Shown one piece after another: positions 1 through 64,000 of a stretch of 64,000 nucleotides of DNA. The stretch lies in NCBI GenBank assembly GCA_030431255.1, contig JAUIJL010000001.1, forward strand, positions 930,001 to 994,000, read 5' to 3'. Origin of the DNA: Thermoanaerobaculia bacterium. Its GTDB lineage: Bacteria; Acidobacteriota; Thermoanaerobaculia; Multivoradales; J023. The notes below the pieces were generated by a model that did not search any database, had not been told where the DNA came from, and saw only the letters and a list, made by a program, of their open reading frames with translations. Positions within the stretch are counted from its first letter, which is position 1, and every line of letters starts with the position of its first letter. The translations under genes were made by a program, and so were the position numbers.

Positions 1-765
1 CAGCGTCACGGTCTCTTCGCGGGCTCGGATACAGAGCGGCTGGAAGGATTCTACGAGCTGGTGGACGATCCTTCGGTGAAAGCGATTTTCTTCACTCGTG
101 GGGGATGGGGGCTCAACCGACTTTTACCGCGTTTGGATTGGCGTCGTGTCGTGCGGCACCCGCGGGCCTATTTGGGGTATTCCGACCTCACCCCTCTGCT
201 CAACGGAATCGTCACCAGGGCGGGTTTGGTGACCTTCCACGGGCCGATGGTCGCAGCGGATCTGGCACGAGGATTGACCCCGGCCGAGCAGGAAAGCCTT
301 TTGCAGGCCTTGGCCGGCAGCTATCCCCAGTCTTTTGAGGTCCGCGCTTGTGAGCAAGGTCAACCGGTCGAGGGAGTGCTGCTCGGCGGCTGTTTGAGTC
401 TTTTGGTCTCGCTTTTGGGTACGCCCTGGGAGGTGGATCTCGAGGGCGCGGTGCTTTTTATTGAAGATCTCAATGAGCCGCCTTACCGCCTCGACCGCAT
501 GTTGACCCACTTGCGCCTGTCGGGTACGCTGACCAAGATCAAGGCTCTGATCGTTGGTTACTTACACGGCGAAGGCGGCAAGGAGCCTACCGCCATGGAT
601 GGGGAAATCACCCTCGAAATGGTGCTGGATGCCTTGGCAAGGGATTTTCCCTGGCCTCTGGCTAAAGGCCTGGAAGCTGGACACGCGAGTCCCAGCCTGA
701 CTCTTCCTTTGGGCCTAAACGCGCGGCTCGATCCGCCGGCAGGCCGACTTTGGGTCTGCCCATGA
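1..765 (+). CDS. LD-carboxypeptidase (peptidase S66 family), 5' end cut by window
   Basis: The frame is open from base 1, so the true start lies upstream; 254 codons are visible, most of a protein that is usually about 300 residues. S66 enzymes are serine peptidases that trim the terminal D-Ala from murein tetrapeptides during cell wall recycling. Visible family marks are the GGWGLNRLLP segment, the nucleophile Ser in GYSD (about codon 61) followed by TFHGP, the Glu in the FIEDLNEPPYR segment (about codon 155) and the His of EAGH (codon 228), which together match the Ser-Glu-His arrangement of the family. No signal peptide can be judged because the N terminus is missing. It is followed by the cNMP/FHA gene after 50 bases. 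Confidence 0.9.
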   Translation, partial: QRHGLFAGSDTERLEGFYELVDDPSVKAIFFTRGGWGLNRLLPRLDWRRVVRHPRAYLGYSDLTPLLNGIVTRAGLVTFHGPMVAADLARGLTPAEQESLLQALAGSYPQSFEVRACEQGQPVEGVLLGGCLSLLVSLLGTPWEVDLEGAVLFIEDLNEPPYRLDRMLTHLRLSGTLTKIKALIVGYLHGEGGKEPTAMDGEITLEMVLDALARDFPWPLAKGLEAGHASPSLTLPLGLNARLDPPAGRLWVCP

Positions 766-815
766 GGGGATCTGGACCCATCTGGATCTCGACATGACGT
801 TGAGGGCGATGACAC

Positions 816-1589
816 ATGGTGAGAACAGTCTTCAAGTCCACGAGCTCGAAAAAAGCGAAGCTGACGGTTCAGCTCGGCGCTGACGAATTCGTTTTTCGTG
901 AGGGTGAGCTCGGCACGGAAATGTATGTGCTGCAGGAGGGGCAGGTCGAGATCCTGAAGCAATTCAAGGGTGAGGAACGGCGTCTCACCGTGCTCTCCCA
1001 AGGTGATTTTTTCGGCGAGATGTCCATTCTCGAAGACAAGCCGAGAACCGCGAGCGCTCGTGCGCTGGGCGAGGTCCGCCTGTTGCCGATCAATGGCTCG
1101 ACCTTCGACTCCATGTTGAAAAAGAATCCGGAGATCGCGGTGCGCATGATGCGCAAGCTCTCGCGACGCCTTCGGGACACGGACCAAATGCTGAGGCAGG
1201 TCTTGGGCTCGACGGAAAGCCAAGCGCCGGAAGTGCCGGCCCAGGACGGAGCCCAATCCGCCAAAGGTCCGGAGAGGTTGATCCAAGAAGGCTCGGGCAT
1301 CGAGTTCTACCTCGCCGCGGGCAGTGAGACGACCGTCGGCCGGCGAGATCCGGTGACCGGCATCAATCCGGATATCGATCTCACTCCCGCGGACGCCCAA
1401 CGTTCCATCAGCCGGCGACATGCCAAGATTTTCCGGCGCGGCGAGAAATTCTATTTGCGCGAAGAGATCGGCACCATGAACGGCACGTTCATCAACAGCG
1501 AAAGGGTCGAAACCGGTGTTCCCGTGGAATTTCACGAAGGTGATGAAGTCCGCTTCGGTTTGATCAAGACCATTTTTCATTTGACCTGA
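816..1589 (+). CDS. Cyclic nucleotide-binding plus FHA domain protein
   Basis: A 257-residue soluble protein with two sensing modules. Residues about 15-130 form a cNMP-binding fold, with the phosphate-cassette-like run GDFFGEMSILEDKPRTASA. Residues about 165-257 form a forkhead-associated domain, with the GRR, SRRHAK and GTMNGTFIN motifs expected for phosphothreonine binding. There is no DNA-binding domain, so it is probably not a CRP-type transcription factor. The likely role is to couple a nucleotide second messenger to a Ser/Thr kinase pathway; two such kinases are encoded elsewhere in the window, but any link is inference. The ATG at 816 is the first in frame before the cNMP domain. Confidence 0.85.
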   Translation: MVRTVFKSTSSKKAKLTVQLGADEFVFREGELGTEMYVLQEGQVEILKQFKGEERRLTVLSQGDFFGEMSILEDKPRTASARALGEVRLLPINGSTFDSMLKKNPEIAVRMMRKLSRRLRDTDQMLRQVLGSTESQAPEVPAQDGAQSAKGPERLIQEGSGIEFYLAAGSETTVGRRDPVTGINPDIDLTPADAQRSISRRHAKIFRRGEKFYLREEIGTMNGTFINSERVETGVPVEFHEGDEVRFGLIKTIFHLT

Positions 1590-1612
1590 GCTACTGGGAG
1601 AGCGGTCCGTTG

Positions 1613-1634
1613 GCCCAGCGGGCCGCTGGGCTTG
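1613..1634 (+). terminator. Possible intrinsic terminator after cNMP/FHA gene
   Basis: GCCCAGC at 1613-1619 pairs with GCTGGGC at 1625-1631 around a five-base loop. Only a short TTG follows, so this is a weak terminator at best, but it sits 24 bases after the stop codon and before the scp operon. Confidence 0.4.
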
Positions 1635-1875
1635 TGGCACTGATGCTGTGGCACTGAATCCTGTGGCCGCGCCTGATGCGGTGGCTCCAAGCACCCGATG
1701 GGCGATGCGGTGACCCCTCAGATCGCAGCCGTCCGGCGAGCGCCCAGCGAACGTGGCTTGCCAGGGGAGAAGAGCTCTACTACCGAGACGATTCCTGTAT
1801 AGTCCGCCGTCCCACCGACCAGGCCTTACGACTCCAAAAAGCGAGAGCCGAGACCCGACTTCAAAGCGTACAGCC

Positions 1876-2676
1876 ATGGCCAGTCCACTGATTACAACCG
1901 GTTCTTTGCCGGAATCCTGGCGCGTTCGGCTGCCGGAATTCGAAGGCCCGCTGGATCTCCTGCTCAATCTGATCCGTCTCAATAAGGTCGAGCTGATCGA
2001 TCTGCCCGTGGCGTTGATCTGCGATCAATTCCACGAGTACCTCCACCTCATGGAGGAGCTCAGCCTGGATATCGCAGGTGAGTACATCTACATGGCGTCC
2101 TATTTGGTCCATCTGAAATCGAAAATGCTGCTGCCGAAACCGAAGACCCTCAAAGGTGAGGAGATCGACGAGGATCCACGTCAAGATCTAGTCGCCCGAC
2201 TGTTGGAGTATCGACGTCTCAAAGACGCGGCTCAGAGCTTGGCGGAGGTGGACAGTGTTCGGCGAGGGATGTGGCCGCGCAAGAGCGATGAAATGCGTCG
2301 CATCGCCAAAGATGAGTATCCAGAGGTGGACATCAGCGATTTATCCCTCTTTGATTTGCTGAAAACGTTCAAATCCGTTCTAGACCGCTACGAGCGCGAG
2401 AACCCCGAGCCGATGGTGCTGCTCGGTGAGACGTTTTCGGTCCGAGATCAATTCGAACGCCTGCTCCGGCGTTTGAGCGCCGGGCGAGCGGTGGATCTGC
2501 TCGACGACCTCCGCAGCCTCTCCGGAAGGCGGGAGGCGGTCGCTGCATTCCTAGCCGTCTTGGAGCTCGCTAAGCTTCAGCTGGTGCGTCTACACCAAAC
2601 GACCAAAGGCTCGTTGTTGCTGTATCGGACCGAGCGCAAGCTGGAGGCTGGAGAGCTGGAGATGATCCAAGCATGA
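1876..2676 (+). CDS. scpA: Segregation and condensation protein A
   Basis: ScpA is the kleisin that bridges the SMC heads with ScpB in the chromosome-organising SMC-ScpAB complex. The N-terminal EFEGPLDLLLNLI motif and the helix-rich middle (YIYMASYLVHLKSKMLLP) are diagnostic, and the C terminus holds the winged-helix region. With the ATG at 1876 the protein is 266 residues, the usual size. The frame is open upstream to 1753, but that extension has no homologous character and spans a TATAGT hexamer at 1798-1803 that could be the -10 of this operon. The gene overlaps scpB by four bases (ATGA), so translation is probably coupled. Confidence 0.95.
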   Translation: MASPLITTGSLPESWRVRLPEFEGPLDLLLNLIRLNKVELIDLPVALICDQFHEYLHLMEELSLDIAGEYIYMASYLVHLKSKMLLPKPKTLKGEEIDEDPRQDLVARLLEYRRLKDAAQSLAEVDSVRRGMWPRKSDEMRRIAKDEYPEVDISDLSLFDLLKTFKSVLDRYERENPEPMVLLGETFSVRDQFERLLRRLSAGRAVDLLDDLRSLSGRREAVAAFLAVLELAKLQLVRLHQTTKGSLLLYRTERKLEAGELEMIQA

Positions 2677-3605
2677 CCACCCGCGGCGACATGGAGGCTG
2701 TGGTTGAGGCGATTCTCTTCGTCTCCAACGATCTGGTTTCGCGGGAAAAGCTTCTCGACGTTTTCGACGAGCATCAGCGGGAAGAGGCGGACCAGGCCTT
2801 GGAGTCGGTGTTGAGACGCTATCGAGAGCGTCCGGACAGGGGTTTTTTGATCGACGAGGCCGCCGGCGGCCTGCGCTTGGTGTCCCGTCCGGACTTGCAC
2901 GGCTATTTGCGCCGTTTCTTCGAGGTGTCGGGATCCAATAAGCTCTCCATGCCGGCCCTCGAGACCTTGGCCATTGTGGCCTATCGGCAACCGGTGACCG
3001 GACCCGAGATCGCGGAGCTGCGTGGGGTCGGATCCCAGGGCGTTCTGAAAACTCTCCTGGAGCGTCGGTTGGTGCGGGTGGCGGGCAGAAAAGAAGTGGT
3101 AGGAAAGCCGTTTCTCTACGCCACGACCCGTGAGTTCTTGATGCATTTCGGTTTGCGATCGCTCAAGGAGCTGCCGCCCCTCGAGCAATTTGAGGAGCTG
3201 TTCAACGGCGACGCAGAGGCGTCCGCCGAAGGACAGGCGCCGGATTCCGAGGAGCTGGCGGATCACGAAGCCGCTGAGATCGAAGCCGCCGACGACGACC
3301 AATGGCACCGCCGGCAGGAAGAAGAAGAGCAAGCGCAGCGGGAGGAGGCGGAAGCGGCCGAGCTGCCTGTGGACGCGGACGAGCCCGCGAGCTCAAGCGA
3401 TGACAGCTCTGCGGAAACCCCCGAGCCGGCGCCGGCGGCCGGCGACGAGACATCCGGAGAGGGGTTGGAACACGAAGAAGAGACCGGGCGAGAAGGTGAA
3501 GCTCTCGCCGAGCGAGAGAGCGGTCGAGCCGTGCCCCCTGTTTCTGATGAAATATCCCTAGCAGAGGCCGCATCAGGGGATGAAGGACAAGATCATGAGC
3601 CGTGA
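2673..3605 (+). CDS. scpB: Segregation and condensation protein B with long acidic tail
   Basis: ScpB dimerises through winged-helix domains and binds the ScpA kleisin. Residues 1 to about 170 carry the two winged helices, including the family run ALETLAIVAYRQPVTGPEI and the RGVGSQGVLKTLLERRLV segment. Residues about 175-310 are a low-complexity acidic tail rich in Glu, Ala and Asp; most ScpB proteins end near 190-200 residues, so this tail is unusual. It starts inside the scpA stop codon (ATGA overlap) and its end overlaps the start of the pseudouridine synthase gene. Confidence 0.95.
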   Translation: MTTRGDMEAVVEAILFVSNDLVSREKLLDVFDEHQREEADQALESVLRRYRERPDRGFLIDEAAGGLRLVSRPDLHGYLRRFFEVSGSNKLSMPALETLAIVAYRQPVTGPEIAELRGVGSQGVLKTLLERRLVRVAGRKEVVGKPFLYATTREFLMHFGLRSLKELPPLEQFEELFNGDAEASAEGQAPDSEELADHEAAEIEAADDDQWHRRQEEEEQAQREEAEAAELPVDADEPASSSDDSSAETPEPAPAAGDETSGEGLEHEEETGREGEALAERESGRAVPPVSDEISLAEAASGDEGQDHEP

Positions 3606-4662
3606 GAGATTACAAAAATTAATGGCCCGAGCCGGGGTCGCCTCGCGACGTCAGGCGGAGGACATGATTCGCCAGGGTCGGGTCACGTTGAACGGCCAAG
3701 AGGCTCGTCTCGGGGATCGGGCGGATCTCAACGAGGACGCCGTCAAGATCGACGGTCGGAGGCTCAAGCCCAGTCAGAAGCCCAAGGTCTATTTGCTGGT
3801 CAACAAGCCCAGGGCCGTGGTCTCCACCGTCTCCGATCCGGAGGATCGTTCGACGGTGATCGAAATCGTTCCGGAACGGCTGCACAAGGGCCTGGTGCCG
3901 GTGGGCCGGCTGGACTACGACAGCGAAGGGCTTCTGTTGCTCACCGACGATGGTGAGTTTGCCCATCGGGTCGCCCATCCTCGATTCGGTTGCATCAAAA
4001 CCTATGAAGTGAAGGTCAAAGGCCGACCCAAACCCGGCGATATCGATCGGCTGCGTCAGGGCGTGAAGTTGGAAGGGCGCCTCACGGCGCCGGCTCAAGT
4101 AGAGGCGTTCCGAGGACCCGAAGGTAAGCGCGAGCCGTCGACCAGCACCTGGTGGCGGGTGGCGATCGGCGAGGGGCGAACCCGTCAGATTCGAGAAATG
4201 TTTTTGCGGATCGGGCATCCCGTACAGAGGCTTCGCAGGGTCGCGATCGGCTCTGTTTCGGACTCGCGGCTGCCCCGCGGTAGTTGGCGAGAGCTGACCC
4301 CGGAAGAAATTGAGGCCCTGCAATCGGGTACCGGCAGAGCTCCGGCGTTGAGCCGAGGTCGCCGGTCTCCGGCAGCGGGTCGCAAGTCTGCCGGCGGTGA
4401 TCGGGAAGCGTCGAAAAAACGGGGGCGCTCGGCAGACGCCGGTCCGCCTCGGGGTCGAAGAAAACCCTCTCCGGCTTCGGGCTCCAAGCCCAAGACCGGA
4501 GCGGGTGGCGGTGCCGGCAAGCCCAGAGCAGGAGGCTCGGCTTCGAGGTCCGCCGGCTCGCCGTCACGGCCGGGTCGTCCGACGTCCGGACGCGGTGGCT
4601 CCAAGTCGGGGCGCGGCACGGGTCGCGGCCCTAAGAATTCCGGCAGAAGGAATCCTAGATGA
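3595..4662 (+). CDS. rluB: 23S rRNA pseudouridine synthase RluB-type with basic tail
   Basis: This RsuA/RluB family enzyme isomerises uridine in 23S rRNA. It begins with an S4 RNA-binding domain (RLQKLMARAGVASRRQAEDM) and carries the catalytic Asp in GRLDYDSEG, then the LLLLTDDGE and GRTRQIREM motifs. I chose the ATG at 3595 because the S4 domain begins immediately; an ATG at 3580 adds only five residues. The last roughly 110 residues are a Gly, Arg, Ser, Pro and Lys-rich disordered tail, plausible for rRNA binding. RluB, RluE and RluF cannot be separated by eye. The scpAB-rluB-cmk order is common in many bacteria. Confidence 0.9.
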   Translation: MSRERLQKLMARAGVASRRQAEDMIRQGRVTLNGQEARLGDRADLNEDAVKIDGRRLKPSQKPKVYLLVNKPRAVVSTVSDPEDRSTVIEIVPERLHKGLVPVGRLDYDSEGLLLLTDDGEFAHRVAHPRFGCIKTYEVKVKGRPKPGDIDRLRQGVKLEGRLTAPAQVEAFRGPEGKREPSTSTWWRVAIGEGRTRQIREMFLRIGHPVQRLRRVAIGSVSDSRLPRGSWRELTPEEIEALQSGTGRAPALSRGRRSPAAGRKSAGGDREASKKRGRSADAGPPRGRRKPSPASGSKPKTGAGGGAGKPRAGGSASRSAGSPSRPGRPTSGRGGSKSGRGTGRGPKNSGRRNPR

Positions 4663-5393
4663 CCAAAGCGCCAGTAATCGTAGCCATCGATGGACCTTCC
4701 GGGGTCGGTAAGAGCACGGTCGCCAAGCAGCTGGCCAAAAGACTGCGCCTGCCCATGCTCAATACGGGTGCCATGTATCGTGCGGTCGCGTTGCAAGCAC
4801 TCGAAGACGGATCGGATCCTGGGGATCGGCGGGCCATGAGGCGATTGGTCCGGGAGATAGATCTCGAGCTGCGCACCGACGGTGACGGCGGTGTCGAGGT
4901 CTGGTTGCGCGGGGAGCCGGTGGGGCAGCGGATCCGCACCCCGGAAGTGAGCCGTGCGGCTTCGTTGGTGTCGGCCCATCCCTCGGTGCGCAGGCGCATG
5001 GTCGAGCTGCAAAGGGTCTTCGCCCGACGGGGTGGAGCGGTCTTGGAAGGTCGGGATATCGGCACGGTGGTCTTTCCCGACACGCCGTTCAAATTTTTCC
5101 TCGACGCCCGGGTCGAGGTTCGCGCCGAGAGACGCCATCGGGAGCTGGTGGCCGCGGGCCGGGGCTCGACCCTCGAAGAAGTGACCAAGGATCTCGAAGA
5201 ACGGGACCGGCGCGATGCGGGGCGGGAAGATTCACCGCTGGTCCGCGACGAGAGCCACTTCGAGATCGACGCTTCCGACCTGCTGCCGGCGGAAATCGTC
5301 GAGCGCATGGTAGGCATGATTCGACGCGCCCAAGAGGGAGACCGCGAAGATGCCGCCGGCGACCCTGAGCTGGCCGAAGTCGCGGATGACTGA
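4659..5393 (+). CDS. cmk: Cytidylate kinase
   Basis: It phosphorylates CMP and dCMP with ATP in pyrimidine nucleotide salvage and synthesis. The P-loop GPSGVGKSTVAKQLA starts at about residue 9, followed by the NTGAMYRAVAL segment of the CMP-binding region and the VLEGRDIGTVVFPD motif. At 244 residues it is normal length, with a slightly acidic extension at the end. It overlaps the rluB stop by four bases (ATGA) and the queG start by eight, so it sits within one polycistronic unit. Confidence 0.95.
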   Translation: MTKAPVIVAIDGPSGVGKSTVAKQLAKRLRLPMLNTGAMYRAVALQALEDGSDPGDRRAMRRLVREIDLELRTDGDGGVEVWLRGEPVGQRIRTPEVSRAASLVSAHPSVRRRMVELQRVFARRGGAVLEGRDIGTVVFPDTPFKFFLDARVEVRAERRHRELVAAGRGSTLEEVTKDLEERDRRDAGREDSPLVRDESHFEIDASDLLPAEIVERMVGMIRRAQEGDREDAAGDPELAEVADD

Positions 5394-6567
5394 GCCTCTC
5401 TCGGATCGACGCGAGCTGACGGAAACCCTCAAATCTTGGGCCCTGGAGGCTGGATTCACCCGAGCCGCCGCGGTCAAGCTCGTGCCGTCGAGCCAAGGGC
5501 ATTGGTTTCGTGAGTGGTTGGATCGCGGCGATCATGCCGGCATGGAGTGGATCTCTCGCCGGGTGGAGCTTCGGGAGGATCCCCGAAAGATCCTGCCCGG
5601 TGCGGCGTCCGCTCTATGCGTGGCCCTTCAGTACTATCCGTTGCAAGACGAGCCGGAGGCGGAAGGGGATTTGTGGCCTCGGGTAGCGAGATATGCCCGC
5701 GGCAGGGACTACCACGACATCATGGGCAAGCAGCTGAAGGCCCTGGGGCGACGGATCGAAGCCGCATTCCCGGGATCCTCGACCCGGTCCTATGTGGATA
5801 CGGGCCCGATTCTCGAGAGGGAGCTGGCCGCGCGATCCGGCCTGGGGGTGCAGGGTAAGAACACCAATCTCTTGCACCGCCAATGGGGCTCCTACTTTCT
5901 CTTGGGTGAAATCCTTCTGACCCTGGATTTGGAGCCCGGAGAGCCGATCTCGGATATCTGTGGTCGCTGCACCCGCTGTCTGGACCATTGCCCGACCGAC
6001 GCGCTTCCAGCCCCCTACCGTTTAGACGCCGGTCGATGCATCAGTTATTGGACCATCGAGCATCGCGGCGCTTTTCCGGAGCAGGTGCGGGAGATGGTCG
6101 GTGATTGGGTCTTCGGCTGCGATATTTGCCAAGAGGTTTGTCCTTGGAATTACAAAGCAGCGGCGGGGGACCACGAGCGCCTGAGGATGCCTCCCGAAAG
6201 ACGTGAGCTCGATCTCCAAGGGCTCCTGGGTCTCGACAGAGAGGGTTATGTAGAGAGGTTCATCAAGAGCCCGATGAAGCGTGCCAAGCTGGAGGGCCTG
6301 AAACGCAACGCTGCGGTAGCCATGGGCAACCGCGGCTCGGCGGAATACGTGCCGGCCCTTTCGGCGAGTCTCCAAGGCGATTCCGACACGGTGGTCAGGC
6401 GTCATGCAGCTTGGGCTTTGGGCAAGATCGGCGGCGCTGAAGCCGTGGATGCCCTGCGCGCGGCAGGGCAGCGGGAGCTCGACGCCGAGGTCGGCTCGGA
6501 AATCCTCGCTGCCCTTCACAGAGCTGAGAGCCGAACCGAAGGCCCAGAGGCCCTAAACGCCGGTTGA
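5386..6567 (+). CDS. queG: Epoxyqueuosine reductase
   Basis: QueG performs the last step of queuosine synthesis in tRNA, reducing epoxyqueuosine with a cobalamin cofactor and two 4Fe-4S clusters. The cluster ligands are visible as CGRCTRCLDHCP (about residues 192-203) and CDICQEVCPWN (from about residue 246). A C-terminal stretch (NAAVAMGNRGSAEYVPAL and HAAWALGKIGG) is a HEAT-like repeat region seen in this family. I chose the ATG at 5386, giving 393 residues, because an ATG at 5350 adds residues lying inside cmk. The stop is three bases before a strong promoter for rpsA. Confidence 0.93.
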   Translation: MTEPLSDRRELTETLKSWALEAGFTRAAAVKLVPSSQGHWFREWLDRGDHAGMEWISRRVELREDPRKILPGAASALCVALQYYPLQDEPEAEGDLWPRVARYARGRDYHDIMGKQLKALGRRIEAAFPGSSTRSYVDTGPILERELAARSGLGVQGKNTNLLHRQWGSYFLLGEILLTLDLEPGEPISDICGRCTRCLDHCPTDALPAPYRLDAGRCISYWTIEHRGAFPEQVREMVGDWVFGCDICQEVCPWNYKAAAGDHERLRMPPERRELDLQGLLGLDREGYVERFIKSPMKRAKLEGLKRNAAVAMGNRGSAEYVPALSASLQGDSDTVVRRHAAWALGKIGGAEAVDALRAAGQRELDAEVGSEILAALHRAESRTEGPEALNAG

Positions 6568-6592
6568 CACCGGCATTTGCCCTTCCTATACT
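6564..6592 (+). promoter_or_regulatory. Strong sigma70-type promoter of rpsA
   Basis: TTGACA at 6564-6569 and TATACT at 6587-6592 are separated by exactly 17 bases. The -35 box overlaps the queG stop codon. The predicted transcript starts near 6599, giving a leader of about 240 bases before rpsA. Confidence 0.85.
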
Positions 6593-6598
6593 CCAAGG

Positions 6599-6841
6599 CC
6601 CCGAGCTTCAGGCAAGCAGCGAGCTAAAGGCTCCTCCGGCCAACCCGCCCTTCTGGGCCCCGCCGATACCCTGCCTGCACGATAACGAGGTCAGCCAAGA
6701 CACTTCGACATCCTCATCGATCTCACCTCGTTGAGTCGCTGGAGGATCGCCGATCTCGCTCGTTTTGAAGCCCGGCGCGTTGCAGCATGCGACAGGAGCC
6801 CCGGCTCCTGATCGACATATACAAGGAGGTTTTCGAAAATC
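6599..6841 (+). promoter_or_regulatory. Long structured leader of rpsA
   Basis: Two inverted repeats stand out. AACGAGGT at 6684-6691 can pair with ACCTCGTT at 6725-6732. CAGGAGC at 6793-6799 pairs perfectly with GCTCCTG at 6804-6810 around a four-base loop, ending 12 bases before the AAGGAGG Shine-Dalgarno at 6823-6829. S1 is known to repress its own translation in E. coli through leader structure; a similar role here is inference. Confidence 0.5.
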
Positions 6842-8902
6842 ATGGTACACACTAACGACGAGACGACTGCTGGAATCGGCGGCCCTGCCGACGAGATGGA
6901 GCTGGATTACGACCAGCTCGTCGCTCTTTACGACGAGAGCATGCGGCATCTCGAAGAGGGCGAAATCGTCACGGGTTATGTCGTCGAGATCACGAACAGC
7001 GAGGTGGTCGTCGACGTCGGTTACAAGAGCGAGGGTCTTATTCCGGTTGATGAGTTCATCAACCGGGACGGCGAGCTCACCGTTAAACCCGGTGACGAGG
7101 TCGAGGTCCTGCTCGAAAAAACCGAAGACACGGAGGGCCACGTCCTCCTGTCGAAACAAAAAGCAGAGCGCATGCGGGTCTGGCAAGAGATCGAGACCGC
7201 ATATAAGGATGGTGAGATCGTCACTGGACGGGTGATCGATCGCATCAAAGGCGGCTTGACCGTCGACGTCGGCTTGCGGGCTTTCCTGCCCGGTTCTCTG
7301 GTCGATATTCGCCCGGTCAAGAATTTGGAGTCCCTCAAAGGCGAGGAGCTGCAATTCAAGGTCATCAGCCTCGACCGCCGGCGAAACAACATCGTCCTGT
7401 CGCGCAAGGCCGTCCTGGAAAAAGAATTCGCCAAGAAGAAAAAAGAGACCCTCGAGAAGCTGGTGGAAGGCGCCCGTCTTCCCGGTGTGGTCAAGAACAT
7501 CACCGACTACGGTGTGTTCATCGACCTCGGCGGTATCGATGGTCTGCTGCACATCACGGACATTTCTTGGGGCCGGGTCAACCACCCGTCCGAGCACTTC
7601 GGCGTCGGTGACGACGTCGAGATCGTGGTGCTCAAATTCGACAAAGACACCGAGCGGGTCTCCCTCGGCTACAAACAGCGTTCCGAGGATCCTTGGACTC
7701 TGGTCGACAAGAAATATCCGATCGGCTCGCGGGTTCGCGGCCGGGTGGTGAGCTTGGTCGATTACGGTGCCTTCGTCGAGATCGAAGAGGGCGTAGAGGG
7801 TCTGATCCACGTCAGCGAGATGTCCTGGACCAAGAAGGTGGTCAACCCCGCCAAGATCGTCTCCGTCGACGATACGGTGGAAGCCATCGTTTCCGAGCTG
7901 GACATGAATCAGCGCCGGATCAGCCTCTCCCTGCGTCAGACCGAGCGCAATCCTTGGGAAGAGCTTTCGGACTCCTATCCGATGGGCTCGATCATCGAGG
8001 GTCGCGTTCGCAACCTCACCGACTTCGGTGCTTTCGTCGAGATCACCGACGAGATCGATGGCTTGATCCACGTCTCCGACATGAGCTGGACCAAGCGGGT
8101 GAAACACCCGAGCGAGGTGCTCAAGAAGGGCGATTTGGTCAAAGCCCGGATCACCAACATCGACGTCGGCAACCAGCGGGTTTCCCTCTCGATCAAGGAA
8201 TTCTTGCCCAACGAGTGGGACAACTTCGTGGATCAGCACCACGTGGGTGATACCCTTGACGGCAAGATCGTCAATGTGACGGATTTCGGTCTGTTCATCG
8301 ACATCTACGAAGGTCTCGAAGGATTGGCTCACATCTCGGAAATCGACTTGCCCGGTGGTAGACTCGAAGACCACTACAAAGTGGGTGACTGGGTCAGTGC
8401 CAGGATTCTTCGGATCGAAGAGGACGACAAGAAGGTCGGCCTGACCATGCGAGGCGTTCCACAGCCGGACGAGGCTGAAATCGCCGAGCTGGAAGCCGCT
8501 GAAGCCCAACGTCGAGCCGGTAGCAGCGCTGCTGTGGTCGAAGAGGGTGACGACGAAGCCGCTGAGGAAGTGGCCGCTGAAGCTGCCGATGGTGGCGACG
8601 GCGCCGCGGAAACGGTAGAAGCGGCAGCCGAGGAGGCCCCGGCTGAAGAAGCAGCGGCTCCGGAAGAAGCCGCGGCTGAAGAAGCGGCTCCGGAAGAAGA
8701 AGCGGCTCCGGAAGAAGCTGCGGCTGAAGAAGCGGCTCCGGAAGAAGCCGCGGCTGAAGAAGCGGCTCCGGAAGAAGCTGCGGCTGAAGAGCCCGTCGCT
8801 GAGGAAGCGGCCGCTGAAGCTGCGGCCGAAGAGCCCGCGGCGGAGGAAGCTGCTGAAGAGGCTGCTGCTGAGGACGAGGCCGAAGAGAAGAAAGAAGAGT
8901 AA
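6842..8902 (+). CDS. rpsA: 30S ribosomal protein S1 with acidic repeat tail
   Basis: S1 binds mRNA on the 30S subunit and helps it dock and unfold. Six S1 OB-fold repeats are readable, starting near residues 40, 123, 208, 292, 378 and 466; the last four share the pattern DFG/DYG-x-F-hydrophobic and GLIHVSEMSW. Residues about 545-686 are an extra tail of Glu, Ala and Pro built from repeated EEAAPEEAAA-like units, which standard S1 proteins of about 560 residues lack. The ATG at 6842 has an AAGGAGG Shine-Dalgarno 12 bases upstream. An IHF/HU gene follows, as in the E. coli rpsA-ihfB pair. Confidence 0.96.
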   Translation: MVHTNDETTAGIGGPADEMELDYDQLVALYDESMRHLEEGEIVTGYVVEITNSEVVVDVGYKSEGLIPVDEFINRDGELTVKPGDEVEVLLEKTEDTEGHVLLSKQKAERMRVWQEIETAYKDGEIVTGRVIDRIKGGLTVDVGLRAFLPGSLVDIRPVKNLESLKGEELQFKVISLDRRRNNIVLSRKAVLEKEFAKKKKETLEKLVEGARLPGVVKNITDYGVFIDLGGIDGLLHITDISWGRVNHPSEHFGVGDDVEIVVLKFDKDTERVSLGYKQRSEDPWTLVDKKYPIGSRVRGRVVSLVDYGAFVEIEEGVEGLIHVSEMSWTKKVVNPAKIVSVDDTVEAIVSELDMNQRRISLSLRQTERNPWEELSDSYPMGSIIEGRVRNLTDFGAFVEITDEIDGLIHVSDMSWTKRVKHPSEVLKKGDLVKARITNIDVGNQRVSLSIKEFLPNEWDNFVDQHHVGDTLDGKIVNVTDFGLFIDIYEGLEGLAHISEIDLPGGRLEDHYKVGDWVSARILRIEEDDKKVGLTMRGVPQPDEAEIAELEAAEAQRRAGSSAAVVEEGDDEAAEEVAAEAADGGDGAAETVEAAAEEAPAEEAAAPEEAAAEEAAPEEEAAPEEAAAEEAAPEEAAAEEAAPEEAAAEEPVAEEAAAEAAAEEPAAEEAAEEAAAEDEAEEKKEE

Positions 8903-8966
8903 TCTTCGCAGGTGGGCTCACTGAGTTGGGCTCACCCGATGTGAACCCAACCAGGAGGGCGGAGAG

Positions 8967-9260
8967 TTGCCGAAACGGGATGCCATGACCAAGGCCGAGC
9001 TCGTGGAAGAAGTCGCGGGCATGACCCAATTGACGAAGAAGCATGCAGAGATCATCGTCAACACCGTCTTCGGCAGCATTGTCGATTCCCTCAAGGGTGG
9101 CTCGAAGATCGAGCTACGTGGGTTCGGCAGCTTCCGGATCAGAAATCGCGGGGCCCGGATCGGACGCAATCCGAAAACCGGCGCTAAGGTCGAGGTTCCG
9201 GCCAAGCGAATCCCCTATTTCAAGCCGGGCAAAGAGCTGCGAGAAATGCTCAACACCTGA
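8967..9260 (+). CDS. IHF/HU-family DNA-bending protein
   Basis: This is a 97-residue nucleoid protein of the HU/IHF superfamily, which binds DNA as a dimer and inserts a beta-arm into the minor groove. The helical N terminus (MTKAELVEEVAG), the ELRGFGSFRIRNR strand and the GRNPKTGAKVEVPAKRIPYF arm with its conserved RNP are all present, and the ending FKPGKELRE resembles IHF-beta. A TTG at 8967 is the likely start because AGGAGG at 8953-8958 is eight bases upstream of it; the ATG at 8985 would be 26 bases away. HU and IHF-beta cannot be separated with certainty. Confidence 0.92.
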   Translation: MPKRDAMTKAELVEEVAGMTQLTKKHAEIIVNTVFGSIVDSLKGGSKIELRGFGSFRIRNRGARIGRNPKTGAKVEVPAKRIPYFKPGKELREMLNT

Positions 9261-9273
9261 GCCTCGGCTCAGG
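9256..9273 (+). terminator. Palindrome across the IHF/HU stop codon
   Basis: CCTGAGCC at 9256-9263 and GGCTCAGG at 9266-9273 are perfect inverted repeats overlapping the TGA. There is no T-run after it, so its role as terminator or mRNA 3' protector is uncertain. Confidence 0.35.
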
Positions 9274-9360
9274 TATCAGCGGCCCCGGCATGGCATCGGT
9301 TTTCCGGTCCTTTCCGTTGCCGCCTTCTCAACATCCAACCTCGATTCTTTAGGGTCGGAC

Positions 9361-9397
9361 ACAAGGGTGATATCCGTTTGATGGATGTCACCCTTGT
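9361..9397 (+). terminator. 15-bp hairpin between IHF/HU gene and membrane gene
   Basis: The arm at 9361-9375 (ACAAGGGTGATATCC) pairs with 9383-9397 (GGATGTCACCCTTGT), with one G-U wobble and a seven-base loop. Only TGGTTT follows, so this may be a terminator, an attenuator or a protein-binding site. It ends 27 bases before the next start codon. Confidence 0.5.
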
Positions 9398-9424
9398 TGG
9401 TTTCAACTCCAAATCGGAAGAAAT

Positions 9425-9874
9425 ATGGCGAAGCGCTCAAAGTCTGAAAAAGAGGACGAATTCGTCCCGAAGGTCAATCCTTATTTCGCCGCCGCGTTAG
9501 CCTGGCTGATTCCCGGTGGTGGTCACTTTGCGCTTGCTCGCCGCGGTCGGGGCGTCACCTTCTTCGCCATCATCCTGATCTGCTTGGGAATAGGGATTTC
9601 TCTCGAAGGCAGGCTTCCCTGGCAGTTCTCCAACGCGCCGCTGACGACCCTTGCTACCTTTGGCGCTTTGGGAAGCGGCCTGCCGTGCCTGATGCTCCGA
9701 CTGGGATTCGGCTATGAGGGTGATATGACCGCCGCGGGTTACGAATACGGTGGCGCCTTCATCCTCACCGCGGGGCTGATGAATCTGCTGCTGGTTTTGG
9801 ATGCCTGGGATATCGCCTGGGGAAAGGAAGATCGCGTGGCTGAAGATCAAGACGACCCTGAGGAGAGCACTTAG
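9425..9874 (+). CDS. Small multi-pass membrane protein (DUF6677-like)
   Basis: A 149-residue protein with about four hydrophobic segments: residues about 20-38 (AAALAWLIPGGGHFALAR), 45-60, 72-95 and 110-125. A charged N terminus (MAKRSKSEKEDEF) and an acidic C terminus flank them. The short LIPGGGHF motif recalls the DUF6677-type proteins found next to lipid A genes in Acidobacteriota, but this assignment is from memory and the function is unknown. The gene is two bases from the next small membrane gene and precedes lpxB, so a cell envelope role is plausible. Confidence 0.75.
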   Translation: MAKRSKSEKEDEFVPKVNPYFAAALAWLIPGGGHFALARRGRGVTFFAIILICLGIGISLEGRLPWQFSNAPLTTLATFGALGSGLPCLMLRLGFGYEGDMTAAGYEYGGAFILTAGLMNLLLVLDAWDIAWGKEDRVAEDQDDPEEST

Positions 9875-9876
9875 AA

Positions 9877-10071
9877 ATGGCCGATCACGTGCTCCTGATG
9901 TCCCTATATTCCGGGATCGTCAGCCTGTTTTTCGCGGTGCTTTCGCGGCGGGAGAAAGGTGAGCAAATCCGTCTGTTCCTGACCCTCTTTCTCGGGCTCA
10001 TGGGTGGCGGTTTAGCCTTGGCCTGGTTGATGTTTTTCTTCCCATCAGGACCCCCGGCGCCGATTCCTTGA
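9877..10071 (+). CDS. Small two-helix membrane protein
   Basis: A 64-residue protein with two hydrophobic helices (about residues 5-22 and 32-53) joined by a charged turn (SRREKGEQIR). It starts three bases after the preceding stop and its own TGA overlaps the TTG start of lpxB, so it lies within the same transcript. I do not recognise the family. The position suggests an accessory role in envelope or lipid A metabolism, but this is inference. Confidence 0.65.
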   Translation: MADHVLLMSLYSGIVSLFFAVLSRREKGEQIRLFLTLFLGLMGGGLALAWLMFFFPSGPPAPIP

Positions 10072-11243
10072 GCGACATACCGGCAACCGACCTGCTGATG
10101 GTGGCGGGGGAAGCTTCCGGTGACCTTCACGGGGCCCGGCTGCTTTCAGAGCTGAAAAAACGTCTGCCCGAGGTTCGAGCCTTCGGTCTCGGGGGTGATG
10201 AGCTGCAAGGGGAGGGCTTCGAGGCCGTAGCCCACAGCTCTGAAATCGCTGTGGTTGGGATCACGGAGGTCTTGAAAATTCTTCGCCGCGCGCGGGAAAT
10301 CTTCGACTCCATCCTGGCGGAAGTCGATCGGCGGGGGGCGCGCTGGGCCATTCTGATCGACGCCCCGGACTTTAATCTGCGCCTGGCTAACCAGCTCAGA
10401 AAGCGGGGAGTGCGGGTGATCTACTACATCAGCCCGCAGGTGTGGGCTTGGCGGAAGCGTCGAATCCACGCCATTGCCCGAGATGTGGATCTCATGTTGG
10501 TGCTCTTTCCGTTCGAAAAAGACTTCTATCGAAACCACGACGTCGACGTCCGCCACGTGGGGCACCCCCTGGTCGATGAGGTCCCGCGGCTCGAGCAGGC
10601 CTGGGATCGAGAATCTCGAGGGGAAGGGCCGTCCCTAGCACCGACACTGGCCCTGCTGCCGGGATCGCGGCGAAGTGAAATCAACGCTCTCCTACCTTGG
10701 ATGCTCGAGGCGGTGTCCCAGGTGGGGTCGCGGCGACCGGACGGTTTGAAGTGTCGGTTGATTCAGGCGCCGAACATCCCAGACCAGCTTTTCGATCAGA
10801 TCCTCGCCGGCTCCCGAATCGCCGAGTGCGGCGTTGAGGTCGAACGGATTCGATCCAATCGCTTCCAAGCCATTGCCGACAGCCACTTGGCGGTCTGTGC
10901 CTCGGGCACCGCCACATTGGAGGTGGCTTTGCTCAACACCCCTTTGTTGGTGATGTACCGCCTCAAGTGGACGAGCTACGTGCTGGGCAAGCTGTTGGTC
11001 GATTTGCCCTATTTCTGCATGGTGAATTTGGTGCTCGATCGCGGCGTGGTTCCCGAGCTCTTGCAGGGAGAGGCTCGACCCGAGAAAGTCGCCGCCCAGA
11101 TTGAGCAGCTCCTCGGCTCGCCGGACACCATTCACAGCATGCGCCGAGAGCTGGCGATGCTGCGTCCAGCGCTGGGCAGCTCCGGGGCCAGCGGCCGAGC
11201 CGCGGAAGCCGTTGCGGAGCGTATCCGAGAGGTAAGCTCGTGA
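10068..11243 (+). CDS. lpxB: Lipid-A-disaccharide synthase
   Basis: LpxB joins UDP-diacylglucosamine and lipid X to form the lipid A disaccharide at the inner membrane. The VAGEASGDLHGARL motif near the N terminus, YYISPQVWAWRKRR, the VGHPLVDE segment and LLPGSRRSEI are family hallmarks, and 391 residues is normal length. The start is a TTG at 10068 overlapping the previous TGA (TTGA); an ATG at 10098 would begin at MVAGEASG and is the alternative. Its stop overlaps the GTG start of the ABC exporter, linking synthesis and export of lipid A. Confidence 0.93.
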   Translation: MSDIPATDLLMVAGEASGDLHGARLLSELKKRLPEVRAFGLGGDELQGEGFEAVAHSSEIAVVGITEVLKILRRAREIFDSILAEVDRRGARWAILIDAPDFNLRLANQLRKRGVRVIYYISPQVWAWRKRRIHAIARDVDLMLVLFPFEKDFYRNHDVDVRHVGHPLVDEVPRLEQAWDRESRGEGPSLAPTLALLPGSRRSEINALLPWMLEAVSQVGSRRPDGLKCRLIQAPNIPDQLFDQILAGSRIAECGVEVERIRSNRFQAIADSHLAVCASGTATLEVALLNTPLLVMYRLKWTSYVLGKLLVDLPYFCMVNLVLDRGVVPELLQGEARPEKVAAQIEQLLGSPDTIHSMRRELAMLRPALGSSGASGRAAEAVAERIREVSS

Positions 11244-13132
11244 GTCTTCTACGCTTTTTAGGCACCTATTTCAAACCCTATCTGGGACGAGTGGGTTTGG
11301 CGTTGGTGGCGGCCTTGGCCTATGCCATTTGCAGCGTGCTCATGCTGGTGGTCTTCCAAATGGTGCTTTCGGACGTGGTCCAAACCGATCGGTCGATCCA
11401 GGATCTGGTCGGCACCGGCAAATCGGAAGAGACCTCGGAAGCGGACGACGGCGACAGCGGGCTACCGTTTGATTTGGATTCCTTCGACCTACACGGCCGG
11501 CTTCTGGCGGGCTACGAGAGCTTGAAGCAATCTTTCGGGGTCGATGAGCAGTCGGTGGTCTACTTCGTGCCTTTGCTGATGATCCTGGTGGTCGCTTTCC
11601 GCAGTGTCACCAGGTTCATCAACGGTTATCTTTTTCAGGTGATCGGCCTCGGAGCGACCAACGATCTACGGAATCATCTCTACGAGCGATTGCTGCATCA
11701 GAGCTCGAGCTTCTATCAAAAACACCATTCCGGTGAGCTGCTTAGCCGCATCGGTAACGACATCAGTGTGCTGCAAAACGCGGTGTCCACCCGATTCGTG
11801 GATCTTTTCCAGCAGCTACCGACCTTCGTTGGAATTGTCTGGCTGTTGCTCTCCCTGAATTGGCAGCTGTCGGTGATCGTCTTCTTGATCGTTCCGATCA
11901 TCGCTTTGCCGATCGTGCAATTCGGCAAAGGCATGCGCAAGACCAGCCATAAAAGCCAGGAACGCTTGGCGGATCTTTCGAATTTGGTGGCAGAGGCGGT
12001 CCGCGGTCAGCGGGTGGTCAAAGCCTTCGGCATGGAAGATTTCGAGCTCGAGCGCTTCAAGCAGGCCAATTTGCGTCACCTCAGGGTCAAGCTGAAGGCC
12101 CAATTGCTGGCCTATGCCTCGGGTCCGGTGATCGAGACTCTGGCGGTGATCGGCGCCGGCGGTTTCCTCGTTTTTGCCGGCCGAGCGGTTCGAAGCGGGG
12201 AGCTGACCGCCTCGGTCCTGGTCACCTTCCTGGTGGCGGTCCTCAACCTCTACGATCCCATCCGCAAGCTCAACAAGGTCAATCTGGTGCTCCAAGAGGC
12301 CCTTGCGGCGGCCCATCGTGTGCGAGAAGTCGTCGAAGCTCCGAACGATGTCGAAGACCGTGACGGCGCAAGGACCCTACCCCAAATCCGTGAGGAGCTC
12401 CGTTTCCATGGCGTGAGCTTTGCCTACGAGCAGAAGGATGTGCTTCGTAACATCGATTTGGTGATTCCGAGGGGCGAGGTGGTCGCCTTTGTGGGATTTA
12501 CCGGAGCGGGTAAGTCCACCTTGGTCAACTTGCTGCCCCGCTTCTTCGATCCGACAGGCGGTCGCGTCGAGATCGACGGTATGGATCTCCGAGAGGTCAC
12601 CTTGCAGAGTCTCCGGGCTCAAATTGGTCTTGTGACCCAAGATACGGTGTTGTTCAACGATACGGTTCGGAACAACATCGCGTACGGCTCGAAAGACCCC
12701 GACCAAGAAAAAGTGGAGGCGGCTGCCCGTGCCGCCTACGCCCATGAGTTCATCGCCGAGCTCGAGGACGGCTACGACACCGAGATTGGGGAGTCCGGCG
12801 CCAAGCTGTCGGGGGGGCAGCGCCAGAGGTTGGCCATTGCCAGAGCTCTCTTCAAGGATCCACCCATTCTGATCCTGGACGAAGCGACCTCCCACCTGGA
12901 CAGCGAGGCGGAATCGTTGGTGCAGAAGGCCTTGACCAATCTGATGAAGGGCAGAACTGCTCTGGTGATCGCCCACCGGCTATCGACGGTGCAGAGGGTC
13001 GACCGCATTTTGGTCATGAGCGACGGCAAAATTGTCGAGCAAGGCAAGCACGAAGAGCTCCTGGCTCGGGGCGGAATTTACAAACGGCTCCATGATTTGC
13101 AGCTACAGGGGGGAAGGGATCACGATGCATAG
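11240..13132 (+). CDS. MsbA-like lipid exporter (ABC half-transporter)
   Basis: A 630-residue fused membrane/ATPase half-transporter, expected to homodimerise and flip lipid A-type lipids. The first part holds six membrane helices. The loop between helices 1 and 2 (residues about 50-95) carries an extended acidic, Asp-rich insert on the predicted periplasmic side. The ATPase shows Walker A GFTGAGKSTLVN (about residue 420), the signature LSGGQRQR (about 523), Walker B ILILDEATSHLD and the H-loop AHRLSTVQ. The GTG start overlaps lpxB by four bases, which supports an MsbA-type substrate. It overlaps the yicC start by eight bases. Confidence 0.9.
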   Translation: MSLLRFLGTYFKPYLGRVGLALVAALAYAICSVLMLVVFQMVLSDVVQTDRSIQDLVGTGKSEETSEADDGDSGLPFDLDSFDLHGRLLAGYESLKQSFGVDEQSVVYFVPLLMILVVAFRSVTRFINGYLFQVIGLGATNDLRNHLYERLLHQSSSFYQKHHSGELLSRIGNDISVLQNAVSTRFVDLFQQLPTFVGIVWLLLSLNWQLSVIVFLIVPIIALPIVQFGKGMRKTSHKSQERLADLSNLVAEAVRGQRVVKAFGMEDFELERFKQANLRHLRVKLKAQLLAYASGPVIETLAVIGAGGFLVFAGRAVRSGELTASVLVTFLVAVLNLYDPIRKLNKVNLVLQEALAAAHRVREVVEAPNDVEDRDGARTLPQIREELRFHGVSFAYEQKDVLRNIDLVIPRGEVVAFVGFTGAGKSTLVNLLPRFFDPTGGRVEIDGMDLREVTLQSLRAQIGLVTQDTVLFNDTVRNNIAYGSKDPDQEKVEAAARAAYAHEFIAELEDGYDTEIGESGAKLSGGQRQRLAIARALFKDPPILILDEATSHLDSEAESLVQKALTNLMKGRTALVIAHRLSTVQRVDRILVMSDGKIVEQGKHEELLARGGIYKRLHDLQLQGGRDHDA

Positions 13133-14006
13133 CATGACCGGATTCGGCCAAGGGGTTGCCGAAGGGGAGCGATTTCGCGTTTCCGTCACCCTACGAGCCG
13201 TCAACCATCGCTACCTGGATTTGGTGCTGCGGCTGAAAGACGAGGTGCGAGGCACGGAGCACGACCTGCGTCGCCGGCTGCAAGAGGGCCTGCAGCGGGG
13301 GCGGGTCGAAGCGATCTTCGAAACAGAGAATATCGGCGCTCCGGACGCCCGGATCCACATCGATCGCGGCTTGGTGTCGGCTCTTCGCCGATCGGTGGGC
13401 GAGCTCGCAAATGAAGGCGTGCTGGCGGAGGAAGTCACCTTGGCAGATTTGCTGAAGCTTCCCGACGCTGTGCGGGTGGAAGCGGATATTCAACCCTGGA
13501 GCGAGCACGATCTGGAGCTGATCTTCCGGGCGACGGATGAGGCGTTGGCGCAGCTGGTCGAGGCCCGGCGGCGGGAAGGAGAAGCGTTGTCGTCGGCGAT
13601 TATGGAGCGCATCGCAGGGCTTCGTGAGCTCCACGGTGAGATGAGCGTCCTGGCGCAAGCCTTGCCGAAGCAGATGGCCGAGTCTCTGAAAGAGAGGGTG
13701 CAACAGCTGCTCGAGGACGGTACCATGCCCGATGAGACCCGGCTGGCCCAAGAGGTTGCCCTGTGGGTGGATCGGACCGACGTCAGCGAGGAGCTGGATC
13801 GACTGGTCTCGCATCTCGATCACTTTGAGCAAATCGCCGGCCGCCAAGGCTCGATCGGCAAACGCCTGGATTTCCTCAGTCAGGAGATCTTTCGAGAGCT
13901 CAACACCATCGGGTCGAAATGTAGGGACGCCCCCTTGGTTCGCCACGTGCTGGACGCCAAGGTGTTGGTGGAGCAAATCCGTGAGCAAACCCAAAATGTC
14001 GAATGA
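13125..14006 (+). CDS. yicC: YicC family endoribonuclease-like protein
   Basis: A 293-residue YicC/YloC protein; members have been linked to RNA cleavage and turnover. The N-terminal MHSMTGFGQG, the VNHRYLDL segment and the C-terminal DFLSQEIFRELNTIGSK motif are characteristic. I chose the ATG at 13125 because the conserved SMTGFG motif always lies at the N terminus; the frame is open upstream only as an extension inside the ABC gene. It sits directly before gmk, the usual neighbour in many phyla, and overlaps it by 11 bases. Confidence 0.92.
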   Translation: MHSMTGFGQGVAEGERFRVSVTLRAVNHRYLDLVLRLKDEVRGTEHDLRRRLQEGLQRGRVEAIFETENIGAPDARIHIDRGLVSALRRSVGELANEGVLAEEVTLADLLKLPDAVRVEADIQPWSEHDLELIFRATDEALAQLVEARRREGEALSSAIMERIAGLRELHGEMSVLAQALPKQMAESLKERVQQLLEDGTMPDETRLAQEVALWVDRTDVSEELDRLVSHLDHFEQIAGRQGSIGKRLDFLSQEIFRELNTIGSKCRDAPLVRHVLDAKVLVEQIREQTQNVE

Positions 14007-14667
14007 GCAGGTCGCTGAAGTTGAGCAGAAAGCTCAAGGAGGCGATCTCTTCGTGTTGTCCGCTCCCTCGGGAGCCGGCAAGTCGACTCTGATTCGAATG
14101 CTCTTCGAGCGCTTCCCGGAGCTCGCTAGGCGTTTGGCGTTCTCGGTCAGCCATGCCACGCGACCACCGCGAGAAGGGGAGGTCGACGGGCGACACTACT
14201 ATTTCGTCGACGAGCAGACCTTCCGGCAGATGATCGATCAGGGCCGGTTCTTGGAATGGGCGGAGGTGCACGGCCACTTCAAAGGGACCAGCTTGGACGA
14301 GGTCGAACGACTGCGAGCCGCGGGCCGAGACGTCCTTCTGGAGATCGACGTCCAAGGCGCGGCACAGATCCGGGCCCGTGTCGACGGCGCGATTTCGGTC
14401 TTCGTATTGCCCCCGAGCTATGCGGTTCTGGAGCGTCGGCTGCGCGGTAGGGGGTCCGACAGTGAAGAGCAGATTCGTCGCAGGCTGCGGGATGCGGTGA
14501 ACGAGATTCGTCAGTGTGTGGACTACGAATATGTTATTCTCAACGACGATTTAGCAGCCGCGTGCGAGGCCCTCGCCGCCGTATTCCACGCCCGGCGCTT
14601 CCACCACGATCGCATGCAACCTCAGATTCAACGAGTTCTGCATACCCTCCCGGACGATCCCGCCTGA
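13996..14667 (+). CDS. gmk: Guanylate kinase
   Basis: It phosphorylates GMP and dGMP. The P-loop SAPSGAGKSTLIRML is at about residue 20, followed by the GMP-binding SVSHATRPPREGEVDGRHYY region and LEIDVQGAAQIR. With ATG at 13996 the protein is 223 residues; a GTG at 13981 in the same frame would add five residues. The gene overlaps the end of yicC and precedes rpoZ, a common gmk-rpoZ order connecting guanine nucleotide supply with RNA polymerase. Confidence 0.95.
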   Translation: MSNEQVAEVEQKAQGGDLFVLSAPSGAGKSTLIRMLFERFPELARRLAFSVSHATRPPREGEVDGRHYYFVDEQTFRQMIDQGRFLEWAEVHGHFKGTSLDEVERLRAAGRDVLLEIDVQGAAQIRARVDGAISVFVLPPSYAVLERRLRGRGSDSEEQIRRRLRDAVNEIRQCVDYEYVILNDDLAAACEALAAVFHARRFHHDRMQPQIQRVLHTLPDDPA

Positions 14668-14722
14668 GGATCGAATAGGATTTGAACCACCCCTTCCCTT
14701 TTGCAGGGGTCAGGAGCTTCCC

Positions 14723-14965
14723 ATGCACGATATGCCCGAAAAGATCGACAGCAAATTCCGCTACGTGTTACTGGCCGCCACCCGCGCCGAGCAGCTCATG
14801 TTGGGAGCCCAAACCAAGCTCGCCAAACCGGAGAAACCCACCAGTGCCGCCATGCGCGAGGTGATGGAAGAGCTGGTGGAATGGGACTACGGGCCGCGTC
14901 CGGAGCCGGTTGCGACCGAGCCCCAGGAAGACGATGTCATCGAAGACGCCGGCCTCGAAGGCTGA
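14723..14965 (+). CDS. rpoZ: RNA polymerase omega subunit
   Basis: Omega helps fold and assemble the beta-prime subunit of RNA polymerase. The 80-residue product has the expected KIDSKFRYVLLAATRAEQLM helix and the KPTSAAMREVMEELV segment, then a short acidic tail (EDDVIEDAGLEG). The ATG at 14723 has AGGAG at 14712-14716 six bases upstream; an ATG at 14732 is also possible. Position directly after gmk supports the call. Confidence 0.9.
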   Translation: MHDMPEKIDSKFRYVLLAATRAEQLMLGAQTKLAKPEKPTSAAMREVMEELVEWDYGPRPEPVATEPQEDDVIEDAGLEG

Positions 14966-15005
14966 TCGGTCCTGAGTGCCAATCGCAGCGCTCTGAGGTT
15001 CTTAG

Positions 15006-15902
15006 GTGGGTGATCACGTTCCCAAGCCGTTGAACGACGTCTTGACCTATTTGGACGGCCTGGGCTTCGATCACCTCTACGTGTCGTCGCCATCCACCGG
15101 GTCCGTCCGTTCCAGCTCTAGGCCTTCCAAAACTTCCGGGCCCTCTTTCAGCCCTCGGCCCGCCGGATCCCAAGCCCCGAGTGGACCCGACGGCGCGATG
15201 ACTCCGGGACGTCGAGCTGAAACCCCGCGGGACCGCTTGCCTCCGACGTCTCAAGAGCCGGCGCCCGCCACCGCGCCCCTAGCCGGCTCAGGGCAAGACC
15301 TTCCGTCCCTTCCTTTGATACCGCCTTCACCGTCAGCGGAGGAGAGAGGCGAGCTGTTTCTGCAGATCCAGCGAGCGGCGGAGAGCTGCACGGGCTGCAT
15401 CCTGAGCGAGACCCGCAAGTCGGTCGTATTCGGATCCGGTGATCCGAGGGCCGATCTGATGTTGATCGGCGAGGGCCCCGGCTCCGAGGAGGACCGCCAA
15501 GGTCTGCCGTTCGTCGGTCCCGCCGGCGCGCTTCTGACGCGGATGCTTCAAGGGATTCAGCTACGCCGTGACGAGGTCTACATCGCCAATGTGGTCAAGT
15601 GCCGTCCGCCGAGGAACCGGGATCCCAAACCCGAGGAGGTGCGAGCATGCCGCGGTTACTTGGAGCGCCAGATCGCGTTGGTGCAGCCGAAGGTTATCCT
15701 CGCTTTGGGGCGTGTGGCCGCCCAATGCCTTCTGGACACGTCGGCCTCCCTCGGTAGCTTGCGGGGCCGCTGGCACCAAGCCCATGGGGTCGAGACCCGA
15801 GTGACCTACCATCCTGCCGCCTTGCTGCGGAACGAAAGCTGGAAACGGCCGGCCTGGGAGGATTTGAAAATCGTCCGGGACCGGCTCCAAGCGGATTCTT
15901 GA
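15006..15902 (+). CDS. Family 4 uracil-DNA glycosylase with long disordered N terminus
   Basis: This enzyme removes uracil from DNA. The catalytic domain occupies about residues 120-298 and shows GEGPGSEEDRQGLPFVGPAG, YIANVVKCRPPRNRDP and the HPAALLRN motif. Cysteines in ESCTGC (about 128-131), VVKC and RAC fit the four ligands of the 4Fe-4S cluster found in this family. Residues about 30-115 are a Pro, Ser and Ala-rich linker that most relatives also carry in shorter form. The start is a GTG at 15006, the only good candidate. The stop overlaps the TTG of the next gene. Confidence 0.9.
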   Translation: MGDHVPKPLNDVLTYLDGLGFDHLYVSSPSTGSVRSSSRPSKTSGPSFSPRPAGSQAPSGPDGAMTPGRRAETPRDRLPPTSQEPAPATAPLAGSGQDLPSLPLIPPSPSAEERGELFLQIQRAAESCTGCILSETRKSVVFGSGDPRADLMLIGEGPGSEEDRQGLPFVGPAGALLTRMLQGIQLRRDEVYIANVVKCRPPRNRDPKPEEVRACRGYLERQIALVQPKVILALGRVAAQCLLDTSASLGSLRGRWHQAHGVETRVTYHPAALLRNESWKRPAWEDLKIVRDRLQADS

Positions 15903-17638
15903 GCAGGGCCCCTGGAGGTCTTTTGTATTCCCGTGAGCGCCTGCTTTCTTGGCTCGAGCCGGGGCAGCCGCTGGTGCGTATCTGTCTCTGGCCGCTCTCC
16001 CTTCGCGCGTCCTTGCTCCAAACCCTTCTGGATGAGCCCGGCGCTCAGATGTGGTCCGGTCAGCTGGTGACCGAGCCGCCGGCCGCCGAGGAAAGGGGCT
16101 CGACAGCTCTTCTAGACCGTCTCACCGACTCAGAGGCCCGGATCCACGTGGTGGCCGATGCCGGCCGTGTGGACCTGAGGATGCTCGATGAGGTGGCCCG
16201 ACAGATGCCGACGGGCGCCCGGTTGGTCCTATTGACCGATCGTTTGGAGGATTGGGGACCTCTCCCACTGACCACTGTGCTGCCTTGGCAGGCATGTTTG
16301 AGCCCGGCTGAAGTCAAGCAGCTCTTCGGGGACTCCCACGGCGCAAGCGTGGCCTACGATCTGACCGAGGGTTGGGCGGGTCCAACCGAATGGCTGGCCC
16401 GTAGGGGGGGGGATCCCGATCGCTTCTCGGCCTGGTTGGATGGTCCCGAGCTGTCTCAGAAATTGGCAGCTCATGTGTTTTCGGGTCTGTCCGAATCGGA
16501 GCTTTTCGCCCTCAGAGACTTGGCCTGGGCGGGATGGGTCGATCCGGAAGACTGGCGCCAGATGGTGGTTGACGAGCCCCAACGGCTTGCCGCCTTTGAG
16601 CAGATCTATCGCCGTCGGGCATGGCTGGTACCCGAGGCCTCGGGTTGGAGGTTGCCGCGGGTCTTGAGCCGGTGCTTGCGAAATCGGTTTCCTGCGAGCT
16701 CAGAGCAGAAGCGATGGACCGCTGCCGGGCTTAGGGAGGCGCTCGACATCGCTCGCCTTTCTCGCTTCGACCGTCTTCTCGAAAGACAAGATTCCGACGG
16801 CTCAGAAATCTCGCGGAAAACGCGACCCGGCGGGGTGGAAACCGCCGGCCGATCCGAGGCTGAGGGCTCCGAGATTCCGAGTCTCAGGCTCGAGGCTTTG
16901 GGACCGCCCAGAGTGTTGCGCCGTTTCCCTGATGGGCTCGAGGAGGAAGTGTCTTGGCGATTGAGGCGTTCATTTCGGTGTGTGGCTTATCTGGCTCTAG
17001 CGCCAGAGCACGCTCGATCGAAGAGCGCGATGGTCGAGGATCTCTGGCGAGACGAGGCGCCGGAAGCGGCGGATCGCAACTTTCATCCGACCCTCAGCGA
17101 TGCACGAAAAACCCTGGGGTCGCCGGAAGCCATCGTCTACCTTCAAGGCACCTATCGCCTGGGTAGCGCGCTGGGATTGTCCATCGATGCGGATGAGATG
17201 AGGTGGCATTGGGACGAAGGTTGCCGACTCTTGGAGCAAGGAGATGCCGTGCCCACGGATGTCCGATCACTGGCTATCCAACACTTCCAGGCCGCTTGGG
17301 CTCTCTACCGTGGCCCGTTGATGCAGGACTTCGAGGACGCGTGGCTAGAGGAGCCTCGCGAGGAGCTTCGCCGGCTCTATGTGGGGTTGTTGCGTCGGCT
17401 TGCCGACTTGGCTATGGATCTAGGACGGATGCCGCTGGCCCTCGATGCCCTACGCTCGCTGTTGATCACCGAGCCGTTCGACGAGGAGGCTCACGTGGCG
17501 GTGATGGAAATCTACGGCCGTTCCGGCCGGCGAGACTTGGTTCGACGCCAATTCGTGCATCTCCAGGATCAGCTCAAAGAGCTGAGAGTCGAGCCGTCGA
17601 GGGAAGCCGTCTCGGCCTACAATCGATGGATGGGCTGA
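15899..17638 (+). CDS. SARP/BTAD-type regulator with degenerate STAND-like half
   Basis: A 579-residue protein. The C-terminal 250 residues hold a winged-helix/BTAD pair as in SARP activators: SWRLRRSFRCVAYLALAP, then DLWRDEAPEAADRNFHPTLS and helical BTAD repeats (ALDALRSLLITEPFDEEAHV). The N-terminal half resembles the ATPase region of MalT-type STAND regulators, for example MPTGARLVLLTDRLEDWGPLPL and LSPAEVKQLFGDS, but no Walker A lysine motif can be seen, so it probably does not hydrolyse ATP. A region of about 60 residues linking the halves is Ser and Arg-rich. The TTG start overlaps the glycosylase stop (TTGA). The target genes are unknown. Confidence 0.75.
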   Translation: MSRAPGGLLYSRERLLSWLEPGQPLVRICLWPLSLRASLLQTLLDEPGAQMWSGQLVTEPPAAEERGSTALLDRLTDSEARIHVVADAGRVDLRMLDEVARQMPTGARLVLLTDRLEDWGPLPLTTVLPWQACLSPAEVKQLFGDSHGASVAYDLTEGWAGPTEWLARRGGDPDRFSAWLDGPELSQKLAAHVFSGLSESELFALRDLAWAGWVDPEDWRQMVVDEPQRLAAFEQIYRRRAWLVPEASGWRLPRVLSRCLRNRFPASSEQKRWTAAGLREALDIARLSRFDRLLERQDSDGSEISRKTRPGGVETAGRSEAEGSEIPSLRLEALGPPRVLRRFPDGLEEEVSWRLRRSFRCVAYLALAPEHARSKSAMVEDLWRDEAPEAADRNFHPTLSDARKTLGSPEAIVYLQGTYRLGSALGLSIDADEMRWHWDEGCRLLEQGDAVPTDVRSLAIQHFQAAWALYRGPLMQDFEDAWLEEPREELRRLYVGLLRRLADLAMDLGRMPLALDALRSLLITEPFDEEAHVAVMEIYGRSGRRDLVRRQFVHLQDQLKELRVEPSREAVSAYNRWMG

Positions 17639-17679
17639 GGCCTCTATTCGTGAACCGATGGACCGACTCGACTTTGCCC

Positions 17680-17708
17680 CTGCCAGGCGGTCTGAACCCT
17701 GCTACAAT
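17680..17708 (+). promoter_or_regulatory. Candidate extended -10 promoter for glycosyltransferase genes
   Basis: CTGCCA at 17680-17685 lies 17 bases before TACAAT at 17703-17708, and the -10 is preceded by TGC, the extended -10 signature. Transcription would start about 140 bases before the GT2 gene. Confidence 0.55.
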
Positions 17709-17857
17709 CCAGCTCCCGCAACGGTAGAGGCGTCCAGCCCTGCCCGGCCGGCCCGACCGGCCGCCCCCCAACTTAATGACCTGGGCCCATGCGAATCTGC
17801 CGGAGGCTCGCGAAGAGCACCGACTCCCGGATGAAGCTGCGGCCGCCCTAGATTCCC

Positions 17858-18859
17858 ATGACGACACTTGCCTCGAGCCCAACCCTCTCCCACGACCCCG
17901 ACGAAGGTCCCCAGGGCCGCGACGCTGTGGACATCAGTGTTCTGGTACCGGTTCTCAACGAGGAGGACTCGGTCCAGGAGCTGACGACCCGCGTTTCCGC
18001 GGTGCTCGAGGAGCTGGATCGATCCTTCGAGATCGTCTTTGTCGATGACGGCTCTTCGGATCGCACCCCGGACATTGTCCGGGAGCTGCACCAAGCCGAC
18101 CCACGGATCAAGCTGGTTCGATTTCGGCGCAACTTCGGCAAGGCGGCGGCGATCACCGCCGGAGTCGCTCAAAGTGTCGGCTCCGTTCTCATCACCATCG
18201 ATGGTGACCTTCAGGATGTGCCAGAAGAGATTCCGCGATTCCTGGAAAAGCTCGAAGCCGAGAATTTGGATTTGGTGTCCGGCTGGAAACGGGATCGACA
18301 AGATCCCGTATCGAAGAGGTATCCATCCAAATTGTTCAATTGGGTGACCCGCCGATTGGCTCAGGTCGACCTTCACGATTTCAACTGCGGATTCAAGGCC
18401 TATCGCCGAGAGGTTCTGGAGGAGGTCGCCGTTTACGGCGAGCTGCATCGCTACATTCCGGTCTTGGCGGGACGCCGCGGATTTCGCATCGGCGAGATCC
18501 AGGTCGAGCACGCGAAACGGCGCCACGGTCACAGCAAATACGGCTGGGATCGCCTCTACAAAGGGCTGCTGGATCTGATCACCGTGCTGTTCATCACCAA
18601 ATACAACCGTCGACCGCTCCACCTATTCGGGGTCATCGGCTTGATGTTTATCGCGGGCGGTTTGGCGATCAACACCTACCTGGCGACCCTATGGCTCTTT
18701 CTCTCGGAGCCTCTCTCCAATCGGCCCCTCCTCCTGTTGGGGGTGTTGCTGATGGTGCTCGGGGTCCAAGTGCTCACCACGGGTTTGATTGGTGAGATGG
18801 TGACCTTCAAGAATTTCAGGTCCTCCGACAGCTATTCCATCCGCGAGATTGTGGGGTAG
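17858..18859 (+). CDS. Polyprenyl-phosphate glycosyltransferase, GT2 family (DPM1/ArnC-like)
   Basis: A 333-residue membrane-attached GT2 enzyme. The N-terminal Rossmann part shows VLVPVLNEEDSVQEL, FVDDGSSDRTPDIV, the metal-binding TIDGDLQDVPEEIP and the HAKRRHGHSKYGW segment typical of enzymes that load a sugar on a polyprenyl phosphate carrier. Two hydrophobic helices close the protein (about residues 250-275 and 285-310). The substrate sugar cannot be read from the sequence. It lies four bases ahead of the GT4 gene, which suggests a shared role in glycan or glycolipid assembly. Confidence 0.88.
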   Translation: MTTLASSPTLSHDPDEGPQGRDAVDISVLVPVLNEEDSVQELTTRVSAVLEELDRSFEIVFVDDGSSDRTPDIVRELHQADPRIKLVRFRRNFGKAAAITAGVAQSVGSVLITIDGDLQDVPEEIPRFLEKLEAENLDLVSGWKRDRQDPVSKRYPSKLFNWVTRRLAQVDLHDFNCGFKAYRREVLEEVAVYGELHRYIPVLAGRRGFRIGEIQVEHAKRRHGHSKYGWDRLYKGLLDLITVLFITKYNRRPLHLFGVIGLMFIAGGLAINTYLATLWLFLSEPLSNRPLLLLGVLLMVLGVQVLTTGLIGEMVTFKNFRSSDSYSIREIVG

Positions 18860-18862
18860 GAG

Positions 18863-20098
18863 ATGGGCAAGCCCGCCGGATTCCTATTCCTGACCCAGAC
18901 CTACCCTCGATTTGACGGTGACACCTCGGGTCCTTTCATCCGAGATCTCGCCCGAGCCCTAGTGGCGGGAGGCGATCGGGTCACGGTGTTGACCCCCCAC
19001 ACGCAGGACGTGCAGGCCCGATGGGACGACGACGGCGTCGAGGTGCGCAGCTTTCGCTACGCTCCGGAGCGCTGGGAGCTACTGGGTTATAGCCGCAGCC
19101 TAGAGGCCGACGAAACCATGAGGTTGGGCGCCATGGGCGTCACTCCCCTCTATCTTATGGGAGCGTTCAAGGCGGTTCGGGCGGAGCTTCGCCGACGGCC
19201 CTACGATTTGATCCAAGCCCATTGGGTGGTGCCGAATGATCTGGTGGCGCACCACTTTGCCGATCAAATTCCGGTGGCGGTGGGTCTTCATGGCAGCGAC
19301 GTCTTTCTGGCGGAAAAACGCGGTTTACGTCAGTGGGTGAAAGGAGCTCTGAGCCGCACCTCGGTGTTGACCGGGTGCTCGCCGGAGTTGGTGGATCGTG
19401 TATGTGCCGTCGGTTTTCCCAAAGAGCGGGCCCGGGTGATTCCCTACGGGGTCAACAGCGAGCTGTTCTCGCCGAGCCCGGAGCGCCGGTCGATTTGGCG
19501 GGAAAAGCTGGGGATACCCGGCGACGCGCCAATGTTGGTCAGCGTCGGTCGGATGGCCACCAAGAAGGGGTATCACGTGCTCTTCGAGCAATTGGAAGAG
19601 CTGATGAGCGCCAAGCCGGACCTACATTTGGTGCTGGCGGGAGCCGGTGACCGATTAGAAGAGCTTCGCGCCCGTGCCGGTGCCTTTGCCCAGCGGGTAC
19701 ATTTTCCGGGAGCTGTGTATCGCGACACCTTGCCGGATCTCTACCGGGCGGCGGATGCATTCGTGTTGCCGGCGGTCCATGATCCCAAGGGCAATGTCGA
19801 CGGCCTTCCCAACGTGATTCTCGAAGCCATGGCCAGCGGACTACCGGTGATCTCTACCCGCATTTCGGGGATCCCCCTGGCGATCGAAGACGGCGTCAAC
19901 GGGCGTCTCGTACCCGAGCAGGACGCCGGCTCGTTGGTCGCGGCCATCCTGGATGTCTTCGCGGATCGAGATCGGGCTCGTCGGATGGGGGAGGCGGGAC
20001 GCGAGAAGGCGGTCTCCCAGCTCAGCTGGCAAAGCGTCGCCGCCCGTTATCGCCAGGCTTACGAGCTCGCCTTACCCGTCGAGCTCCACCGTACCTGA
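18863..20098 (+). CDS. Glycosyltransferase family 4
   Basis: A 411-residue GT-B fold retaining glycosyltransferase. The N-terminal acceptor domain begins FLFLTQTYPRFDGDTSGPF, and the C-terminal donor domain has LVSVGRMATKKGYHVL and the EX7E-type motif VILEAMASGLPVIST followed by GVNGRLVPEQDAGSL. No signal peptide or membrane helix is present, so it acts at the cytoplasmic face. The tight link with the upstream GT2 gene suggests a surface glycan pathway. Donor and acceptor are unknown. Confidence 0.88.
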   Translation: MGKPAGFLFLTQTYPRFDGDTSGPFIRDLARALVAGGDRVTVLTPHTQDVQARWDDDGVEVRSFRYAPERWELLGYSRSLEADETMRLGAMGVTPLYLMGAFKAVRAELRRRPYDLIQAHWVVPNDLVAHHFADQIPVAVGLHGSDVFLAEKRGLRQWVKGALSRTSVLTGCSPELVDRVCAVGFPKERARVIPYGVNSELFSPSPERRSIWREKLGIPGDAPMLVSVGRMATKKGYHVLFEQLEELMSAKPDLHLVLAGAGDRLEELRARAGAFAQRVHFPGAVYRDTLPDLYRAADAFVLPAVHDPKGNVDGLPNVILEAMASGLPVISTRISGIPLAIEDGVNGRLVPEQDAGSLVAAILDVFADRDRARRMGEAGREKAVSQLSWQSVAARYRQAYELALPVELHRT

Positions 20099-20141
20099 CC
20101 TCGCCGCACCTGACCTATCGCGGAGCCGGTGAACGGCGCGC

Positions 20142-21470
20142 TCAACCTTGCGAGGATCTGGCGTCGGCTTCCAAGAGGCCGGCGAGCAAGCTGATGCGCC
20201 GATTCAGGGAGCGGAGGTCGACGAATTCTTCGCGGGTGTGCATGCCACCACCCACGGGACCGAGCCCGTCCAAGGTCGGAACGGAGGAGGGGTCGTCCAA
20301 CATGTTGGGGAATGAAATCCCGCGTCGGTCTTCTTCCGACTCCAGGTGCCAGCCGTTTTTTCTCGCGAGCTCAATCGCCAAACGAGCCCATCGGCGGCTT
20401 GGCTCGAGGGGTGGCAAAGGTGGAACCCGTTCCAAGATCTGAAATTGCATGGTCACTCGGTGCTGCTCTGAGGCCTCCGCGGCTAGGCGATTCAAGCGCT
20501 TCTCGAGCGCTCGGCCTTCCTCGGTAGTCAAGAATCTGGCTTCGCCCTCAACCCGGGCGCGATCCGGTACGACATTGGTCTGGCGAGGCGAGAAGAGAAG
20601 ATCCGCGTGCTCTCCGAGCGCCTCGACGAAACCCGCTTCACCCGCCACAAATCGTCCCGGATTGACGGTGGCTCCTCGCCCGGGCTCGGACATCTCCGCG
20701 GCTTGCACACTCCACTGAGACGCGGCGACCAGTGCCGAGCGACCGGCCCAGAATCCGTTGCCGGCATGGGCGGATCGGCCGGTGACGTCGAGTGCCCAAG
20801 TGATCAATCCCCGCCGTCCGACGACCAGAGTCTCACCGTCCTTGCGATCGGGGTGAGAGTTGGAATCGGGAGGTGAGCCGAGATTGGGGGAAACGCCGGC
20901 TGACTCGGCGAGCTCGGCAAGGGGCTGGCCCGGCTCGAGGACCCACAGTGCCCGCGCCCGTTTGCCCCGCTCACGCATAGCCTGCCAGGAGAGGAAGCCC
21001 GCGACCTCCTCGTCCGGAACCACGACCATCGACAAATCCCGGGGGATTGCACGACCTTGGGCGCGCAATAGGTCGAGAGCACCGATGAGGCAGGCCAACC
21101 CGCCCTTCATGTCCACCGCACCGGTTGCCCACAACCGGCCCCCTTCTCGTCTCGGGGGAATCGCGGGCAGCACCGTATCCATATGCCCCACCAAGAGCAG
21201 ATCCCGATCTCCGGAATGGTCGGCGAAGTGTGCGCTCAAGACCGGCAGATCTTGCCCTTGGGCATCGGGCATGGGACGAATATCTACCTTCAGATCACGC
21301 TCCGACAGGGCCTCGCCGAAGAGATCCATGGCACGTTCGAGGCCCGGGCGATCACCACTGGGCGAGGAGATGGCGGTCAGCTTTTTGAGCAAGGACAGGG
21401 TCGAATGAAAGACGCGCTCGGGCGTAGGGCCCATGTCGGTACGGGAGTCGATAGCGTGACGATCGGTCAT
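20142..21470 (-). CDS. M20 family metallopeptidase (ArgE/CPG2-like)
   Basis: A 442-residue two-domain zinc hydrolase. The first metal ligands lie in LLVGHMDTVLP, the bridging Asp in WATGAVDMKGGLACL and the catalytic Glu pair in VVPDEEVAGF; the dimerisation domain follows. The family removes amino acids or acyl groups from peptides and N-acyl amino acids; the substrate here is not clear, though ArgE- and carboxypeptidase G2-like members look closest. I chose the ATG whose first base is 21470 because GAGGA lies about five bases upstream on this strand; the open frame extends to 21554 without a ribosome site. It is convergent with the GT4 gene. Confidence 0.88.
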   Translation of the reverse strand: MTDRHAIDSRTDMGPTPERVFHSTLSLLKKLTAISSPSGDRPGLERAMDLFGEALSERDLKVDIRPMPDAQGQDLPVLSAHFADHSGDRDLLLVGHMDTVLPAIPPRREGGRLWATGAVDMKGGLACLIGALDLLRAQGRAIPRDLSMVVVPDEEVAGFLSWQAMRERGKRARALWVLEPGQPLAELAESAGVSPNLGSPPDSNSHPDRKDGETLVVGRRGLITWALDVTGRSAHAGNGFWAGRSALVAASQWSVQAAEMSEPGRGATVNPGRFVAGEAGFVEALGEHADLLFSPRQTNVVPDRARVEGEARFLTTEEGRALEKRLNRLAAEASEQHRVTMQFQILERVPPLPPLEPSRRWARLAIELARKNGWHLESEEDRRGISFPNMLDDPSSVPTLDGLGPVGGGMHTREEFVDLRSLNRRISLLAGLLEADARSSQG

Positions 21471-21513
21471 AGAAATCCTCAAAAGAATCGGCTTTTCTCG
21501 CTCCCGAAGACGG

Positions 21514-21542
21514 TTGTCCGGGTCTGCCCGGATCGATAGACT
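21514..21542 (+). promoter_or_regulatory. Candidate promoter of the GYF/AIM24 gene with spacer palindrome
   Basis: TTGTCC at 21514-21519 and TAGACT at 21537-21542 are 17 bases apart. The spacer contains the inverted repeat CCGGG-TCTG-CCCGG (21518-21531), which could be an operator. A leader of about 77 bases would precede the ATG at 21627. Confidence 0.55.
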
Positions 21543-21626
21543 CGTCAACCGCATCCAGTGAAGCCATAAAACAACATTCCGAGGTCGATCACAACCCCCT
21601 GACGGTCGAGCTCATAGGAGAAGGAA

Positions 21627-22688
21627 ATGAGTGACAAGGTTTGGTATACCGCTGTCGGTGGACAACAGCAGGGCCCATTCAGCTTGGAAGAGCTGATCCC
21701 GAGGTTCCAAAGCGGCGAGCTGAGCCGTGACACCTATGTCTTCACCCAAGGTATGGACAATTGGGAGCCCGCCGGCAATCGCGCGGAATTCGCTTCCGCC
21801 TTCTCGGCCCCGGCTCCGACCAGCATCTCCGCGGCCCCGGCCATGGCTTCCGCTCCCGCGGCGACGGGCGCGACTTACGCACCTGCCGGTCAGACCTCCC
21901 ATGAGATCGACTTCGAGATCTTCGGCGAGGAGATGCAATTTGTCGAGATCACTCTAGACCCCCAAGAGGCTTGCATCGCTGAAGCCGGAGCTTTCATGTA
22001 CATGGATCCCGGCATCGAGATGGAGACCATCTTCGGTGATGGCTCCAGCCAAGGTGGTGGCGGTCTGATGGGCATGCTCGGCTCCGCCGCCAAACGGGTG
22101 CTGACCGGCGAGTCGCTGTTCATGACCCTCTTCGGCAACAGCGGCAGCCGGCGTTCGAAAGTGGCTTTCGCGGCGCCTTATCCGGGCAGCATCATTCCCG
22201 TGGACCTGAAGGATCACGGCCGTCAGCTCATTTGTCAGAAAGACGCCTTTCTGTGTGCAGCGAAGGGCGTTTCCGTAGGCATCGCGCTGCAGCGGAAGCT
22301 CGGAACTGGATTGTTCGGCGGTGAAGGGTTCATCCTGCAAAAGCTCGAAGGCGACGGAAAGGCGTTCATGCATGCGGGCGGAGCCGTGATGAAGAAGACC
22401 CTCGCTCCCGGCGAGACCATGCGTTTGGACACCGGCTGCTTGGTGGGCTTTGAGCAAACCGTGTCCTACGACATTCAGATGATCAAGGGCGTGAAGTCTT
22501 GGGTCTTCGGTGGTGAAGGCGTTTTCTATGCCGCCTTGACCGGCCCCGGCTCAGTTTGGATCCAATCGCTGCCGTTCAGCCGACTGGCCAGCAAGATTTT
22601 CGCGGCGGCACCACAGACCGGCGGACGGTCCGTGGGTGAAGGCTCGGTGCTCGGCAGCATCGGCAATATGGTGATGGGAGGCGACTGA
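21627..22688 (+). CDS. GYF_2 domain plus AIM24/TIGR00266 family protein
   Basis: A 353-residue protein. Residues 1-55 form a GYF_2 adaptor domain (WYTAVGGQQQGPFSLEELI), followed by an Ala and Pro-rich linker to about residue 90. The rest is an AIM24-type beta domain (family TIGR00266), with the opening EIDFEIFGEEMQFVEITLDP and a Gly-rich loop SSQGGGGLMGMLGSA. AIM24-like proteins are widespread in bacteria with no settled function; the yeast relative works in mitochondrial inner membrane organisation. GYF_2 modules often occur with membrane proteins. AGGAGAAGGA sits just before the ATG. Confidence 0.85.
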   Translation: MSDKVWYTAVGGQQQGPFSLEELIPRFQSGELSRDTYVFTQGMDNWEPAGNRAEFASAFSAPAPTSISAAPAMASAPAATGATYAPAGQTSHEIDFEIFGEEMQFVEITLDPQEACIAEAGAFMYMDPGIEMETIFGDGSSQGGGGLMGMLGSAAKRVLTGESLFMTLFGNSGSRRSKVAFAAPYPGSIIPVDLKDHGRQLICQKDAFLCAAKGVSVGIALQRKLGTGLFGGEGFILQKLEGDGKAFMHAGGAVMKKTLAPGETMRLDTGCLVGFEQTVSYDIQMIKGVKSWVFGGEGVFYAALTGPGSVWIQSLPFSRLASKIFAAAPQTGGRSVGEGSVLGSIGNMVMGGD

Positions 22689-22723
22689 TCCCCTTTGCCC
22701 GGGCGGCGCAATGACCGAATCCT

Positions 22724-22755
22724 AAGGCCGCTGCCCGCGAGGGTCGGCGGCCTTT
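22724..22755 (+). terminator. Intrinsic terminator after GYF/AIM24 gene
   Basis: AAGGCCGC at 22724-22731 pairs with GCGGCCTT at 22747-22754, followed by TTCCC. It lies 36 bases after the stop and separates this gene from the convergent small gene. Confidence 0.6.
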
Positions 22756-22788
22756 CCCATTAGAGACGCCGTTTCGGGGCTCTGTGGC

Positions 22789-23103
22789 TCAGAGCAAGTA
22801 GCGGCGCCAGGCTTCGGCTATGGATGGAGGCAGGTCCAGCTTCGGTAAGACGTCCCGGAGCTCATCGCGGCTGATATACGACCAAATCTCTTCCCATGGG
22901 GCGTAGGAGATCAGCTCCGCGATCAAAGCTCGGCGCACCTCGGGATCCCCGCTTTTCAGAATCTGGCGAGCCGTGACCTCGGAAGTCTCCTGGCCGGGGA
23001 GAAAAGGAAGGGGCTCGGAGTCCGTCCGGTGCTCGGAAGGAGAAGCGGGTAATCGATCGGAAAGGGTTCGTTCGCTCTGAGAGCGGTCGTCGGATTGCGC
23101 CAT
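22789..23103 (-). CDS. Hypothetical protein, 104 residues
   Basis: I do not recognise this protein. The first 40 residues are polar and disordered (Ser, Asp, Glu and Arg-rich). The remaining 60 look like a compact helical domain with the runs TARQILKSGDPEVRRALIAE and ELRDVLPKLDLPPSIAEAWR. There is no signal peptide or membrane segment. A TTGCGA (23140-23135) N16 TATACT (23118-23113) promoter lies just ahead of the ATG on this strand, so close that the mRNA may be nearly leaderless. Its own promoter and codon use similar to its neighbours support a real gene. Confidence 0.65.
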   Translation of the reverse strand: MAQSDDRSQSERTLSDRLPASPSEHRTDSEPLPFLPGQETSEVTARQILKSGDPEVRRALIAELISYAPWEEIWSYISRDELRDVLPKLDLPPSIAEAWRRYLL

Positions 23104-23112
23104 AGGTCTTCC

Positions 23113-23140
23113 AGTATAGCCTTACCGCAGGGAATCGCAA
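23113..23140 (-). promoter_or_regulatory. Minus-strand promoter of the 104-residue gene
   Basis: Read on the minus strand, TTGCGA (23140-23135) and TATACT (23118-23113) are 16 bases apart. The predicted start of transcription near 23106 is only about three bases from the ATG at 23103. Confidence 0.5.
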
Positions 23141-23205
23141 GGAAGAGGCCCTTGGTTTCCGTATCCAAGAGGCGCAATCTTCATCGATCGCAAGGTCGGA
23201 TTCAC

Positions 23206-23234
23206 TTGACCGACGACTCCGTGTGGGCTAAGTT
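23206..23234 (+). promoter_or_regulatory. Candidate promoter of the tRNA-Gly gene
   Basis: TTGACC at 23206-23211 and TAAGTT at 23229-23234 are 17 bases apart, about 105 bases before the tRNA. Confidence 0.5.
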
Positions 23235-23340
23235 TCTCCGGGTCGAGCGCTGCTCATCAAACGAGCTTTCGAGCGATCATTTGATGATCGGTTGCTCCCA
23301 AAGCCGTCGCTCCCAAAGAGCGTCGAGCGCAGGTCTTTGA

Positions 23341-23416
23341 GCGGGTATAACTCAGTTGGTAGAGTGCAAGCTTCCCAAGCTTGATGTCGCGGGTTCGAGT
23401 CCCGTTGCCCGCTCCA
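23341..23416 (+). tRNA. tRNA-Gly (anticodon CCC)
   Basis: The 76-base cloverleaf folds by eye. The acceptor GCGGGTA pairs with TGCCCGC, and the D arm ACTC pairs with GAGT. The anticodon stem CAAGC/GCTTG carries the loop TTCCCAA, giving anticodon CCC, which reads GGG glycine codons. The T arm GCGGG/CCCGT holds the loop TTCGAGT. The 3' end TCCA is encoded. Acceptor and T stem each contain one G-U pair. It stands alone, 87 bases upstream of the bactofilin gene. Confidence 0.95.
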
Positions 23417-23503
23417 TTTCATGACTTTCCTATCGGATCCGGGCCTCTGGATCGCCTGTCGGAATCCTGCAATCGAGCTTCGAGCTACTCTTGAGGAGAA
23501 TTG

Positions 23504-24091
23504 ATGAGTATCTTTCGGAAGGGGCGAGAGACTCCGTCGGCGCCCCAACCCTCGTCCGCAGTCCCTTCGACCGCGCCCAGCCCGAGCCCACCGCCCCGAC
23601 GTGGTCCGGCACCCGCTCCGGGACCGGGCAAAACCCACATTGCCCGTGGCACCAAGGTAGTGGGTGAGATCACCGGTAATGCGGAGTTGGTAATCGATGG
23701 TGAGGTAGAAGGGGAGATTCGGCTCGACAGCATGGTCTCCATCGGTAGCGGAGGCACGGTGCGTGGCACGATCCACGCGGTGGCCGTTCGCGTCGGCGGC
23801 AAAGTCTACGGCAACATCCACGGCAAGGAGCGGGTCGAGGTCTTGGCGTCGGGCCGTTTGGAGGGCGATATCGTCGCTCCCAGCGTGCCGATCGCCGAGG
23901 GTGCGTTCTTCCAGGGCAAGGTCGATATGAGCCACCCGAAGACCGATGGTCCGAAGGGCGGATCCAAACCCAATCACGGATCCGGCGACAAGGGTAAGCA
24001 ACCCGCGGAAAAGCCCGCTTCCGGCGCCAATGCCGACTCCCAAAGCCAAAACAGCCCGGCTGGCCAACCCAGCTCCGGCGGCAAAAAATAG
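23504..24091 (+). CDS. Bactofilin
   Basis: Bactofilins polymerise without nucleotide into filaments that organise cell shape, wall synthesis or chromosome-associated scaffolds. Residues about 45-145 form the beta-helical core with repeated six-residue strands such as IARGTKVVGEITGNAELVID and GGTVRGTIHAVAVRVGGKV. A Pro-rich disordered N terminus and a polar Gly, Ser and Lys-rich C terminus flank it, as usual. The protein is 195 residues from the ATG at 23504, which has AGGAG five bases upstream; a TTG at 23501 is adjacent but less likely. It is nine bases from the alanine dehydrogenase start. Confidence 0.92.
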   Translation: MSIFRKGRETPSAPQPSSAVPSTAPSPSPPPRRGPAPAPGPGKTHIARGTKVVGEITGNAELVIDGEVEGEIRLDSMVSIGSGGTVRGTIHAVAVRVGGKVYGNIHGKERVEVLASGRLEGDIVAPSVPIAEGAFFQGKVDMSHPKTDGPKGGSKPNHGSGDKGKQPAEKPASGANADSQSQNSPAGQPSSGGKK

Positions 24092-24100
24092 GACGACCCT

Positions 24101-25222
24101 GTGAAGATCGGTATACCGAAAGAGCTTAAGGACAACGAGTTTCGCGTCGGAATGACTCCGGCGGGATGCCGTTCGTTGGTCGAGGCCGGACATGATGTGG
24201 TCGTCGAGACCTCTGCTGGTGTAGGTAGCGGTTTCGAAGACGAGGAATTCGTCGGCGCCGGTGCCACGATCGGACCCGATGCCGATCATGTCTGGTCGAC
24301 GACAGACATGGTAATCAAGGTCAAGGAACCGATCGAGCCTGAGTATTCCCGAATGCAGGAAGGCCAGACTCTGTTCACCTACCTGCATTTGGCGCCCCTG
24401 CCCCGATTGACCGAGGTGCTGTGCGAGCGCAAGGTCACGGGCATTGCCTACGAGACCATCACCGACCGCCGCGGAGGTTTGCCGCTGCTCGCCCCGATGT
24501 CGGAAGTGGCGGGTCGAATGTCGGTGATGGTGGGCGCGACTTACATGCAGGCCCCCCATGGTGGCTGCGGTGTATTGATTTCCGGTGTGCCCGGAGTGCC
24601 GCCCGCGGAAGTGGTGGTGATCGGCGGGGGAATCGTCGGCCTCAATGCGATCAAAATTGCCCACGGCATGCGAGCTCGGGTGACGGTTTTGGAAACGAAC
24701 CCGGACCGGATGCGCGAGCTGGACGACCTCTTCGGCGGCACCGTGACCACCATCCTGAGCAACCCGTACAATCTGGAAGCCTGTTTGCCCTCCGCTGATC
24801 TGGTCATCGGTGCGGTGTTGATTCCGGGACGCTCTGCTCCGAAGCTGATCACCCGCGACATGTTGAAGCTTATGAAGAAGGGCTCCGTGTTGGTGGATGT
24901 TGCAGTCGATCAAGGTGGCTGTTTCGAGACCACCCGCGCGACCACCCACTCGGATCCGGTCTTCATCGAGGAGGATATCGTCCACTACTGTGTCGCCAAC
25001 ATGCCCGGGGCAGTGCCTCGGACCTCCACCCTGGCGTTGACGAATTCCACCTTGCCCTACGCCCTGGCCTTGGCCAATAAGGGCGCTGAGCGAGCGGTGC
25101 GTGAGGATCCTCATTTGTTGGAGGGGGTCAATACGTACCAAGGGCACATCACCTGTGCCCCGGTGGCAGAGTCTCAGAATCTGCCCTGTCGCAAGGTTCT
25201 GGATTTGATGCCTTCGGCCTAA
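24101..25222 (+). CDS. ald: Alanine dehydrogenase
   Basis: It interconverts L-alanine and pyruvate with NAD and ammonia. The N terminus [20 protein letters not shown], the substrate-binding lysine region [13 protein letters not shown], the THLHLAP-like segment [13 protein letters not shown] and the Rossmann run [19 protein letters not shown] all match, as does [20 protein letters not shown]. The length of 373 is typical. The start is a GTG at 24101. Two tandem hairpins follow, shared with the convergent kinase gene. Confidence 0.95.
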
Positions 25223-25239
25223 GAACGCTCGTTTTCTGT

Positions 25240-25294
25240 CCTGGGCTCGGCCCAGGGTGAAAAATGCCCTTCCAAGATTTGGAAGGGCATTTTT
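25240..25294. terminator. Tandem hairpins, bidirectional terminator between ald and the kinase gene
   Basis: First hairpin: CCTGGGC at 25240-25246 pairs with GCCCAGG at 25250-25256. Second: 25261-25275 (AAAATGCCCTTCCAA) pairs with 25279-25293 around a three-base loop. A T-run ends the second stem on each strand, so it should stop transcription from both directions. Confidence 0.85.
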
Positions 25295-25353
25295 GCGAGG
25301 GCTGAGATTCCAGCCTAGCCGCGGCATCGCCACGGACTGTCAAAGGCGGACCG

Positions 25354-28300
25354 TCAAAGCATGTCGTCGAGGGCCAATGCGGCCCGTTCCGCAAGTCGGC
25401 CGAAACCTCTTTTCTCCGCTTGATCGCGCAACTGCCCAAGGTTTTTTCGGGCCTCTTCGGGATTCCTATCGGCCGCGGTCACGGCTCGGTCAATTTCCAG
25501 CTCGAGCTCCAAGAGGATCAGACCCAGCTCCTGAGCTTCCGCGGCGAGGGCTTCCATCTGTTGAACTCGTTGGGCGTCCGAGCCTCGGGCGAGCATGGCT
25601 TGTGAACGGTGAAATGCGATGCGTGCCGCGGGCTGCTGGGTCTCGGCTGCCAGGTTTTGAGTTTCCTCAAAAAGAGGGCGAATTTCGGCGTTCCGACCCA
25701 GCTCCGAAAGGGATTGGACGAGGATGGCCGCGGCGGTGATCTCTTCCGCCGGCCGGTCGTCGAGCTGGCACGCCACCCTCGCCTGAGAAGCCAGCTCGGC
25801 CGCTTCCTCGTAATTTCCGAGGTCCGCGGCGACTCTGGCCAATCCGATGCGGCTCGAGGTCACCAATCCGCTTTGGCCGAGCTCCGATCTCAGGTCGAGG
25901 GATTTCTTGTGGGAAGCGTAGGCGGCGTCCAAGTCGCCGGACTCGCGGTGAAGATCACCGGTGTAGAAATGTACCAACGCGGTCGCCGTCGGATCTCCGG
26001 TTTGCTCCACGAGCTTTAAGGCTTCCGTCAGCGCCTTGGTAGAAGCGTCGATCTCGCCGCGCATGAGCTGCAGCGCCCCTAGGTTGGCCAAAGAAATGAC
26101 CATATCGAGCTTGAGCCCCGCTTTTTGGCGCAATCGGAGGGCCTCTTGGTGGTTTTCCAAGCTCTCATCGAGCCGCCCTTGGAGCCGGTGTACCTCGGCG
26201 ATGTTGTTGAGGGCATAGGCTTTGGCCGGTCCACCCATCTTTTCCCAAGCTTGTTGGGCACCTTCGAACATCGATAGGGCCTCGTCCAATTGGTCCCGAT
26301 CAACCAAGATCACCGCGCGATTGTTGACCGTCAACGCCAATCCCCTGGCGTCGCCCACTTCCCGATAGAGGGTTTCGGTCTCGCGGTACAGATCTTCGGC
26401 GCCGTCCAAATCTCCGGCGCGCTTGCGAATCACGGCCAGGTTGTTGAGGGTTGAGGCCTGACCCCCACGATTTCCCAGCTCGCGGTGGATTTCGAGCGCG
26501 GCCCGGTAGCCGTCGATCGCGGCGTCCGAGAGTCCTTGGTCCAGCTGGGCTCCGGCCAGCGCGCTCAGGGCGTTGGCTCTGCCCGGTGTGTGTCCGATCT
26601 CTTCGAACGCTTTCATCGCTCGAGAGGCGCTTTGGGCGGCATCTTCCGGCCGGCCGATCAACCGTTCTGCCTGGGACCTCGAGAGCAGCGCTCTGGCGAG
26701 AATCAACTGGGAGCCGCTGATTTCTGCTTTAGCCACAGCCCGGCCGGCCGCGGCCGCCTGGCGCTCGATTTGAGAAACGGTTCCGGCGGCGGTCGCTTCT
26801 CGGAGGTCGATTCTGGGATCGTCCGAAAGGGGTGCCGGGAGCCGTCGCAGCTGGTCGATGGTCACCAGGGCACCCTGGGGGTCGCGGGCGGCGAGCTGCG
26901 CTGAAACCAGGCCCAACCCATAGTCCAGCTGGTCGGGGAAGGTTTGCCAGAGGGTCCGATAGACGTCGCGGGCCGCGGGCCATTCGGAGCGCATTTCTCG
27001 GTAGCGCCCCTCAATGACAAAGCGATCTTCTTGGGGTAACCCTGAGCTGAGATCAAAGGCCCGTTCCGCCTCTTTTGTGGCTTGTTTTTTGAAGCCCAAG
27101 GCACCCCAGGCGGAGCTCAAAGCCGAGTGGATCAGGGCGTTCTCCGGCTCGAGCTGGGCCGCCTGCTCCAACAGATCCCGTGCTTGCTCCGCCTGAAAAG
27201 CGCGCAAGGCGGTCAAGGCTTCCGCGTAGTGTTTGGCGGCTTGGGTATTGCGCGGCAGGCCGGAGTCGCCGTCCGTTGGGTTGGAGCTGCCCAGCTCTTG
27301 CAACAGCTCGCCACCGATCTCTGAAACCATGGAGAAAAGATCGCTGGTGGATCCCTGTTTCGAGAATTGGGCCAAGGTGCCGCCACGGGTCGCGTCCTGA
27401 AGCCTCAAATCGAGACGAAGCTTGGCGTCGGACGGATCACCCGGCAAGCTGACGAACGATCCCGAGACGACGAAATCCGACCCCGTCAGTCGGCGGATTT
27501 GCTCAAGCTTCTTGGTGCTCGGCTCGCCCTGGGCCGGTTTGAGCTGACGGCGGGCTTCGGCCATTTCTTGGCTCGAGACACTGCGAAGATCGCGACTCTT
27601 GGCCAGCTCCGTGGAGAGCATCTCCAAGAGCGCCGTGCCGATCCAGGCCGACTCATCCCGTCCGGTGACGTTGTCGAAGCCCCACACGGCGATGGCCCGG
27701 CGAAGCTGAACCCTTTCCGGATTCAGCTCATCGCGGTTGTTCCACCACAGAGCTCCCGAAACGGCCAGCACCACCAAGAGCACAGCCACCAGAATGGGAG
27801 CGCGTCGGTCTGACGGCGCGGTCGCCCCGGCGTGGGCCGCCGGTTGCCGCGTCGGAGAAGAAGGCTTGCCTGGGGAGGCCGTCGGCGCTGTCGGAGACCG
27901 GCCCAGAGTGGCTCCATGGCGGGGGTCCTGGCGATGCCGAGAGGTGCCGACTGGTGGGTTGGGCCGCGGTCTCTGGGGCGGCTCGAGCGCTTCGGCGACC
28001 TCCAATACGGAGGCGAAACGGTCCTCCGGTTTCAGCTGTAGGCATTTGAGAATCGCCCGTTCCCAATAGGCGGGCAAGTCCGGCACGTGCACATGGGGAG
28101 GCTGGGGATCCTCTTGAAGACGTTTGACGGCCGTGGTCAGGGGATTGGCGCTTTCGAACGGGAGCTTGCCCGTCACCATCTCGTAAATCACGATTCCAAG
28201 GGCGTAAATATCCGCGGCCGGTGTGATCTCCGGGTCGTTCCTGACCTGCTCCGGGGCCATATAGGCGGGCGTGCCGACGATTCCCAAACCCGTCACTTGG

Positions 28301-29538
28301 GCGGCAAATCGGTCGGTGGCATCGCTACCTCGAGCGATTCCGAAGTCGGTGACGACCACCCGCACGTCGGAATTCCCGGTTTCGGGGTCGTGTTCCGGCA
28401 CCAAAAAGACATTCTCACTTTTAAAGTCCCGGTGCACGACCCTGGCACTGTGAGCGGCATGCAGGGCCGCGGCCATTTGCTCGACCAACGGCTTGGCTTC
28501 AGCGGGCAGCAAGCGCGAGCGGCTTCTGAGCCGTTGGGAGAGAGTCTCCCCCCGCAGCAGCTCCATGGAGAGGAAAACGATTGGAGCGGGCCCGGTGACT
28601 TGCCCCGGAATCTCTTGAGCATGTTGCCCGAGATCGAAAATTCGACAGACGTTGGGGTGGGTGACCCGACGGGCGAGAGCGATTTCTCGTTTGAAACGAT
28701 CTACCGCGCCGACCTCATCCCCGAGATGGGTGCTGACGGTCTTGAGGGCCACTTCTTGGCGGAGCTCCAGATCCTCCGCTTCATAAACCTCTCCCATGCC
28801 TCCTTGGGCGATGAAACCGATGATTCGATAGCGATTGGCCACCAAATCACCGGGCTCGAAGATCGGCGGGGAGGGGCCGGAGCGATGGCCGCCGGTGCTT
28901 CCGGGCGTGCTACCTTGAACATAGGGGCGGCTCGGCTTGAGGCTCCTGCCGGCTCCGGTGGAAATGACGGTAAGGTCGTCGGAAAAGCTGCTCGGGTTGG
29001 AGCCCGGCCCAGACGGGGTCGCCATAGACGGGGTCGCCATAGACGGGGTCGCCACAGACGGGGTCGGCTTAGACGGGGTCGGCTTAGACGGGGTCGGCTT
29101 AGACGGGGTCGGCTTAGACGGGGTCGCCACAGACGCGGCCGGCCGAGACGGGATGCGAGCTGTCGGTGCATCGGCAGAGAGAGGAAATCCCTCGGTGATG
29201 GGTAACCCCGTCGTCGAAGAAGGCGGAGGCGCGGTCGGTGGGGGAGCCAACCTCGAAGGCGTTGGCGGCAGCGATGGCTGTGAGACCTGAGGTGTCGGAG
29301 ACGGGGCCGGCGAAGGCGGGGTGCTCAAGCCGGTGGTTGACGGCACCGCAGGTAAAGGGGTCGTTCGTGCCCGGAGATCCGAAGCGGTCCGAATCTGCTC
29401 CACCGGAGGGGCCCCGGTCTTCGGCTTGAGCCGATAGCGAGCGCCACATTGAGGGCATTGGACCTTGGGCCGGTCACCCTGAAGGGCGCCCTGGTCGATC
29501 TCGATGCGATGGCTGCACTTGCTGCAAGTGAGCTTCAA
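25354..29538 (-). CDS. Giant Ser/Thr kinase with zinc ribbon, FlgO-like and TPR regions
   Basis: A 1394-residue transmembrane kinase. Residues 1-35 form a zinc ribbon (CSKC and CPQCGARY). Residues about 40-230 are a Pro, Thr and Ser-rich linker containing KPTPS-type pentapeptide repeats. The kinase domain follows, with GGMGEVYEAED (about 247), HRDFKSEN (about 367) and DFGIARG (about 401). One membrane helix lies at about 583-605, and the C-terminal half holds an FlgO/TolB-like segment (VTGRDESAWIGTALLEML) and many TPR helices. I chose the TTG at 29538 because MKLTCSKC is a typical zinc-ribbon start; an ATG at 29628 would overlap the divergent gene. Its substrates are unknown. Confidence 0.85.
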   Translation of the reverse strand: MKLTCSKCSHRIEIDQGALQGDRPKVQCPQCGARYRLKPKTGAPPVEQIRTASDLRARTTPLPAVPSTTGLSTPPSPAPSPTPQVSQPSLPPTPSRLAPPPTAPPPSSTTGLPITEGFPLSADAPTARIPSRPAASVATPSKPTPSKPTPSKPTPSKPTPSVATPSMATPSMATPSGPGSNPSSFSDDLTVISTGAGRSLKPSRPYVQGSTPGSTGGHRSGPSPPIFEPGDLVANRYRIIGFIAQGGMGEVYEAEDLELRQEVALKTVSTHLGDEVGAVDRFKREIALARRVTHPNVCRIFDLGQHAQEIPGQVTGPAPIVFLSMELLRGETLSQRLRSRSRLLPAEAKPLVEQMAAALHAAHSARVVHRDFKSENVFLVPEHDPETGNSDVRVVVTDFGIARGSDATDRFAAQVTGLGIVGTPAYMAPEQVRNDPEITPAADIYALGIVIYEMVTGKLPFESANPLTTAVKRLQEDPQPPHVHVPDLPAYWERAILKCLQLKPEDRFASVLEVAEALEPPQRPRPNPPVGTSRHRQDPRHGATLGRSPTAPTASPGKPSSPTRQPAAHAGATAPSDRRAPILVAVLLVVLAVSGALWWNNRDELNPERVQLRRAIAVWGFDNVTGRDESAWIGTALLEMLSTELAKSRDLRSVSSQEMAEARRQLKPAQGEPSTKKLEQIRRLTGSDFVVSGSFVSLPGDPSDAKLRLDLRLQDATRGGTLAQFSKQGSTSDLFSMVSEIGGELLQELGSSNPTDGDSGLPRNTQAAKHYAEALTALRAFQAEQARDLLEQAAQLEPENALIHSALSSAWGALGFKKQATKEAERAFDLSSGLPQEDRFVIEGRYREMRSEWPAARDVYRTLWQTFPDQLDYGLGLVSAQLAARDPQGALVTIDQLRRLPAPLSDDPRIDLREATAAGTVSQIERQAAAAGRAVAKAEISGSQLILARALLSRSQAERLIGRPEDAAQSASRAMKAFEEIGHTPGRANALSALAGAQLDQGLSDAAIDGYRAALEIHRELGNRGGQASTLNNLAVIRKRAGDLDGAEDLYRETETLYREVGDARGLALTVNNRAVILVDRDQLDEALSMFEGAQQAWEKMGGPAKAYALNNIAEVHRLQGRLDESLENHQEALRLRQKAGLKLDMVISLANLGALQLMRGEIDASTKALTEALKLVEQTGDPTATALVHFYTGDLHRESGDLDAAYASHKKSLDLRSELGQSGLVTSSRIGLARVAADLGNYEEAAELASQARVACQLDDRPAEEITAAAILVQSLSELGRNAEIRPLFEETQNLAAETQQPAARIAFHRSQAMLARGSDAQRVQQMEALAAEAQELGLILLELELEIDRAVTAADRNPEEARKNLGQLRDQAEKRGFGRLAERAALALDDML
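29011..29145 (-). repeat. 15-bp tandem repeat inside the giant kinase gene
   Basis: Eight near-identical 15-base units (plus-strand AGACGGGGTCGCCAT or AGACGGGGTCGGCTT) run from 29011 to 29130 and are followed by a degenerate ninth. They encode pentapeptides such as MATPS, VATPS and KPTPS in the disordered linker. Copy number could vary between strains. Confidence 0.9.
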
Positions 29539-29612
29539 TCCGTCCCCCGATGCGCTTGGCGGTGTTTCCGGATATCTTACTGGATCTACCGTCACTGTAG
29601 CAGGAGATCGAA

Positions 29613-31193
29613 ATGGCGAGCCCCGCATCTAGGCCGACTTTTGAAGCGATTGAGCTTGAGCTTTTCACCCATCGGTTCAGCTCCGTCGCCTTGGAGATGG
29701 GAGAGATGCTGCAGCGGACGGCGCTTTCGACAAATGTAAGAGAACGATTGGACTTCTCGTGCGCTCTGCTCGACCGCGAGGGCAGGCTGGTAGTCAACGC
29801 TCCCCACATACCGGTGCATCTCGGAGCCTTGGGGTTGGGTGTGCGACGTCTGAAGGAAGAGGTCGACATGTTGCCCGGGGACTCTTGGGTGACGAACCAT
29901 CCCGGCTTTGGTGGCTCACACCTGCCGGATGTCACCCTGGTCACACCGGTCCACGATCGAGACGGTGCATTGCTCGGTTATGTAGCCAGCCGCTCTCACC
30001 ACGCGGAAATCGGTGGGGCTCGTCCGGGCTCCATGCCGCCGGATGCCACTTGCCTGGCGGAAGAGGGAGTGGTCATTCCCCCCACGCTCTTCGCCCGGGC
30101 GGGCACTTCCCGTCGGCACGAGCTGCGCCGCTTGCTGTCTGAGGGAGCCCATCCGTCGAGATCTGTCGAAGAGAATCTCGCGGATTTGGATGCCGCGTTG
30201 GCGGCAAGCGCCCGAGGTGCCGCGGCTTTGGCGGAGCTGGCGGAGACCTTCGGCGGTGACGAGGTCGCTTACTACATGGATCAGCTCAGATCCCTGGCGA
30301 GCCGCAAGGCATTGTCCGCTCTTCGGGCCTTGCCGGCAGGGCAGGGCCCGCTCTCGGCCACACAATTCTTGGACGATGGCACCAAGATTCAGGTCTGCCT
30401 CGACCTATCGTCGGACCGTCCGCGCATCGATTTCACCGGCACGGATCCGGTGCATCCCGGGAACCTCAACGCCACGCCGGCCATCGTACGAAGTGTCGTG
30501 CTCTACGTGCTGCGGTGGCTGGTGCAGGAAGATTTGCCCCTAAACGAAGGTCTGCTGGAGCCGGTAGATCTGGTGATTCCCGAAGGCTCGTTCCTCTCAC
30601 CGAGGTGGGATGCCGACCCTAGGGAGTGCCCGGCGGTGGTCGGAGGTAATGTGGAGACCAGCCAGCGTTTGGTGGACACCTTGCTCCAAGCCCTGGGTTT
30701 GCAGGCCTGTAGCCAAGGCACCATGAACAACCTGCTTTTCGGCGACGAGACCTTCGGCTATTACGAGACCCTTTGCGGTGGAGCCGGCGCCGGTCCCGAC
30801 TTCCACGGCGAGAGCGCGGTTCATACCCACATGACCAATACTAGAATCACGGATCCCGAGGTCTTGGAGAGGCGATATCCCGTTCGCTTGGCTCGCTTCG
30901 AGGTGCGCCGAGGCTCAGGTGGGCAAGGTCGATTCCGCGGCGGGGACGGGGTGGTGCGGGAGCTGATCTTCGAGCGCGAGGCCCAAGTGTCGATCCTCTC
31001 CCAGCACCGTTCCGAGGCCCCCTACGGCATGGCAGGAGGGCAGGACGGTGCCAGGGGAGCCCAGCGGGTCGTGCGCGCAGACGGCTCGATCGAGGCGTTG
31101 GACGGCATGGCCCGAGCCGACGTCCGGCCCGGAGACCGGCTGGTGATCGAAACGCCCGGCGGGGGAGGTTGGGGCAAAGCACCGCAGTCGTAG
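29613..31193 (+). CDS. Hydantoinase B / 5-oxoprolinase beta-like protein (orphan HyuB)
   Basis: A 526-residue HyuB-family protein. This family forms one half of ATP-dependent 5-oxoprolinases, hydantoinases and acetone carboxylases, usually beside HyuA. Visible motifs are [20 protein letters not shown], the [14 protein letters not shown] loop, [17 protein letters not shown] and GGGGWG at the C terminus. No hyuA homologue is present within 20 kb on either side in this window, so the partner must be elsewhere or absent. The ATG at 29613 has AGGAG six bases upstream. It is divergent from the giant kinase with a gap of only 74 bases. Confidence 0.88.
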
Positions 31194-31213
31194 GGGTTGG
31201 ACGAAACCCAATC

Positions 31214-31250
31214 AAAAACGGCCGCCTCACCAAAGATGGTGTGGCGGCCG
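31214..31250 (-). terminator. Terminator of the aldehyde dehydrogenase gene
   Basis: CGGCCGCC at 31219-31226 pairs with GGCGGCCG at 31243-31250, with an inner CACC/GGTG stem. On the minus strand the stem is followed by TTTTTGATT, so it terminates the minus-strand gene that ends at 31281. Confidence 0.8.
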
Positions 31251-31280
31251 AGGGGCCTGCTGCTTGCCGTCAGGGCCAAA

Positions 31281-32804
31281 TCAGAGGTCGAATTCCACTC
31301 CCTGGGCGAGGGGTAGCTCGGTGCTCCAATTGAGGGTGTTGGTCTGCCGGCGCATATAGGCCTTCCAGGAGTCGGAGCCGGCCTCACGGCCTCCACCGGT
31401 TTCCTTCTCACCACCGAAAGCACCGCCGATCTCCGCACCGGAGGTGCCGATATTGACGTTGGCGATGCCGCAATCAGACCCCGCATGGGAGAGGAACCGC
31501 TCGGCCGTGCGCATGCTGTTGGTGAAGATGGAAGACGACAAACCTTGGGGAACCGCATTGTGCAGCTCGATGACCTCGTCGAGATCCTCGAATTCCATGA
31601 CGTATAGAATCGGAGCGAAGGTCTCGTCGCAGGTGATCGGAATTTGTCCCGGAACCTTGACGATAGTCGGCTCGACAAAATAACCCGGACGGTCGATGCG
31701 ATTGCCGCCGACCAAGACCTCGCCGCCCTGCTCCTTGGCGGTTTCGATGGCGGCCATCATGTCCTCGATCGCCTTCTCGTGGATCACCGGACCCATCAGG
31801 GTGTTGTCGTCCATGGGATCGCCGATGCGGATGGTCGGGTAGGACTTGACCAGGCGCTCGATCACGCCCGCGGCAATATCCTTGTGCAAGAATAGGCGGC
31901 GGGTGGTGGTGCAGCGCTGGCCGGCGGTGCCCACGGAGCCGAAGAGAATGCCGCCGAACGCCAGGTCGAGGTCGGCGTCGTCCATCACGATCAGGCCGTT
32001 GTTGCCTCCCAGCTCCAACAATGAGCGCGCCATCCGTCCGGCCACGACTTGGCCGACGGCGCGACCCATGCGCACCGAGCCCGTGGCGGAGATGAGCGGC
32101 AGTCGGCTGTCGGCGGTCATCACCTCGCCAATGTCCCGTCCGCCGATCGCCAGGCCGAAGATGGGCGGTGCGTCGTTCTCTTCGAGAACCGCCTGGGCAA
32201 TTTTGGTGGTGGCGATGGCGGTGAGAGGAGTGACCTCCGACGGCTTCCAAATCATGGAATCGCCGCAAACCGCGGCGACGCAGGCGTTCCAGGCCCAAAC
32301 CGCGACCGGAAAGTTGAAGGCGGTGATGATGCCTACCGGTCCGAGCGGATGCCATTGCTCGTACATGCGGTGCTGGAAGCGCTCGGAATGCATGGTTTTA
32401 CCGAAGAGTTGACGGGACATGCCGACCGCGAGGTCGGCCATGTCGATCATCTCTTGGACCTCACCGAGACCTTCGGAGTAGATCTTGCCCATCTCCAGAG
32501 TCACGAGCTGACCCAAAGGATCCTTGTATTCGCGCAGGGCGTCGCCGATCTGACGGACGATCTCTCCGCGTTTCGGTGCGGGCCACTCTCGCCAAGCCCT
32601 GAAAGCCTCGACGCTCTGTGCGGCGACTTTTTCGTAGTCCTCCGCAGTGGCTTGACGCACCTTGGCGATGACCTCACCGGTGGTGGGATTGGTGCTCTCC
32701 AACCACTCGCCTTGGGTGTCGAGCCAGGTGCCGTCAAAGGCCCCTGAGTTTTCGGCTTCGAGGCCGAGCTCGTTGAGCAACGCGTTGATCTCAGTCTTGT
32801 CCAT
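31281..32804 (-). CDS. ALDH7-type aldehyde dehydrogenase (alpha-aminoadipic semialdehyde dehydrogenase-like)
   Basis: A 507-residue NAD-dependent aldehyde dehydrogenase. The general base Glu lies in LLELGGNNGLIVMDDADL (about residue 263) and the nucleophile Cys in AGQRCTTTRRLFLH (about residue 297). The LELGGNN and RCTTTRRLF variants are typical of the ALDH7/antiquitin branch, which oxidises alpha-aminoadipate semialdehyde in lysine breakdown, so that is the best guess. I chose the ATG at 32804 because a GAGGAG Shine-Dalgarno precedes it; the frame runs open to 33047. It has no lysine-degradation neighbours in the window, so the substrate is not certain. Confidence 0.88.
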   Translation of the reverse strand: MDKTEINALLNELGLEAENSGAFDGTWLDTQGEWLESTNPTTGEVIAKVRQATAEDYEKVAAQSVEAFRAWREWPAPKRGEIVRQIGDALREYKDPLGQLVTLEMGKIYSEGLGEVQEMIDMADLAVGMSRQLFGKTMHSERFQHRMYEQWHPLGPVGIITAFNFPVAVWAWNACVAAVCGDSMIWKPSEVTPLTAIATTKIAQAVLEENDAPPIFGLAIGGRDIGEVMTADSRLPLISATGSVRMGRAVGQVVAGRMARSLLELGGNNGLIVMDDADLDLAFGGILFGSVGTAGQRCTTTRRLFLHKDIAAGVIERLVKSYPTIRIGDPMDDNTLMGPVIHEKAIEDMMAAIETAKEQGGEVLVGGNRIDRPGYFVEPTIVKVPGQIPITCDETFAPILYVMEFEDLDEVIELHNAVPQGLSSSIFTNSMRTAERFLSHAGSDCGIANVNIGTSGAEIGGAFGGEKETGGGREAGSDSWKAYMRRQTNTLNWSTELPLAQGVEFDL

Positions 32805-33054
32805 GGATAAAGCTCCTCGATGGGCTTGGTGTTTAGATGCTGAATCGATTCGAGAGCTGGGTCTCGAATAGAGAGAATCTGAATCGTTTGGTTCGCCGGG
32901 GGTTGCCGTCGGCGTCGGCTCGGCTGTCTCGGTCCGATTGAAGGGTAGGGGGCACGAGGACAGCCGGTGGGGGACGATGTCTCGCCGCCGGGGAACACTA
33001 TCGCAGGAAACGTTTGTGGTAAACGCCGAAGCCCGGGGCGCGTACAATGCATCG

Positions 33055-35130
33055 ATGCCGAGTCTAAAGATCCTTGGACCGAGCAGCGATCCGCCTGCAT
33101 CTCAGGAGCCGTCCACGCTCGGGCCCGTGCTGCTCGGCTGGCTTCCCTGTTTGCTGCTCGCCGCCTTTGCCTTTGAGCTGGGGACCTTTCCCGGGGCGGC
33201 CCGGGCGAATCAGACCATCGTCGGACACCTTCTTCTACTTGCGGTGTGGGTCTCGGCTCTTCGGTCGTGGGATTGGGGACAGCAATTACCCTCGCGCATC
33301 TGGGGAATGATCCTCCTCGGCACCGCGCTCTTGGTTGGGTCCAGCCTCAGCTCTCCGGTGCCGCGGGCCGGCTGGACCGGTCTCTCCCTGCTGCCGGCAT
33401 GGGTCTGCGTACCGCTTTGGATGGCAACCTGCTGGCGCGGACCACGGGCTTTGATGTGGGGTTTGAGGGGTTTGGCCGTAGTCCTCGCGTCGGTTTCGGT
33501 CTGGGCTTTGGTGCTCCGCGGTGGATCGGCCGCCGGGCCGGCCGCCATGCCACTGGGACACCACAACCTCTTGGCGGCCTTTCTTTTGCCGCTGCTGGGC
33601 ATGGTGTCGGTATTGGGATCCATCGGCAACCGTCGAATCTTTTGGGATCGGGCCCTGGCGATCACCTCGCTAGCCCTGGGCGTCGTGGCCTTGATGGCCA
33701 CCGGATCTTTGGCTGGGGGCATCGCGTTGCTGGTGATGGCCTCGGTGGTCGTGCTTCTGAAGATCGTGGGTGAAAAGGGTGGGCAGGACAACGTCACGGC
33801 TGTCGGCCGATGGGTCGTCCTGGGCTCCTTTTCGGTATTTACGTTCCTGGCGTTGGGCCTGCTCACCCATCAATACGATCGGATTCAATCCCTTTGGTCC
33901 GGGACGGACACGTCCCTCCAGGCTCGGATGACCTATTGGCAGGCGGGTCTCTCCGGGTTTTCAGAGCGACCATGGTGGGGATGGGGCCCGGGATCCTCCC
34001 ATTGGACCCTCTCTCAGCATTTGGATCCCAGACCCGGAATCAATCCGTCCGGACAAGTGGTGGCAGACCTGCACAGCTTTCCGTTGCAGATACTCTACGA
34101 GCTGGGACTGCTCGGCTGTTTGGGGGCCGCTCTGCTCCTCGCCGGCCTCTTTTCGGCTGTCCGCTCGCGCGGTGTGGGTAGGTGGCAGGACCTCAGCTCG
34201 GGATCCCTATTTGCCGGTGCCGCGGGCGGGTTGATCGGGGTTGGGGTCTTCAGTCTTTCCGGCTTTTCGCTCGATGTGCCGGCGTTGCCGATGGCTCTCA
34301 TGCCCTGCTTGGCCGTGCTCGTGGGAGCACCCGCCCCTGGGTTCCAAGCTCGGGTCGATCTGGGGGCGAAGCCGCTGAAGATGGGCCGGGTCTTCAAGGT
34401 CCTAGCCTGGAGCTCAGTGATTTCATTGGCCGCGTGGCAGGGCAGCCGGGATCTCGCCCACTGGTATTACGATCAGGCGTTGAGGGACGAAGAGGCGAGG
34501 CCGACAGCTCTCCGAACGGCCTTGGCGCTCGATCCTCATTTTCCCCTCTATGCCTGGCAGCTTTCCCAGGAGGAGCCCGCTCCCGAGCTCGCCTGGCGAG
34601 CCGCGGAAAGCGCCCGCGGTCTGGCCGTGTTCTGGCTGACCGCGGGGGATCAACAAGAAGACAACGCCCTGAGGGTGGAGGCGTGGCGCCTCGCGTCGGC
34701 GTTGGATCCACTGAGCGCCCCGGCCTACTTCCGTCTGGCCACGGCCGAGTCTTCCGCAGGGGCTGGGACTCGAGAGCGGAGGCTGTGGGCAGCCAAGGCC
34801 CTACTGTTGGAGCCCCTGCTGGTGGCGGCGGTGCCGTGGCACGAGACCGACGGCCTTCTGTTGGAAGTGGCCCAGGAATTGGCCGGCGATCCGTCCCTAA
34901 ACGTCTATTGGCGTCATCGGCTGTTGGATCTGGCCCACAAGCGGAGGCCCGTGACGGAGCCGACCACGATGGGTCTGAAGCTCGATGCCGTGCCCTCCGA
35001 ATCGCTCTCACTTTTCGCCTTTCGGCGGCAACCTTGGCCACGGATCGTGACCCGTATTGCCTTGGACCCCGAGCTCGTTTCGAGCGTGGACCTCTTCCCG
35101 GACCCCGTGGGCGCGGACCGAATTCGGTGA
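33055..35130 (+). CDS. O-antigen ligase/polymerase-like membrane protein with TPR-like C terminus
   Basis: A 691-residue multi-pass protein of the WaaL/Wzy superfamily. About ten hydrophobic helices are present up to residue 470. The extracytoplasmic loop (about residues 295-345) carries ARMTYWQAGLSGFSERPWWG, WGPGSSHW and DLHSFPLQILYELG, the region that holds the functional Arg and His residues in these enzymes. The last 200 residues are soluble and look like helical repeats. It probably transfers or polymerises a lipid-linked glycan outside the inner membrane. I favour the ATG at 33055; the frame opens at 32938. TACAAT at 33043-33048 may be a promoter placed almost at the start codon. Confidence 0.8.
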   Translation: MPSLKILGPSSDPPASQEPSTLGPVLLGWLPCLLLAAFAFELGTFPGAARANQTIVGHLLLLAVWVSALRSWDWGQQLPSRIWGMILLGTALLVGSSLSSPVPRAGWTGLSLLPAWVCVPLWMATCWRGPRALMWGLRGLAVVLASVSVWALVLRGGSAAGPAAMPLGHHNLLAAFLLPLLGMVSVLGSIGNRRIFWDRALAITSLALGVVALMATGSLAGGIALLVMASVVVLLKIVGEKGGQDNVTAVGRWVVLGSFSVFTFLALGLLTHQYDRIQSLWSGTDTSLQARMTYWQAGLSGFSERPWWGWGPGSSHWTLSQHLDPRPGINPSGQVVADLHSFPLQILYELGLLGCLGAALLLAGLFSAVRSRGVGRWQDLSSGSLFAGAAGGLIGVGVFSLSGFSLDVPALPMALMPCLAVLVGAPAPGFQARVDLGAKPLKMGRVFKVLAWSSVISLAAWQGSRDLAHWYYDQALRDEEARPTALRTALALDPHFPLYAWQLSQEEPAPELAWRAAESARGLAVFWLTAGDQQEDNALRVEAWRLASALDPLSAPAYFRLATAESSAGAGTRERRLWAAKALLLEPLLVAAVPWHETDGLLLEVAQELAGDPSLNVYWRHRLLDLAHKRRPVTEPTTMGLKLDAVPSESLSLFAFRRQPWPRIVTRIALDPELVSSVDLFPDPVGADRIR

Positions 35131-35170
35131 CCGGCAGAGCCATTCCAGGGCGCTGCGCCGCTCCCGAAAA

Positions 35171-35198
35171 AACAAAAGGAGCGCCATAAGGCGCTCCT
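35171..35198 (-). terminator. Terminator for the ferredoxin gene
   Basis: AGGAGCGCC at 35177-35185 pairs with GGCGCTCCT at 35190-35198 around ATAA. On the minus strand the stem is followed by TTTTGTTTTTT, a strong T tract. The ferredoxin gene ends 145 bases upstream on that strand, beyond the palindromic repeats. It may also end the convergent plus-strand gene. Confidence 0.7.
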
Positions 35199-35233
35199 CT
35201 TGATGTCGGGTCCCGAATCGAGGCCGCGTCGCC

Positions 35234-35325
35234 GGCCGGAGGCTATCGCCCCGCTGCGGCTCTGGCCGGAGGCTATCGCCTCCGCTGCGGCTCTGGCCGG
35301 AGGCTATCGCCTCCGCTTGGCTCTT
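35234..35325. repeat. Three tandem 31-bp palindromic (REP-like) repeats
   Basis: Three contiguous units begin at 35234, 35264 and 35295, each starting GGCCGGAGGCTATCGCC and continuing through CCGCTGCGGCTCT or a close variant. Units 2 and 3 contain the hairpin GGAGGC-TATC-GCCTCC; unit 1 lacks one T. They lie just beyond the stop codon of the ferredoxin gene. Confidence 0.9.
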
Positions 35326-35342
35326 GGGGCTCGGAAACGACG

Positions 35343-35603
35343 TCAGTCCGGCGGATCGAGCTCGAAATGAGTGTAGTTCTCAGCGGTGAAGGCCGCCCAT
35401 TTCTCGGGGACCTCCTCCTCGGGGAAGATAGCCTCCACCGGACAAGCGTCGACGCAGAGCCCACAATCGATGCATTCTTCCGGGTGAATATACAGCTGCT
35501 TCCAGTCATCTTCATCCGCACCGTAGATGCAGTCCACGGGACATACATCCACACAGGCGGTGTCTTTTACGTCGATACAAGGCTCGGCGATGATATGGGT
35601 CAC
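35343..35603 (-). CDS. fdxA: 7Fe-type ferredoxin (FdxA-like)
   Basis: An 86-residue electron carrier with two iron-sulfur clusters. The first ligand set is spaced C-x7-C-x3-C-x3-C (EPCIDVKDTACVDVCPVDCI), which fits the mixed 3Fe/4Fe ferredoxins, and the second is the standard CIDCGLCVDACP. I chose a GTG at 35603 because AAGGAG lies nine bases upstream and MTHIIAEPC is the usual FdxA start; an ATG at 35657 adds 18 residues but has no ribosome site. TATACT on the minus strand at 35676-35671 would place the transcript start near 35664, leaving a leader of about 60 bases. The electron partner is unknown. Confidence 0.9.
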   Translation of the reverse strand: MTHIIAEPCIDVKDTACVDVCPVDCIYGADEDDWKQLYIHPEECIDCGLCVDACPVEAIFPEEEVPEKWAAFTAENYTHFELDPPD

Positions 35604-35770
35604 GGGGTTGAGCTCCTTCAGCAGTGACGAAGCATCGTCAGGGAAGACAAGGTTCATCCGAACGGGCGAGAGTATATACCAAAGCCCGGCTCGGGGAGGG
35701 GGGCGGCGTGGGTGGATTGAGCATTCATCCCACTCTTAGATTTCGGTCACGGCGTTTCTTTCCACGCATT

Positions 35771-35785
35771 CGTCGCGGAGCGGCG
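35771..35785. promoter_or_regulatory. Palindromic operator-like site 1 (imperfect)
   Basis: CGTCGC-GGA-GCGGCG resembles the TGCCGC-N3-GCGGCA motif with one mispair, and lies just upstream of the lysE -10 element. Confidence 0.4.
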
Positions 35786-35792
35786 AATGTGC

Positions 35793-35798
35793 TACGAT
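35793..35798 (+). promoter_or_regulatory. Candidate extended -10 of lysE
   Basis: TACGAT is preceded by TGC; no good -35 box is visible. Transcription would start near 35805, immediately before operator-like site 2. Confidence 0.4.
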
Positions 35799-35808
35799 TT
35801 TCGCATTA

Positions 35809-35823
35809 CGCCGCAGCGCGGCG
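35809..35823. promoter_or_regulatory. Palindromic operator-like site 2
   Basis: CGCCGC-AGC-GCGGCG is a perfect 6-N3-6 inverted repeat at about +4 to +18 of the predicted lysE transcript. Confidence 0.55.
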
Positions 35824-35911
35824 AAAACATCGGCCGTCATCCGCCGGCCATCGGCACCTCAATCTGTGACATTTAGCCTTTGATCTCTCATCGGATGGAG
35901 CGACATCTGCG

Positions 35912-36553
35912 ATGGAGTACCTCGTTATCGGCCTCGGTTTGGGACTCGCCGCGGGTTTCAGCCCTGGTCCTCTTCTGACTCTGGTGCTGACGGCGACTCT
36001 ACAACGGGGCGTCTGGTCCGGGATCCGTGTGGCCTCCGCTCCTCTGCTGACCGATCTACCGATCGTCGTGACGGCGATTTGGCTGGCAAGCTCCATTCCC
36101 GGTTGGACCCTCAACGGCCTGTCACTGGTCGGTGGTCTATTCGTGGCCTTTCTCGGAATCGTTACTTGGCGAGATGCCGGCGGGGCTCGATTGGACGCCG
36201 AGGAGAGCCAGGAGGGATCTGTGAGCAAAGATCTACTCGCCGGTGCTTTGGTCAATGTGTTGAGCCCCCATCCCTGGTTGTTCTGGGTGGGTATCGGGGC
36301 GCCCCGGGTGGTCGAGCTGCAACGGGGTGCCGGTTTGAAGTGGGCGTTGGCCTTCTTGGCCCTCTTCTACGCTGGTTTGGTGGGCAGCAAAATTCTCCTG
36401 GCCGTGGGCGTGGCCGGCGGCCGACACATCCTCAGCGACGCTTGGTATCGCCGGATTCTATGGGCCTGCGGAGCGCTGCTGATCGGGCTGGGCCTTTGGC
36501 TGGGCTTCGATGGGGCTAAAGGTTTGGCCGACCACTTCTCCGCGGGCCCATGA
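35912..36553 (+). CDS. LysE-family exporter
   Basis: A 213-residue integral membrane protein with about six hydrophobic helices. The N-terminal half carries GLAAGFSPGPLLTLVL, the family's characteristic Gly and Pro-rich first helix, and the second half has the NVLSPHPWLFWVGIGAP motif that recalls the NPKAxxF segment of LysE/RhtB exporters. A charged cytoplasmic loop (DAEESQEGSVSKD) separates the halves. Members export amino acids or other small metabolites; the substrate is unknown. It is followed by two ArsA-like genes after 61 bases and may share their transcript. Confidence 0.85.
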   Translation: MEYLVIGLGLGLAAGFSPGPLLTLVLTATLQRGVWSGIRVASAPLLTDLPIVVTAIWLASSIPGWTLNGLSLVGGLFVAFLGIVTWRDAGGARLDAEESQEGSVSKDLLAGALVNVLSPHPWLFWVGIGAPRVVELQRGAGLKWALAFLALFYAGLVGSKILLAVGVAGGRHILSDAWYRRILWACGALLIGLGLWLGFDGAKGLADHFSAGP

Positions 36554-36614
36554 TGTCCGCGCCGACACACTCATCCTAAATACTGACTCACCCAAATAGG
36601 GACTGAGCGACTCT

Positions 36615-37634
36615 ATGAACGAGGCAATTGAACGCTTGGCAAATCGCCGGCTAATTGTGGTCACCGGCAAGGGCGGCGTCGGCAAAAGTGCTATGACCGC
36701 TGCCCTCGGGCGTGTGCTTTCCGGTCTGGGACGTCGGACGCTCGTGCTCGAGGTCGACCCCAGGGAGAACCTTCATCAGCTTCTCGACGTCGCACCCTCC
36801 GGGGGAGAGATCAGCTCGGTGGACGAGCATCTTTGGTTGCAGAACCTCAAACCGATTCGAGTGGTCGATTGGGTAGTGCGGCGTCAGGTCAAAGTGGAGA
36901 TGGTAGCTCAGAGAGTGCTCAAGAGCCCGGTCTATCATCGGTTCGTCGAGGGGGCGCCGGGGCTGCGGGAGATGGCGATTCTGGGTCATGCCCTGCGGTT
37001 GGTCCGTGGGGACGCCAAGGGCGCTCCCGAGATCGACACGGTGATCCTCGACGCACCGGCCACGGGTCACGGCATCTATTTGCTCACCGCAGCCCGGCTC
37101 TACGCCGAGGCCATCGGCGATGGACCTTTCTCCAAGCTGGCGGGGGAGATCGCGGATTTTGCCTCCGACCCGGATGCGACCTCGGTGGTGTTGGTGACCT
37201 CCGCCGAAGAGATGCCGGTCCAGGAAGCGTTGGAAATGCGCGAGGACTTGGAGAAGAAATTCGATCGAGGCCCCGATCTGCTGGTGGTCAACAGCGTGTA
37301 TCCGCCCCTGCCTGAGGTCTCCGAAGACGAGGTCTCCGACGAAGACAAGGTCTCCGAAGACGCGGAGTCGACCCTCGGTGACGAGCGGGCCCGTTTGGTG
37401 GGACTGTGGCGTCGGCGCCGGGCGGTCAACGAGCGGGAGCTCGCTCGGGTGCGCCGGGAGTGGCTCGGTCCGGCGGTGCAGCTGCCCCTGCTGCCGATGG
37501 ATCGGGCTTCGGCTTTGATCCAACGACTGGCAGGCATGTTGAGCGAGGCCGCGGATCTTTCCGGGTCCGCCGGACCTGCCGGCTTTGTTGGACGTGAAGA
37601 AACCCCTTTGGAGGAAGGTGATCATGCCGGCTGA
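36615..37634 (+). CDS. ArsA/Get3-like ATPase, subunit 1 (signature lysine present)
   Basis: A 339-residue member of the ArsA/Get3/MinD-type deviant Walker ATPases, which act as dimers that change shape with ATP. The P-loop reads VVTGKGGVGKSAMTAALG at about residue 15, with the signature Lys two places after the T-G. Switch regions EVDPRENLHQLL and ILDAPATGHGIYLL follow. An acidic insert lies near residues 235-255. No arsenite pump gene is nearby, so arsenic export is unlikely; Get3-type handling of hydrophobic proteins is an alternative. It overlaps the second ATPase gene by 11 bases, which suggests the two products form a pair. Confidence 0.88.
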   Translation: MNEAIERLANRRLIVVTGKGGVGKSAMTAALGRVLSGLGRRTLVLEVDPRENLHQLLDVAPSGGEISSVDEHLWLQNLKPIRVVDWVVRRQVKVEMVAQRVLKSPVYHRFVEGAPGLREMAILGHALRLVRGDAKGAPEIDTVILDAPATGHGIYLLTAARLYAEAIGDGPFSKLAGEIADFASDPDATSVVLVTSAEEMPVQEALEMREDLEKKFDRGPDLLVVNSVYPPLPEVSEDEVSDEDKVSEDAESTLGDERARLVGLWRRRRAVNERELARVRREWLGPAVQLPLLPMDRASALIQRLAGMLSEAADLSGSAGPAGFVGREETPLEEGDHAG

Positions 37635-38721
37635 ATCCAAGGGATCGTTTCGCGAGCGACTGGATCTGGCAAGCAGCTCCCCGCCGCTCGTCATCGTCGT
37701 CGGCAGCGGAGGAGTCGGCAAAACCACTCTCGCTGCCGCCATGGGTGTGGCGTCCGCCGAGGCCGGAGTAGACAGCCTGGTGATGACTTTCGATCCGTCC
37801 CTTCGTTTGAAGGATGCCCTAGGGGTCGAAAAGGCGGACGACGATGGAGAGATCAAGGTTCCCGGGGCCCGAGGGGAGCTTTACGCGGGTTTGTTGGACG
37901 CGCGCCGCACCTTTGATCGTTTGGTCGCCCGCTACGCGCCGGATGCAGAATCCCGCCGCCGCATATTAGAAAATCCCTACTACCGTCATCTGGCCGGCCA
38001 CCTCGGTGGCATTCTCGAATATATGGCCGTGGAGCGTCTCTACGAGGTGTCGGAAGAAGGTCGATTCAGCCGCATCATCCTCGACACGCCACCGACCGCC
38101 CAGGCGATCGATTTTCTCGAAGCTCCGGATCGGGTCAGCAGCTTCTTGGACAGCGGAGCGTTGAAAATCGCCCTTCGCCCGTGGTTTGACGGCCGTGGGC
38201 GGCTGAAGGTCTCCAAAGGCATGGGTTTTGTCGGCCGGGGTCTCGAAAGCTTCCTCGATCGGGTAGTGGGCATGGAGCTGCTGCGGGATATGTCGGAATT
38301 CTTCCGGGCATTTGAGCCGCTATTCGATGGATTTCGCGAGCGCGCCGTCAAGGTTCGCGAAATGTTGGCGTCGAAGAACGCCCTCTTCGTGCTGGTCACA
38401 GGGCCCGGTGAGTCGCGAATTGCCGACACCTTGTTCTTTGCCCGCAGGCTGCGTGAGGGTGGACACCGGCTGGGACCGATTATCGTCAATAGGCTGCATC
38501 CGAGCTTCGATGTGGAGATCCATGATGAGAGCCCGCTGGCCGCCGGGGAAGAGCTTTTTGCTTGGTTGGGCCGCAGCCATCAACGAGGTCTCGACGAGCT
38601 TCGGAGACTCTTGCCGGCCGACCAGCAGCTCATCGGTTTGCCCGTGGAGCCGGACGAGCCGACGAGCTTGCAGGATCTCGGGGCGATGGGGCAGCGGCTC
38701 TCTCGGCGGATGCTCGCCTAG
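37624..38721 (+). CDS. ArsA/Get3-like ATPase, subunit 2 (signature lysine missing)
   Basis: A 365-residue ATPase of the same superfamily but clearly divergent from its neighbour. Its P-loop is VVGSGGVGKTTLAAAMG, so the catalytic Lys is kept while the inter-subunit signature Lys is replaced by Ser. Switch II reads ILDTPPTAQAIDFLEAPD. A long helical region (about residues 195-260) replaces the tail-anchor binding part of Get3. I chose the ATG at 37624 because GGAGGAAGG precedes it; an earlier ATG at 37585 lies inside the upstream gene. The pairing with a Lys-containing partner suggests a heterodimer with unequal sites. Confidence 0.88.
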   Translation: MPAESKGSFRERLDLASSSPPLVIVVGSGGVGKTTLAAAMGVASAEAGVDSLVMTFDPSLRLKDALGVEKADDDGEIKVPGARGELYAGLLDARRTFDRLVARYAPDAESRRRILENPYYRHLAGHLGGILEYMAVERLYEVSEEGRFSRIILDTPPTAQAIDFLEAPDRVSSFLDSGALKIALRPWFDGRGRLKVSKGMGFVGRGLESFLDRVVGMELLRDMSEFFRAFEPLFDGFRERAVKVREMLASKNALFVLVTGPGESRIADTLFFARRLREGGHRLGPIIVNRLHPSFDVEIHDESPLAAGEELFAWLGRSHQRGLDELRRLLPADQQLIGLPVEPDEPTSLQDLGAMGQRLSRRMLA

Positions 38722-38785
38722 GGAAACGGCTCCGAGCAATAGCTCGCAGCAAGAGGACGGTCGGATCGAGCTTTGAGCTCAGCTC

Positions 38786-38800
38786 TGCCGCGTTGCGGCG
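38786..38800. promoter_or_regulatory. Palindromic operator-like site 3
   Basis: TGCCGC-GTT-GCGGCG, one end base mispaired, 65 bases after the ATPase 2 stop. Confidence 0.5.
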
Positions 38801-38890
38801 GAAGGCTCGAGCTGATGGACCCAGTCTCGGGCGAGCTTGGTCTAGAGAGGACCCGAGCCGGGAAGAGCGCAGATTTATCGAGAGAGTTTT

Positions 38891-38905
38891 TGCCGCAGCG
38901 CGTCA
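38891..38905. promoter_or_regulatory. Palindromic operator-like site 4 (imperfect)
   Basis: TGCCGC-AGC-GCGTCA, one mispair, nine bases upstream of the phaR -35 box. Confidence 0.45.
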
Positions 38906-38913
38906 GAAACTTA

Positions 38914-38942
38914 TTGACACCTTTGCCGCAGTGCGGTATCTT
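38914..38942 (+). promoter_or_regulatory. Strong promoter of phaR
   Basis: TTGACA at 38914-38919 and TATCTT at 38937-38942 are 17 bases apart. The transcript would start near 38949 with an 87-base leader. Confidence 0.8.
38924..38938. promoter_or_regulatory. Palindromic operator-like site 5 within the phaR promoter
   Basis: TGCCGC-AGT-GCGGTA fills the spacer between -35 and -10 and touches the -10 box, an ideal position for a repressor. One end pair is mismatched. Confidence 0.6.
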
Positions 38943-38953
38943 TTCTTTGTTGA

Positions 38954-38968
38954 TGCCGCGTGGCGGCA
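38954..38968. promoter_or_regulatory. Palindromic operator-like site 6 (perfect)
   Basis: TGCCGC-GTG-GCGGCA is a perfect 6-N3-6 inverted repeat just downstream of the predicted transcription start. Confidence 0.65.
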
Positions 38969-39035
38969 AGAAAGGCCATCAAAGGAACGATCTCGCCAAA
39001 GATTGTCGCCGCCAGTCAACCATTAGGAGAAAGCA

Positions 39036-39623
39036 ATGATTCGCGTCATCAAACGATACGAGAGCCGAAAGCTCTACGACACTGAAGAAAGCCGTTACAT
39101 TTCCTTAGAGGATATCGCCCGTTGGGTGAGAGACGGTCAAGAGATTCAAGTGGTCGACAACTCCTCCTCCGAGGACGTCACGGCCCAAGTGCTGACCCAA
39201 ATCATCCTCGACGAGGGAAAGAAGGGAACCTCGTTCCTGCCCACCGAGCTTTTGCACGAGCTGGTCAGGGCCGGCGAGCGGGCGGTTTCGTCCGGAGTCG
39301 AGCAAGTCCAAGGCAAGGTCGACAAATTGGTGCAACGGTCCATCGATCGCCTGGCACCCGTGCGTCGGGCCCGAGAGGAGATGTCCCAGCTTCGGGATCG
39401 CCTGTCGCAGTTGGAGAGCACCCTGCACGAGCTGGAGGCGCAGAACGACGAGGCGGATAAGCCCGCACTGAAGCGTCGGGCGAGCGCGGCGAAAGCCCCA
39501 GCGAAGAAAGCGCCCGCTCGAAAGGCGCCGGCCAAGAAAGCCCCCGCCAAGCGGGCGACCCCAAGAAAAACCACCGCCGCCAAAAAGCCGGCAGCGGGAA
39601 CCGAGACCGAATCCAAAGACTGA
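39036..39623 (+). CDS. phaR: Polyhydroxyalkanoate synthesis regulator PhaR with histone H1-like tail
   Basis: PhaR proteins bind both DNA and polyhydroxyalkanoate granules, repressing phasin and their own genes until polymer forms. The N-terminal domain is clear: IRVIKRYESRKLYDTEESRY, then DNSSSEDVTAQVLTQIILDE. Residues about 75-140 form a helical and coiled region. Residues about 145-190 are a Lys, Ala and Pro-rich tail with KAPAKKAPARKAP-like repeats as in bacterial H1-like proteins, which should bind DNA non-specifically. The ATG at 39036 has AGGAGA upstream. Self-regulation is supported by palindromes in its own promoter. Confidence 0.92.
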   Translation: MIRVIKRYESRKLYDTEESRYISLEDIARWVRDGQEIQVVDNSSSEDVTAQVLTQIILDEGKKGTSFLPTELLHELVRAGERAVSSGVEQVQGKVDKLVQRSIDRLAPVRRAREEMSQLRDRLSQLESTLHELEAQNDEADKPALKRRASAAKAPAKKAPARKAPAKKAPAKRATPRKTTAAKKPAAGTETESKD

Positions 39624-39677
39624 AGCCCGCGCTGATCGGCATGGGTTTTAAGGACGCAAGGCGTTCAGGAGCAACAC

Positions 39678-40043
39678 ATGAGCACTCGAGAGCAAATCCA
39701 CGAAGGTGTGAATCGCATCGGACACGACATGAAAGCGGTAAGCCGTAACCTCTGGCTCGCTGGTTTGGGCGCCGTCGGCGCGGCCGACGAAATGGGGCGC
39801 AAGGTCTTTTCCGATTGCGTTCGCCGTGGGGAAGAGGTCGAGGACACTCCAGAGGAGCTGGTTCGGCGTCGTTGGCGACAAGCCACCGGCCGAGTGAAAG
39901 CTCTCGGCGACCGAGTGGAGAGCCGGATCGAGGAAAGCATGTCCGACACCCTCAATCGGTTGGGCGCCCCCGCCCGGCGCGACGTTGAGGAGCTGAGCGA
40001 CCGCTTGGCCGCGCTGACGAAGCACGTTGAAGCCTTGCGCTGA
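39678..40043 (+). CDS. Phasin-like protein 1 (PhaI/PhaF-type)
   Basis: A 121-residue helical protein of the poly-granule-associated phasin family, which coats polyhydroxyalkanoate granules. The amphipathic segment SRNLWLAGLGAVGAADEMG matches the second phasin (KIWLAGLGALSAAEQEG), and the C terminus LSDRLAALTKHVEALR is a coiled coil. It carries more Arg and fewer Lys than its partner and is shorter. AGGAG precedes the ATG by seven bases. The 54-base gap after phaR has no operator-like site, so it is probably co-transcribed with phaR. Confidence 0.8.
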   Translation: MSTREQIHEGVNRIGHDMKAVSRNLWLAGLGAVGAADEMGRKVFSDCVRRGEEVEDTPEELVRRRWRQATGRVKALGDRVESRIEESMSDTLNRLGAPARRDVEELSDRLAALTKHVEALR

Positions 40044-40085
40044 AGAGTCTTTGAAGACGGAGCTACAAAATTGTCGTGGTTGCTA

Positions 40086-40100
40086 TGCCGCGTTTCGGCA
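40086..40100. promoter_or_regulatory. Palindromic operator-like site 7 (imperfect) before phasin 2
   Basis: TGCCGC-GTT-TCGGCA, one mispair, 90 bases before the phasin 2 start. A -10-like TACAAA at 40064-40069 lies just upstream. Confidence 0.5.
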
Positions 40101-40189
40101 GACACAACCCGAAAGACATCACCGAGCCGCCCGGCGTTTGACGCTTCCTGAAGGAAAGGGGCAGCCAGTGAGCAACATAGGAGTAAGTC

Positions 40190-40648
40190 ATGAGCAAGAA
40201 AGATCAAGAGACGACCGAGCAGACCACCATGAAAGATCGGATTCCCGCCGAGATGAAAGAGTCTGCACAGAAGATCTGGTTGGCCGGTCTGGGCGCCTTG
40301 TCCGCGGCTGAGCAAGAGGGCTCCAAGCTCTTCAAGACCCTGGTGGAGAAGGGTGAGAAGTTCGAGAGCCGCGGCAAAGTGGCCTTCACCGACGCCAAAG
40401 AAGACATGACCGACGCGGTCCAGGATGCCCGTTCCAAAGCCGAGTCCACCTGGGACAAAGTCGAAGAGCGTTTGGACGATGTGGTCAGCGGCGCTCTCAA
40501 GCGCTTCGGCGTGCCGAGCCGCGAGGAGATCGCCACCTTGACCCAACGAGTCGAGGAGCTGACCCGGGTGGTCGAAGGGCTGAAACCCGCCGCCCCGGCT
40601 AAGAAAACCGCGAGCCGTACGCCGAAGACCCCCAGCGCTTCCAACTGA
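40190..40648 (+). CDS. Phasin 2 (poly granule-associated protein family)
   Basis: A 152-residue phasin. The conserved segment KIWLAGLGALSAAEQEGSKL is followed by FKTLVEKGEKFESRGK, then a helical middle and the C-terminal coiled coil TQRVEELTRVVEGLK, ending in a short Lys and Ala-rich tail. The family coats PHA granules and controls their size and segregation. AGGAG precedes the ATG. It has its own upstream palindrome, so it may be regulated separately from phaR and phasin 1. No PHA synthase lies in the window. Confidence 0.88.
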   Translation: MSKKDQETTEQTTMKDRIPAEMKESAQKIWLAGLGALSAAEQEGSKLFKTLVEKGEKFESRGKVAFTDAKEDMTDAVQDARSKAESTWDKVEERLDDVVSGALKRFGVPSREEIATLTQRVEELTRVVEGLKPAAPAKKTASRTPKTPSASN

Positions 40649-40668
40649 GACGGGAAGACCCGGTCTCG

Positions 40669-41928
40669 ATGAGCGGTAGAAAGCAAAGAGAGCCTTTGAC
40701 GTCACCTGTCGGCCTAGCGCTGGCAGGTGGCGCTCCCGGTGGCGCCATCTATGAGATAGGTGCGCTTCGGGCGCTGGACGAAGCCTTGGTGGGTTTGGAT
40801 CTGCGGGATTGCGGCTGTTTCGTCGGGGTCAGCGCCGGTGCGTTTCTGACTTCCTGCCTGGCGAACGGTCTTTCCACGGCTCAACAAGTTCGGGCCATTG
40901 TGAAGGATGAGCCGGGTGAGCACCCGTTCGTCCCGGAAACTTTCTTCAAACCCGCTCTGGGAGAGCTGGCCGGACGACTGCTACGGACCCCTAAGCTGCT
41001 GTCCACGGCATTGGGAGATTACGTCAGCCGACGGGAGAAACGCCTGTTGGATGCCCTCACCGTGCTCGGCCAAGCCGTTCCCGTGGGAGTGTTCGACAAC
41101 GACCCGATTCGCGACTACGTGGCTCGGATCTTCTCCATCAAAGGCCGAACCGATGATTTCACCGAGCTGAAGCGGAAGCTGACCGTGGTCGCGACCGACC
41201 TCGAGTCCGGTGAATCCATGCTCTTCGGACACCTGGGGTGGCCCTATGTGCCCATTTCCAAGGCGGTCCAAGCGTCCACCGCATTGCCGGGTTTGTATCC
41301 TCCAGTGAAGATTCAAGGACGCAATTACGTGGACGGCGTTCTGCTGAAGACCATGCACGCCTCCGTGGCTCTCGAAGCTGGGGCTGAGCTGGTCTTTTGC
41401 ATCAATCCGTTGGTGCCGGTCGATACTCGCCAAGCCGAGCAACAAAATTTGTTGCCCGCCGGCGAGGTCACGCGCAGCGGTCTGCCCTCCGTGTTGTCTC
41501 AAACCGTTCGGACCTTGATCCATTCCCGCCTACGCCTCGGCATGCAGACCTACGAGACTCGCTATCCCGACGCGGATGTGGTGTTGATCGAGCCTCCCAC
41601 GGACGATTACGAGGATTTCTTCTCGAATATTTTCAGCTTCTCTTCGCGACGCGCGGTGGTCGAACGGGCCTACGAAGCGACCCGTCAAACCTTGTTGTTG
41701 CGCAAAGACGAGCTGATTCCGTTGCTCGAGCGGTGGGACATCGGTTTGGACGTCGAGTTCCTCGAAGATCCGAATCGCGATATCTGGCGCGGTGTAGGGT
41801 TGCCGGAATTCTCGAAGCATCCGCCGGAAGAACCCACGGTCGCCGAGCTGCGCCTTGAAATTTCCGACATGATCGATCGCATCGAGGCCGTCGCGGATCG
41901 CTTGGCCGCCAAAGGTGCTTCGGCCTAG
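40669..41928 (+). CDS. Patatin-like phospholipase/esterase
   Basis: A 419-residue patatin-fold acyl hydrolase. The oxyanion loop GGAPGGAIYEIGAL, the nucleophile Ser in GVSAG (about residue 55) and the catalytic Asp in YVDGVLLK (about residue 225) make the Ser-Asp dyad. The C-terminal 150 residues are helical and include a coiled coil (LRLEISDMIDRIEAVADRL). It has no signal peptide, so it acts inside the cell. It lies 20 bases after phasin 2. Given its neighbours it might act on the PHA granule surface or its lipids, but patatins mostly cleave phospholipids, and this link is inference. Confidence 0.88.
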   Translation: MSGRKQREPLTSPVGLALAGGAPGGAIYEIGALRALDEALVGLDLRDCGCFVGVSAGAFLTSCLANGLSTAQQVRAIVKDEPGEHPFVPETFFKPALGELAGRLLRTPKLLSTALGDYVSRREKRLLDALTVLGQAVPVGVFDNDPIRDYVARIFSIKGRTDDFTELKRKLTVVATDLESGESMLFGHLGWPYVPISKAVQASTALPGLYPPVKIQGRNYVDGVLLKTMHASVALEAGAELVFCINPLVPVDTRQAEQQNLLPAGEVTRSGLPSVLSQTVRTLIHSRLRLGMQTYETRYPDADVVLIEPPTDDYEDFFSNIFSFSSRRAVVERAYEATRQTLLLRKDELIPLLERWDIGLDVEFLEDPNRDIWRGVGLPEFSKHPPEEPTVAELRLEISDMIDRIEAVADRLAAKGASA

Positions 41929-41972
41929 ACGAGACGAGCAAGGCAGAAGCCCCGTGCTTTGGTGCATTTTTA

Positions 41973-42007
41973 ACGGCCGGATCTGGATATCCAGGATCCG
42001 GTCGTTT
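41973..42007 (+). terminator. Intrinsic terminator after the patatin gene
   Basis: 41973-41986 (ACGGCCGGATCTGG) pairs with 41991-42005, allowing one bulged G and one wobble pair, and TTTC overlaps the end. It lies 44 bases after the stop. Confidence 0.65.
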
Positions 42008-42200
42008 CATGTTTTTGAGCCATGATCTTTTGGGCGGCTAGGGGCTTGTGAAGCCAGGGAGAGCCGGGGCCGTCCCACCTCCTGGCCCCGGCTGACGGGC
42101 GCCCTCGTCGGGCGTATTGGAAATTCACCAAAGTTCCATGGTTTCAGCGGGTTTAGCCTCCACTGGCGTTGACAAGGCATTGGTGATGGGAGGAGAATCT

Positions 42201-42229
42201 TTGTGTTGATGATTGATATGTCGTAGAAT
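42201..42229 (+). promoter_or_regulatory. Candidate promoter of the TPR gene
   Basis: TTGTGT at 42201-42206 and TAGAAT at 42224-42229 are 17 bases apart. The transcript would begin near 42236. Confidence 0.5.
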
Positions 42230-42318
42230 CATGAGCGAACCGTAATTCGCCCTGATGAACGACATTTCAGCGGTTGCCGGATATTCGGTACCGCTTGTTG
42301 AGGAGAGTCAGGGAGCTC

Positions 42319-43251
42319 ATGGAACAAGCTTTAGTGATGGCTAGCGAAGTCCCCATACCAACCCTACGAGAGCGCTACTCGACGCTCAGGGATAAGAGCC
42401 GTGCCGAAGTCGAAGCCGGCCGCTTCGAAGAAGCTCTGGTTCTGGTCCAAGAAGCATTGGGCCTGGCCGAGCTGCTCGGGGATGATGAGCTGGTGGCCAA
42501 GGCGCGCTGCAATGTTGCCGCGGTGGCGCTCACCATCGGCAAACCCGGTGACCACATCGCGGATCTGCGTTCGATCTTGATGCGCAACTACGATGTGATG
42601 ACCAGCTTCATGGCCGCCTACAATCTCTGCTACGCCTACGAGCTGAAGAAAGAATTCAAAAAAGCCCTCTTTTACGGCCGGATCGCTCGGGATCGAGCGG
42701 AAGCCGCCGACAGCCCCGAGCATCTGGCGACCAGCTACAACCAAATCGGCAACAGCCTTTTGGCCGACAGCTACTTCCAAGAAGCTCGCGAGCACTACGA
42801 GAAGGGCTTGGCTCTGCTCCCGGATCAGCTCAGCTACGTCACCGTTCCCACCCAATTCAACCTCGGCTATTGCATGATCATGCTCGGAGAGGTCCGGGAA
42901 GGGTTCTCTCTCCTATTCCGCTGCTTGCGGTGGCTGCGGCCCCGCCAGATGCGGTCCATGCAAGTCTGGGCGCACCTCTTCACCTGCGCCGGATACCTGG
43001 AGCTGGGCAAAGTCCGAAGGGCTTGGGTGCACGGACGAAAAGCACTGGCCTTTGCTTACGAGACCGGCGAGCAGGAAGCGATCAAAATGTCGCTCTTCAT
43101 GATGGGCGAGGTGGAGCGCAGCGGTGGCGACATCGATGCGGCCTTCGGTTATTTCTCCAAAGTTCAACAACGCTTCTTCCCTGACCACGAAGAAGCTCCG
43201 GCTCTGCTTTCAGTCGTAAGTATGGCCAAGGTGGTCAACTTGAGGGCTTGA
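42319..43251 (+). CDS. TPR-repeat protein
   Basis: A 310-residue soluble helical protein. TPR-type helix pairs are visible at about residues 20-50 (ARFEEALVLVQEALGLAELL-like), 95-125, 135-165 (YFQEAREHYEKGLALLP) and 210-280. Such proteins act as protein-binding scaffolds; the partner is unknown. I chose the ATG at 42319, but a TTG at 42274 and an ATG at 42337 are also in frame. Its stop overlaps a TTG and sits only two bases before the ATG of the next, secreted protein, so the two are coupled. Confidence 0.7.
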   Translation: MEQALVMASEVPIPTLRERYSTLRDKSRAEVEAGRFEEALVLVQEALGLAELLGDDELVAKARCNVAAVALTIGKPGDHIADLRSILMRNYDVMTSFMAAYNLCYAYELKKEFKKALFYGRIARDRAEAADSPEHLATSYNQIGNSLLADSYFQEAREHYEKGLALLPDQLSYVTVPTQFNLGYCMIMLGEVREGFSLLFRCLRWLRPRQMRSMQVWAHLFTCAGYLELGKVRRAWVHGRKALAFAYETGEQEAIKMSLFMMGEVERSGGDIDAAFGYFSKVQQRFFPDHEEAPALLSVVSMAKVVNLRA

Positions 43252-43253
43252 AG

Positions 43254-44639
43254 ATGAAAACCTCAACGATTAGATCGTCAGCGGGGCTGCGGGAGCTGCC
43301 AGACTATGGAATTGTCCTCCAGTGTCTGATGACGGCGGCTTTGACCCTGTTGGTGCTGAGCTTAGGAGCCGCTCCTGTCCAAGCCAATGACGGGGATTTT
43401 GTCGTCGGCGCCAACGGCGAGCTGCTCAAGATCCAGAGCGGTCTTTACGGAGACCTCTTCCCCGAAGGCGGTGATGCGGCTCCGGACGCCTCGGTCCTGG
43501 CTGTGGACAGCATCGTGGGGGACTCCCTACAGCGGTTCCTCGTACCCCAAACAGAGTCTTTTTGGGCTGAAAGCTCGGCCCGTCTGATCAGCGACGAGCC
43601 GGCGGGAGTCAGCTACCTGCTCTGGGAAGCGCGGATCAACGGTGTGCATCCCTTGCTCAGATTGGTGTCGTTCGACGGGGAAGGATTCGGTGCCGTCCAA
43701 GAGATCACCGCGGGAGTCTTTGCCACCAAGGGTGAGCCCAAGCTGCGGGTGACCCACGACTCCCACGGTGAGGGTGAAAACGCTCACGACCGAACCGTGC
43801 TTCACGTTTCGTGGTGGGAAGAGAATCAATCCGCCAAGGAAAAACGTTACGCGTCTCTGATGCTCGAAGATGGGCTCTTCGTGGATGCGGATGTGGTGGT
43901 GGACCTGTCTTCCCTATTGTCCGAAACCGATGAGGTCAGCTCGGCGGTGTCGCCCCTAGATCCGCTGATTCAAATGCAAGCCGGTCCCCACAAAGACGTG
44001 GTGGTGCTCGGATTCACGGATCCCCATCTCGGCAAGATCGTCAGCCTGACGATCGAGGTGCTTCCCCAAGCTCTGAGCCGCTTGTCGGACAGCATTCGCG
44101 CGGAGCTGGCCGCCTTGGGACCGGGCGCAGGCCACTTGGCCGTGTATGCCGCCGTCGAAAGAGCCATCGACGAAATGGCCGGGGAATTCCACTCGGTGGG
44201 TCTCGAGCTCATCCGCCAAGATTTGTTGGCTTACATCGACGAGCTGATGGCGGAAGGGCCGTCGGACGTCCCCTTGCCGTCCAAGATCGGGGGACGGGTG
44301 ATTTGGATCGGAGCCAAGATCGGCAGGACCGGCCTAGCCAATCCCGGAGAGCCTCGGCTGCTGGAGATCGCCGGCTCTGAAGGGCGCAGCCATCATCTGG
44401 CCGTCACCCAAATCGCTTCCTGGGACATTCCGGAGGTGGGAACCACGAGCCCGCGGATCTTCCTATCCCGTGACGGAAACGAGGCCCTCGTGGCCTGGGC
44501 CGGCGAGGGAGGAGGGGCGGTCTACTACCGGGTTTCCGAGAACGGTTCCTGGGGAGCCGCGCACTCGCTGAGACTGCAATCGGGAATGGATATCGACGAC
44601 GCGTTGCGGCTTCTTGAAGCGAGGGCGATGGATCGCTGA
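43254..44639 (+). CDS. Secreted protein of unknown function
   Basis: A 461-residue exported protein. The N terminus has a hydrophobic signal segment (about residues 22-40, LMTAALTLLVLSLGAAPVQA) with a likely cut after VQA. The mature part is acidic and seems beta-rich, with repeated runs such as VSYLLWEARINGVHPLLRL and PRIFLSRDGNEALVAWAGEG that recall propeller-like blades. A more helical stretch lies at about residues 265-335. I do not recognise a family. I chose the ATG at 43254; a TTG at 43248 is the alternative. A strong terminator follows at 44681. Confidence 0.75.
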   Translation: MKTSTIRSSAGLRELPDYGIVLQCLMTAALTLLVLSLGAAPVQANDGDFVVGANGELLKIQSGLYGDLFPEGGDAAPDASVLAVDSIVGDSLQRFLVPQTESFWAESSARLISDEPAGVSYLLWEARINGVHPLLRLVSFDGEGFGAVQEITAGVFATKGEPKLRVTHDSHGEGENAHDRTVLHVSWWEENQSAKEKRYASLMLEDGLFVDADVVVDLSSLLSETDEVSSAVSPLDPLIQMQAGPHKDVVVLGFTDPHLGKIVSLTIEVLPQALSRLSDSIRAELAALGPGAGHLAVYAAVERAIDEMAGEFHSVGLELIRQDLLAYIDELMAEGPSDVPLPSKIGGRVIWIGAKIGRTGLANPGEPRLLEIAGSEGRSHHLAVTQIASWDIPEVGTTSPRIFLSRDGNEALVAWAGEGGGAVYYRVSENGSWGAAHSLRLQSGMDIDDALRLLEARAMDR

Positions 44640-44680
44640 TCCCAGCCTGAGAAGTGCCGGCACCATCGCCGGTCGCTCTG

Positions 44681-44718
44681 AAAAAACCCCCGGGCTCTCC
44701 AAAGCTTGGGGGTTTTTT
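44681..44718 (+). terminator. Intrinsic terminator before mutS
   Basis: AAAAAACCCCC at 44681-44691 pairs with GGGGGTTTTTT at 44708-44718. The terminal T-run is textbook. Confidence 0.9.
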
Positions 44719-44767
44719 CGTGGCTCCACCGAGCGAATGGATCGCTGCAAATCTTGCGGACCGGGGC

Positions 44768-44773
44768 TATACT
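44768..44773 (+). promoter_or_regulatory. Candidate -10 of mutS
   Basis: TATACT lies 82 bases before the mutS ATG; the best -35 at 17-base spacing (CTGCAA at 44745-44750) is weak. Confidence 0.4.
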
Positions 44774-44855
44774 TTGCCCCCCGAGCGTCTTCCCATGACG
44801 CGGCTCCGCCGATTTCCCCTCGCATATTCCGCCACGACCGAGATCAAGGGCTCCA

Positions 44856-47480
44856 ATGACCAAAGTCGCCAGCGCCAAGCTCACCCCCATGATGCGCCAG
44901 TATCTCGAGATCAAGGCGAGCCATGAGGATGCGATTCTTTTTTATCGCATGGGGGATTTCTTCGAGCTTTTCGGGCGGGATGCCGAGGTCGCGGCACCGA
45001 TCATGGAAGTGGCCTTGACCGCCCGCCACAAGGGGACCGACAAAGAAATTCCCATGTGCGGTGTGCCCCACCATGCACTCGAGAACTACGTCGGTAAGCT
45101 CTTGCGGGAAGGGCGGAAAATCGCCATTTGCGATCAAGTCGAGGATCCTTCCCAGGCCAAGGGATTGGTCAAGCGGGAGGTCACCCGGATCATCACTCCC
45201 GGCACCGTCAGCTCTCCGGAGCTGCTCGACGGCAAGGAGGAGAATCTCCTGGCTTGCGTTCTTTGGGAAAAGGCGGACGGCGCCGGAGCGTTTCTCGACG
45301 TCTCTACCGGCTCCTTTTTCGTCCGCCGCTGGGGTAGCGCGGACCGATGCCTAGAGGATCTCGGAATCTTTCGACCGCGGGAAGTGCTCTTCGACGAAGG
45401 GGAGCTGCCGCCGAGCGTGGAGTCCTTCATCGTCAGGGAGGTGGCCTGCGTCACCCCACTGGCGGGCGATAAATATTTTGATCGAAAGAAATCCTCGGAG
45501 CTTCTGAAAGAGCATTTCCGTGCCGGCACCCTTCGGGGTTTCGGCCTGGAAGACGGCGAGCTCGCCACCCGCAGCGCGGCGGCGGCTTTGGAATACGGAC
45601 GGGCGACTCAATTCAGTGACCTCAGCCATATCCAGACCCTCTCGGTGCGCACCGGCGACGACACCATGGTGCTCGACGCCACCACTCTGGGGAATTTGGA
45701 GGTGTTTCGAAACCAACGGGAGGGAACCCGCAAGGCGACGCTGCTCTCGGTGCTCGATCGCACCGTGACCCCGGGAGGGGGACGCTTGTTGCGCGACTGG
45801 CTCCGTCGACCCTTGAAGCATCAAACGTCTGTAGCCGAACGTCACGACGCCGTCCAAGAGCTGTTGGAGCAACCCGCTCTGCGGGAGGAGATCCGCGACA
45901 ACTTGGCCCAGCTGGGCGATCCGGAGCGCTTGTTGTCCCGGGCCGTCCTGGGCTCCATGACCCCGCGGGAAGCGACCGCCCTGCGCGACGGCCTGCGCCG
46001 GGTGCCGTCGATTCTGACGCGGATTTCCGGCTGCCGGGCGGATCTGCTGGCGGATCTGGCCGACCTCGATCCTCTGGAGGAGCTGCAAGAGCATCTGGAG
46101 CGAACCCTGGAGGAGCAGCCCCCAGCGACCCTCAAGAACGGCGGAGTGATCGCCTCCGGCGTCGACGAGGAGCTGGACCGGGCACGGTCACTGGCACGCA
46201 ATGCCAAACAGCATATTCTGGCGATGGAGGAGGCGGAAAAGCAGAAGACCGGTATCTCCTCGCTGAAGATCCGCTACAACAAAGTCTTCGGTTATTACCT
46301 CGAGGTCACTAAGGCCAATCAGCATCTGGTGCCCGATCATTACATTCGCAAGCAGACCCTGGTCAACGCCGAGCGCTACGTGACTCCCGAGATCAAGGAG
46401 CTCGAGGAGGATGTGCTGACGGCCGAAGAAACCCAGCTACGCTTAGAAGAACGTTATTTCGAGGAAGTGCGGCAAACCGTGGTCGCCTATGGACTAGGTA
46501 TTCGTGAGGTCGCTGCGGCCATGTCGACCCTCGACTGCCTGGCGGGATTCGCTGAGCTCGCGTCCCACCGCGGTTATTCCCGGCCGGCCATGCGCGATCT
46601 GGGGGAAGCGATCGTCGTGCGGGAAGGGCGTCACCCGGTGGTGGAGGTCAACAGCTCCGACCCGTTCGTGCCCAACGATGTCGACCTCAGCGACGAGGAG
46701 CGCATTGTGGTGCTCACCGGGCCGAATATGGGGGGTAAGTCGACCTATCTGCGGCAGGTCGCGTTGATCGTGCTGATGGCCCAAGCCGGCTCCTTCGTTC
46801 CCGCGGAGTCGGCGGAGATCGGAATGGTCGATCGCATCTTCACCCGGGTGGGTGCCAGCGACGATCTCGCCCGTGGAGAGTCGACCTTCATGGTCGAGAT
46901 GATCGAGACCGCCAACATCCTCAACCACGCCACCGGCAACAGCCTGGTGATTCTCGACGAGGTCGGTCGTGGAACCGCCACCTTTGACGGCATGTCGTTG
47001 GCTTGGGCCATCGTCGAGCACCTCCACGCCGGGCCGGCCCCGAAAACCCTCTTCGCCACCCACTATCATGAGCTCACCGAGCTGGCCGCCCTGTTGCCGG
47101 GGGTGGTCAACCGAACCTTGGCGGTGAAGGAGTGGGAAGATCGCATCGTTTTCCTGCGGCGGGTGATCAAGGGTAGCGCCAACAAGAGCTACGGCATTCA
47201 CGTGGCCCGGCTGGCGGGGCTGCCGTCTACCCTCATCGATCGAGCCTCTGAGGTCCTGGCCAATTTGGAGAAGCAGGAATACGATCCGTCCGGCAAGCCT
47301 CGAAGAGCGGCGGGAGAGCTCCGACCCCAGGAAGAGGATCCGGCCGGGGATCAGCTCTCCCTCTTTACCCCCGTCGAGCAGGTGATCGCCCAGGTGCTCC
47401 TGGAGACCGATGTCGACCAGCTGACGCCATTGGCTGCCCTCAATTTGGTGGCTGGGCTGCGTCGTCGCCTCGGTGGCTGA
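44856..47480 (+). CDS. mutS: DNA mismatch repair protein MutS
   Basis: MutS binds mismatched DNA and starts repair with MutL. The N-terminal mismatch-binding domain has the Phe-x-Glu region in FYRMGDFFELFGRDAEV, and KLTPMMRQYLEIK precedes it. The core and lever domains follow. The ATPase has Walker A TGPNMGGKSTYLRQ (about residue 621), the Walker B region VILDEVGRGTATFDG and the ATHYHELTEL segment. At 874 residues it is full length, ending in a helix-turn-helix dimer motif. No mutL is in the window. Confidence 0.97.
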   Translation: MTKVASAKLTPMMRQYLEIKASHEDAILFYRMGDFFELFGRDAEVAAPIMEVALTARHKGTDKEIPMCGVPHHALENYVGKLLREGRKIAICDQVEDPSQAKGLVKREVTRIITPGTVSSPELLDGKEENLLACVLWEKADGAGAFLDVSTGSFFVRRWGSADRCLEDLGIFRPREVLFDEGELPPSVESFIVREVACVTPLAGDKYFDRKKSSELLKEHFRAGTLRGFGLEDGELATRSAAAALEYGRATQFSDLSHIQTLSVRTGDDTMVLDATTLGNLEVFRNQREGTRKATLLSVLDRTVTPGGGRLLRDWLRRPLKHQTSVAERHDAVQELLEQPALREEIRDNLAQLGDPERLLSRAVLGSMTPREATALRDGLRRVPSILTRISGCRADLLADLADLDPLEELQEHLERTLEEQPPATLKNGGVIASGVDEELDRARSLARNAKQHILAMEEAEKQKTGISSLKIRYNKVFGYYLEVTKANQHLVPDHYIRKQTLVNAERYVTPEIKELEEDVLTAEETQLRLEERYFEEVRQTVVAYGLGIREVAAAMSTLDCLAGFAELASHRGYSRPAMRDLGEAIVVREGRHPVVEVNSSDPFVPNDVDLSDEERIVVLTGPNMGGKSTYLRQVALIVLMAQAGSFVPAESAEIGMVDRIFTRVGASDDLARGESTFMVEMIETANILNHATGNSLVILDEVGRGTATFDGMSLAWAIVEHLHAGPAPKTLFATHYHELTELAALLPGVVNRTLAVKEWEDRIVFLRRVIKGSANKSYGIHVARLAGLPSTLIDRASEVLANLEKQEYDPSGKPRRAAGELRPQEEDPAGDQLSLFTPVEQVIAQVLLETDVDQLTPLAALNLVAGLRRRLGG

Positions 47481-47629
47481 GAGCTGCGCTCTGGGCCTGA
47501 CTGCCGGAGGCGGCCGCCCCGCAACACCAGGTGTCTCGTTATCGGTCGTCGTGATAGCGTTTTCTCCTGGGATGAAATCCATTGGTTTTGAATCCATGTG
47601 AAGGTCTGGCCGAAGGAGACGCAGCCTCG

Positions 47630-48217
47630 ATGAACGAAGATTTCGAGTCCAATCCCGGTGACGTCACTCAGCTTTTGGGACTCGCTCGACAGGGTCGAAC
47701 CGAGGCCGTGGACCAGCTGATGGAGCTGGTCTACGATGAGCTGAGGAGCTTGGCCTCCAGCGTTTTTCGCAGGGAGCGCTCAGAGCACACCCTCCAACCG
47801 ACGGCCTTGGTGCACGAGGCCTACTTACGCCTCTTGGGCCCCCACGCCTTGCAGGCCACCAGCAAGGCCCATTTCCGAGCCATCGCCGGCGTCGCTATGC
47901 GACGGGTGCTGGTGGATCACGCCCGCCGACGCGCCGCGGACAAGCGCAGCACCGATGCACCCAATATTTCGATCAGCCCTGAGGTCGATTTGGCGATTTC
48001 GCCCGATATCGACGTGCTCGAGCTGCACGACGCCCTGGAACGTATGAGCCAAATCAACGAGCGCCAAGCTCGCCTGGTAGAAATGCGATTCTTTGCCGGC
48101 ATGACCCAACCGGAGGCGGCGGAGGCCCTCGGCGTCTCCCAAGCCACGGCGGAGCGGGACTGGAAGATCGCCAAGGCATGGCTCCGCAAGCGCTTGATGG
48201 CCGACGATGAGCCCTGA
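47630..48217 (+). CDS. ECF-type sigma factor
   Basis: A 195-residue RNA polymerase sigma factor of the ECF group often found in Planctomycetes and Acidobacteriota (Sigma70_ECF type). Region 2 is seen in LMELVYDELRSLASSVFRRE and the LQPTALVHEAYLRLL motif, and region 4 in MRFFAGMTQPEAAEALGVSQ, a helix-turn-helix. I chose the ATG at 47630, preceded by AAGGAG 11 bases upstream. No anti-sigma factor follows; instead a Ser/Thr kinase gene starts 18 bases later, so phosphorylation may regulate this sigma factor, as proposed for ECF-kinase pairs. Confidence 0.9.
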   Translation: MNEDFESNPGDVTQLLGLARQGRTEAVDQLMELVYDELRSLASSVFRRERSEHTLQPTALVHEAYLRLLGPHALQATSKAHFRAIAGVAMRRVLVDHARRRAADKRSTDAPNISISPEVDLAISPDIDVLELHDALERMSQINERQARLVEMRFFAGMTQPEAAEALGVSQATAERDWKIAKAWLRKRLMADDEP

Positions 48218-48235
48218 TTCACCCTGACGCGCGGT

Positions 48236-49951
48236 ATGGATCTGGAGCACGAAATCCGTTTGAATCGGCTGGTGGAGCAGGCCCTCGACCAGCCCGATGG
48301 CCAGCGCCGCGAATTTCTCAGACAACAGGTCGAGGGTGACTCCAAGCTCCTGGAAGAAGCGTGGCAGATGGTCCAGGAAGCGGAGGAAGAGAGCGACTTT
48401 CTCGAGCAACCCGTAGTGCGCGGCATCGGCGATGAGGTCTCGTTGCTTGGCGGTCGTCAAGGCTTTCAGCTACCGTTCGAGGAATCCGGCCCCCTGCAAA
48501 TCGATCAAATCGGGCCCTATCGTCTGGTGCGTCCCTTGGGGGCGGGGGGCATGGGTCGGGTCTACCTCGCGGAGCAAAGCCGGCCGGTACGGCGGCAAGT
48601 CGCCCTCAAGCTGATCCGTTCGAGTGTTCGCAGCCCGGAATCTCAGGCTCGCTTCGACGCCGAGCGCAAGGCTCTGGCACGCCTCAACCATCCCAACATC
48701 GGCCAGCTCTTGGAGGCCGGCACCACCTCGTTCGGATTGCAATATTTCGTCATGGAGCTGGTGGACGGTAAGCCGATCACCAGCTACTGCGACCGGCGTA
48801 ACCTAACCCTGGAAGAGCGCCTGCGTCTTTTCCGCGACGTGTGTTTGGGGGTGCAACATGCTCACCAACGGCAGACCCTGCACCGGGATCTCAAACCTTC
48901 CAATATCTTGATCGCCACGGTCGACGGCGAAGCGGTGCCGAAAATTATCGATTTCGGCATCGCCAAGATGCTCGACGAAGAGCCCGACGGGGCGGCACCG
49001 ACCCTCGGCCGGGTGCTCGGCACGCCGGTTTATATGAGCCCCGAGGCGTTGGAGAAATTCGACGGCTCCGGAGACGTGGATGAGCGCAGCGATGTGTATT
49101 CCCTCGGCATCCTGCTCTATGAGCTGATCTGTGGCTTGCGTCCCTTCGAGAGCGAGGGACAAGGCCTCGCCACCATTCTGCGCGAGATTGCGGAAAAAGA
49201 CGCTCCGAGCCCGAGCGCGCGTTTGGGTGAGGAGAGCATTGAGCGGCAGAGCATGTTGGCCTCACGCCGCCAATCGGACCCCGCGGCTCTACGCCGGGTG
49301 TTGGCCGGTGATTTGGAGTGGGTCGTGGTCAAGGCCACCGCCAAAGATCGCGAGCAGCGCTACGCTTCGGCCGAGGAGCTGGCGGAGGATATCGCTCGGT
49401 ACCTGCGCAAGGAGAGGGTGTCCGCAAGCCCGCCCCGGGTTTGGCGAGACGTCTATCGAATAGCGCGGCGTCATTCCAGAACCTTGCTCAATGTCTCCCT
49501 GGTGATGCTGGCTTTGGTGCTGGGACTTCTGGTCCGGCGTGCGGACGAGCGGGCCGAAGACCTAGAACGATCCCTGGAGCTGTCGAAAAGGACCCTGGAG
49601 TCGGAACGGCTGGCTTCCGACCGCTTCGTTTATTCCCTCAGCCGCTTTCTGGAATCCTCGAGCCCGCCGTCCCAGGGGGATTTGTCGGACCTTAGCTATG
49701 CTCTGAACAGCTTCGACGGCGCGGGCATGGCCGGACGGCTCGACTTGATGGTGGTGCTGGCGGAATCCCTCCAGCAGCGTCGTCAATATGAGCAAGCGGG
49801 TCGGCTGGGCCGTGCGGCTTTAGCCGTGAGCCGCGAGGTTTTGGGTCGCCACGATCGGGTGACCCGCCGGGCTCAGCGCTTGGTCGACGAGATATGCGCC
49901 GAGCATCCGTGCCCACTGGCTCCGGAGCTCGAAAAGGCATTGGCGCCCTAG
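48236..49951 (+). CDS. Ser/Thr protein kinase paired with ECF sigma factor
   Basis: A 571-residue membrane-anchored kinase. A helical N-terminal region (about 1-90) precedes the kinase domain, with GAGGMGRVYLAEQ (about 103), HRDLKPSN (about 216), DFGIAKM (about 238) and the SDVYSLGILLYELI run. One membrane helix lies at about 415-435, followed by a coiled-coil segment and a TPR-like tail of about 130 residues outside the membrane. It lacks PASTA repeats. Adjacency to the ECF sigma gene suggests it controls that factor. Its end is only three bases from the convergent S9 peptidase stop. Confidence 0.9.
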   Translation: MDLEHEIRLNRLVEQALDQPDGQRREFLRQQVEGDSKLLEEAWQMVQEAEEESDFLEQPVVRGIGDEVSLLGGRQGFQLPFEESGPLQIDQIGPYRLVRPLGAGGMGRVYLAEQSRPVRRQVALKLIRSSVRSPESQARFDAERKALARLNHPNIGQLLEAGTTSFGLQYFVMELVDGKPITSYCDRRNLTLEERLRLFRDVCLGVQHAHQRQTLHRDLKPSNILIATVDGEAVPKIIDFGIAKMLDEEPDGAAPTLGRVLGTPVYMSPEALEKFDGSGDVDERSDVYSLGILLYELICGLRPFESEGQGLATILREIAEKDAPSPSARLGEESIERQSMLASRRQSDPAALRRVLAGDLEWVVVKATAKDREQRYASAEELAEDIARYLRKERVSASPPRVWRDVYRIARRHSRTLLNVSLVMLALVLGLLVRRADERAEDLERSLELSKRTLESERLASDRFVYSLSRFLESSSPPSQGDLSDLSYALNSFDGAGMAGRLDLMVVLAESLQQRRQYEQAGRLGRAALAVSREVLGRHDRVTRRAQRLVDEICAEHPCPLAPELEKALAP

Positions 49952-49954
49952 GGC

Positions 49955-52159
49955 TCAGTCGTCGCCGGGTTTTGAGTCGTGGTCGTCTCCGGGCTTCAGA
50001 TCCAAATCGAGGGGCTCGCCCCAGACCGTGTGCAAGAACCAACGCCAATTGTGAAGGGCGGCGGCCAACCGCTCCTTGGGGCGCGAGATGCCGTGACCGA
50101 AATCGTTGTAGATGATCAGCTCGCTCGGCACCTCCATATCCTGCAACCCGCGATAGAGCTCGTAGGCGTTGGGGGTAGGAACCCGGCGGTCGTTCTCGCC
50201 GTGCTGGATCAGGGTCGGTGTCACCGCATCGCGGATGAAGGTCATGGGGGAGGTGTCGGCGTAGATCTTCGGGTCGTCCCAGGGCGTAGCCGATAGATAG
50301 TGCCGGGTGAAGGGCGGGATGTCGGTGTTGGTGTAGTAGGTGGTCCAATTGGAGATGCCGGCACCGACGGAAATGCCTTGGAAGCGATCACTGGTTGTAG
50401 CCAAAAACGCGGAAATATATCCCCCTTGGCTCCAACCCATGACGCCCATGCGTTGCGCGTCGACAAAGCCTTGATCGATCAAATAGTCCACCCCGGAGAG
50501 CACGTCCCAAGCGTCGCCGATGCCCAGGCGATTGAGGTTGGCCGAGCGGAAGCTTTCTCCGTAGCCGTCGGATCCGCGGTAGTTGGGTTGTAAAATCACC
50601 GCGCCCTTGGCCAGCCACTGGACGATCGGATAAACGTATCCGGGTACGGAATCCGGGTAAGACACCGCAGCGGGTCCGCCGTGGATGATCACCAACAAGG
50701 GATATCGCCGGCTGGAGTCGAAATCGTCGGGAAGGCTCAACACCCCTTCGATCTCCAGACCGTCACGGCTCGGCCAGCGGACGATCCGGCGCTCTCCCAG
50801 GCGCCAATCCGCAATTTGATCCTCCAGGCTGGTTTGCGGCTTGCAAGTGATGTCGGCGGAGAGATCACAGGAAAAAATCTCCGCCAAGCCGTCGAAGGTC
50901 TGTGCGTAGGTCGCGAGCACCTTGCCGTCTGCGTTGAAAGCCACTTCCCAGATGTTTTCCGGAAGTCCTTCCAGCCGCTCGATATCGTGCGTTCGGGGAT
51001 TCAGATGAAAGAGGGAGCGACGGGTGCGCTGCCAATCGATGAAGTAGATCCCTTCGGTAGTCCAAGCGCGCAGATCCGGCGAGCCGTCGTGATGCGCGGA
51101 GAGAATCTCCACCTCACCGCCGGCGGAGGGCACCATCGCGACATACGAATTCTTGTAATAGGCCTGCTCACCGTTCTTGGTGACGAATGCCACGGCGCTA
51201 CCGTCCGGCGAGAACATGGGCGATGCGTCCATGCCCGCTTGGGTCACCAGAGGTACTATTTCATCGGTCTCGAGACGGAGGACCGACAGATCCGAAAGGT
51301 CGTAAGCGGGAATCTCATCCTTGGGGCGATGGGAGAAGACCACCTTTGTGGCGTCCGGAGAGATGTCGAAGTCGTCCACGGTCCAGGAGCCGCCGGTGAG
51401 GCGGCGGAATAGCGGTGAGCCCGATTCGACGGCCTCGCCCTCGCCGGATGATTCATTCACGGTGTCGGCATCGGCAGAGTCGGCATCGGCGGTGCCGGCA
51501 CCGGCAGTGTCGGCGTCAGCGTCTTCCGCCGCTCCGTCGCCCTCTTCTTCTTTGGGGTCGATCTTCACGGCTTCGTCGGACAGCAGGGCAGACGCGACAT
51601 CCAGCCACCAGAGGTGGGAGGACCTAGGTTGGCGGCTCGGTAGATGAAAGCTGCCGAAGGACTCGCGCTCAGACACGTGCTCGTCGGGCAGCGGGTCGCT
51701 GATTCGCAAAATCATGGATGCCGAGCGCGGTCCCCATTGGAAGCCCTGCACGCCTCCTTCTACCTGGGTCAAGGGGCGGGCTTCGCCACCGCGCGGCGCG
51801 ATGAGAAAGACCTGGGTGCCGTGCCCACGGTCGGCCAAGAAAGCGACCCAGCGACCGTCCGGCGACCAAGCAGCACGACTGCTGCTGCCGCCTTCGGTGC
51901 GCGTCAGCTGGAACGGCTCCTCGCCGGCCCGTGCGAGCCAGAGCTCACCCTCAAAGGAGTTCTCTTTCCAATCCGTGGAACGGTAGGAGTAAACCACCGC
52001 CGAGCCGTCCGGGGAAATGACGGGAGAGCCTACCCGGTGCAACGAGAGCACTTCCTTGATGCTCGGCACGTAGCCCTCCGCGGCGGCGGTGGGCTCGGAC
52101 GGGAACGAGGTGGGAGCGAGCAAAGCGAGCAGCAGGGCGAAGCACGAACGGCGATACAT
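49955..52159 (-). CDS. Secreted S9 family prolyl oligopeptidase-type peptidase
   Basis: A 734-residue exported peptidase. A signal peptide covers about residues 1-25 (SCFALLLALLAP). The N-terminal half is a beta-propeller with WSPDGRWVAFLADRG and ISPDGSAVVYSY blades, interrupted by an acidic low-complexity insert rich in Asp, Ala and Thr (about residues 205-240). The C-terminal alpha/beta hydrolase domain has the nucleophile in MGWSQGGYIS, an Asp in HGENDRRVP and a His in DFGHGIS. It resembles acylaminoacyl or dipeptidyl peptidases. AGGAGG precedes the ATG. It is the last gene of a minus-strand group with a TAXI-TRAP transporter. Confidence 0.9.
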   Translation of the reverse strand: MYRRSCFALLLALLAPTSFPSEPTAAAEGYVPSIKEVLSLHRVGSPVISPDGSAVVYSYRSTDWKENSFEGELWLARAGEEPFQLTRTEGGSSSRAAWSPDGRWVAFLADRGHGTQVFLIAPRGGEARPLTQVEGGVQGFQWGPRSASMILRISDPLPDEHVSERESFGSFHLPSRQPRSSHLWWLDVASALLSDEAVKIDPKEEEGDGAAEDADADTAGAGTADADSADADTVNESSGEGEAVESGSPLFRRLTGGSWTVDDFDISPDATKVVFSHRPKDEIPAYDLSDLSVLRLETDEIVPLVTQAGMDASPMFSPDGSAVAFVTKNGEQAYYKNSYVAMVPSAGGEVEILSAHHDGSPDLRAWTTEGIYFIDWQRTRRSLFHLNPRTHDIERLEGLPENIWEVAFNADGKVLATYAQTFDGLAEIFSCDLSADITCKPQTSLEDQIADWRLGERRIVRWPSRDGLEIEGVLSLPDDFDSSRRYPLLVIIHGGPAAVSYPDSVPGYVYPIVQWLAKGAVILQPNYRGSDGYGESFRSANLNRLGIGDAWDVLSGVDYLIDQGFVDAQRMGVMGWSQGGYISAFLATTSDRFQGISVGAGISNWTTYYTNTDIPPFTRHYLSATPWDDPKIYADTSPMTFIRDAVTPTLIQHGENDRRVPTPNAYELYRGLQDMEVPSELIIYNDFGHGISRPKERLAAALHNWRWFLHTVWGEPLDLDLKPGDDHDSKPGDD

Positions 52160-52231
52160 GGGGACTACCTCCTGCGATTGAAGCCGGTCGTAGGTCTAGA
52201 GAGATTTAAGAATCCAGAGCACGACGAGAGC

Positions 52232-54211
52232 TCAGGAAGTCGGTGCCGCTCCGCGAGATCGACTGAAAAGCCAACCGACGACTGCTAAGGCCGCGCAACC
52301 GAGCAAATTGATGGGTGAGATGGGCAGACCGGGCCAGATGGTTCCAACCGTGGGGAAGATCATCAACAAGGTGATGACCGCCAGGACCAATCGGCGGACC
52401 AGGGAAAGACGCTCGGTGAAGAATCCCGTCACGGACGAGGCCAAGGGCACCATGGCAAAGGCGGTGAGCCCAAAAGCGAGGCCGATCGCCAACCAAGACG
52501 CCGGCTCACCGTTGACGTCGAGCATCAAGAGCTGGGGACGGTAGACGAAAAGGAAAGGCAGGGCGAAACCCACCATGGCAAAACGGAAGGAGGCCACCGC
52601 TGTCTGCATGATCTTGGAATCGGCAATGGAGGCCGCGGTATATGCGGCGAGCGCCACCGGCGGGGTCACCATGGACATCAGACCGAAATAGAAGATGAAG
52701 AGGTGCGCCGCCAAGGGCACCACCCCGAGGTCGCCGAGGGCAGGGCCGATCAGGGTGGCGAGCAGGAGGTAGCAAACCGCGGACGGCAAGCCCATGCCGA
52801 GCACGATCGACGAGGTCATGATCAATAGGAGGGCGAGCAGGAGGTTCTGCTCCGCCAAGGGGATGATGGTGGCCGGCAGCTTGGAGCCCACGCCGGTGAG
52901 GGTGACGATGCCCAAGACAATGCCCACCGAAGCGGCGGCCGCGACCAGAGCGATGCCCGAAGCCGCGGCCTTCACCAGGCCCTGCAAGACTTGACGGATG
53001 GAGAGCCGGGTGCGCGGATGCCAAACGGAGCAGAGGAGAGTCACCGCCATGGCAAAGCTCACGGAGCGAAAGACTGTGAAGCCTACCAACAAGAACAGGA
53101 TGAGGGAGCCCAGGCTCGCGGCGAAGATGAAACCTTCCAAGAGCCCCACGGGCTCGTCATCACCGATTTTGGGTACCGAGTCTTGATCCGCACCTTGAGC
53201 CGGATCCTGAGGTGCCGTCGCGTTGAGCTTGTGGGCAGAGAAATGGGCGATCAGGAAGAGTGACAAATAGTAGAGGATCGCCGGCAGAAGGGCCGCCTGG
53301 ATGATCTGTAGATAGGTGACTTGGGGCTCGACGATCTCCAACATCATGTAAGCGCCGGCGCCCATCACCGGCGGTACTAGAGCGCCACCGGAGCTGGCCG
53401 CGGCCTCGATCCCGGCGGCGATGTGGGGCTTAAAGCCCGAGCTGCGCATGAGCGGGATGGTGAACGTGCCCGTGGTGGCTGTGTTGGCCACGGCGCTTCC
53501 GGAGAGGGACCCCATCAGACCGCTCGAAAGAATCGAGACCTTTGCCGGGCCGCCGGCGGTCTTGCCCAGAAGCTTCTGGGCGTATTCGATGACGAAGCGG
53601 GTGGCGCCGGTCAGCTCGAGGAACGCGCCGAAGACCACAAATAGAAAGACGTAGGTGAACATCACCTTCAGGGCCGTGCCGAAGACCCCCTGGCTGTGCA
53701 GGAAGGTTTGGCCGACGATGCGCTCAATCCCATAACCGCGGTGGGGGAAGAGCCAATCGGGCATGCCCGAGCCCCACAATCCGTAAGCGATAAACGCCAA
53801 GGAGAGAATCGGCAGGGCGGGGCCCACCGCCCGTCGCGCTCCTTCGAGCACCAAGAAAAGGCCAAGGAAACCGATCAAGTAGTCGGTCGGATGCTCCACG
53901 CCGGCTCGATCCCCGAGACTCGCGCCGCCCAGCCATAAGGACTCGAAAGCCGGCTCTGTTTGCACCACCACGAACGCGGTCACCACCAGGGTGGCCGTGG
54001 CGAGGGCCAAATCCAGCGCCCTGGACGGCCACGCCGCGGCGAAGCGTGCCAAGGCTGGAAAACGCAGGAAGCACAGCATCAACCCCAGACCGGCGAAAAT
54101 CGCCAATTGAGATTGGGGCTGGAGCTGTGGGTAGTTGACCTCCGCCAGGGTAAAGAGGCAAAGCCCCACGGAGAGGATTTGTTGGAGCAGACGAATCGGG
54201 CGGTCGAGCAT
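52232..54211 (-). CDS. TRAP transporter permease, fused 4TM/12TM (TAXI type)
   Basis: A 659-residue membrane protein in which the small DctQ-like and large DctM-like TRAP subunits are fused. More than a dozen hydrophobic helices are visible. The central block TGTFTIPLMRSSGFKPHIAA followed by ASSGGALVPPVMGAGAYM is the family hallmark of the substrate pathway, as is VANTATTG just before. It uses a sodium or proton gradient and a periplasmic TAXI binding protein, encoded two genes upstream on the same strand. The substrate is an organic acid or amino acid by family analogy; it cannot be read here. Confidence 0.9.
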   Translation of the reverse strand: MLDRPIRLLQQILSVGLCLFTLAEVNYPQLQPQSQLAIFAGLGLMLCFLRFPALARFAAAWPSRALDLALATATLVVTAFVVVQTEPAFESLWLGGASLGDRAGVEHPTDYLIGFLGLFLVLEGARRAVGPALPILSLAFIAYGLWGSGMPDWLFPHRGYGIERIVGQTFLHSQGVFGTALKVMFTYVFLFVVFGAFLELTGATRFVIEYAQKLLGKTAGGPAKVSILSSGLMGSLSGSAVANTATTGTFTIPLMRSSGFKPHIAAGIEAAASSGGALVPPVMGAGAYMMLEIVEPQVTYLQIIQAALLPAILYYLSLFLIAHFSAHKLNATAPQDPAQGADQDSVPKIGDDEPVGLLEGFIFAASLGSLILFLLVGFTVFRSVSFAMAVTLLCSVWHPRTRLSIRQVLQGLVKAAASGIALVAAAASVGIVLGIVTLTGVGSKLPATIIPLAEQNLLLALLLIMTSSIVLGMGLPSAVCYLLLATLIGPALGDLGVVPLAAHLFIFYFGLMSMVTPPVALAAYTAASIADSKIMQTAVASFRFAMVGFALPFLFVYRPQLLMLDVNGEPASWLAIGLAFGLTAFAMVPLASSVTGFFTERLSLVRRLVLAVITLLMIFPTVGTIWPGLPISPINLLGCAALAVVGWLFSRSRGAAPTS

Positions 54212-54222
54212 TCGGCTCAGCC

Positions 54223-54780
54223 TCAGCTGATGGGTCCCACCAAGCCGGGCAGTCCATCCAGGCTTTGGCGGTTCTTTTTTTCTTGATATTCGCGCAAGCC
54301 TTCAGGGCCTTTGCGTTCGGCGTAGTCGGTCAGCTGGGAGCGCTCCCCTTGGTACGCCATGAACGGCACCCCAAAACCGCAAGCGTCGGTGATGCGCTCG
54401 CAATCCAAGCAGATGATCGCGCGAGCTCCGGGGAGGTCTGGAAACCGCTCGGCGAGCCGCCCGAATTCCGGATCCGACTTCTCGATCGCCCGCCCCTTGC
54501 CGTAGAGGCGGAGGATTTTGGGCGGGCCGTCGAAGGCACAAAACATGATGGTCATGCGCCGGTTTTCACGGACGTGGGCGATGGTTTCCACACCGCTGCC
54601 GACGAAATCCAAGTAGGCGACCGACGTCGGGCTGAGCACCTGAAAGGTGCCGTCCAACCCTTTGGGCGAGAGGTTGATCAAGCCGTCACCGCTCAATGGA
54701 GCGGTGGCGACGAAGAAGACCTTCTGCTTCGCGATGAATTCACGGAGCTTGTCGTCGATGTGCTCGTAGGCTTTTCCCAT
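54223..54780 (-). CDS. Pyridoxamine 5'-phosphate oxidase-family flavoprotein
   Basis: A 185-residue split-barrel FMN-binding protein of the PPOX-like superfamily. The strands KVFFVATAPLSGDGLINLSP and SVAYLDFVGSGVETIAHVRE, then RMTIMFCAFDGPPKILRLYG, match a common subfamily of unknown substrate. The C-terminal third is charged and helical. It is sandwiched between the TRAP binding protein and permease genes (gaps of 20 and 11 bases), so it is co-transcribed with them, which is not a standard TRAP arrangement. A redox or detoxification role is possible but unproven. Confidence 0.85.
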   Translation of the reverse strand: MGKAYEHIDDKLREFIAKQKVFFVATAPLSGDGLINLSPKGLDGTFQVLSPTSVAYLDFVGSGVETIAHVRENRRMTIMFCAFDGPPKILRLYGKGRAIEKSDPEFGRLAERFPDLPGARAIICLDCERITDACGFGVPFMAYQGERSQLTDYAERKGPEGLREYQEKKNRQSLDGLPGLVGPIS

Positions 54781-54800
54781 GTCGTGCTGATACGCAGGAA

Positions 54801-55889
54801 TCAGCCTTCGGTTGCTGTGGAGTCGGCGGTGTCTTCGGCCGGACCTTCGGCGGAGCCCTCCTCGGCGGAGTCTCCGGCTCCGTCCGCAGGTGCCTCGGCT
54901 TCGGGCCAGATGCCGATCTCTTTGTAGAAGCGCACGGCACCGGGATGGAAATCCGAACCCGTATTGCGCACCACCACCTTGGGCTGGATAGCTTTGCCCG
55001 CCGGATGACGTTTCACCACGTCGGCACGATGCTCGTAGATCACCTTGGTGAATTGATACACCGTTTCCTCGTCCATGGCGGCGCTGGTGATCAGCTGCAT
55101 GGATCCCACGTTGAGCCCGGCGTAGTCTTCATCCAGGCCCCGATAGGTGCCGCTCGGAATGGTGGCCGGGGCAAAGAAGGGGTAGTCGTTGAGCAGCTGG
55201 GTTTTGGCGACTTCGTCAAAAGGCACGAAGTGGAGATCCATGGAGGTGGAGGCCTGGGTGATCGACGCCGTGGGCACGGCACCACCCAAGAAAGCGGCGG
55301 CCGCGCTGCCGTCGGAAAGCAGATCGACGGCACCGCTTTGGGTCGCGTTCAAGGGCTCGAAATCGTCGAACGACACGCCGTGGGCTTGCAGCAAGGGGCC
55401 GACGAACATCTCGAATCCCGCGCCGGCGGGTCCGACCGACACCCGCTTGCCCTTGAGATCTGCCAAGGATTCGACACCGGAGCCCTGCGGGGTCACGAAG
55501 AGCGCGATATTCGGTGCCAGGGTCATCACGGCTTTGACGTCGTAGGCCCGGTCCCAGCCGGACTCACCGCGAACCCCGAAATAGGTGATGGCGGCGTTGG
55601 CCAGGGCGAAGTCGAGCTCACCTGAAGCCAGGCGGCGAATGTTTTCTTGGGAGCCTTGGGTCGCCTCGGCCGTGACTTGCCAGCCGAGATCCGCGCTGAA
55701 GGTGCCGGCGACCTCCGCCAGGGCCCCGCCGACGACAAAGAAAGCACCGCCCGTGGGCGCGGTGCCGATGGAAAGGAATTTGCGCTCCGGCTCGGCGGAC
55801 GAGCCGTCATCGGACGATTTTTCACCGCCGGAGCAAGCGGCGAGCAGGAGAGCGAGCACAAGAAGGACCCGTGTGGCGAGAGATTTCAT
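54801..55889 (-). CDS. TAXI family TRAP solute-binding lipoprotein
   Basis: A 362-residue periplasmic binding protein. A lipobox LAAC with Cys19 follows a hydrophobic signal segment, so it is probably membrane-anchored. The TAXI marks are FLSIGTAPTGGAFFVVGGAL, the QGSQENIRRLASGELDFALA run and GKRVSVGPAGAGFEMF. An acidic, Ala and Glu-rich tail ends the protein (about residues 330-362). TAXI proteins deliver substrates such as glutamate or related acids to fused TRAP permeases; the ligand here is unknown. It is the first gene of the minus-strand operon that includes PPOX, permease and S9 peptidase genes. Confidence 0.9.
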   Translation of the reverse strand: MKSLATRVLLVLALLLAACSGGEKSSDDGSSAEPERKFLSIGTAPTGGAFFVVGGALAEVAGTFSADLGWQVTAEATQGSQENIRRLASGELDFALANAAITYFGVRGESGWDRAYDVKAVMTLAPNIALFVTPQGSGVESLADLKGKRVSVGPAGAGFEMFVGPLLQAHGVSFDDFEPLNATQSGAVDLLSDGSAAAAFLGGAVPTASITQASTSMDLHFVPFDEVAKTQLLNDYPFFAPATIPSGTYRGLDEDYAGLNVGSMQLITSAAMDEETVYQFTKVIYEHRADVVKRHPAGKAIQPKVVVRNTGSDFHPGAVRFYKEIGIWPEAEAPADGAGDSAEEGSAEGPAEDTADSTATEG

Positions 55890-56231
55890 ATTTGGGGATT
55901 CCCTGGAGTGGTTGGAGTGCGTGACTCGAGCTGAGACCGCAATGGTAGCAGCTCAATGGTCGTCCAAGGAGCCGGCGATTTTCGCGGTTTACCCAAGCTT
56001 TACACGATAGCTCGGTCTTAGACGACCGACTCGGTGCTTGTTGGACGGCCGGCCTCATCGTCTGTGACCGATCGGTCGCCGCCGAGCACCCCAAAATTCT
56101 GCGATCACAGTGGTTTGGTGGACGACGGGAGCTTGGCCGGGTCCAGTATACTCACCGGCCGGACGCGGGCCGTCGTCGAGCCGTTTCGCCGCCTTTACGC
56201 CCATCCGACAGCCCATTTTCCAGGAGCCCCC
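55890..56231. other. Divergent control region between the TAXI operon and truD
   Basis: This 342-base gap has no convincing gene. On the minus strand an extended -10-like TGC-TACCAT (hexamer complementary to 55942-55947) could serve the TAXI operon. On the plus strand TATACT at 56147-56152 could serve truD. Neither has a clear -35. Confidence 0.4.
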
Positions 56232-57248
56232 ATGCCTCGACTGCGTTCAACACCCGAGGACTTTCGGGTCGAAGAGATTTCGCTCTACGAGCCCACCGGG
56301 GCCGGTAGCTTTCTTTGGCTTTGGATCGAAAAGACGGGTCGCAACACCCAGGATGTGGCCGCCGAGCTCGCCCGACAGCTGCGGTTGGCGCCGCGGGACG
56401 TCGGTTTTGCCGGTCGCAAGGATCGTCACGCCGTGACCCGTCAAGCCTTTACGGTGCCCGCGGACGTGGAATCTCGCCTCGCGGACCTGGATTTGAGCGG
56501 AGCGAGCATCTTGGCCGTGGAGAAGACCGACTCCAGACTGCGAACGGGACAGCTGGCGGGCAATCGATTCCGTCTGACCCTTCGCGAGGTCGAGCCGTCG
56601 TTGGAATCGGAGGTTCAGAGCCGGTTCGAGGAATTGGTGAAGCGAGGCATGCCCAATCGCTACGGTGAGCAGCGCTTCGGCCGCGACGGACGCAATGTGG
56701 AGCGGGGGCGCGACATCCTGGCTTCGACCCGCGTCAAAGGGGATCGCCGCCGGGCTTGGCTGATGGTTTCGGCCCTTCAATCGGCGGTCTTCAACGAGGT
56801 TTTGAAGCGGCGCCCGTACGATCAGCTCTGGCCGGGGGATGTGGCGGTGGTCCACGCTACGGACGATTGGTTTTGGGTCGATGATCCGGCCACCGAGGCC
56901 GCCCGTCTGGCGAGCTTTGAGGTCAGCCCCACGGGACCGGTGTTCGGCACCAAATCGAAGCGCCCCCGAGGGCAAGCTCTGGAGCTGGAGCAGAAGGTGA
57001 TGGCGGTGCTCGATTTGCCGCCCATCGAAAAGCTGTTACCGCCCAAAGGCATTCAGATTTACGGCGATCGCCGCGCTTTGCGGGTCCGTCCCCAGCGGGC
57101 GAGTCTTTTCTATCGGGCGGAGGAACAAGCCCTGCAGCTCGAATTCGAGCTGGCGGCCGGCTCCTACGCCACAGTGTTGGTGGAGGAGCTCTTCGGCGGA
57201 CCGATCGACGAAGGGCCCGTCGAGGCCGAGGCATCCCGCCAACCGTAG
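56232..57248 (+). CDS. truD: tRNA pseudouridine synthase D
   Basis: TruD converts U13 of some tRNAs to pseudouridine. The catalytic Asp lies in GFAGRKDRHAVTRQ (about residue 63), with RVEEISLYEP at the N terminus and PNRYGEQRFGRDGRNVERG further on, all typical of the family. I chose the ATG at 56232 because AGGAG lies five bases upstream and the N-terminal MPRLRSTPEDFRVEE is the conserved beginning; the open frame upstream is not conserved in character. At 338 residues it is normal. Its 3' end overlaps the convergent YdcF-like gene by 85 bases. Confidence 0.93.
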   Translation: MPRLRSTPEDFRVEEISLYEPTGAGSFLWLWIEKTGRNTQDVAAELARQLRLAPRDVGFAGRKDRHAVTRQAFTVPADVESRLADLDLSGASILAVEKTDSRLRTGQLAGNRFRLTLREVEPSLESEVQSRFEELVKRGMPNRYGEQRFGRDGRNVERGRDILASTRVKGDRRRAWLMVSALQSAVFNEVLKRRPYDQLWPGDVAVVHATDDWFWVDDPATEAARLASFEVSPTGPVFGTKSKRPRGQALELEQKVMAVLDLPPIEKLLPPKGIQIYGDRRALRVRPQRASLFYRAEEQALQLEFELAAGSYATVLVEELFGGPIDEGPVEAEASRQP

Positions 57249-58060
57249 CGCAACCGATACCAGCCTATCCCCACCCACTCGTGGAGCGCGATGTGGGTGG
57301 CCAGCCAGCCGGTGGCGGTCGGCACCAACGACAACAGGCGCAGCTCCCAGCGATCGGGTCCGCCGAAGCCCATGGGGGCGGGGGTGACCCGCAGACCCGC
57401 CCGTTCAAACGCCGCCACCGACCGGGGCATATGCCAGCCGTGGGTGACCACCATCACATGATCCACACCCTCGGCCCTCAGCATCGCCGCGGAGAAGTCG
57501 GCGTTTTCTTGGGTATTTCGGCTGGTAGCCTCGATCCATCGGGCGCTGGTGCCGAAGAGCTCCCGGAGCACCGTATCCATTAAGGCTCCGGCGCCGTCGC
57601 CGGACACCAGGATCGGCAGGCCCGTCCTCCGCTGTTGCCAGACCCCATGTTGCAGTCGGTCCAAGGTTTCGGGTTTGACCGCCTCCGGCCCACGACCGCG
57701 GGCGTAGCGACCGGCGTCGAGCACGACGATCGCTTGGGCACGGTCTGCGCGGTCTGCACGGGCGGCACGGGCGGCCTCGGTGCGGTCGATGGCCGGGGAA
57801 TCATCGGCCGTGTTTTCGAAGTCGCCCCCGAAGTCGGGGGTCGGGTCGTAGGCGGGATAGCGCTCCAGGGTCCGCAGCAGACGGAATCCCACCGTGCTCA
57901 ACCCGCAAAGGTAGAGCCCGCCGACAGCCGGCCACAACACGGCTTCCGCCACCCCTGGCGATAGGAAGCCCGAGCTCAGAGCCGCCAAAGCCATCAGCGC
58001 GGTCAGCACCAGGCTGGTGGGTGGCAGCAAGACTTTCTTCAGCAGGATGATTCCGGGCAT
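57164..58060 (-). CDS. YdcF/SanA-like (DUF218) membrane protein
   Basis: A 298-residue protein with two N-terminal membrane helices (about residues 8-33 and 40-58) and a DUF218 domain. The domain is visible as AIVVLDAGRYA, LPILVSGDG, SRNTQENADFSAAML and VVTHGWHMPRSVAAFERAGL. The family is linked to envelope integrity (SanA, ElyC) but the reaction is unknown. I chose the ATG at 58060, which overlaps the nitrilase-like gene by 22 bases; the frame is open to 58555 only as an antisense shadow. Its C terminus runs into truD on the opposite strand. Confidence 0.85.
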   Translation of the reverse strand: MPGIILLKKVLLPPTSLVLTALMALAALSSGFLSPGVAEAVLWPAVGGLYLCGLSTVGFRLLRTLERYPAYDPTPDFGGDFENTADDSPAIDRTEAARAARADRADRAQAIVVLDAGRYARGRGPEAVKPETLDRLQHGVWQQRRTGLPILVSGDGAGALMDTVLRELFGTSARWIEATSRNTQENADFSAAMLRAEGVDHVMVVTHGWHMPRSVAAFERAGLRVTPAPMGFGGPDRWELRLLSLVPTATGWLATHIALHEWVGIGWYRLRYGWRDASASTGPSSIGPPKSSSTNTVA

Positions 58061-59205
58061 CTCGAGCCGTACGAGAGCTTTGCTTTGGCCTCGTCTATGG
58101 AAGTGTTGAGATCGTCGATATTGAGCTTCTCGGCGCCTTGGGGAGCGAAAAATCGACGGCCGTACATGGGGTAGGCCTCGGTGCGCAGGTGGGCGAGATT
58201 CTGATGCCCCTGGCGCATCCGGCGCTCGTGGCGAAGGGCGGTGATATCCACCGGCGCGACCACGATTTTCTCGCCGGCACCGGGATCCGCTTGGGCCAAG
58301 ATCCGACCGTCGAAGTCCACCACCATGGAGCCACCCGGCCACGAGAAAGGAGGGTAGTGGGAGAGCTCGGCGGCCTGATTCGACGCCACCACATAAGCGA
58401 CGTTCTCCAGCGCCCGGCAGCGATTGACCACCGTCCACCAATCCATGGGCGACGTGGCTCCCCAAGGGTCCATATAAGCCGACACCCGAATCAACACCTC
58501 GGCGCCGTTGGCGGTCAGCTGGCGAAGGGTCTCGGGAAAGAGCCAGTCGTAGCAAATGGCGCAGCCGAGCTTACCGATTTCCGTTTCCACCACCGGGAAA
58601 AGGGGCTCGTCGTAACCCGCCAAATCGTGGGGGCTGGCGTGGACCTCCCAGGGAATCCAGGGATTCACCTTGCGGTATTTCGACAGGATGCCGTCCGGGC
58701 CGATCAAACAGGTGGTGTTGAAAACCACGGGGTGATCCGGTGAGCCGTAGCGGTCGTCGCGCTCCAAAAAAGTGCCGGTTTGGATGTAGATGCCCAGCTC
58801 GCGGGCTTTGGCGACGTAGCGTTCCGTATGCTCGTTGGGGATTTCCACCGCCAGCTTTTCATGGAGGTCTTTGGCGGTGGGATAGACCGGCGCCGCGTGG
58901 GCAAATTCGGGAAAGGTCACCAGCCGGACGGGCAGGAAAGGCTGATATCCGCCGACCGCGGAATCGATCATTTGCAGCATTCGGTCGACGTGTTTCTTGA
59001 TGCCTTTTCGATCCGCTGGGTTCTCGAAATCCACTTGGCAGGCGGCGGCTGAATAGCGCTGTGGCTCTGGGCTGCGCTGTGGCTCTGGGCTGCGCTGTGG
59101 CTCTGGGCTGCGCTGTGGCTCTGGGCTGCGCTGTGGCTCTGGGCTGCGCTGTGGCTCTGGGCTGCGCTGTGGCTCTGGGCTCGATGTCGGTTGGGTCTCG
59201 CTCAT
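58039..59205 (-). CDS. Nitrilase-superfamily carbon-nitrogen hydrolase with SPEPQR repeats
   Basis: A 388-residue amidohydrolase. The Glu-Lys-Cys triad is present: VTFPEFAHAAP (Glu), SKYRKVNPWIPWE (Lys) and LGCAICYDWLFPE (Cys). These enzymes cleave C-N bonds in amides, N-carbamoyl compounds or nitriles. The N terminus carries seven exact SPEPQR units (about residues 9-50) before the catalytic domain, an addition not normal for the family. I chose the ATG at 59205 because it opens the repeat; the frame runs to 59301. It is the first gene of a pair with the YdcF-like gene. The substrate is unknown. Confidence 0.88.
   Translation of the reverse strand: MSETQPTSSPEPQRSPEPQRSPEPQRSPEPQRSPEPQRSPEPQRSPEPQRYSAAACQVDFENPADRKGIKKHVDRMLQMIDSAVGGYQPFLPVRLVTFPEFAHAAPVYPTAKDLHEKLAVEIPNEHTERYVAKARELGIYIQTGTFLERDDRYGSPDHPVVFNTTCLIGPDGILSKYRKVNPWIPWEVHASPHDLAGYDEPLFPVVETEIGKLGCAICYDWLFPETLRQLTANGAEVLIRVSAYMDPWGATSPMDWWTVVNRCRALENVAYVVASNQAAELSHYPPFSWPGGSMVVDFDGRILAQADPGAGEKIVVAPVDITALRHERRMRQGHQNLAHLRTEAYPMYGRRFFAPQGAEKLNIDDLNTSIDEAKAKLSYGSRCPESSC
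59056..59181 (-). repeat. Seven perfect 18-bp tandem repeats in the nitrilase-like gene
   Basis: The unit GCGCTGTGGCTCTGGGCT on the plus strand repeats seven times without change, encoding SPEPQR on the minus strand. The identity between units suggests recent expansion and variable copy number. Confidence 0.95.
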
Positions 59206-59360
59206 GGGCCTGGATCCTATCCCACGGCAAGGGCCTTGCTCAGAGACCCGGCTCTGTCTTTCCAAAGACCTGTCTCCCCAATACCTCGTTCGCAGGGACA
59301 TGGTTCAGGGGAGGATCGACGGATTTCGATAACATCTCGTCATCTCAAATCAGCAGAGAG

Positions 59361-62117
59361 GTGACTCCGTTGTTGTTGAACCGAAAACTTCGAATCCTGA
59401 GGCCCGAAAACCTTCGAGCTGCCTGTTGGTGGATGGCGGCCGTCTTCGCCCTTCTGCCCGCGATGCTGGGTGCGTCCGGTCCCCAGACGTCGCAGCCGGA
59501 GCCTAGCCCCGGCGCCGAGCCCGAGGCTCCTGCCATCGCCACCGACCCTTGGTTTGTCGACGTGGCCGAGGCGGCGGGTTTGACCGTCGCCCATCGCAAT
59601 CGTTCCTTCGAGAATCCCTACGCCCACATCATGGAGGGATATACGGCTTTGGGAGCCGCGGTGGCGATCGCCGACGTCGACAACGACGGGTTTGAGGACC
59701 TCTTTCTCACGGATTCCTCGATCGACGGCAGGAACCGTCTCTATCTCAACAACGGTGGCAAGTCAGGCGACCTGACCTTCGAAGAGGTCGGCGAGAAGGC
59801 GGGGGTTGCCGTGGGCAACGACGCGGAGAATGCTTCGGCGGATGCGCTCTTTTTCGATGCGGACAACGATGGCGATCAGGATCTCTTGGTCGTGCGATTC
59901 GGCCAGAACCTCCTATTCGAGAACCGTTTCGCCCAGGGAGAAGGCGTTTCCTTCAAGGACGTCACCGCCGGCTCGGGTCTCGAGCAATACCTGAACAACA
60001 TCGCCGCCATCGCCTTCGACTTCGACCTCGACGGCGACTTGGATCTCTTTTACGCCAACTATTTCGCGCCGGTGAATCTCTTCGATCCCGAAACTCCGAG
60101 ATTCTTTCCGGAGAGCTTTGAAACCGCTGCCAATGGCGGAGGGGTGACCGCCTTCCGCAACGACAGCGGCTCTGAGGGTTTGAGGTTCACCGACGTCACC
60201 GAAGCCGTAGGCCTGGGAAATATCTCGGGTTGGTCCCTCGATCTAGGCCATGCCGATGCGGATCACGACGGCGACGACGACCTCTATGTGGCGGCGGATT
60301 TCGGGACGGACAGCTTCTTCCGTAACAACGTCCGCTCGTCGGATCCGTCCGCGCAGGGCGTCGGTTTCACGGACATTTCTGAGAGCGCTATCGGCATCGA
60401 CACCAAAAAAGGCATGAATGCGGATTGGGCGGATTTCGATCGCGACGGTCTTTTCGACCTCTACGTCACCAACATCACCGACGAGTACATGCGGGAAGGC
60501 AATTTCCTATGGCAGAACCAAGGGGACCTCACCTTCACCGACGTGGCGCGGGAGACCGGCACCCACGACACGGGTTGGGGTTGGGCGGGCAAATTCTTTG
60601 ATGCCGACAATGACGGCTTGCTCGATCTCTACGTGGTCAACGGCTGGGTGTCCGGCAACGACGACAACTACGTGCTCGACGTCTTCGAGCTGATCATCCG
60701 CGACGATATCGATTTGGCGGACGCCCGCAACTGGCCGCCCATGGGCGAGAAAACCCTCTCCGGGTATCAACGCAACAGCCTCTTTCACAACCAGGGCGGC
60801 CAGCTGTTCAAAGACGTCGCCGCCGAGCACGGCATGGATTCGATCCTCGACGCCAGGGGCATCGGTCTTGCGGACCTCGATCGGGACGGCCGCGTGGACC
60901 TAGTGATCACCAACGCGGGAAACAAGCCGATCTTGGCCCGCAACCGGCACGGTGAGTCTTCCGGGAAGGGCGATACAGGAGCCGATCCGCAGAGCCGAGC
61001 CCATTGGATTCGCCTCCAGCTCGAAGGCACCGACTCCAATCGTGATGCCGTGGGCGCACGGGTGGTGGTCACCGCCGGCGGTCAAGAGCGTTGGAGCTTC
61101 GTTGACGGCGGCAACGGATTCGCGGGTCAATCCAGCCGCATCCTGCATTTCGGATTGGGAGAGCTCGACCGGATCGAAGGGGTGCGGGTGTTATGGCCTT
61201 CCGGTCTCGAGGAAAAAGTCGGCCGGCTAGCAGCCGATCGGCTGTACAAGTGGACGGAGGGCCGGCCCCCGAAGGGTGGTCCCGCCCCCCCGCGGTCCGG
61301 CGCGGCGTCCAAGGCCGGTCTGCCCCAGCCGGTCGTCCCGCCCGAGCAGCACTTCGAGCAAGCCATGGCCTCCTTGGGGCGGGGGGATTTCGAAACCGCC
61401 GAGGATCACTTTCAAAGATCGATTGTCGGTGCTCCCGATCGTCTGAGGTGGGGCGCTGAATATCGTCAAGCGGTGATCGCTCAAGACTCCAAGAAAGCCT
61501 ATGGACCGTCCCTTGACTTCTGGCAAGCCATGGCCGAAGCCTTTCCCGGGAGCTCGTCGGTCCAATTGAATTGGGGATATGCCTTGGTCGACAAGATTCC
61601 CGTGGAAGGAGCGATCACCGCGGTCATTCTGGCCAATAAGGCGCTCGACGCGTTTACCCGAGCCCTCGAGCTCGAGCCGAGCTGGCTCGCCTATTACACC
61701 CGCGGCAACAGCTACATGTACTGGCCGCCGATCTTCAATCGCACCCAATTAGGCATCGACGACTTGGAGAAGGCCTTGGCACTGGCCGAGCAAGAGCCTC
61801 ACAAAGCCGTCCATGGCTACGCTTGGACGGCCCTCGGAGACGGTTATTGGCGCCTGGACCAGAGGGAAAAAATGCGCGAGGTCTGGCGGGAAGGTCTCGA
61901 GCGATATCCCGACACTGAATCCTTGAGGCGACGTTTGGACCTGGAGGGGGACGCCCTCGACACCTTCCTTCAGACCCATTTTGAAACGACCACACGGGTG
62001 GCCACGGATTTGAGAGATCTGTGGGCGGAGCCGGAAGTGGAGGAGGGCTCCACCGGCTCGAGCACCGCCGTGAGCTCTGAAACCGCTCCGGGAGATGGCG
62101 ATGAGCAGCAGCCCTGA
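59361..62117 (+). CDS. CRTAC1-like FG-GAP/VCBS and ASPIC/UnbV protein with TPR tail
   Basis: A 918-residue secreted protein. A signal segment at about residues 18-36 (ACWWMAAVFALLPAMLGA) is followed by calcium-binding FG-GAP/VCBS blades with D-x-D-x-D-G loops such as VDNDGFEDLF and FDLDGDLDLFYANYF. An ASPIC/UnbV domain lies at about 545-630 (RLQLEGTDSNRDAVGARVVV and RVLWPSGLEEKV). The last 250 residues hold TPR-like helices. I chose a GTG at 59361 because the upstream open frame is antisense to the SPEPQR repeats. Function is unknown; the next gene is a paralogue without the TPR tail. Confidence 0.85.
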   Translation: MTPLLLNRKLRILRPENLRAACWWMAAVFALLPAMLGASGPQTSQPEPSPGAEPEAPAIATDPWFVDVAEAAGLTVAHRNRSFENPYAHIMEGYTALGAAVAIADVDNDGFEDLFLTDSSIDGRNRLYLNNGGKSGDLTFEEVGEKAGVAVGNDAENASADALFFDADNDGDQDLLVVRFGQNLLFENRFAQGEGVSFKDVTAGSGLEQYLNNIAAIAFDFDLDGDLDLFYANYFAPVNLFDPETPRFFPESFETAANGGGVTAFRNDSGSEGLRFTDVTEAVGLGNISGWSLDLGHADADHDGDDDLYVAADFGTDSFFRNNVRSSDPSAQGVGFTDISESAIGIDTKKGMNADWADFDRDGLFDLYVTNITDEYMREGNFLWQNQGDLTFTDVARETGTHDTGWGWAGKFFDADNDGLLDLYVVNGWVSGNDDNYVLDVFELIIRDDIDLADARNWPPMGEKTLSGYQRNSLFHNQGGQLFKDVAAEHGMDSILDARGIGLADLDRDGRVDLVITNAGNKPILARNRHGESSGKGDTGADPQSRAHWIRLQLEGTDSNRDAVGARVVVTAGGQERWSFVDGGNGFAGQSSRILHFGLGELDRIEGVRVLWPSGLEEKVGRLAADRLYKWTEGRPPKGGPAPPRSGAASKAGLPQPVVPPEQHFEQAMASLGRGDFETAEDHFQRSIVGAPDRLRWGAEYRQAVIAQDSKKAYGPSLDFWQAMAEAFPGSSSVQLNWGYALVDKIPVEGAITAVILANKALDAFTRALELEPSWLAYYTRGNSYMYWPPIFNRTQLGIDDLEKALALAEQEPHKAVHGYAWTALGDGYWRLDQREKMREVWREGLERYPDTESLRRRLDLEGDALDTFLQTHFETTTRVATDLRDLWAEPEVEEGSTGSSTAVSSETAPGDGDEQQP

Positions 62118-63984
62118 GTCGGTGATTCGTGCTTTGGTGGCCTGCTGCCTGCTGGGATCCGTGAGCGGTAGCCTGATCGCGCAATCCACCGGTGGTGAGA
62201 AGAAAAAAGTCGGCGAGCCTCCGTCCATTCTCTTCGAGGAGGTCGGAGAGGCAGCGCGTGCTCGCTATGAGCACCAAACCCGCTCCTTCGGCGATCGCCA
62301 CAAAGCCCAAGTGCTGGAGATGTTCACCGACGGCGGAGCAGCCGTGGCCGTAGGTGACGTCAACAACGACGGCAAAGACGACATCTTCCTGGTCGACTCG
62401 GGGGAAGGGCGTGCACATCACCTGCTGCTGAATTTGGGGCTCGAGAACGGAATCCCGCTCTTCAAAGACGTGGCCCGAGCGGCCGGGGTCGACGGCGGAA
62501 ATACGGATCGAGATATTTGCGCGGACGCGATCTTCCTCGATGTCGACAACGACGGTGACCTGGATCTCTTGGTGGCTAGGTTCGGCACCCCGCTGCTCTA
62601 TGAGAATCTCGGCGGCCGTGTGCCTAAATTCAAGGACATCTCCAAGGAAACCGGCTTCGACCGCTTCGCCAACACCATCGCGATGGTGGCGTTCGACGCC
62701 GATGGCGACGGCTATGTGGACTTGCTCTTGGGCAATTATTTCGCGCCGAAGAATCTGCTCCACTTGCAGGTCCCGCACGTCCTCCCGAACAACTTGGACT
62801 ATGCCGACAACGGCGGCGGTGTGAGCTTCTACCTCAACACGGCCGGACCTGACGGCAGGCGCCGGTTTGTCGAGCGAACCGACTGGGCCGGCTTTGACCA
62901 CCACACCGGCTGGACGTTGGATGTCGGCCACGGGGATCTGGACAACGATGGCGACCAAGACGTCTACCTGGCCGGTGATTACGGCACCGATCGCCTTTTC
63001 CTCAACCGGGGAGACGGCACCTTCGAGGATGTGACGGAAGACTCCCTGGGCTGGGACACCAAGAAGGGGATGAACGTCGACATGGGGGATTTCGATCGCA
63101 ACGGCTTTCTCGACGTCTACGTCACCAACATCACCGACGAGTACATGAAGGAGTGCAATATGTTGTGGCAGAACCACGGCGAGGGGGTTTTCGTCGATGT
63201 GTCGAAGGAAACCGGCACCTGCGATACGGATTGGGGCTGGGGAGCCAAATTCGCAGACTTCGACAACGACGGCTGGCTGGATATTCTGGCCACCGACGGA
63301 TTGCGCTCCGGCAGCGAGGAGAACTACATCCCGGTATTGCTCGAGAACACGATCATCGTGCCGGGCGTGGACTTTTCCGACTTGAATGCCTATCCCGACA
63401 TCGGCGACATGACCTGGAGCGGCTACCAAAAACAGCGTCTGTTCAGGAACCAAGGGGACGGCACGTTCCGTGAGATGGCCGAAGCCGCCCGGGTCGACAA
63501 CGATCTCGACGGCCGAGGCCTGGCCATCGGCGATTTCGATCGCGACGGCCGCCTGGACGTCGTCCAGACCAGCGCCAACCAGCCGTCGTTGCTTTATATG
63601 AATCGCAGCCCACGCCCCGGCCATTGGATCGGTTTCGACCTGCGGGGCTCGGTGAGCAATGGGCGAGCCGTCGGTGCCCGGGTCACGATCACCGCGGGCT
63701 CCGAAACGTGGATCCGCGAGGTGGACGGAGGCAACGGCTACGCCTCGTCGTCGACCCATCGTCTGCACTTCGGCCTGGGCCGGGTCGACGCCCTCGATTC
63801 CGTGGAAATCCGTTGGCCGTCAGGCCGTGTCGAGAAGCTAGCTCGGCCCACGAGCATCCCCGGCGGGGGTCAGGCCGAGTCTCAGGGAGAGGTAGGGCTC
63901 CTCGAGCTGAATCGCTACCACCTTCGCGTCGAGTCTGAAGCCTCCGTCGCGCATCCTGAGCAACCGCAATCGGAGGGACCATGA
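62095..63984 (+). CDS. CRTAC1-like FG-GAP/VCBS and ASPIC/UnbV protein, second copy
   Basis: A 629-residue secreted paralogue of the preceding gene. A signal segment at about residues 9-28 (SVIRALVACCLLGSVSGSLI) leads into blades such as VNNDGKDDIFLVDSGEG and VDNDGDLDLLVARFG. The shared run DVYVTNITDEYMKECNMLWQ closely matches its neighbour's LYVTNITDEYMREGNFLWQN. The ASPIC/UnbV domain ends it (RVTITAGSETWIREVDGGNG and VEIRWPSGRVEKL). It overlaps the first copy by 23 bases and its stop overlaps another start, so at least three genes are coupled. ATG 62101 is an alternative start. Confidence 0.85.
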   Translation: MAMSSSPESVIRALVACCLLGSVSGSLIAQSTGGEKKKVGEPPSILFEEVGEAARARYEHQTRSFGDRHKAQVLEMFTDGGAAVAVGDVNNDGKDDIFLVDSGEGRAHHLLLNLGLENGIPLFKDVARAAGVDGGNTDRDICADAIFLDVDNDGDLDLLVARFGTPLLYENLGGRVPKFKDISKETGFDRFANTIAMVAFDADGDGYVDLLLGNYFAPKNLLHLQVPHVLPNNLDYADNGGGVSFYLNTAGPDGRRRFVERTDWAGFDHHTGWTLDVGHGDLDNDGDQDVYLAGDYGTDRLFLNRGDGTFEDVTEDSLGWDTKKGMNVDMGDFDRNGFLDVYVTNITDEYMKECNMLWQNHGEGVFVDVSKETGTCDTDWGWGAKFADFDNDGWLDILATDGLRSGSEENYIPVLLENTIIVPGVDFSDLNAYPDIGDMTWSGYQKQRLFRNQGDGTFREMAEAARVDNDLDGRGLAIGDFDRDGRLDVVQTSANQPSLLYMNRSPRPGHWIGFDLRGSVSNGRAVGARVTITAGSETWIREVDGGNGYASSSTHRLHFGLGRVDALDSVEIRWPSGRVEKLARPTSIPGGGQAESQGEVGLLELNRYHLRVESEASVAHPEQPQSEGP

Positions 63985-64000
63985 GCTTGGCAACCCATGA
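63981..64000 (+). CDS. Start of a further gene, cut by the window end
   Basis: An ATG at 63981 overlaps the previous TGA (ATGA) and has CGGAGGG upstream. Only six codons (MSLATH) are visible, so no function can be given. Its coupling to the CRTAC1-like pair suggests a related role. Confidence 0.5.

Follow-up and report, generated by a model that had tools for sequence, protein, structure and literature searches.

Conserved palindromes in front of phaR in Thermoanaerobaculia as predicted operators of a PhaR–phasin circuit, probably for neutral-lipid droplets

PhaR and phasins are commonly read as markers of bioplastic storage. The PhaR/PhbF proteins of Ralstonia eutropha, Herbaspirillum and Rhodobacter and AniA of Sinorhizobium have a PHB_acc_N DNA-binding domain, and their multiple palindromes with a 3-nt centre lie around the -35/-10 elements of phaR and phasin genes. 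The motifs given in the available parts of the sources are TG[N]TGC[N]3GCAA and CTGC[N]3GCAG (PMC3206438), YTKNTGCRNYGCANMAR (PMC12849132) and the core YGCRNYGCR (PMC12542648). A stretch of 64,000 nt from a Thermoanaerobaculia bacterium (GCA_030431255.1, contig JAUIJL010000001.1, positions 930,001 to 994,000, forward strand; hereafter the window), taken from a genome that is 98.8% complete in 54 contigs, encodes a PhaR-type repressor on the plus strand (39036–39623) that consists of a PHB_acc_N domain (PF07879, E 1.5e-26) and a Lys/Ala-rich tail. This protein scores 92.7 bits against PF07879, above the cut-off of 25, and 93.1 bits against the NCBIfam equivalog TIGR01848, below the cut-off of 109.45.

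Palindromes and the phaR promoter in the window

The original prediction listed seven 6-N3-6 palindromes confined to the gaps before lysE, phaR and phasin 2, and reading of the sequence confirms all seven there, those at 35809 and 38954 being perfect and the other five having one mispair. A site matrix was derived from the 134 sites that precede phaR across the class, the window contributing four of them, and a scan of the 64 kb at scores above 9 returns exactly six of the seven palindromes. Four of the predicted PhaR operators precede phaR: a distal one (38786–38800, TGCCGC-GTT-GCGGCG, matrix score 13.7), one upstream of the -35 element (38891–38905, TGCCGC-AGC-GCGTCA, 21.0), one in the promoter spacer (38924–38938, TGCCGC-AGT-GCGGTA, 25.4) and one near the expected transcription start (38954–38968, TGCCGC-GTG-GCGGCA, 17.8). 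A fifth lies before phasin 2 (40086–40100, TGCCGC-GTT-TCGGCA, 17.8), and a sixth before lysE-arsA1-arsA2 (35809–35823, CGCCGC-AGC-GCGGCG, 13.4). The palindrome at 35771–35785 (CGTCGC-GGA-GCGGCG) scores 2.8, is probably not an operator and was rejected, so that six of the seven palindromes form one predicted operator family and 35771 is outside it.

The raw counts by themselves do not separate these palindromes from chance; their position and conservation do. With up to two mismatches the window contains 13 matches against 8.35 +- 2.54 expected, a number reached by 6 of 100 shuffles, and all five matches with at most one mismatch fall in the phaR and phasin-2 gaps. Over the whole genome the bare 15-mer at one mismatch or fewer shows no excess, occurring at 84 places against 97 for the reversed pattern, and so conservation and the matrix were used in its place. 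The top match in the whole genome to R1, an operator model built from relatives only with the window left out, is the 38924 site.

The 38924 site had been said to fill the phaR promoter spacer, and a plus-strand TTGACA-17-TATCTT element at 38914–38942 indeed encloses it. Since this is the sole promoter-like match in 35640–40200, the other predicted starts, just after which sites had been said to sit, were not reproduced. A -35/-10 frame with an operator in its spacer is present in 49 of the 54 window-type phaR regions of the class, so that autorepression by PhaR is the best reading.

Conservation of the operators and DNA specificity of PhaR

The class scan covers these 54 regions, namely the window and 53 regions from other genomes. 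TGCCGC-N3-GCGGCA with at most one mismatch occurs upstream of phaR at 130 sites in 52 of the 53 other regions; with the window included, there are 134 sites between -360 and -20 of phaR in 53 of 54 regions. With forty permuted half-sites as a control, the mean count was 0.275 and the highest 4, compared with 134; a spacer of 3 alone works (134 sites versus no more than 5 for any other spacer from 0 to 8), and the DNA outside -3000 to +2500 of the loci contains 11 sites in 330,147 bp. Adjacent sites are 30–34 bp apart in 58 of 81 intervals. Sites are also found at detached phasins. When seven genomes of the family were scanned with R1, the top match fell at the phaR promoter in six and, in the seventh, at the promoter of a detached phasin carrying three sites. 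The layout expected of autoregulation, with sites at the repressor's own promoter and at phasin promoters, is thus found for PhaR. This class-wide conservation strongly supports the prediction that PhaR is the binder and controls its own gene and the phasin genes, and it is very probable that a PhaR-type repressor docks at the repeated palindrome. The window-type site is absent from three distant PhaR loci (L025–L027, from a Deltaproteobacterium, Myxococcaceae and Anaerolineae), where one YGCRNYGCR-like site was found, in front of L025 only. No operators were found upstream of a second PhaR-like gene of the window's own genome (C49:34988).

The original prediction compared the palindrome with the CTGC-N3-GCAG site of alphaproteobacterial PhaR, which is in print for Rhodobacter sphaeroides in the part of PMC3206438 available; the inner triplets here are a fixed CGC/GCG variant. 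The seven window palindromes lack the TGC-N3-GCA core, CGC-N3-GCG being present in all of them save for one TCG half, and the looser YGCRNYGCR core, as given in the accessible portion of PMC12542648, fits four of the seven. The window-type operator is a variant of the published TGC-N3-GCA site, with one base changed per half-site. Operator type co-varies with the N-terminus of PhaR, which is ESRK/GSRK here instead of NRR; since operator type and PhaR type both follow family, this co-variation may reflect a single event. In the predicted structure of PhaR, the N-domain blocks (residues 1–60) have pLDDT values of 88–92, and residues 8–12 belong to the loop that joins strands one and two. A Foldseek search of this model against the PDB gave no match at E<=0.001, and a search by sequence found no solved homologue.

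Genes associated with the operators

Downstream of phaR on the plus strand are two PF05597 proteins, as expected of a PHA storage system, phasin 1 (39678–40043, E 6.5e-21) and phasin 2 (40190–40648, E 6.7e-37; TIGR01837 101.9 bits, above the cut-off of 94.7), followed by a patatin-like lipase/phospholipase (40669–41928, PF01734 E 3.2e-21); a patatin match lies downstream of phaR in 43 of the 54 regions. Upstream, on the same strand, are a LysE-type translocator (35912–36553, PF01810 E 5.3e-15) and the ArsA/Get3-like ATPases arsA1 (36615–37634, BagA-like, PF02374 E 6.4e-25) and arsA2 (37624–38721, PF02374 E 5.1e-21). The proposal that the ATPases join the regulon holds in part: of 23 loci whose upstream DNA is long enough, 9 carry a matrix site of at least 9 in the 450 nt before arsA1 (one in f1, the rest in f4, f5, f8 and f9; the two f5 loci share the phaR intergenic region), whereas the tested arsA1 loci of f2, f3 and f14 have none. 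The parallel proposal for LysE is weak, with one good site (35809), and LysE was rejected as a conserved member because a lysE match occurs in 1 of 54 regions, the window itself, 38 of the 53 other regions reaching 3.3 kb upstream of phaR and 15 not. Sites of the 35809 form also precede arsA1 in G026 and G024; since G026, of the same genus, has no lysE match yet carries CGCCGC-N3-GCGGCG before arsA1, the 35809 site seems to go with the head of the operon.

Genes for wax-ester synthase/diacylglycerol acyltransferase (WS/DGAT) are linked to the system in three related families. Divergent phasin–WS/DGAT pairs in G097, G104, G105 and G106 have 4–5 matrix sites (>=8) upstream of WS/DGAT, the majority in the stretch that separates WS/DGAT from the conserved phasin part. 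In G116, WS/DGAT and phaR diverge from either side of the phaR operators, so that five genomes from two families have operators common to WS/DGAT and either a phasin gene or phaR. In three genomes of a further family WS/DGAT lies downstream of phaR-phasin-patatin: G029 has phaR-phasin-phasin-patatin-WS/DGAT on one strand, the listed frames of patatin and WS/DGAT being 32 nt apart, and in G030 and G034 WS/DGAT follows on the same strand after a gap of about 1 kb. Among 65 WS/DGAT regions from 49 genomes, two of them with less than 700 nt upstream, 9 have a matrix site of at least 8 in the preceding 1.5 kb, and clear site clusters are confined to five (four f13, one f14). The window's own genome has WS/DGAT at two loci, and the link is weak there. 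The C45 copy scores 472.2 bits on TIGR02946 (cut-off 309.95). The hydrolase–WS/DGAT operon is at most a weak candidate target, its two upstream sites being weak (12.5 and 13.1) and not conserved in G026, which has none there, and the second copy has no matrix site.

Other candidate targets are acyl-CoA dehydrogenases in G026 (L265, and L250 via a TetR gene that carries two strong sites) and, in the genome that contains the window, alpha/beta hydrolases. Several further candidates were set aside. The aminotransferase site (C40:43234, score 20.3) is found again in G023, G024 and G025, but inside a predicted reading frame, and may therefore be conserved coding sequence. The citrate synthase site (C3:129368) lies inside the end of the preceding predicted frame (L242 2832–3515) and so may be chance, and the site of an aldehyde-dehydrogenase-like gene (C53:35827) is upstream only with a start codon later than the first listed. 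For the C50 lipase of the window's own genome (site score 22.0), the other six genomes of the family contain no relative of full length, so that its site is not checkable by conservation.

A possible lipid-droplet switch and its alternatives

A search of the window's own genome for PhaC (PF07167, TIGR01836; E<=0.001) found none, leaving the label "PHA regulon" unsupported. Since no recognisable PHA synthase is present and the same sites lie at wax-ester/fat-storage genes in some relatives, the switch may serve oil droplets. Of 65 PhaR-positive genomes outside families f7/f17, 51 have WS/DGAT and one has a confident PhaC. We consider it most likely, with a probability of roughly 0.6, that the palindromes are PhaR operators and that the PhaR–phasin system serves neutral-lipid droplets rather than PHA. 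We infer a circuit in which PhaR, presumably a dimer, would bind several 15-bp palindromes, usually spaced by about three helical turns and one of them situated between -35 and -10, and would thereby repress phaR, the phasin genes and, in certain lineages, the arsA operon as well. As in Ralstonia, by analogy, PhaR would be recruited to the hydrophobic surface of an inclusion as it grows, which would lift repression until phasins cover that surface. The inclusion would be a wax ester/triacylglycerol droplet made by WS/DGAT, its lipid would be mobilised by patatin and other lipases, and the Get3/ArsA-like ATPases would perhaps handle hydrophobic proteins.

It is unlikely, though the best placed of the alternatives, that PhaR binds these sites in a fatty-acid or carbon-overflow circuit without a dedicated inclusion, sensing a small molecule or membrane lipid, with the phasin-like proteins acting as membrane or chaperone proteins. 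WS/DGAT is undetected in 14 of the 65 genomes, nine of which are at least 90% complete (e.g. G099, 99%), and so is not an obligate partner; the candidate targets include the acyl-CoA dehydrogenases, aldehyde-dehydrogenase-like gene and citrate synthase, and the Sinorhizobium PhaR regulon reaches beyond PHB according to the available text of PMC12542648. However, operator density is highest at phasin and phaR promoters, and at eight loci of three families WS/DGAT either shares these operators or is part of the phaR locus.

An ordinary PhaR-controlled PHA regulon whose synthase was missed, owing to incomplete assembly or too divergent an enzyme, is marginally less probable still. PhaR and phasins normally signal PHA granules, the assembly consists of 54 contigs, and divergent PhaC forms exist, as the f7 proteins match PF07167 over only about the last 57 of its 173 positions. 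TIGR01836, however, detects most f7 PhaCs at E ~1e-100 and nothing in the window's own genome. A confident PhaC is present in 26 of the 148 class genomes and in 1 of the 65 PhaR-positive genomes outside f7/f17, and missing contigs therefore do not explain its absence from 64 of 65. It may be that this lineage has a synthase with no relation to known PhaC. Window-type operators do occur together with PhaC (E 3e-72) in G096, and all 24 genomes of the PhaC-positive family f7 have WS/DGAT, so that the two enzymes are not exclusive.

It is very improbable that another regulator, such as a TetR-family protein, binds the palindromes and phaR is merely a target: the TetR gene of G026 with its two strong sites would fit, but operator type tracks PhaR type across the class, the layout and R-N-Y centre agree with PhaR sites in the published excerpts available, and the phaR promoter is the top-scoring place in six of seven family genomes. 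Chance palindromes of a GC-rich genome, with which the background-level genome count and the window count at two mismatches barely exceeding shuffles would agree, are contradicted by the conservation in 52 of 53 other regions with permuted-motif controls and have a negligible probability.

Extending the lipid-droplet reading to all Thermoanaerobaculia, there is an even chance that the PhaR–phasin circuit has been uncoupled from bioplastic and reused as a surface-sensing switch for neutral-lipid droplets, with a coordinated specificity change (operator TGC to CGC, PhaR N-R-R to S-R-K) and the Get3/ArsA-like ATPase pair as a droplet or membrane-protein module. If so, inferring bioplastic would be unsafe for most PhaR-bearing class genomes examined, and the lineage would offer a bacterial droplet coat that is open to testing and has a sensor of its own.

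Rhodococcus and Acinetobacter form wax ester/TAG droplets with WS/DGAT. Our literature search found no PhaR-type control of such bacterial droplets, and we know of none. These droplets share WS/DGAT with the present system, and lipid inclusions can carry a phasin, since isolation from such inclusions is also described for GA14 of R. ruber in the available part of PMC5658603. Mycobacterial BagA/BagB likewise are two adjacent ArsA-type ATPases, and among NCBIfam models arsA1 matches BagA best, but at 92 bits against a cut-off of 400, and arsA1 matches occur in 26 of the 54 window-type phaR regions. Compared with PhaR/PhbF, the window system differs in its fixed inner triplets, its PhaR N-terminus, the lack of a detected PHA synthase in the genome and the WS/DGAT, patatin or ArsA-like ATPases linked in relatives. 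The f7 loci of the same class also have operators upstream of phaR, and in g23 phaC is a near neighbour of phaR on one contig, but in 21 of 21 short loci these are classical-type sites (such as TTGTGCAGTGCAGCA) with no window-type site, and five long f7 regions have no arsA, phasin or patatin match with the window queries. If the droplet reading is true, f7 and the rest of the class would provide a natural pair for a change of DNA specificity in a repressor for which no solved homologue was found.

The probable operator upstream of phaR

All seven inverted repeats of the form TGCCGC-N3-GCGGCA put forward in the original prediction are present in the window sequence, two before lysE (35771 and 35809), four before phaR (38786, 38891, 38924 and 38954) and one before the second phasin gene (40086). 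Simple counts of this motif are unimpressive. The window holds 13 matches with up to two mismatches against 8.35 expected, and the bare motif shows no genome-wide excess, occurring with up to one mismatch at 84 places in the own genome compared with 97 for the reversed pattern. Therefore, the motif was examined in relatives, within a set of 148 genomes of the class Thermoanaerobaculia including the own genome.

The DNA-binding domain of PhaR, PHB_acc_N, is found in 101 of the 148 genomes. The phaR region was fetched from 60 other genomes, which together with the window represent 61 of these 101, and the 61 regions were divided by PhaR sequence into 54 window-type regions (families f1–f6, f8, f9 and f12–f14) and seven regions of families f7 and f17. 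With up to one mismatch, the motif occurs 134 times at −360 to −20 of phaR in 53 of the 54 window-type regions, or 130 times in 52 of 53 when the window, the source of the motif, is left out, and is absent from this interval in all seven f7 and f17 regions. The sole window-type region without it (L080) is that of the first phaR paralog scored in genome G035, and the second paralog has three sites within about 125 nt upstream. Forty permuted half-site controls give at most 4 matches (mean 0.275), 3 alone works among spacer lengths from 0 to 8, and 11 sites are found in the 330 kb lying beyond −3000 to +2500 of phaR. Perfect operator copies about 0.9–1.2 kb upstream of phaR in three genomes (−1235 in locus L088, −1082 in L068 and −891 in L085), apparently inside or bordering neighbouring genes, are possible distal looping sites.

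Neighbouring operators are spaced by 30–34 bp in 58 of 81 intervals. In 49 of the 54 window-type regions, an operator fills the spacer of a promoter with a TTGA[CG]-type −35 box and a −10 box starting with [TC]A, separated by 17 or 18 bp (15 bp in one). The phaR promoter of the window, TTGACA-17-TATCTT at 38914–38942, has the same layout, and its spacer is indeed filled by a palindrome as predicted. The spacer site constantly ends in GCGGTA, which the first two bases of the −10 box account for. This operator-in-spacer arrangement is a repression layout.

Genes associated with the probable operator

A whole-genome scan with model R1, built from 59 phaR-upstream sites of relatives, gives the site at 38924 in the phaR promoter as its best match in the own genome (E 0.0285). 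The phaR promoter is the top R1 match in six of seven genomes of the window's family; in G022, the promoter of a detached phasin gene, which holds three sites, comes first. Own-genome matches outside the window have E values of 0.2–9, and many of them must be chance matches. Suggestive candidate targets include two alpha/beta hydrolases in the own genome; an aldehyde-dehydrogenase-like gene, upstream of which the site in the own genome lies only if a later start codon is assumed, a site without mismatch likewise being found just upstream of the G026 counterpart; a TetR/acyl-CoA dehydrogenase pair with sites that are strong in G026 and weak in the own genome; and citrate synthase, with a site without mismatch 231 bp upstream that falls inside the final part of the predicted frame before it. 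In Sinorhizobium, gltA is among the predicted PhaR targets (PMC12542648). An identical palindrome, AGCCGCAGCGCGGCA, lies upstream of a TonB-dependent-receptor-like gene with a Pfam plug domain in the own genome (G000:C34:16308, locus L244) and upstream of a large gene in G025 (G025:C53:245812, locus L266).

ArsA and LysE had both been tentatively assigned to the regulon. Matches to arsA1 occur in 26 of the 54 window-type regions, and a site scoring at least 9 with a matrix of the 134 phaR-upstream sites is found no more than 450 nt upstream of arsA1 in nine of 23 testable loci, but in none of the tested f2, f3 and f14 loci although arsA is present there. The assignment of ArsA therefore stands only in part, the link between arsA and the operator being lineage-dependent. 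In f5, the arsA1-upstream site lies in an intergenic region common with phaR. A CGCCGC-N3-GCGGCG form is found in f1 in G024, G026 and the window (there before lysE), and that of G026 falls short of the matrix threshold. The assignment of LysE is weak, lysE being seen in the window alone among the regions compared. An ArsA-like ATPase pair starts about 1.4 kb past the phaR start in a deltaproteobacterial MAG (locus L025, about 9396–11191), and so the phaR–ArsA arrangement may predate the class. A ferredoxin gene (35343–35657, minus strand) is divergent from the phaR locus, with a match in 19 of the 54 window-type regions, and three imperfect direct copies of a GC-rich unit of about 30 nt (GGCCGGAGGCTATCGCC...) lie downstream of it at 35223–35324.

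PHA synthase, WS/DGAT and a possible lipid droplet

The own genome has no match to PHA synthase (PhaC) by the PF07167 or TIGR01836 profile. Across the class, PF07167 matches 25 of 148 genomes (24 of f7 and G140) and TIGR01836 matches 31, of which 26 are confident at E<1e-40 (24 of f7, G096 and G140); five short or weak matches were left uncounted (G141, 9e-9; G036, 2e-6; G047, G104 and G012, 4e-4 to 9e-4). Outside f7 and f17, PhaC is present in one (G096) of 65 PhaR-positive genomes, in 54 of which the PhaR sequence was inspected. Therefore, "PHA regulon", as the set had been called, is a poor name here.

Wax-ester synthase/diacylglycerol acyltransferase (WS/DGAT, PF03007) is present in 84 of the 148 genomes, with two copies in the own genome, and in 79 of 101 PhaR-positive versus 5 of 47 PhaR-negative genomes (Fisher p 3e-15, which is not a probability of independence since the genomes are related). 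Of the 65 PhaR-positive genomes that belong to neither f7 nor f17, 51 have it, and f7 carries PhaC and WS/DGAT together. The WS/DGAT regions scanned numbered 65 and came from 49 genomes, two of the regions having less than 700 nt upstream; a matrix site scoring at least 8 lies within 1.5 kb upstream in nine, with clear clusters in five. In G097, G104, G105 and G106 (f13), WS/DGAT has a divergent phasin with four or five sites each, the start codons being our assignment and some mechanical phasin frames overlapping the operators in part. In f14, phaR and WS/DGAT of G116 are divergent. The order phaR–phasin–phasin–patatin–WS/DGAT is found on one strand in G029 (f2), where the listed patatin and WS/DGAT frames are 32 nt apart, and also in G030 and G034 (f2) with a gap of about 1 kb between. 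A confident PhaC is absent from all eight genomes, G104 having a marginal 46-position match. WS/DGAT on contig C45 of the own genome is preceded by an alpha/beta-hydrolase gene with two weak sites upstream of it, which are not relied on because the counterpart operon in G026, of the same genus, has no site.

In Ralstonia, PhaR moves from DNA to the nascent granule and returns once phasins coat the granule (PMC12849132, PMC9049629). By analogy, PhaR would leave the DNA for the surface of a lipid droplet and return once phasins cover the droplet. A Rhodococcus ruber phasin has also been isolated from lipid inclusions (PMC5658603), providing a precedent for phasin–droplet binding. We infer the droplet itself, its sensing by PhaR and a role of the ATPases. 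Among the open-access papers retrieved, no title or abstract opening ties PhaR to WS/DGAT or describes Thermoanaerobaculia phasins. A putative phasin has been reported on one pseudomonadotal WS/DGAT scaffold, and neutral-lipid storage in Acidobacteriota has been termed unexplored (PMC10351704).

Co-variation of PhaR and its probable operator

Each of the 21 short f7 loci has a classical-type site that departs from TGCTGC-N3-GCAGCA at no more than two positions, and window-type sites are missing from all of them; in L104, a long f7 region, no TGC-N3-GCA was found within 420 nt. Two perfect classical sites are found in G140 of f17 and one with two mismatches in G142, and neither occurs in three other f17 loci. 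The f7 and f17 PhaR proteins carry K-Y-x-N-R-R-L-Y-D-T, and the window-type proteins K-R-Y-E/G-S-R-K-L/M-Y-D-T-E-E-S. Since operator type and PhaR type both track family, their co-variation may be a single event. A structure model places PhaR residues 8–12 in the loop between the first two strands. The own genome encodes a further protein with PHB_acc_N (L017, G000:C49:34988-35167), which carries the NRRLYD signature; no operator was found upstream of it. The C-terminal tail of the window PhaR (39480–39620) is a Lys/Ala/Pro repeat resembling histone H1/HC2, with matches to PF07382 and NCBIfam HC2 that stay below cut-off.

Published PhaR operators are YTKNTGCRNYGCANMAR in Ralstonia (PMC12849132), CTGC[N]3GCAG in Rhodobacter sphaeroides and TG[N]TGC[N]3GCAA in Herbaspirillum (both PMC3206438), with a YGCRNYGCR core in Sinorhizobium (PMC12542648). 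The window type is like these in the outer TG/CA and mostly in an R-N-Y centre, but differs in having its inner triplets fixed as CGC/GCG. Because the Sinorhizobium operator accepts C at the inner position, the window type is a shifted variant of the known PhaR operators rather than a new class of motif.
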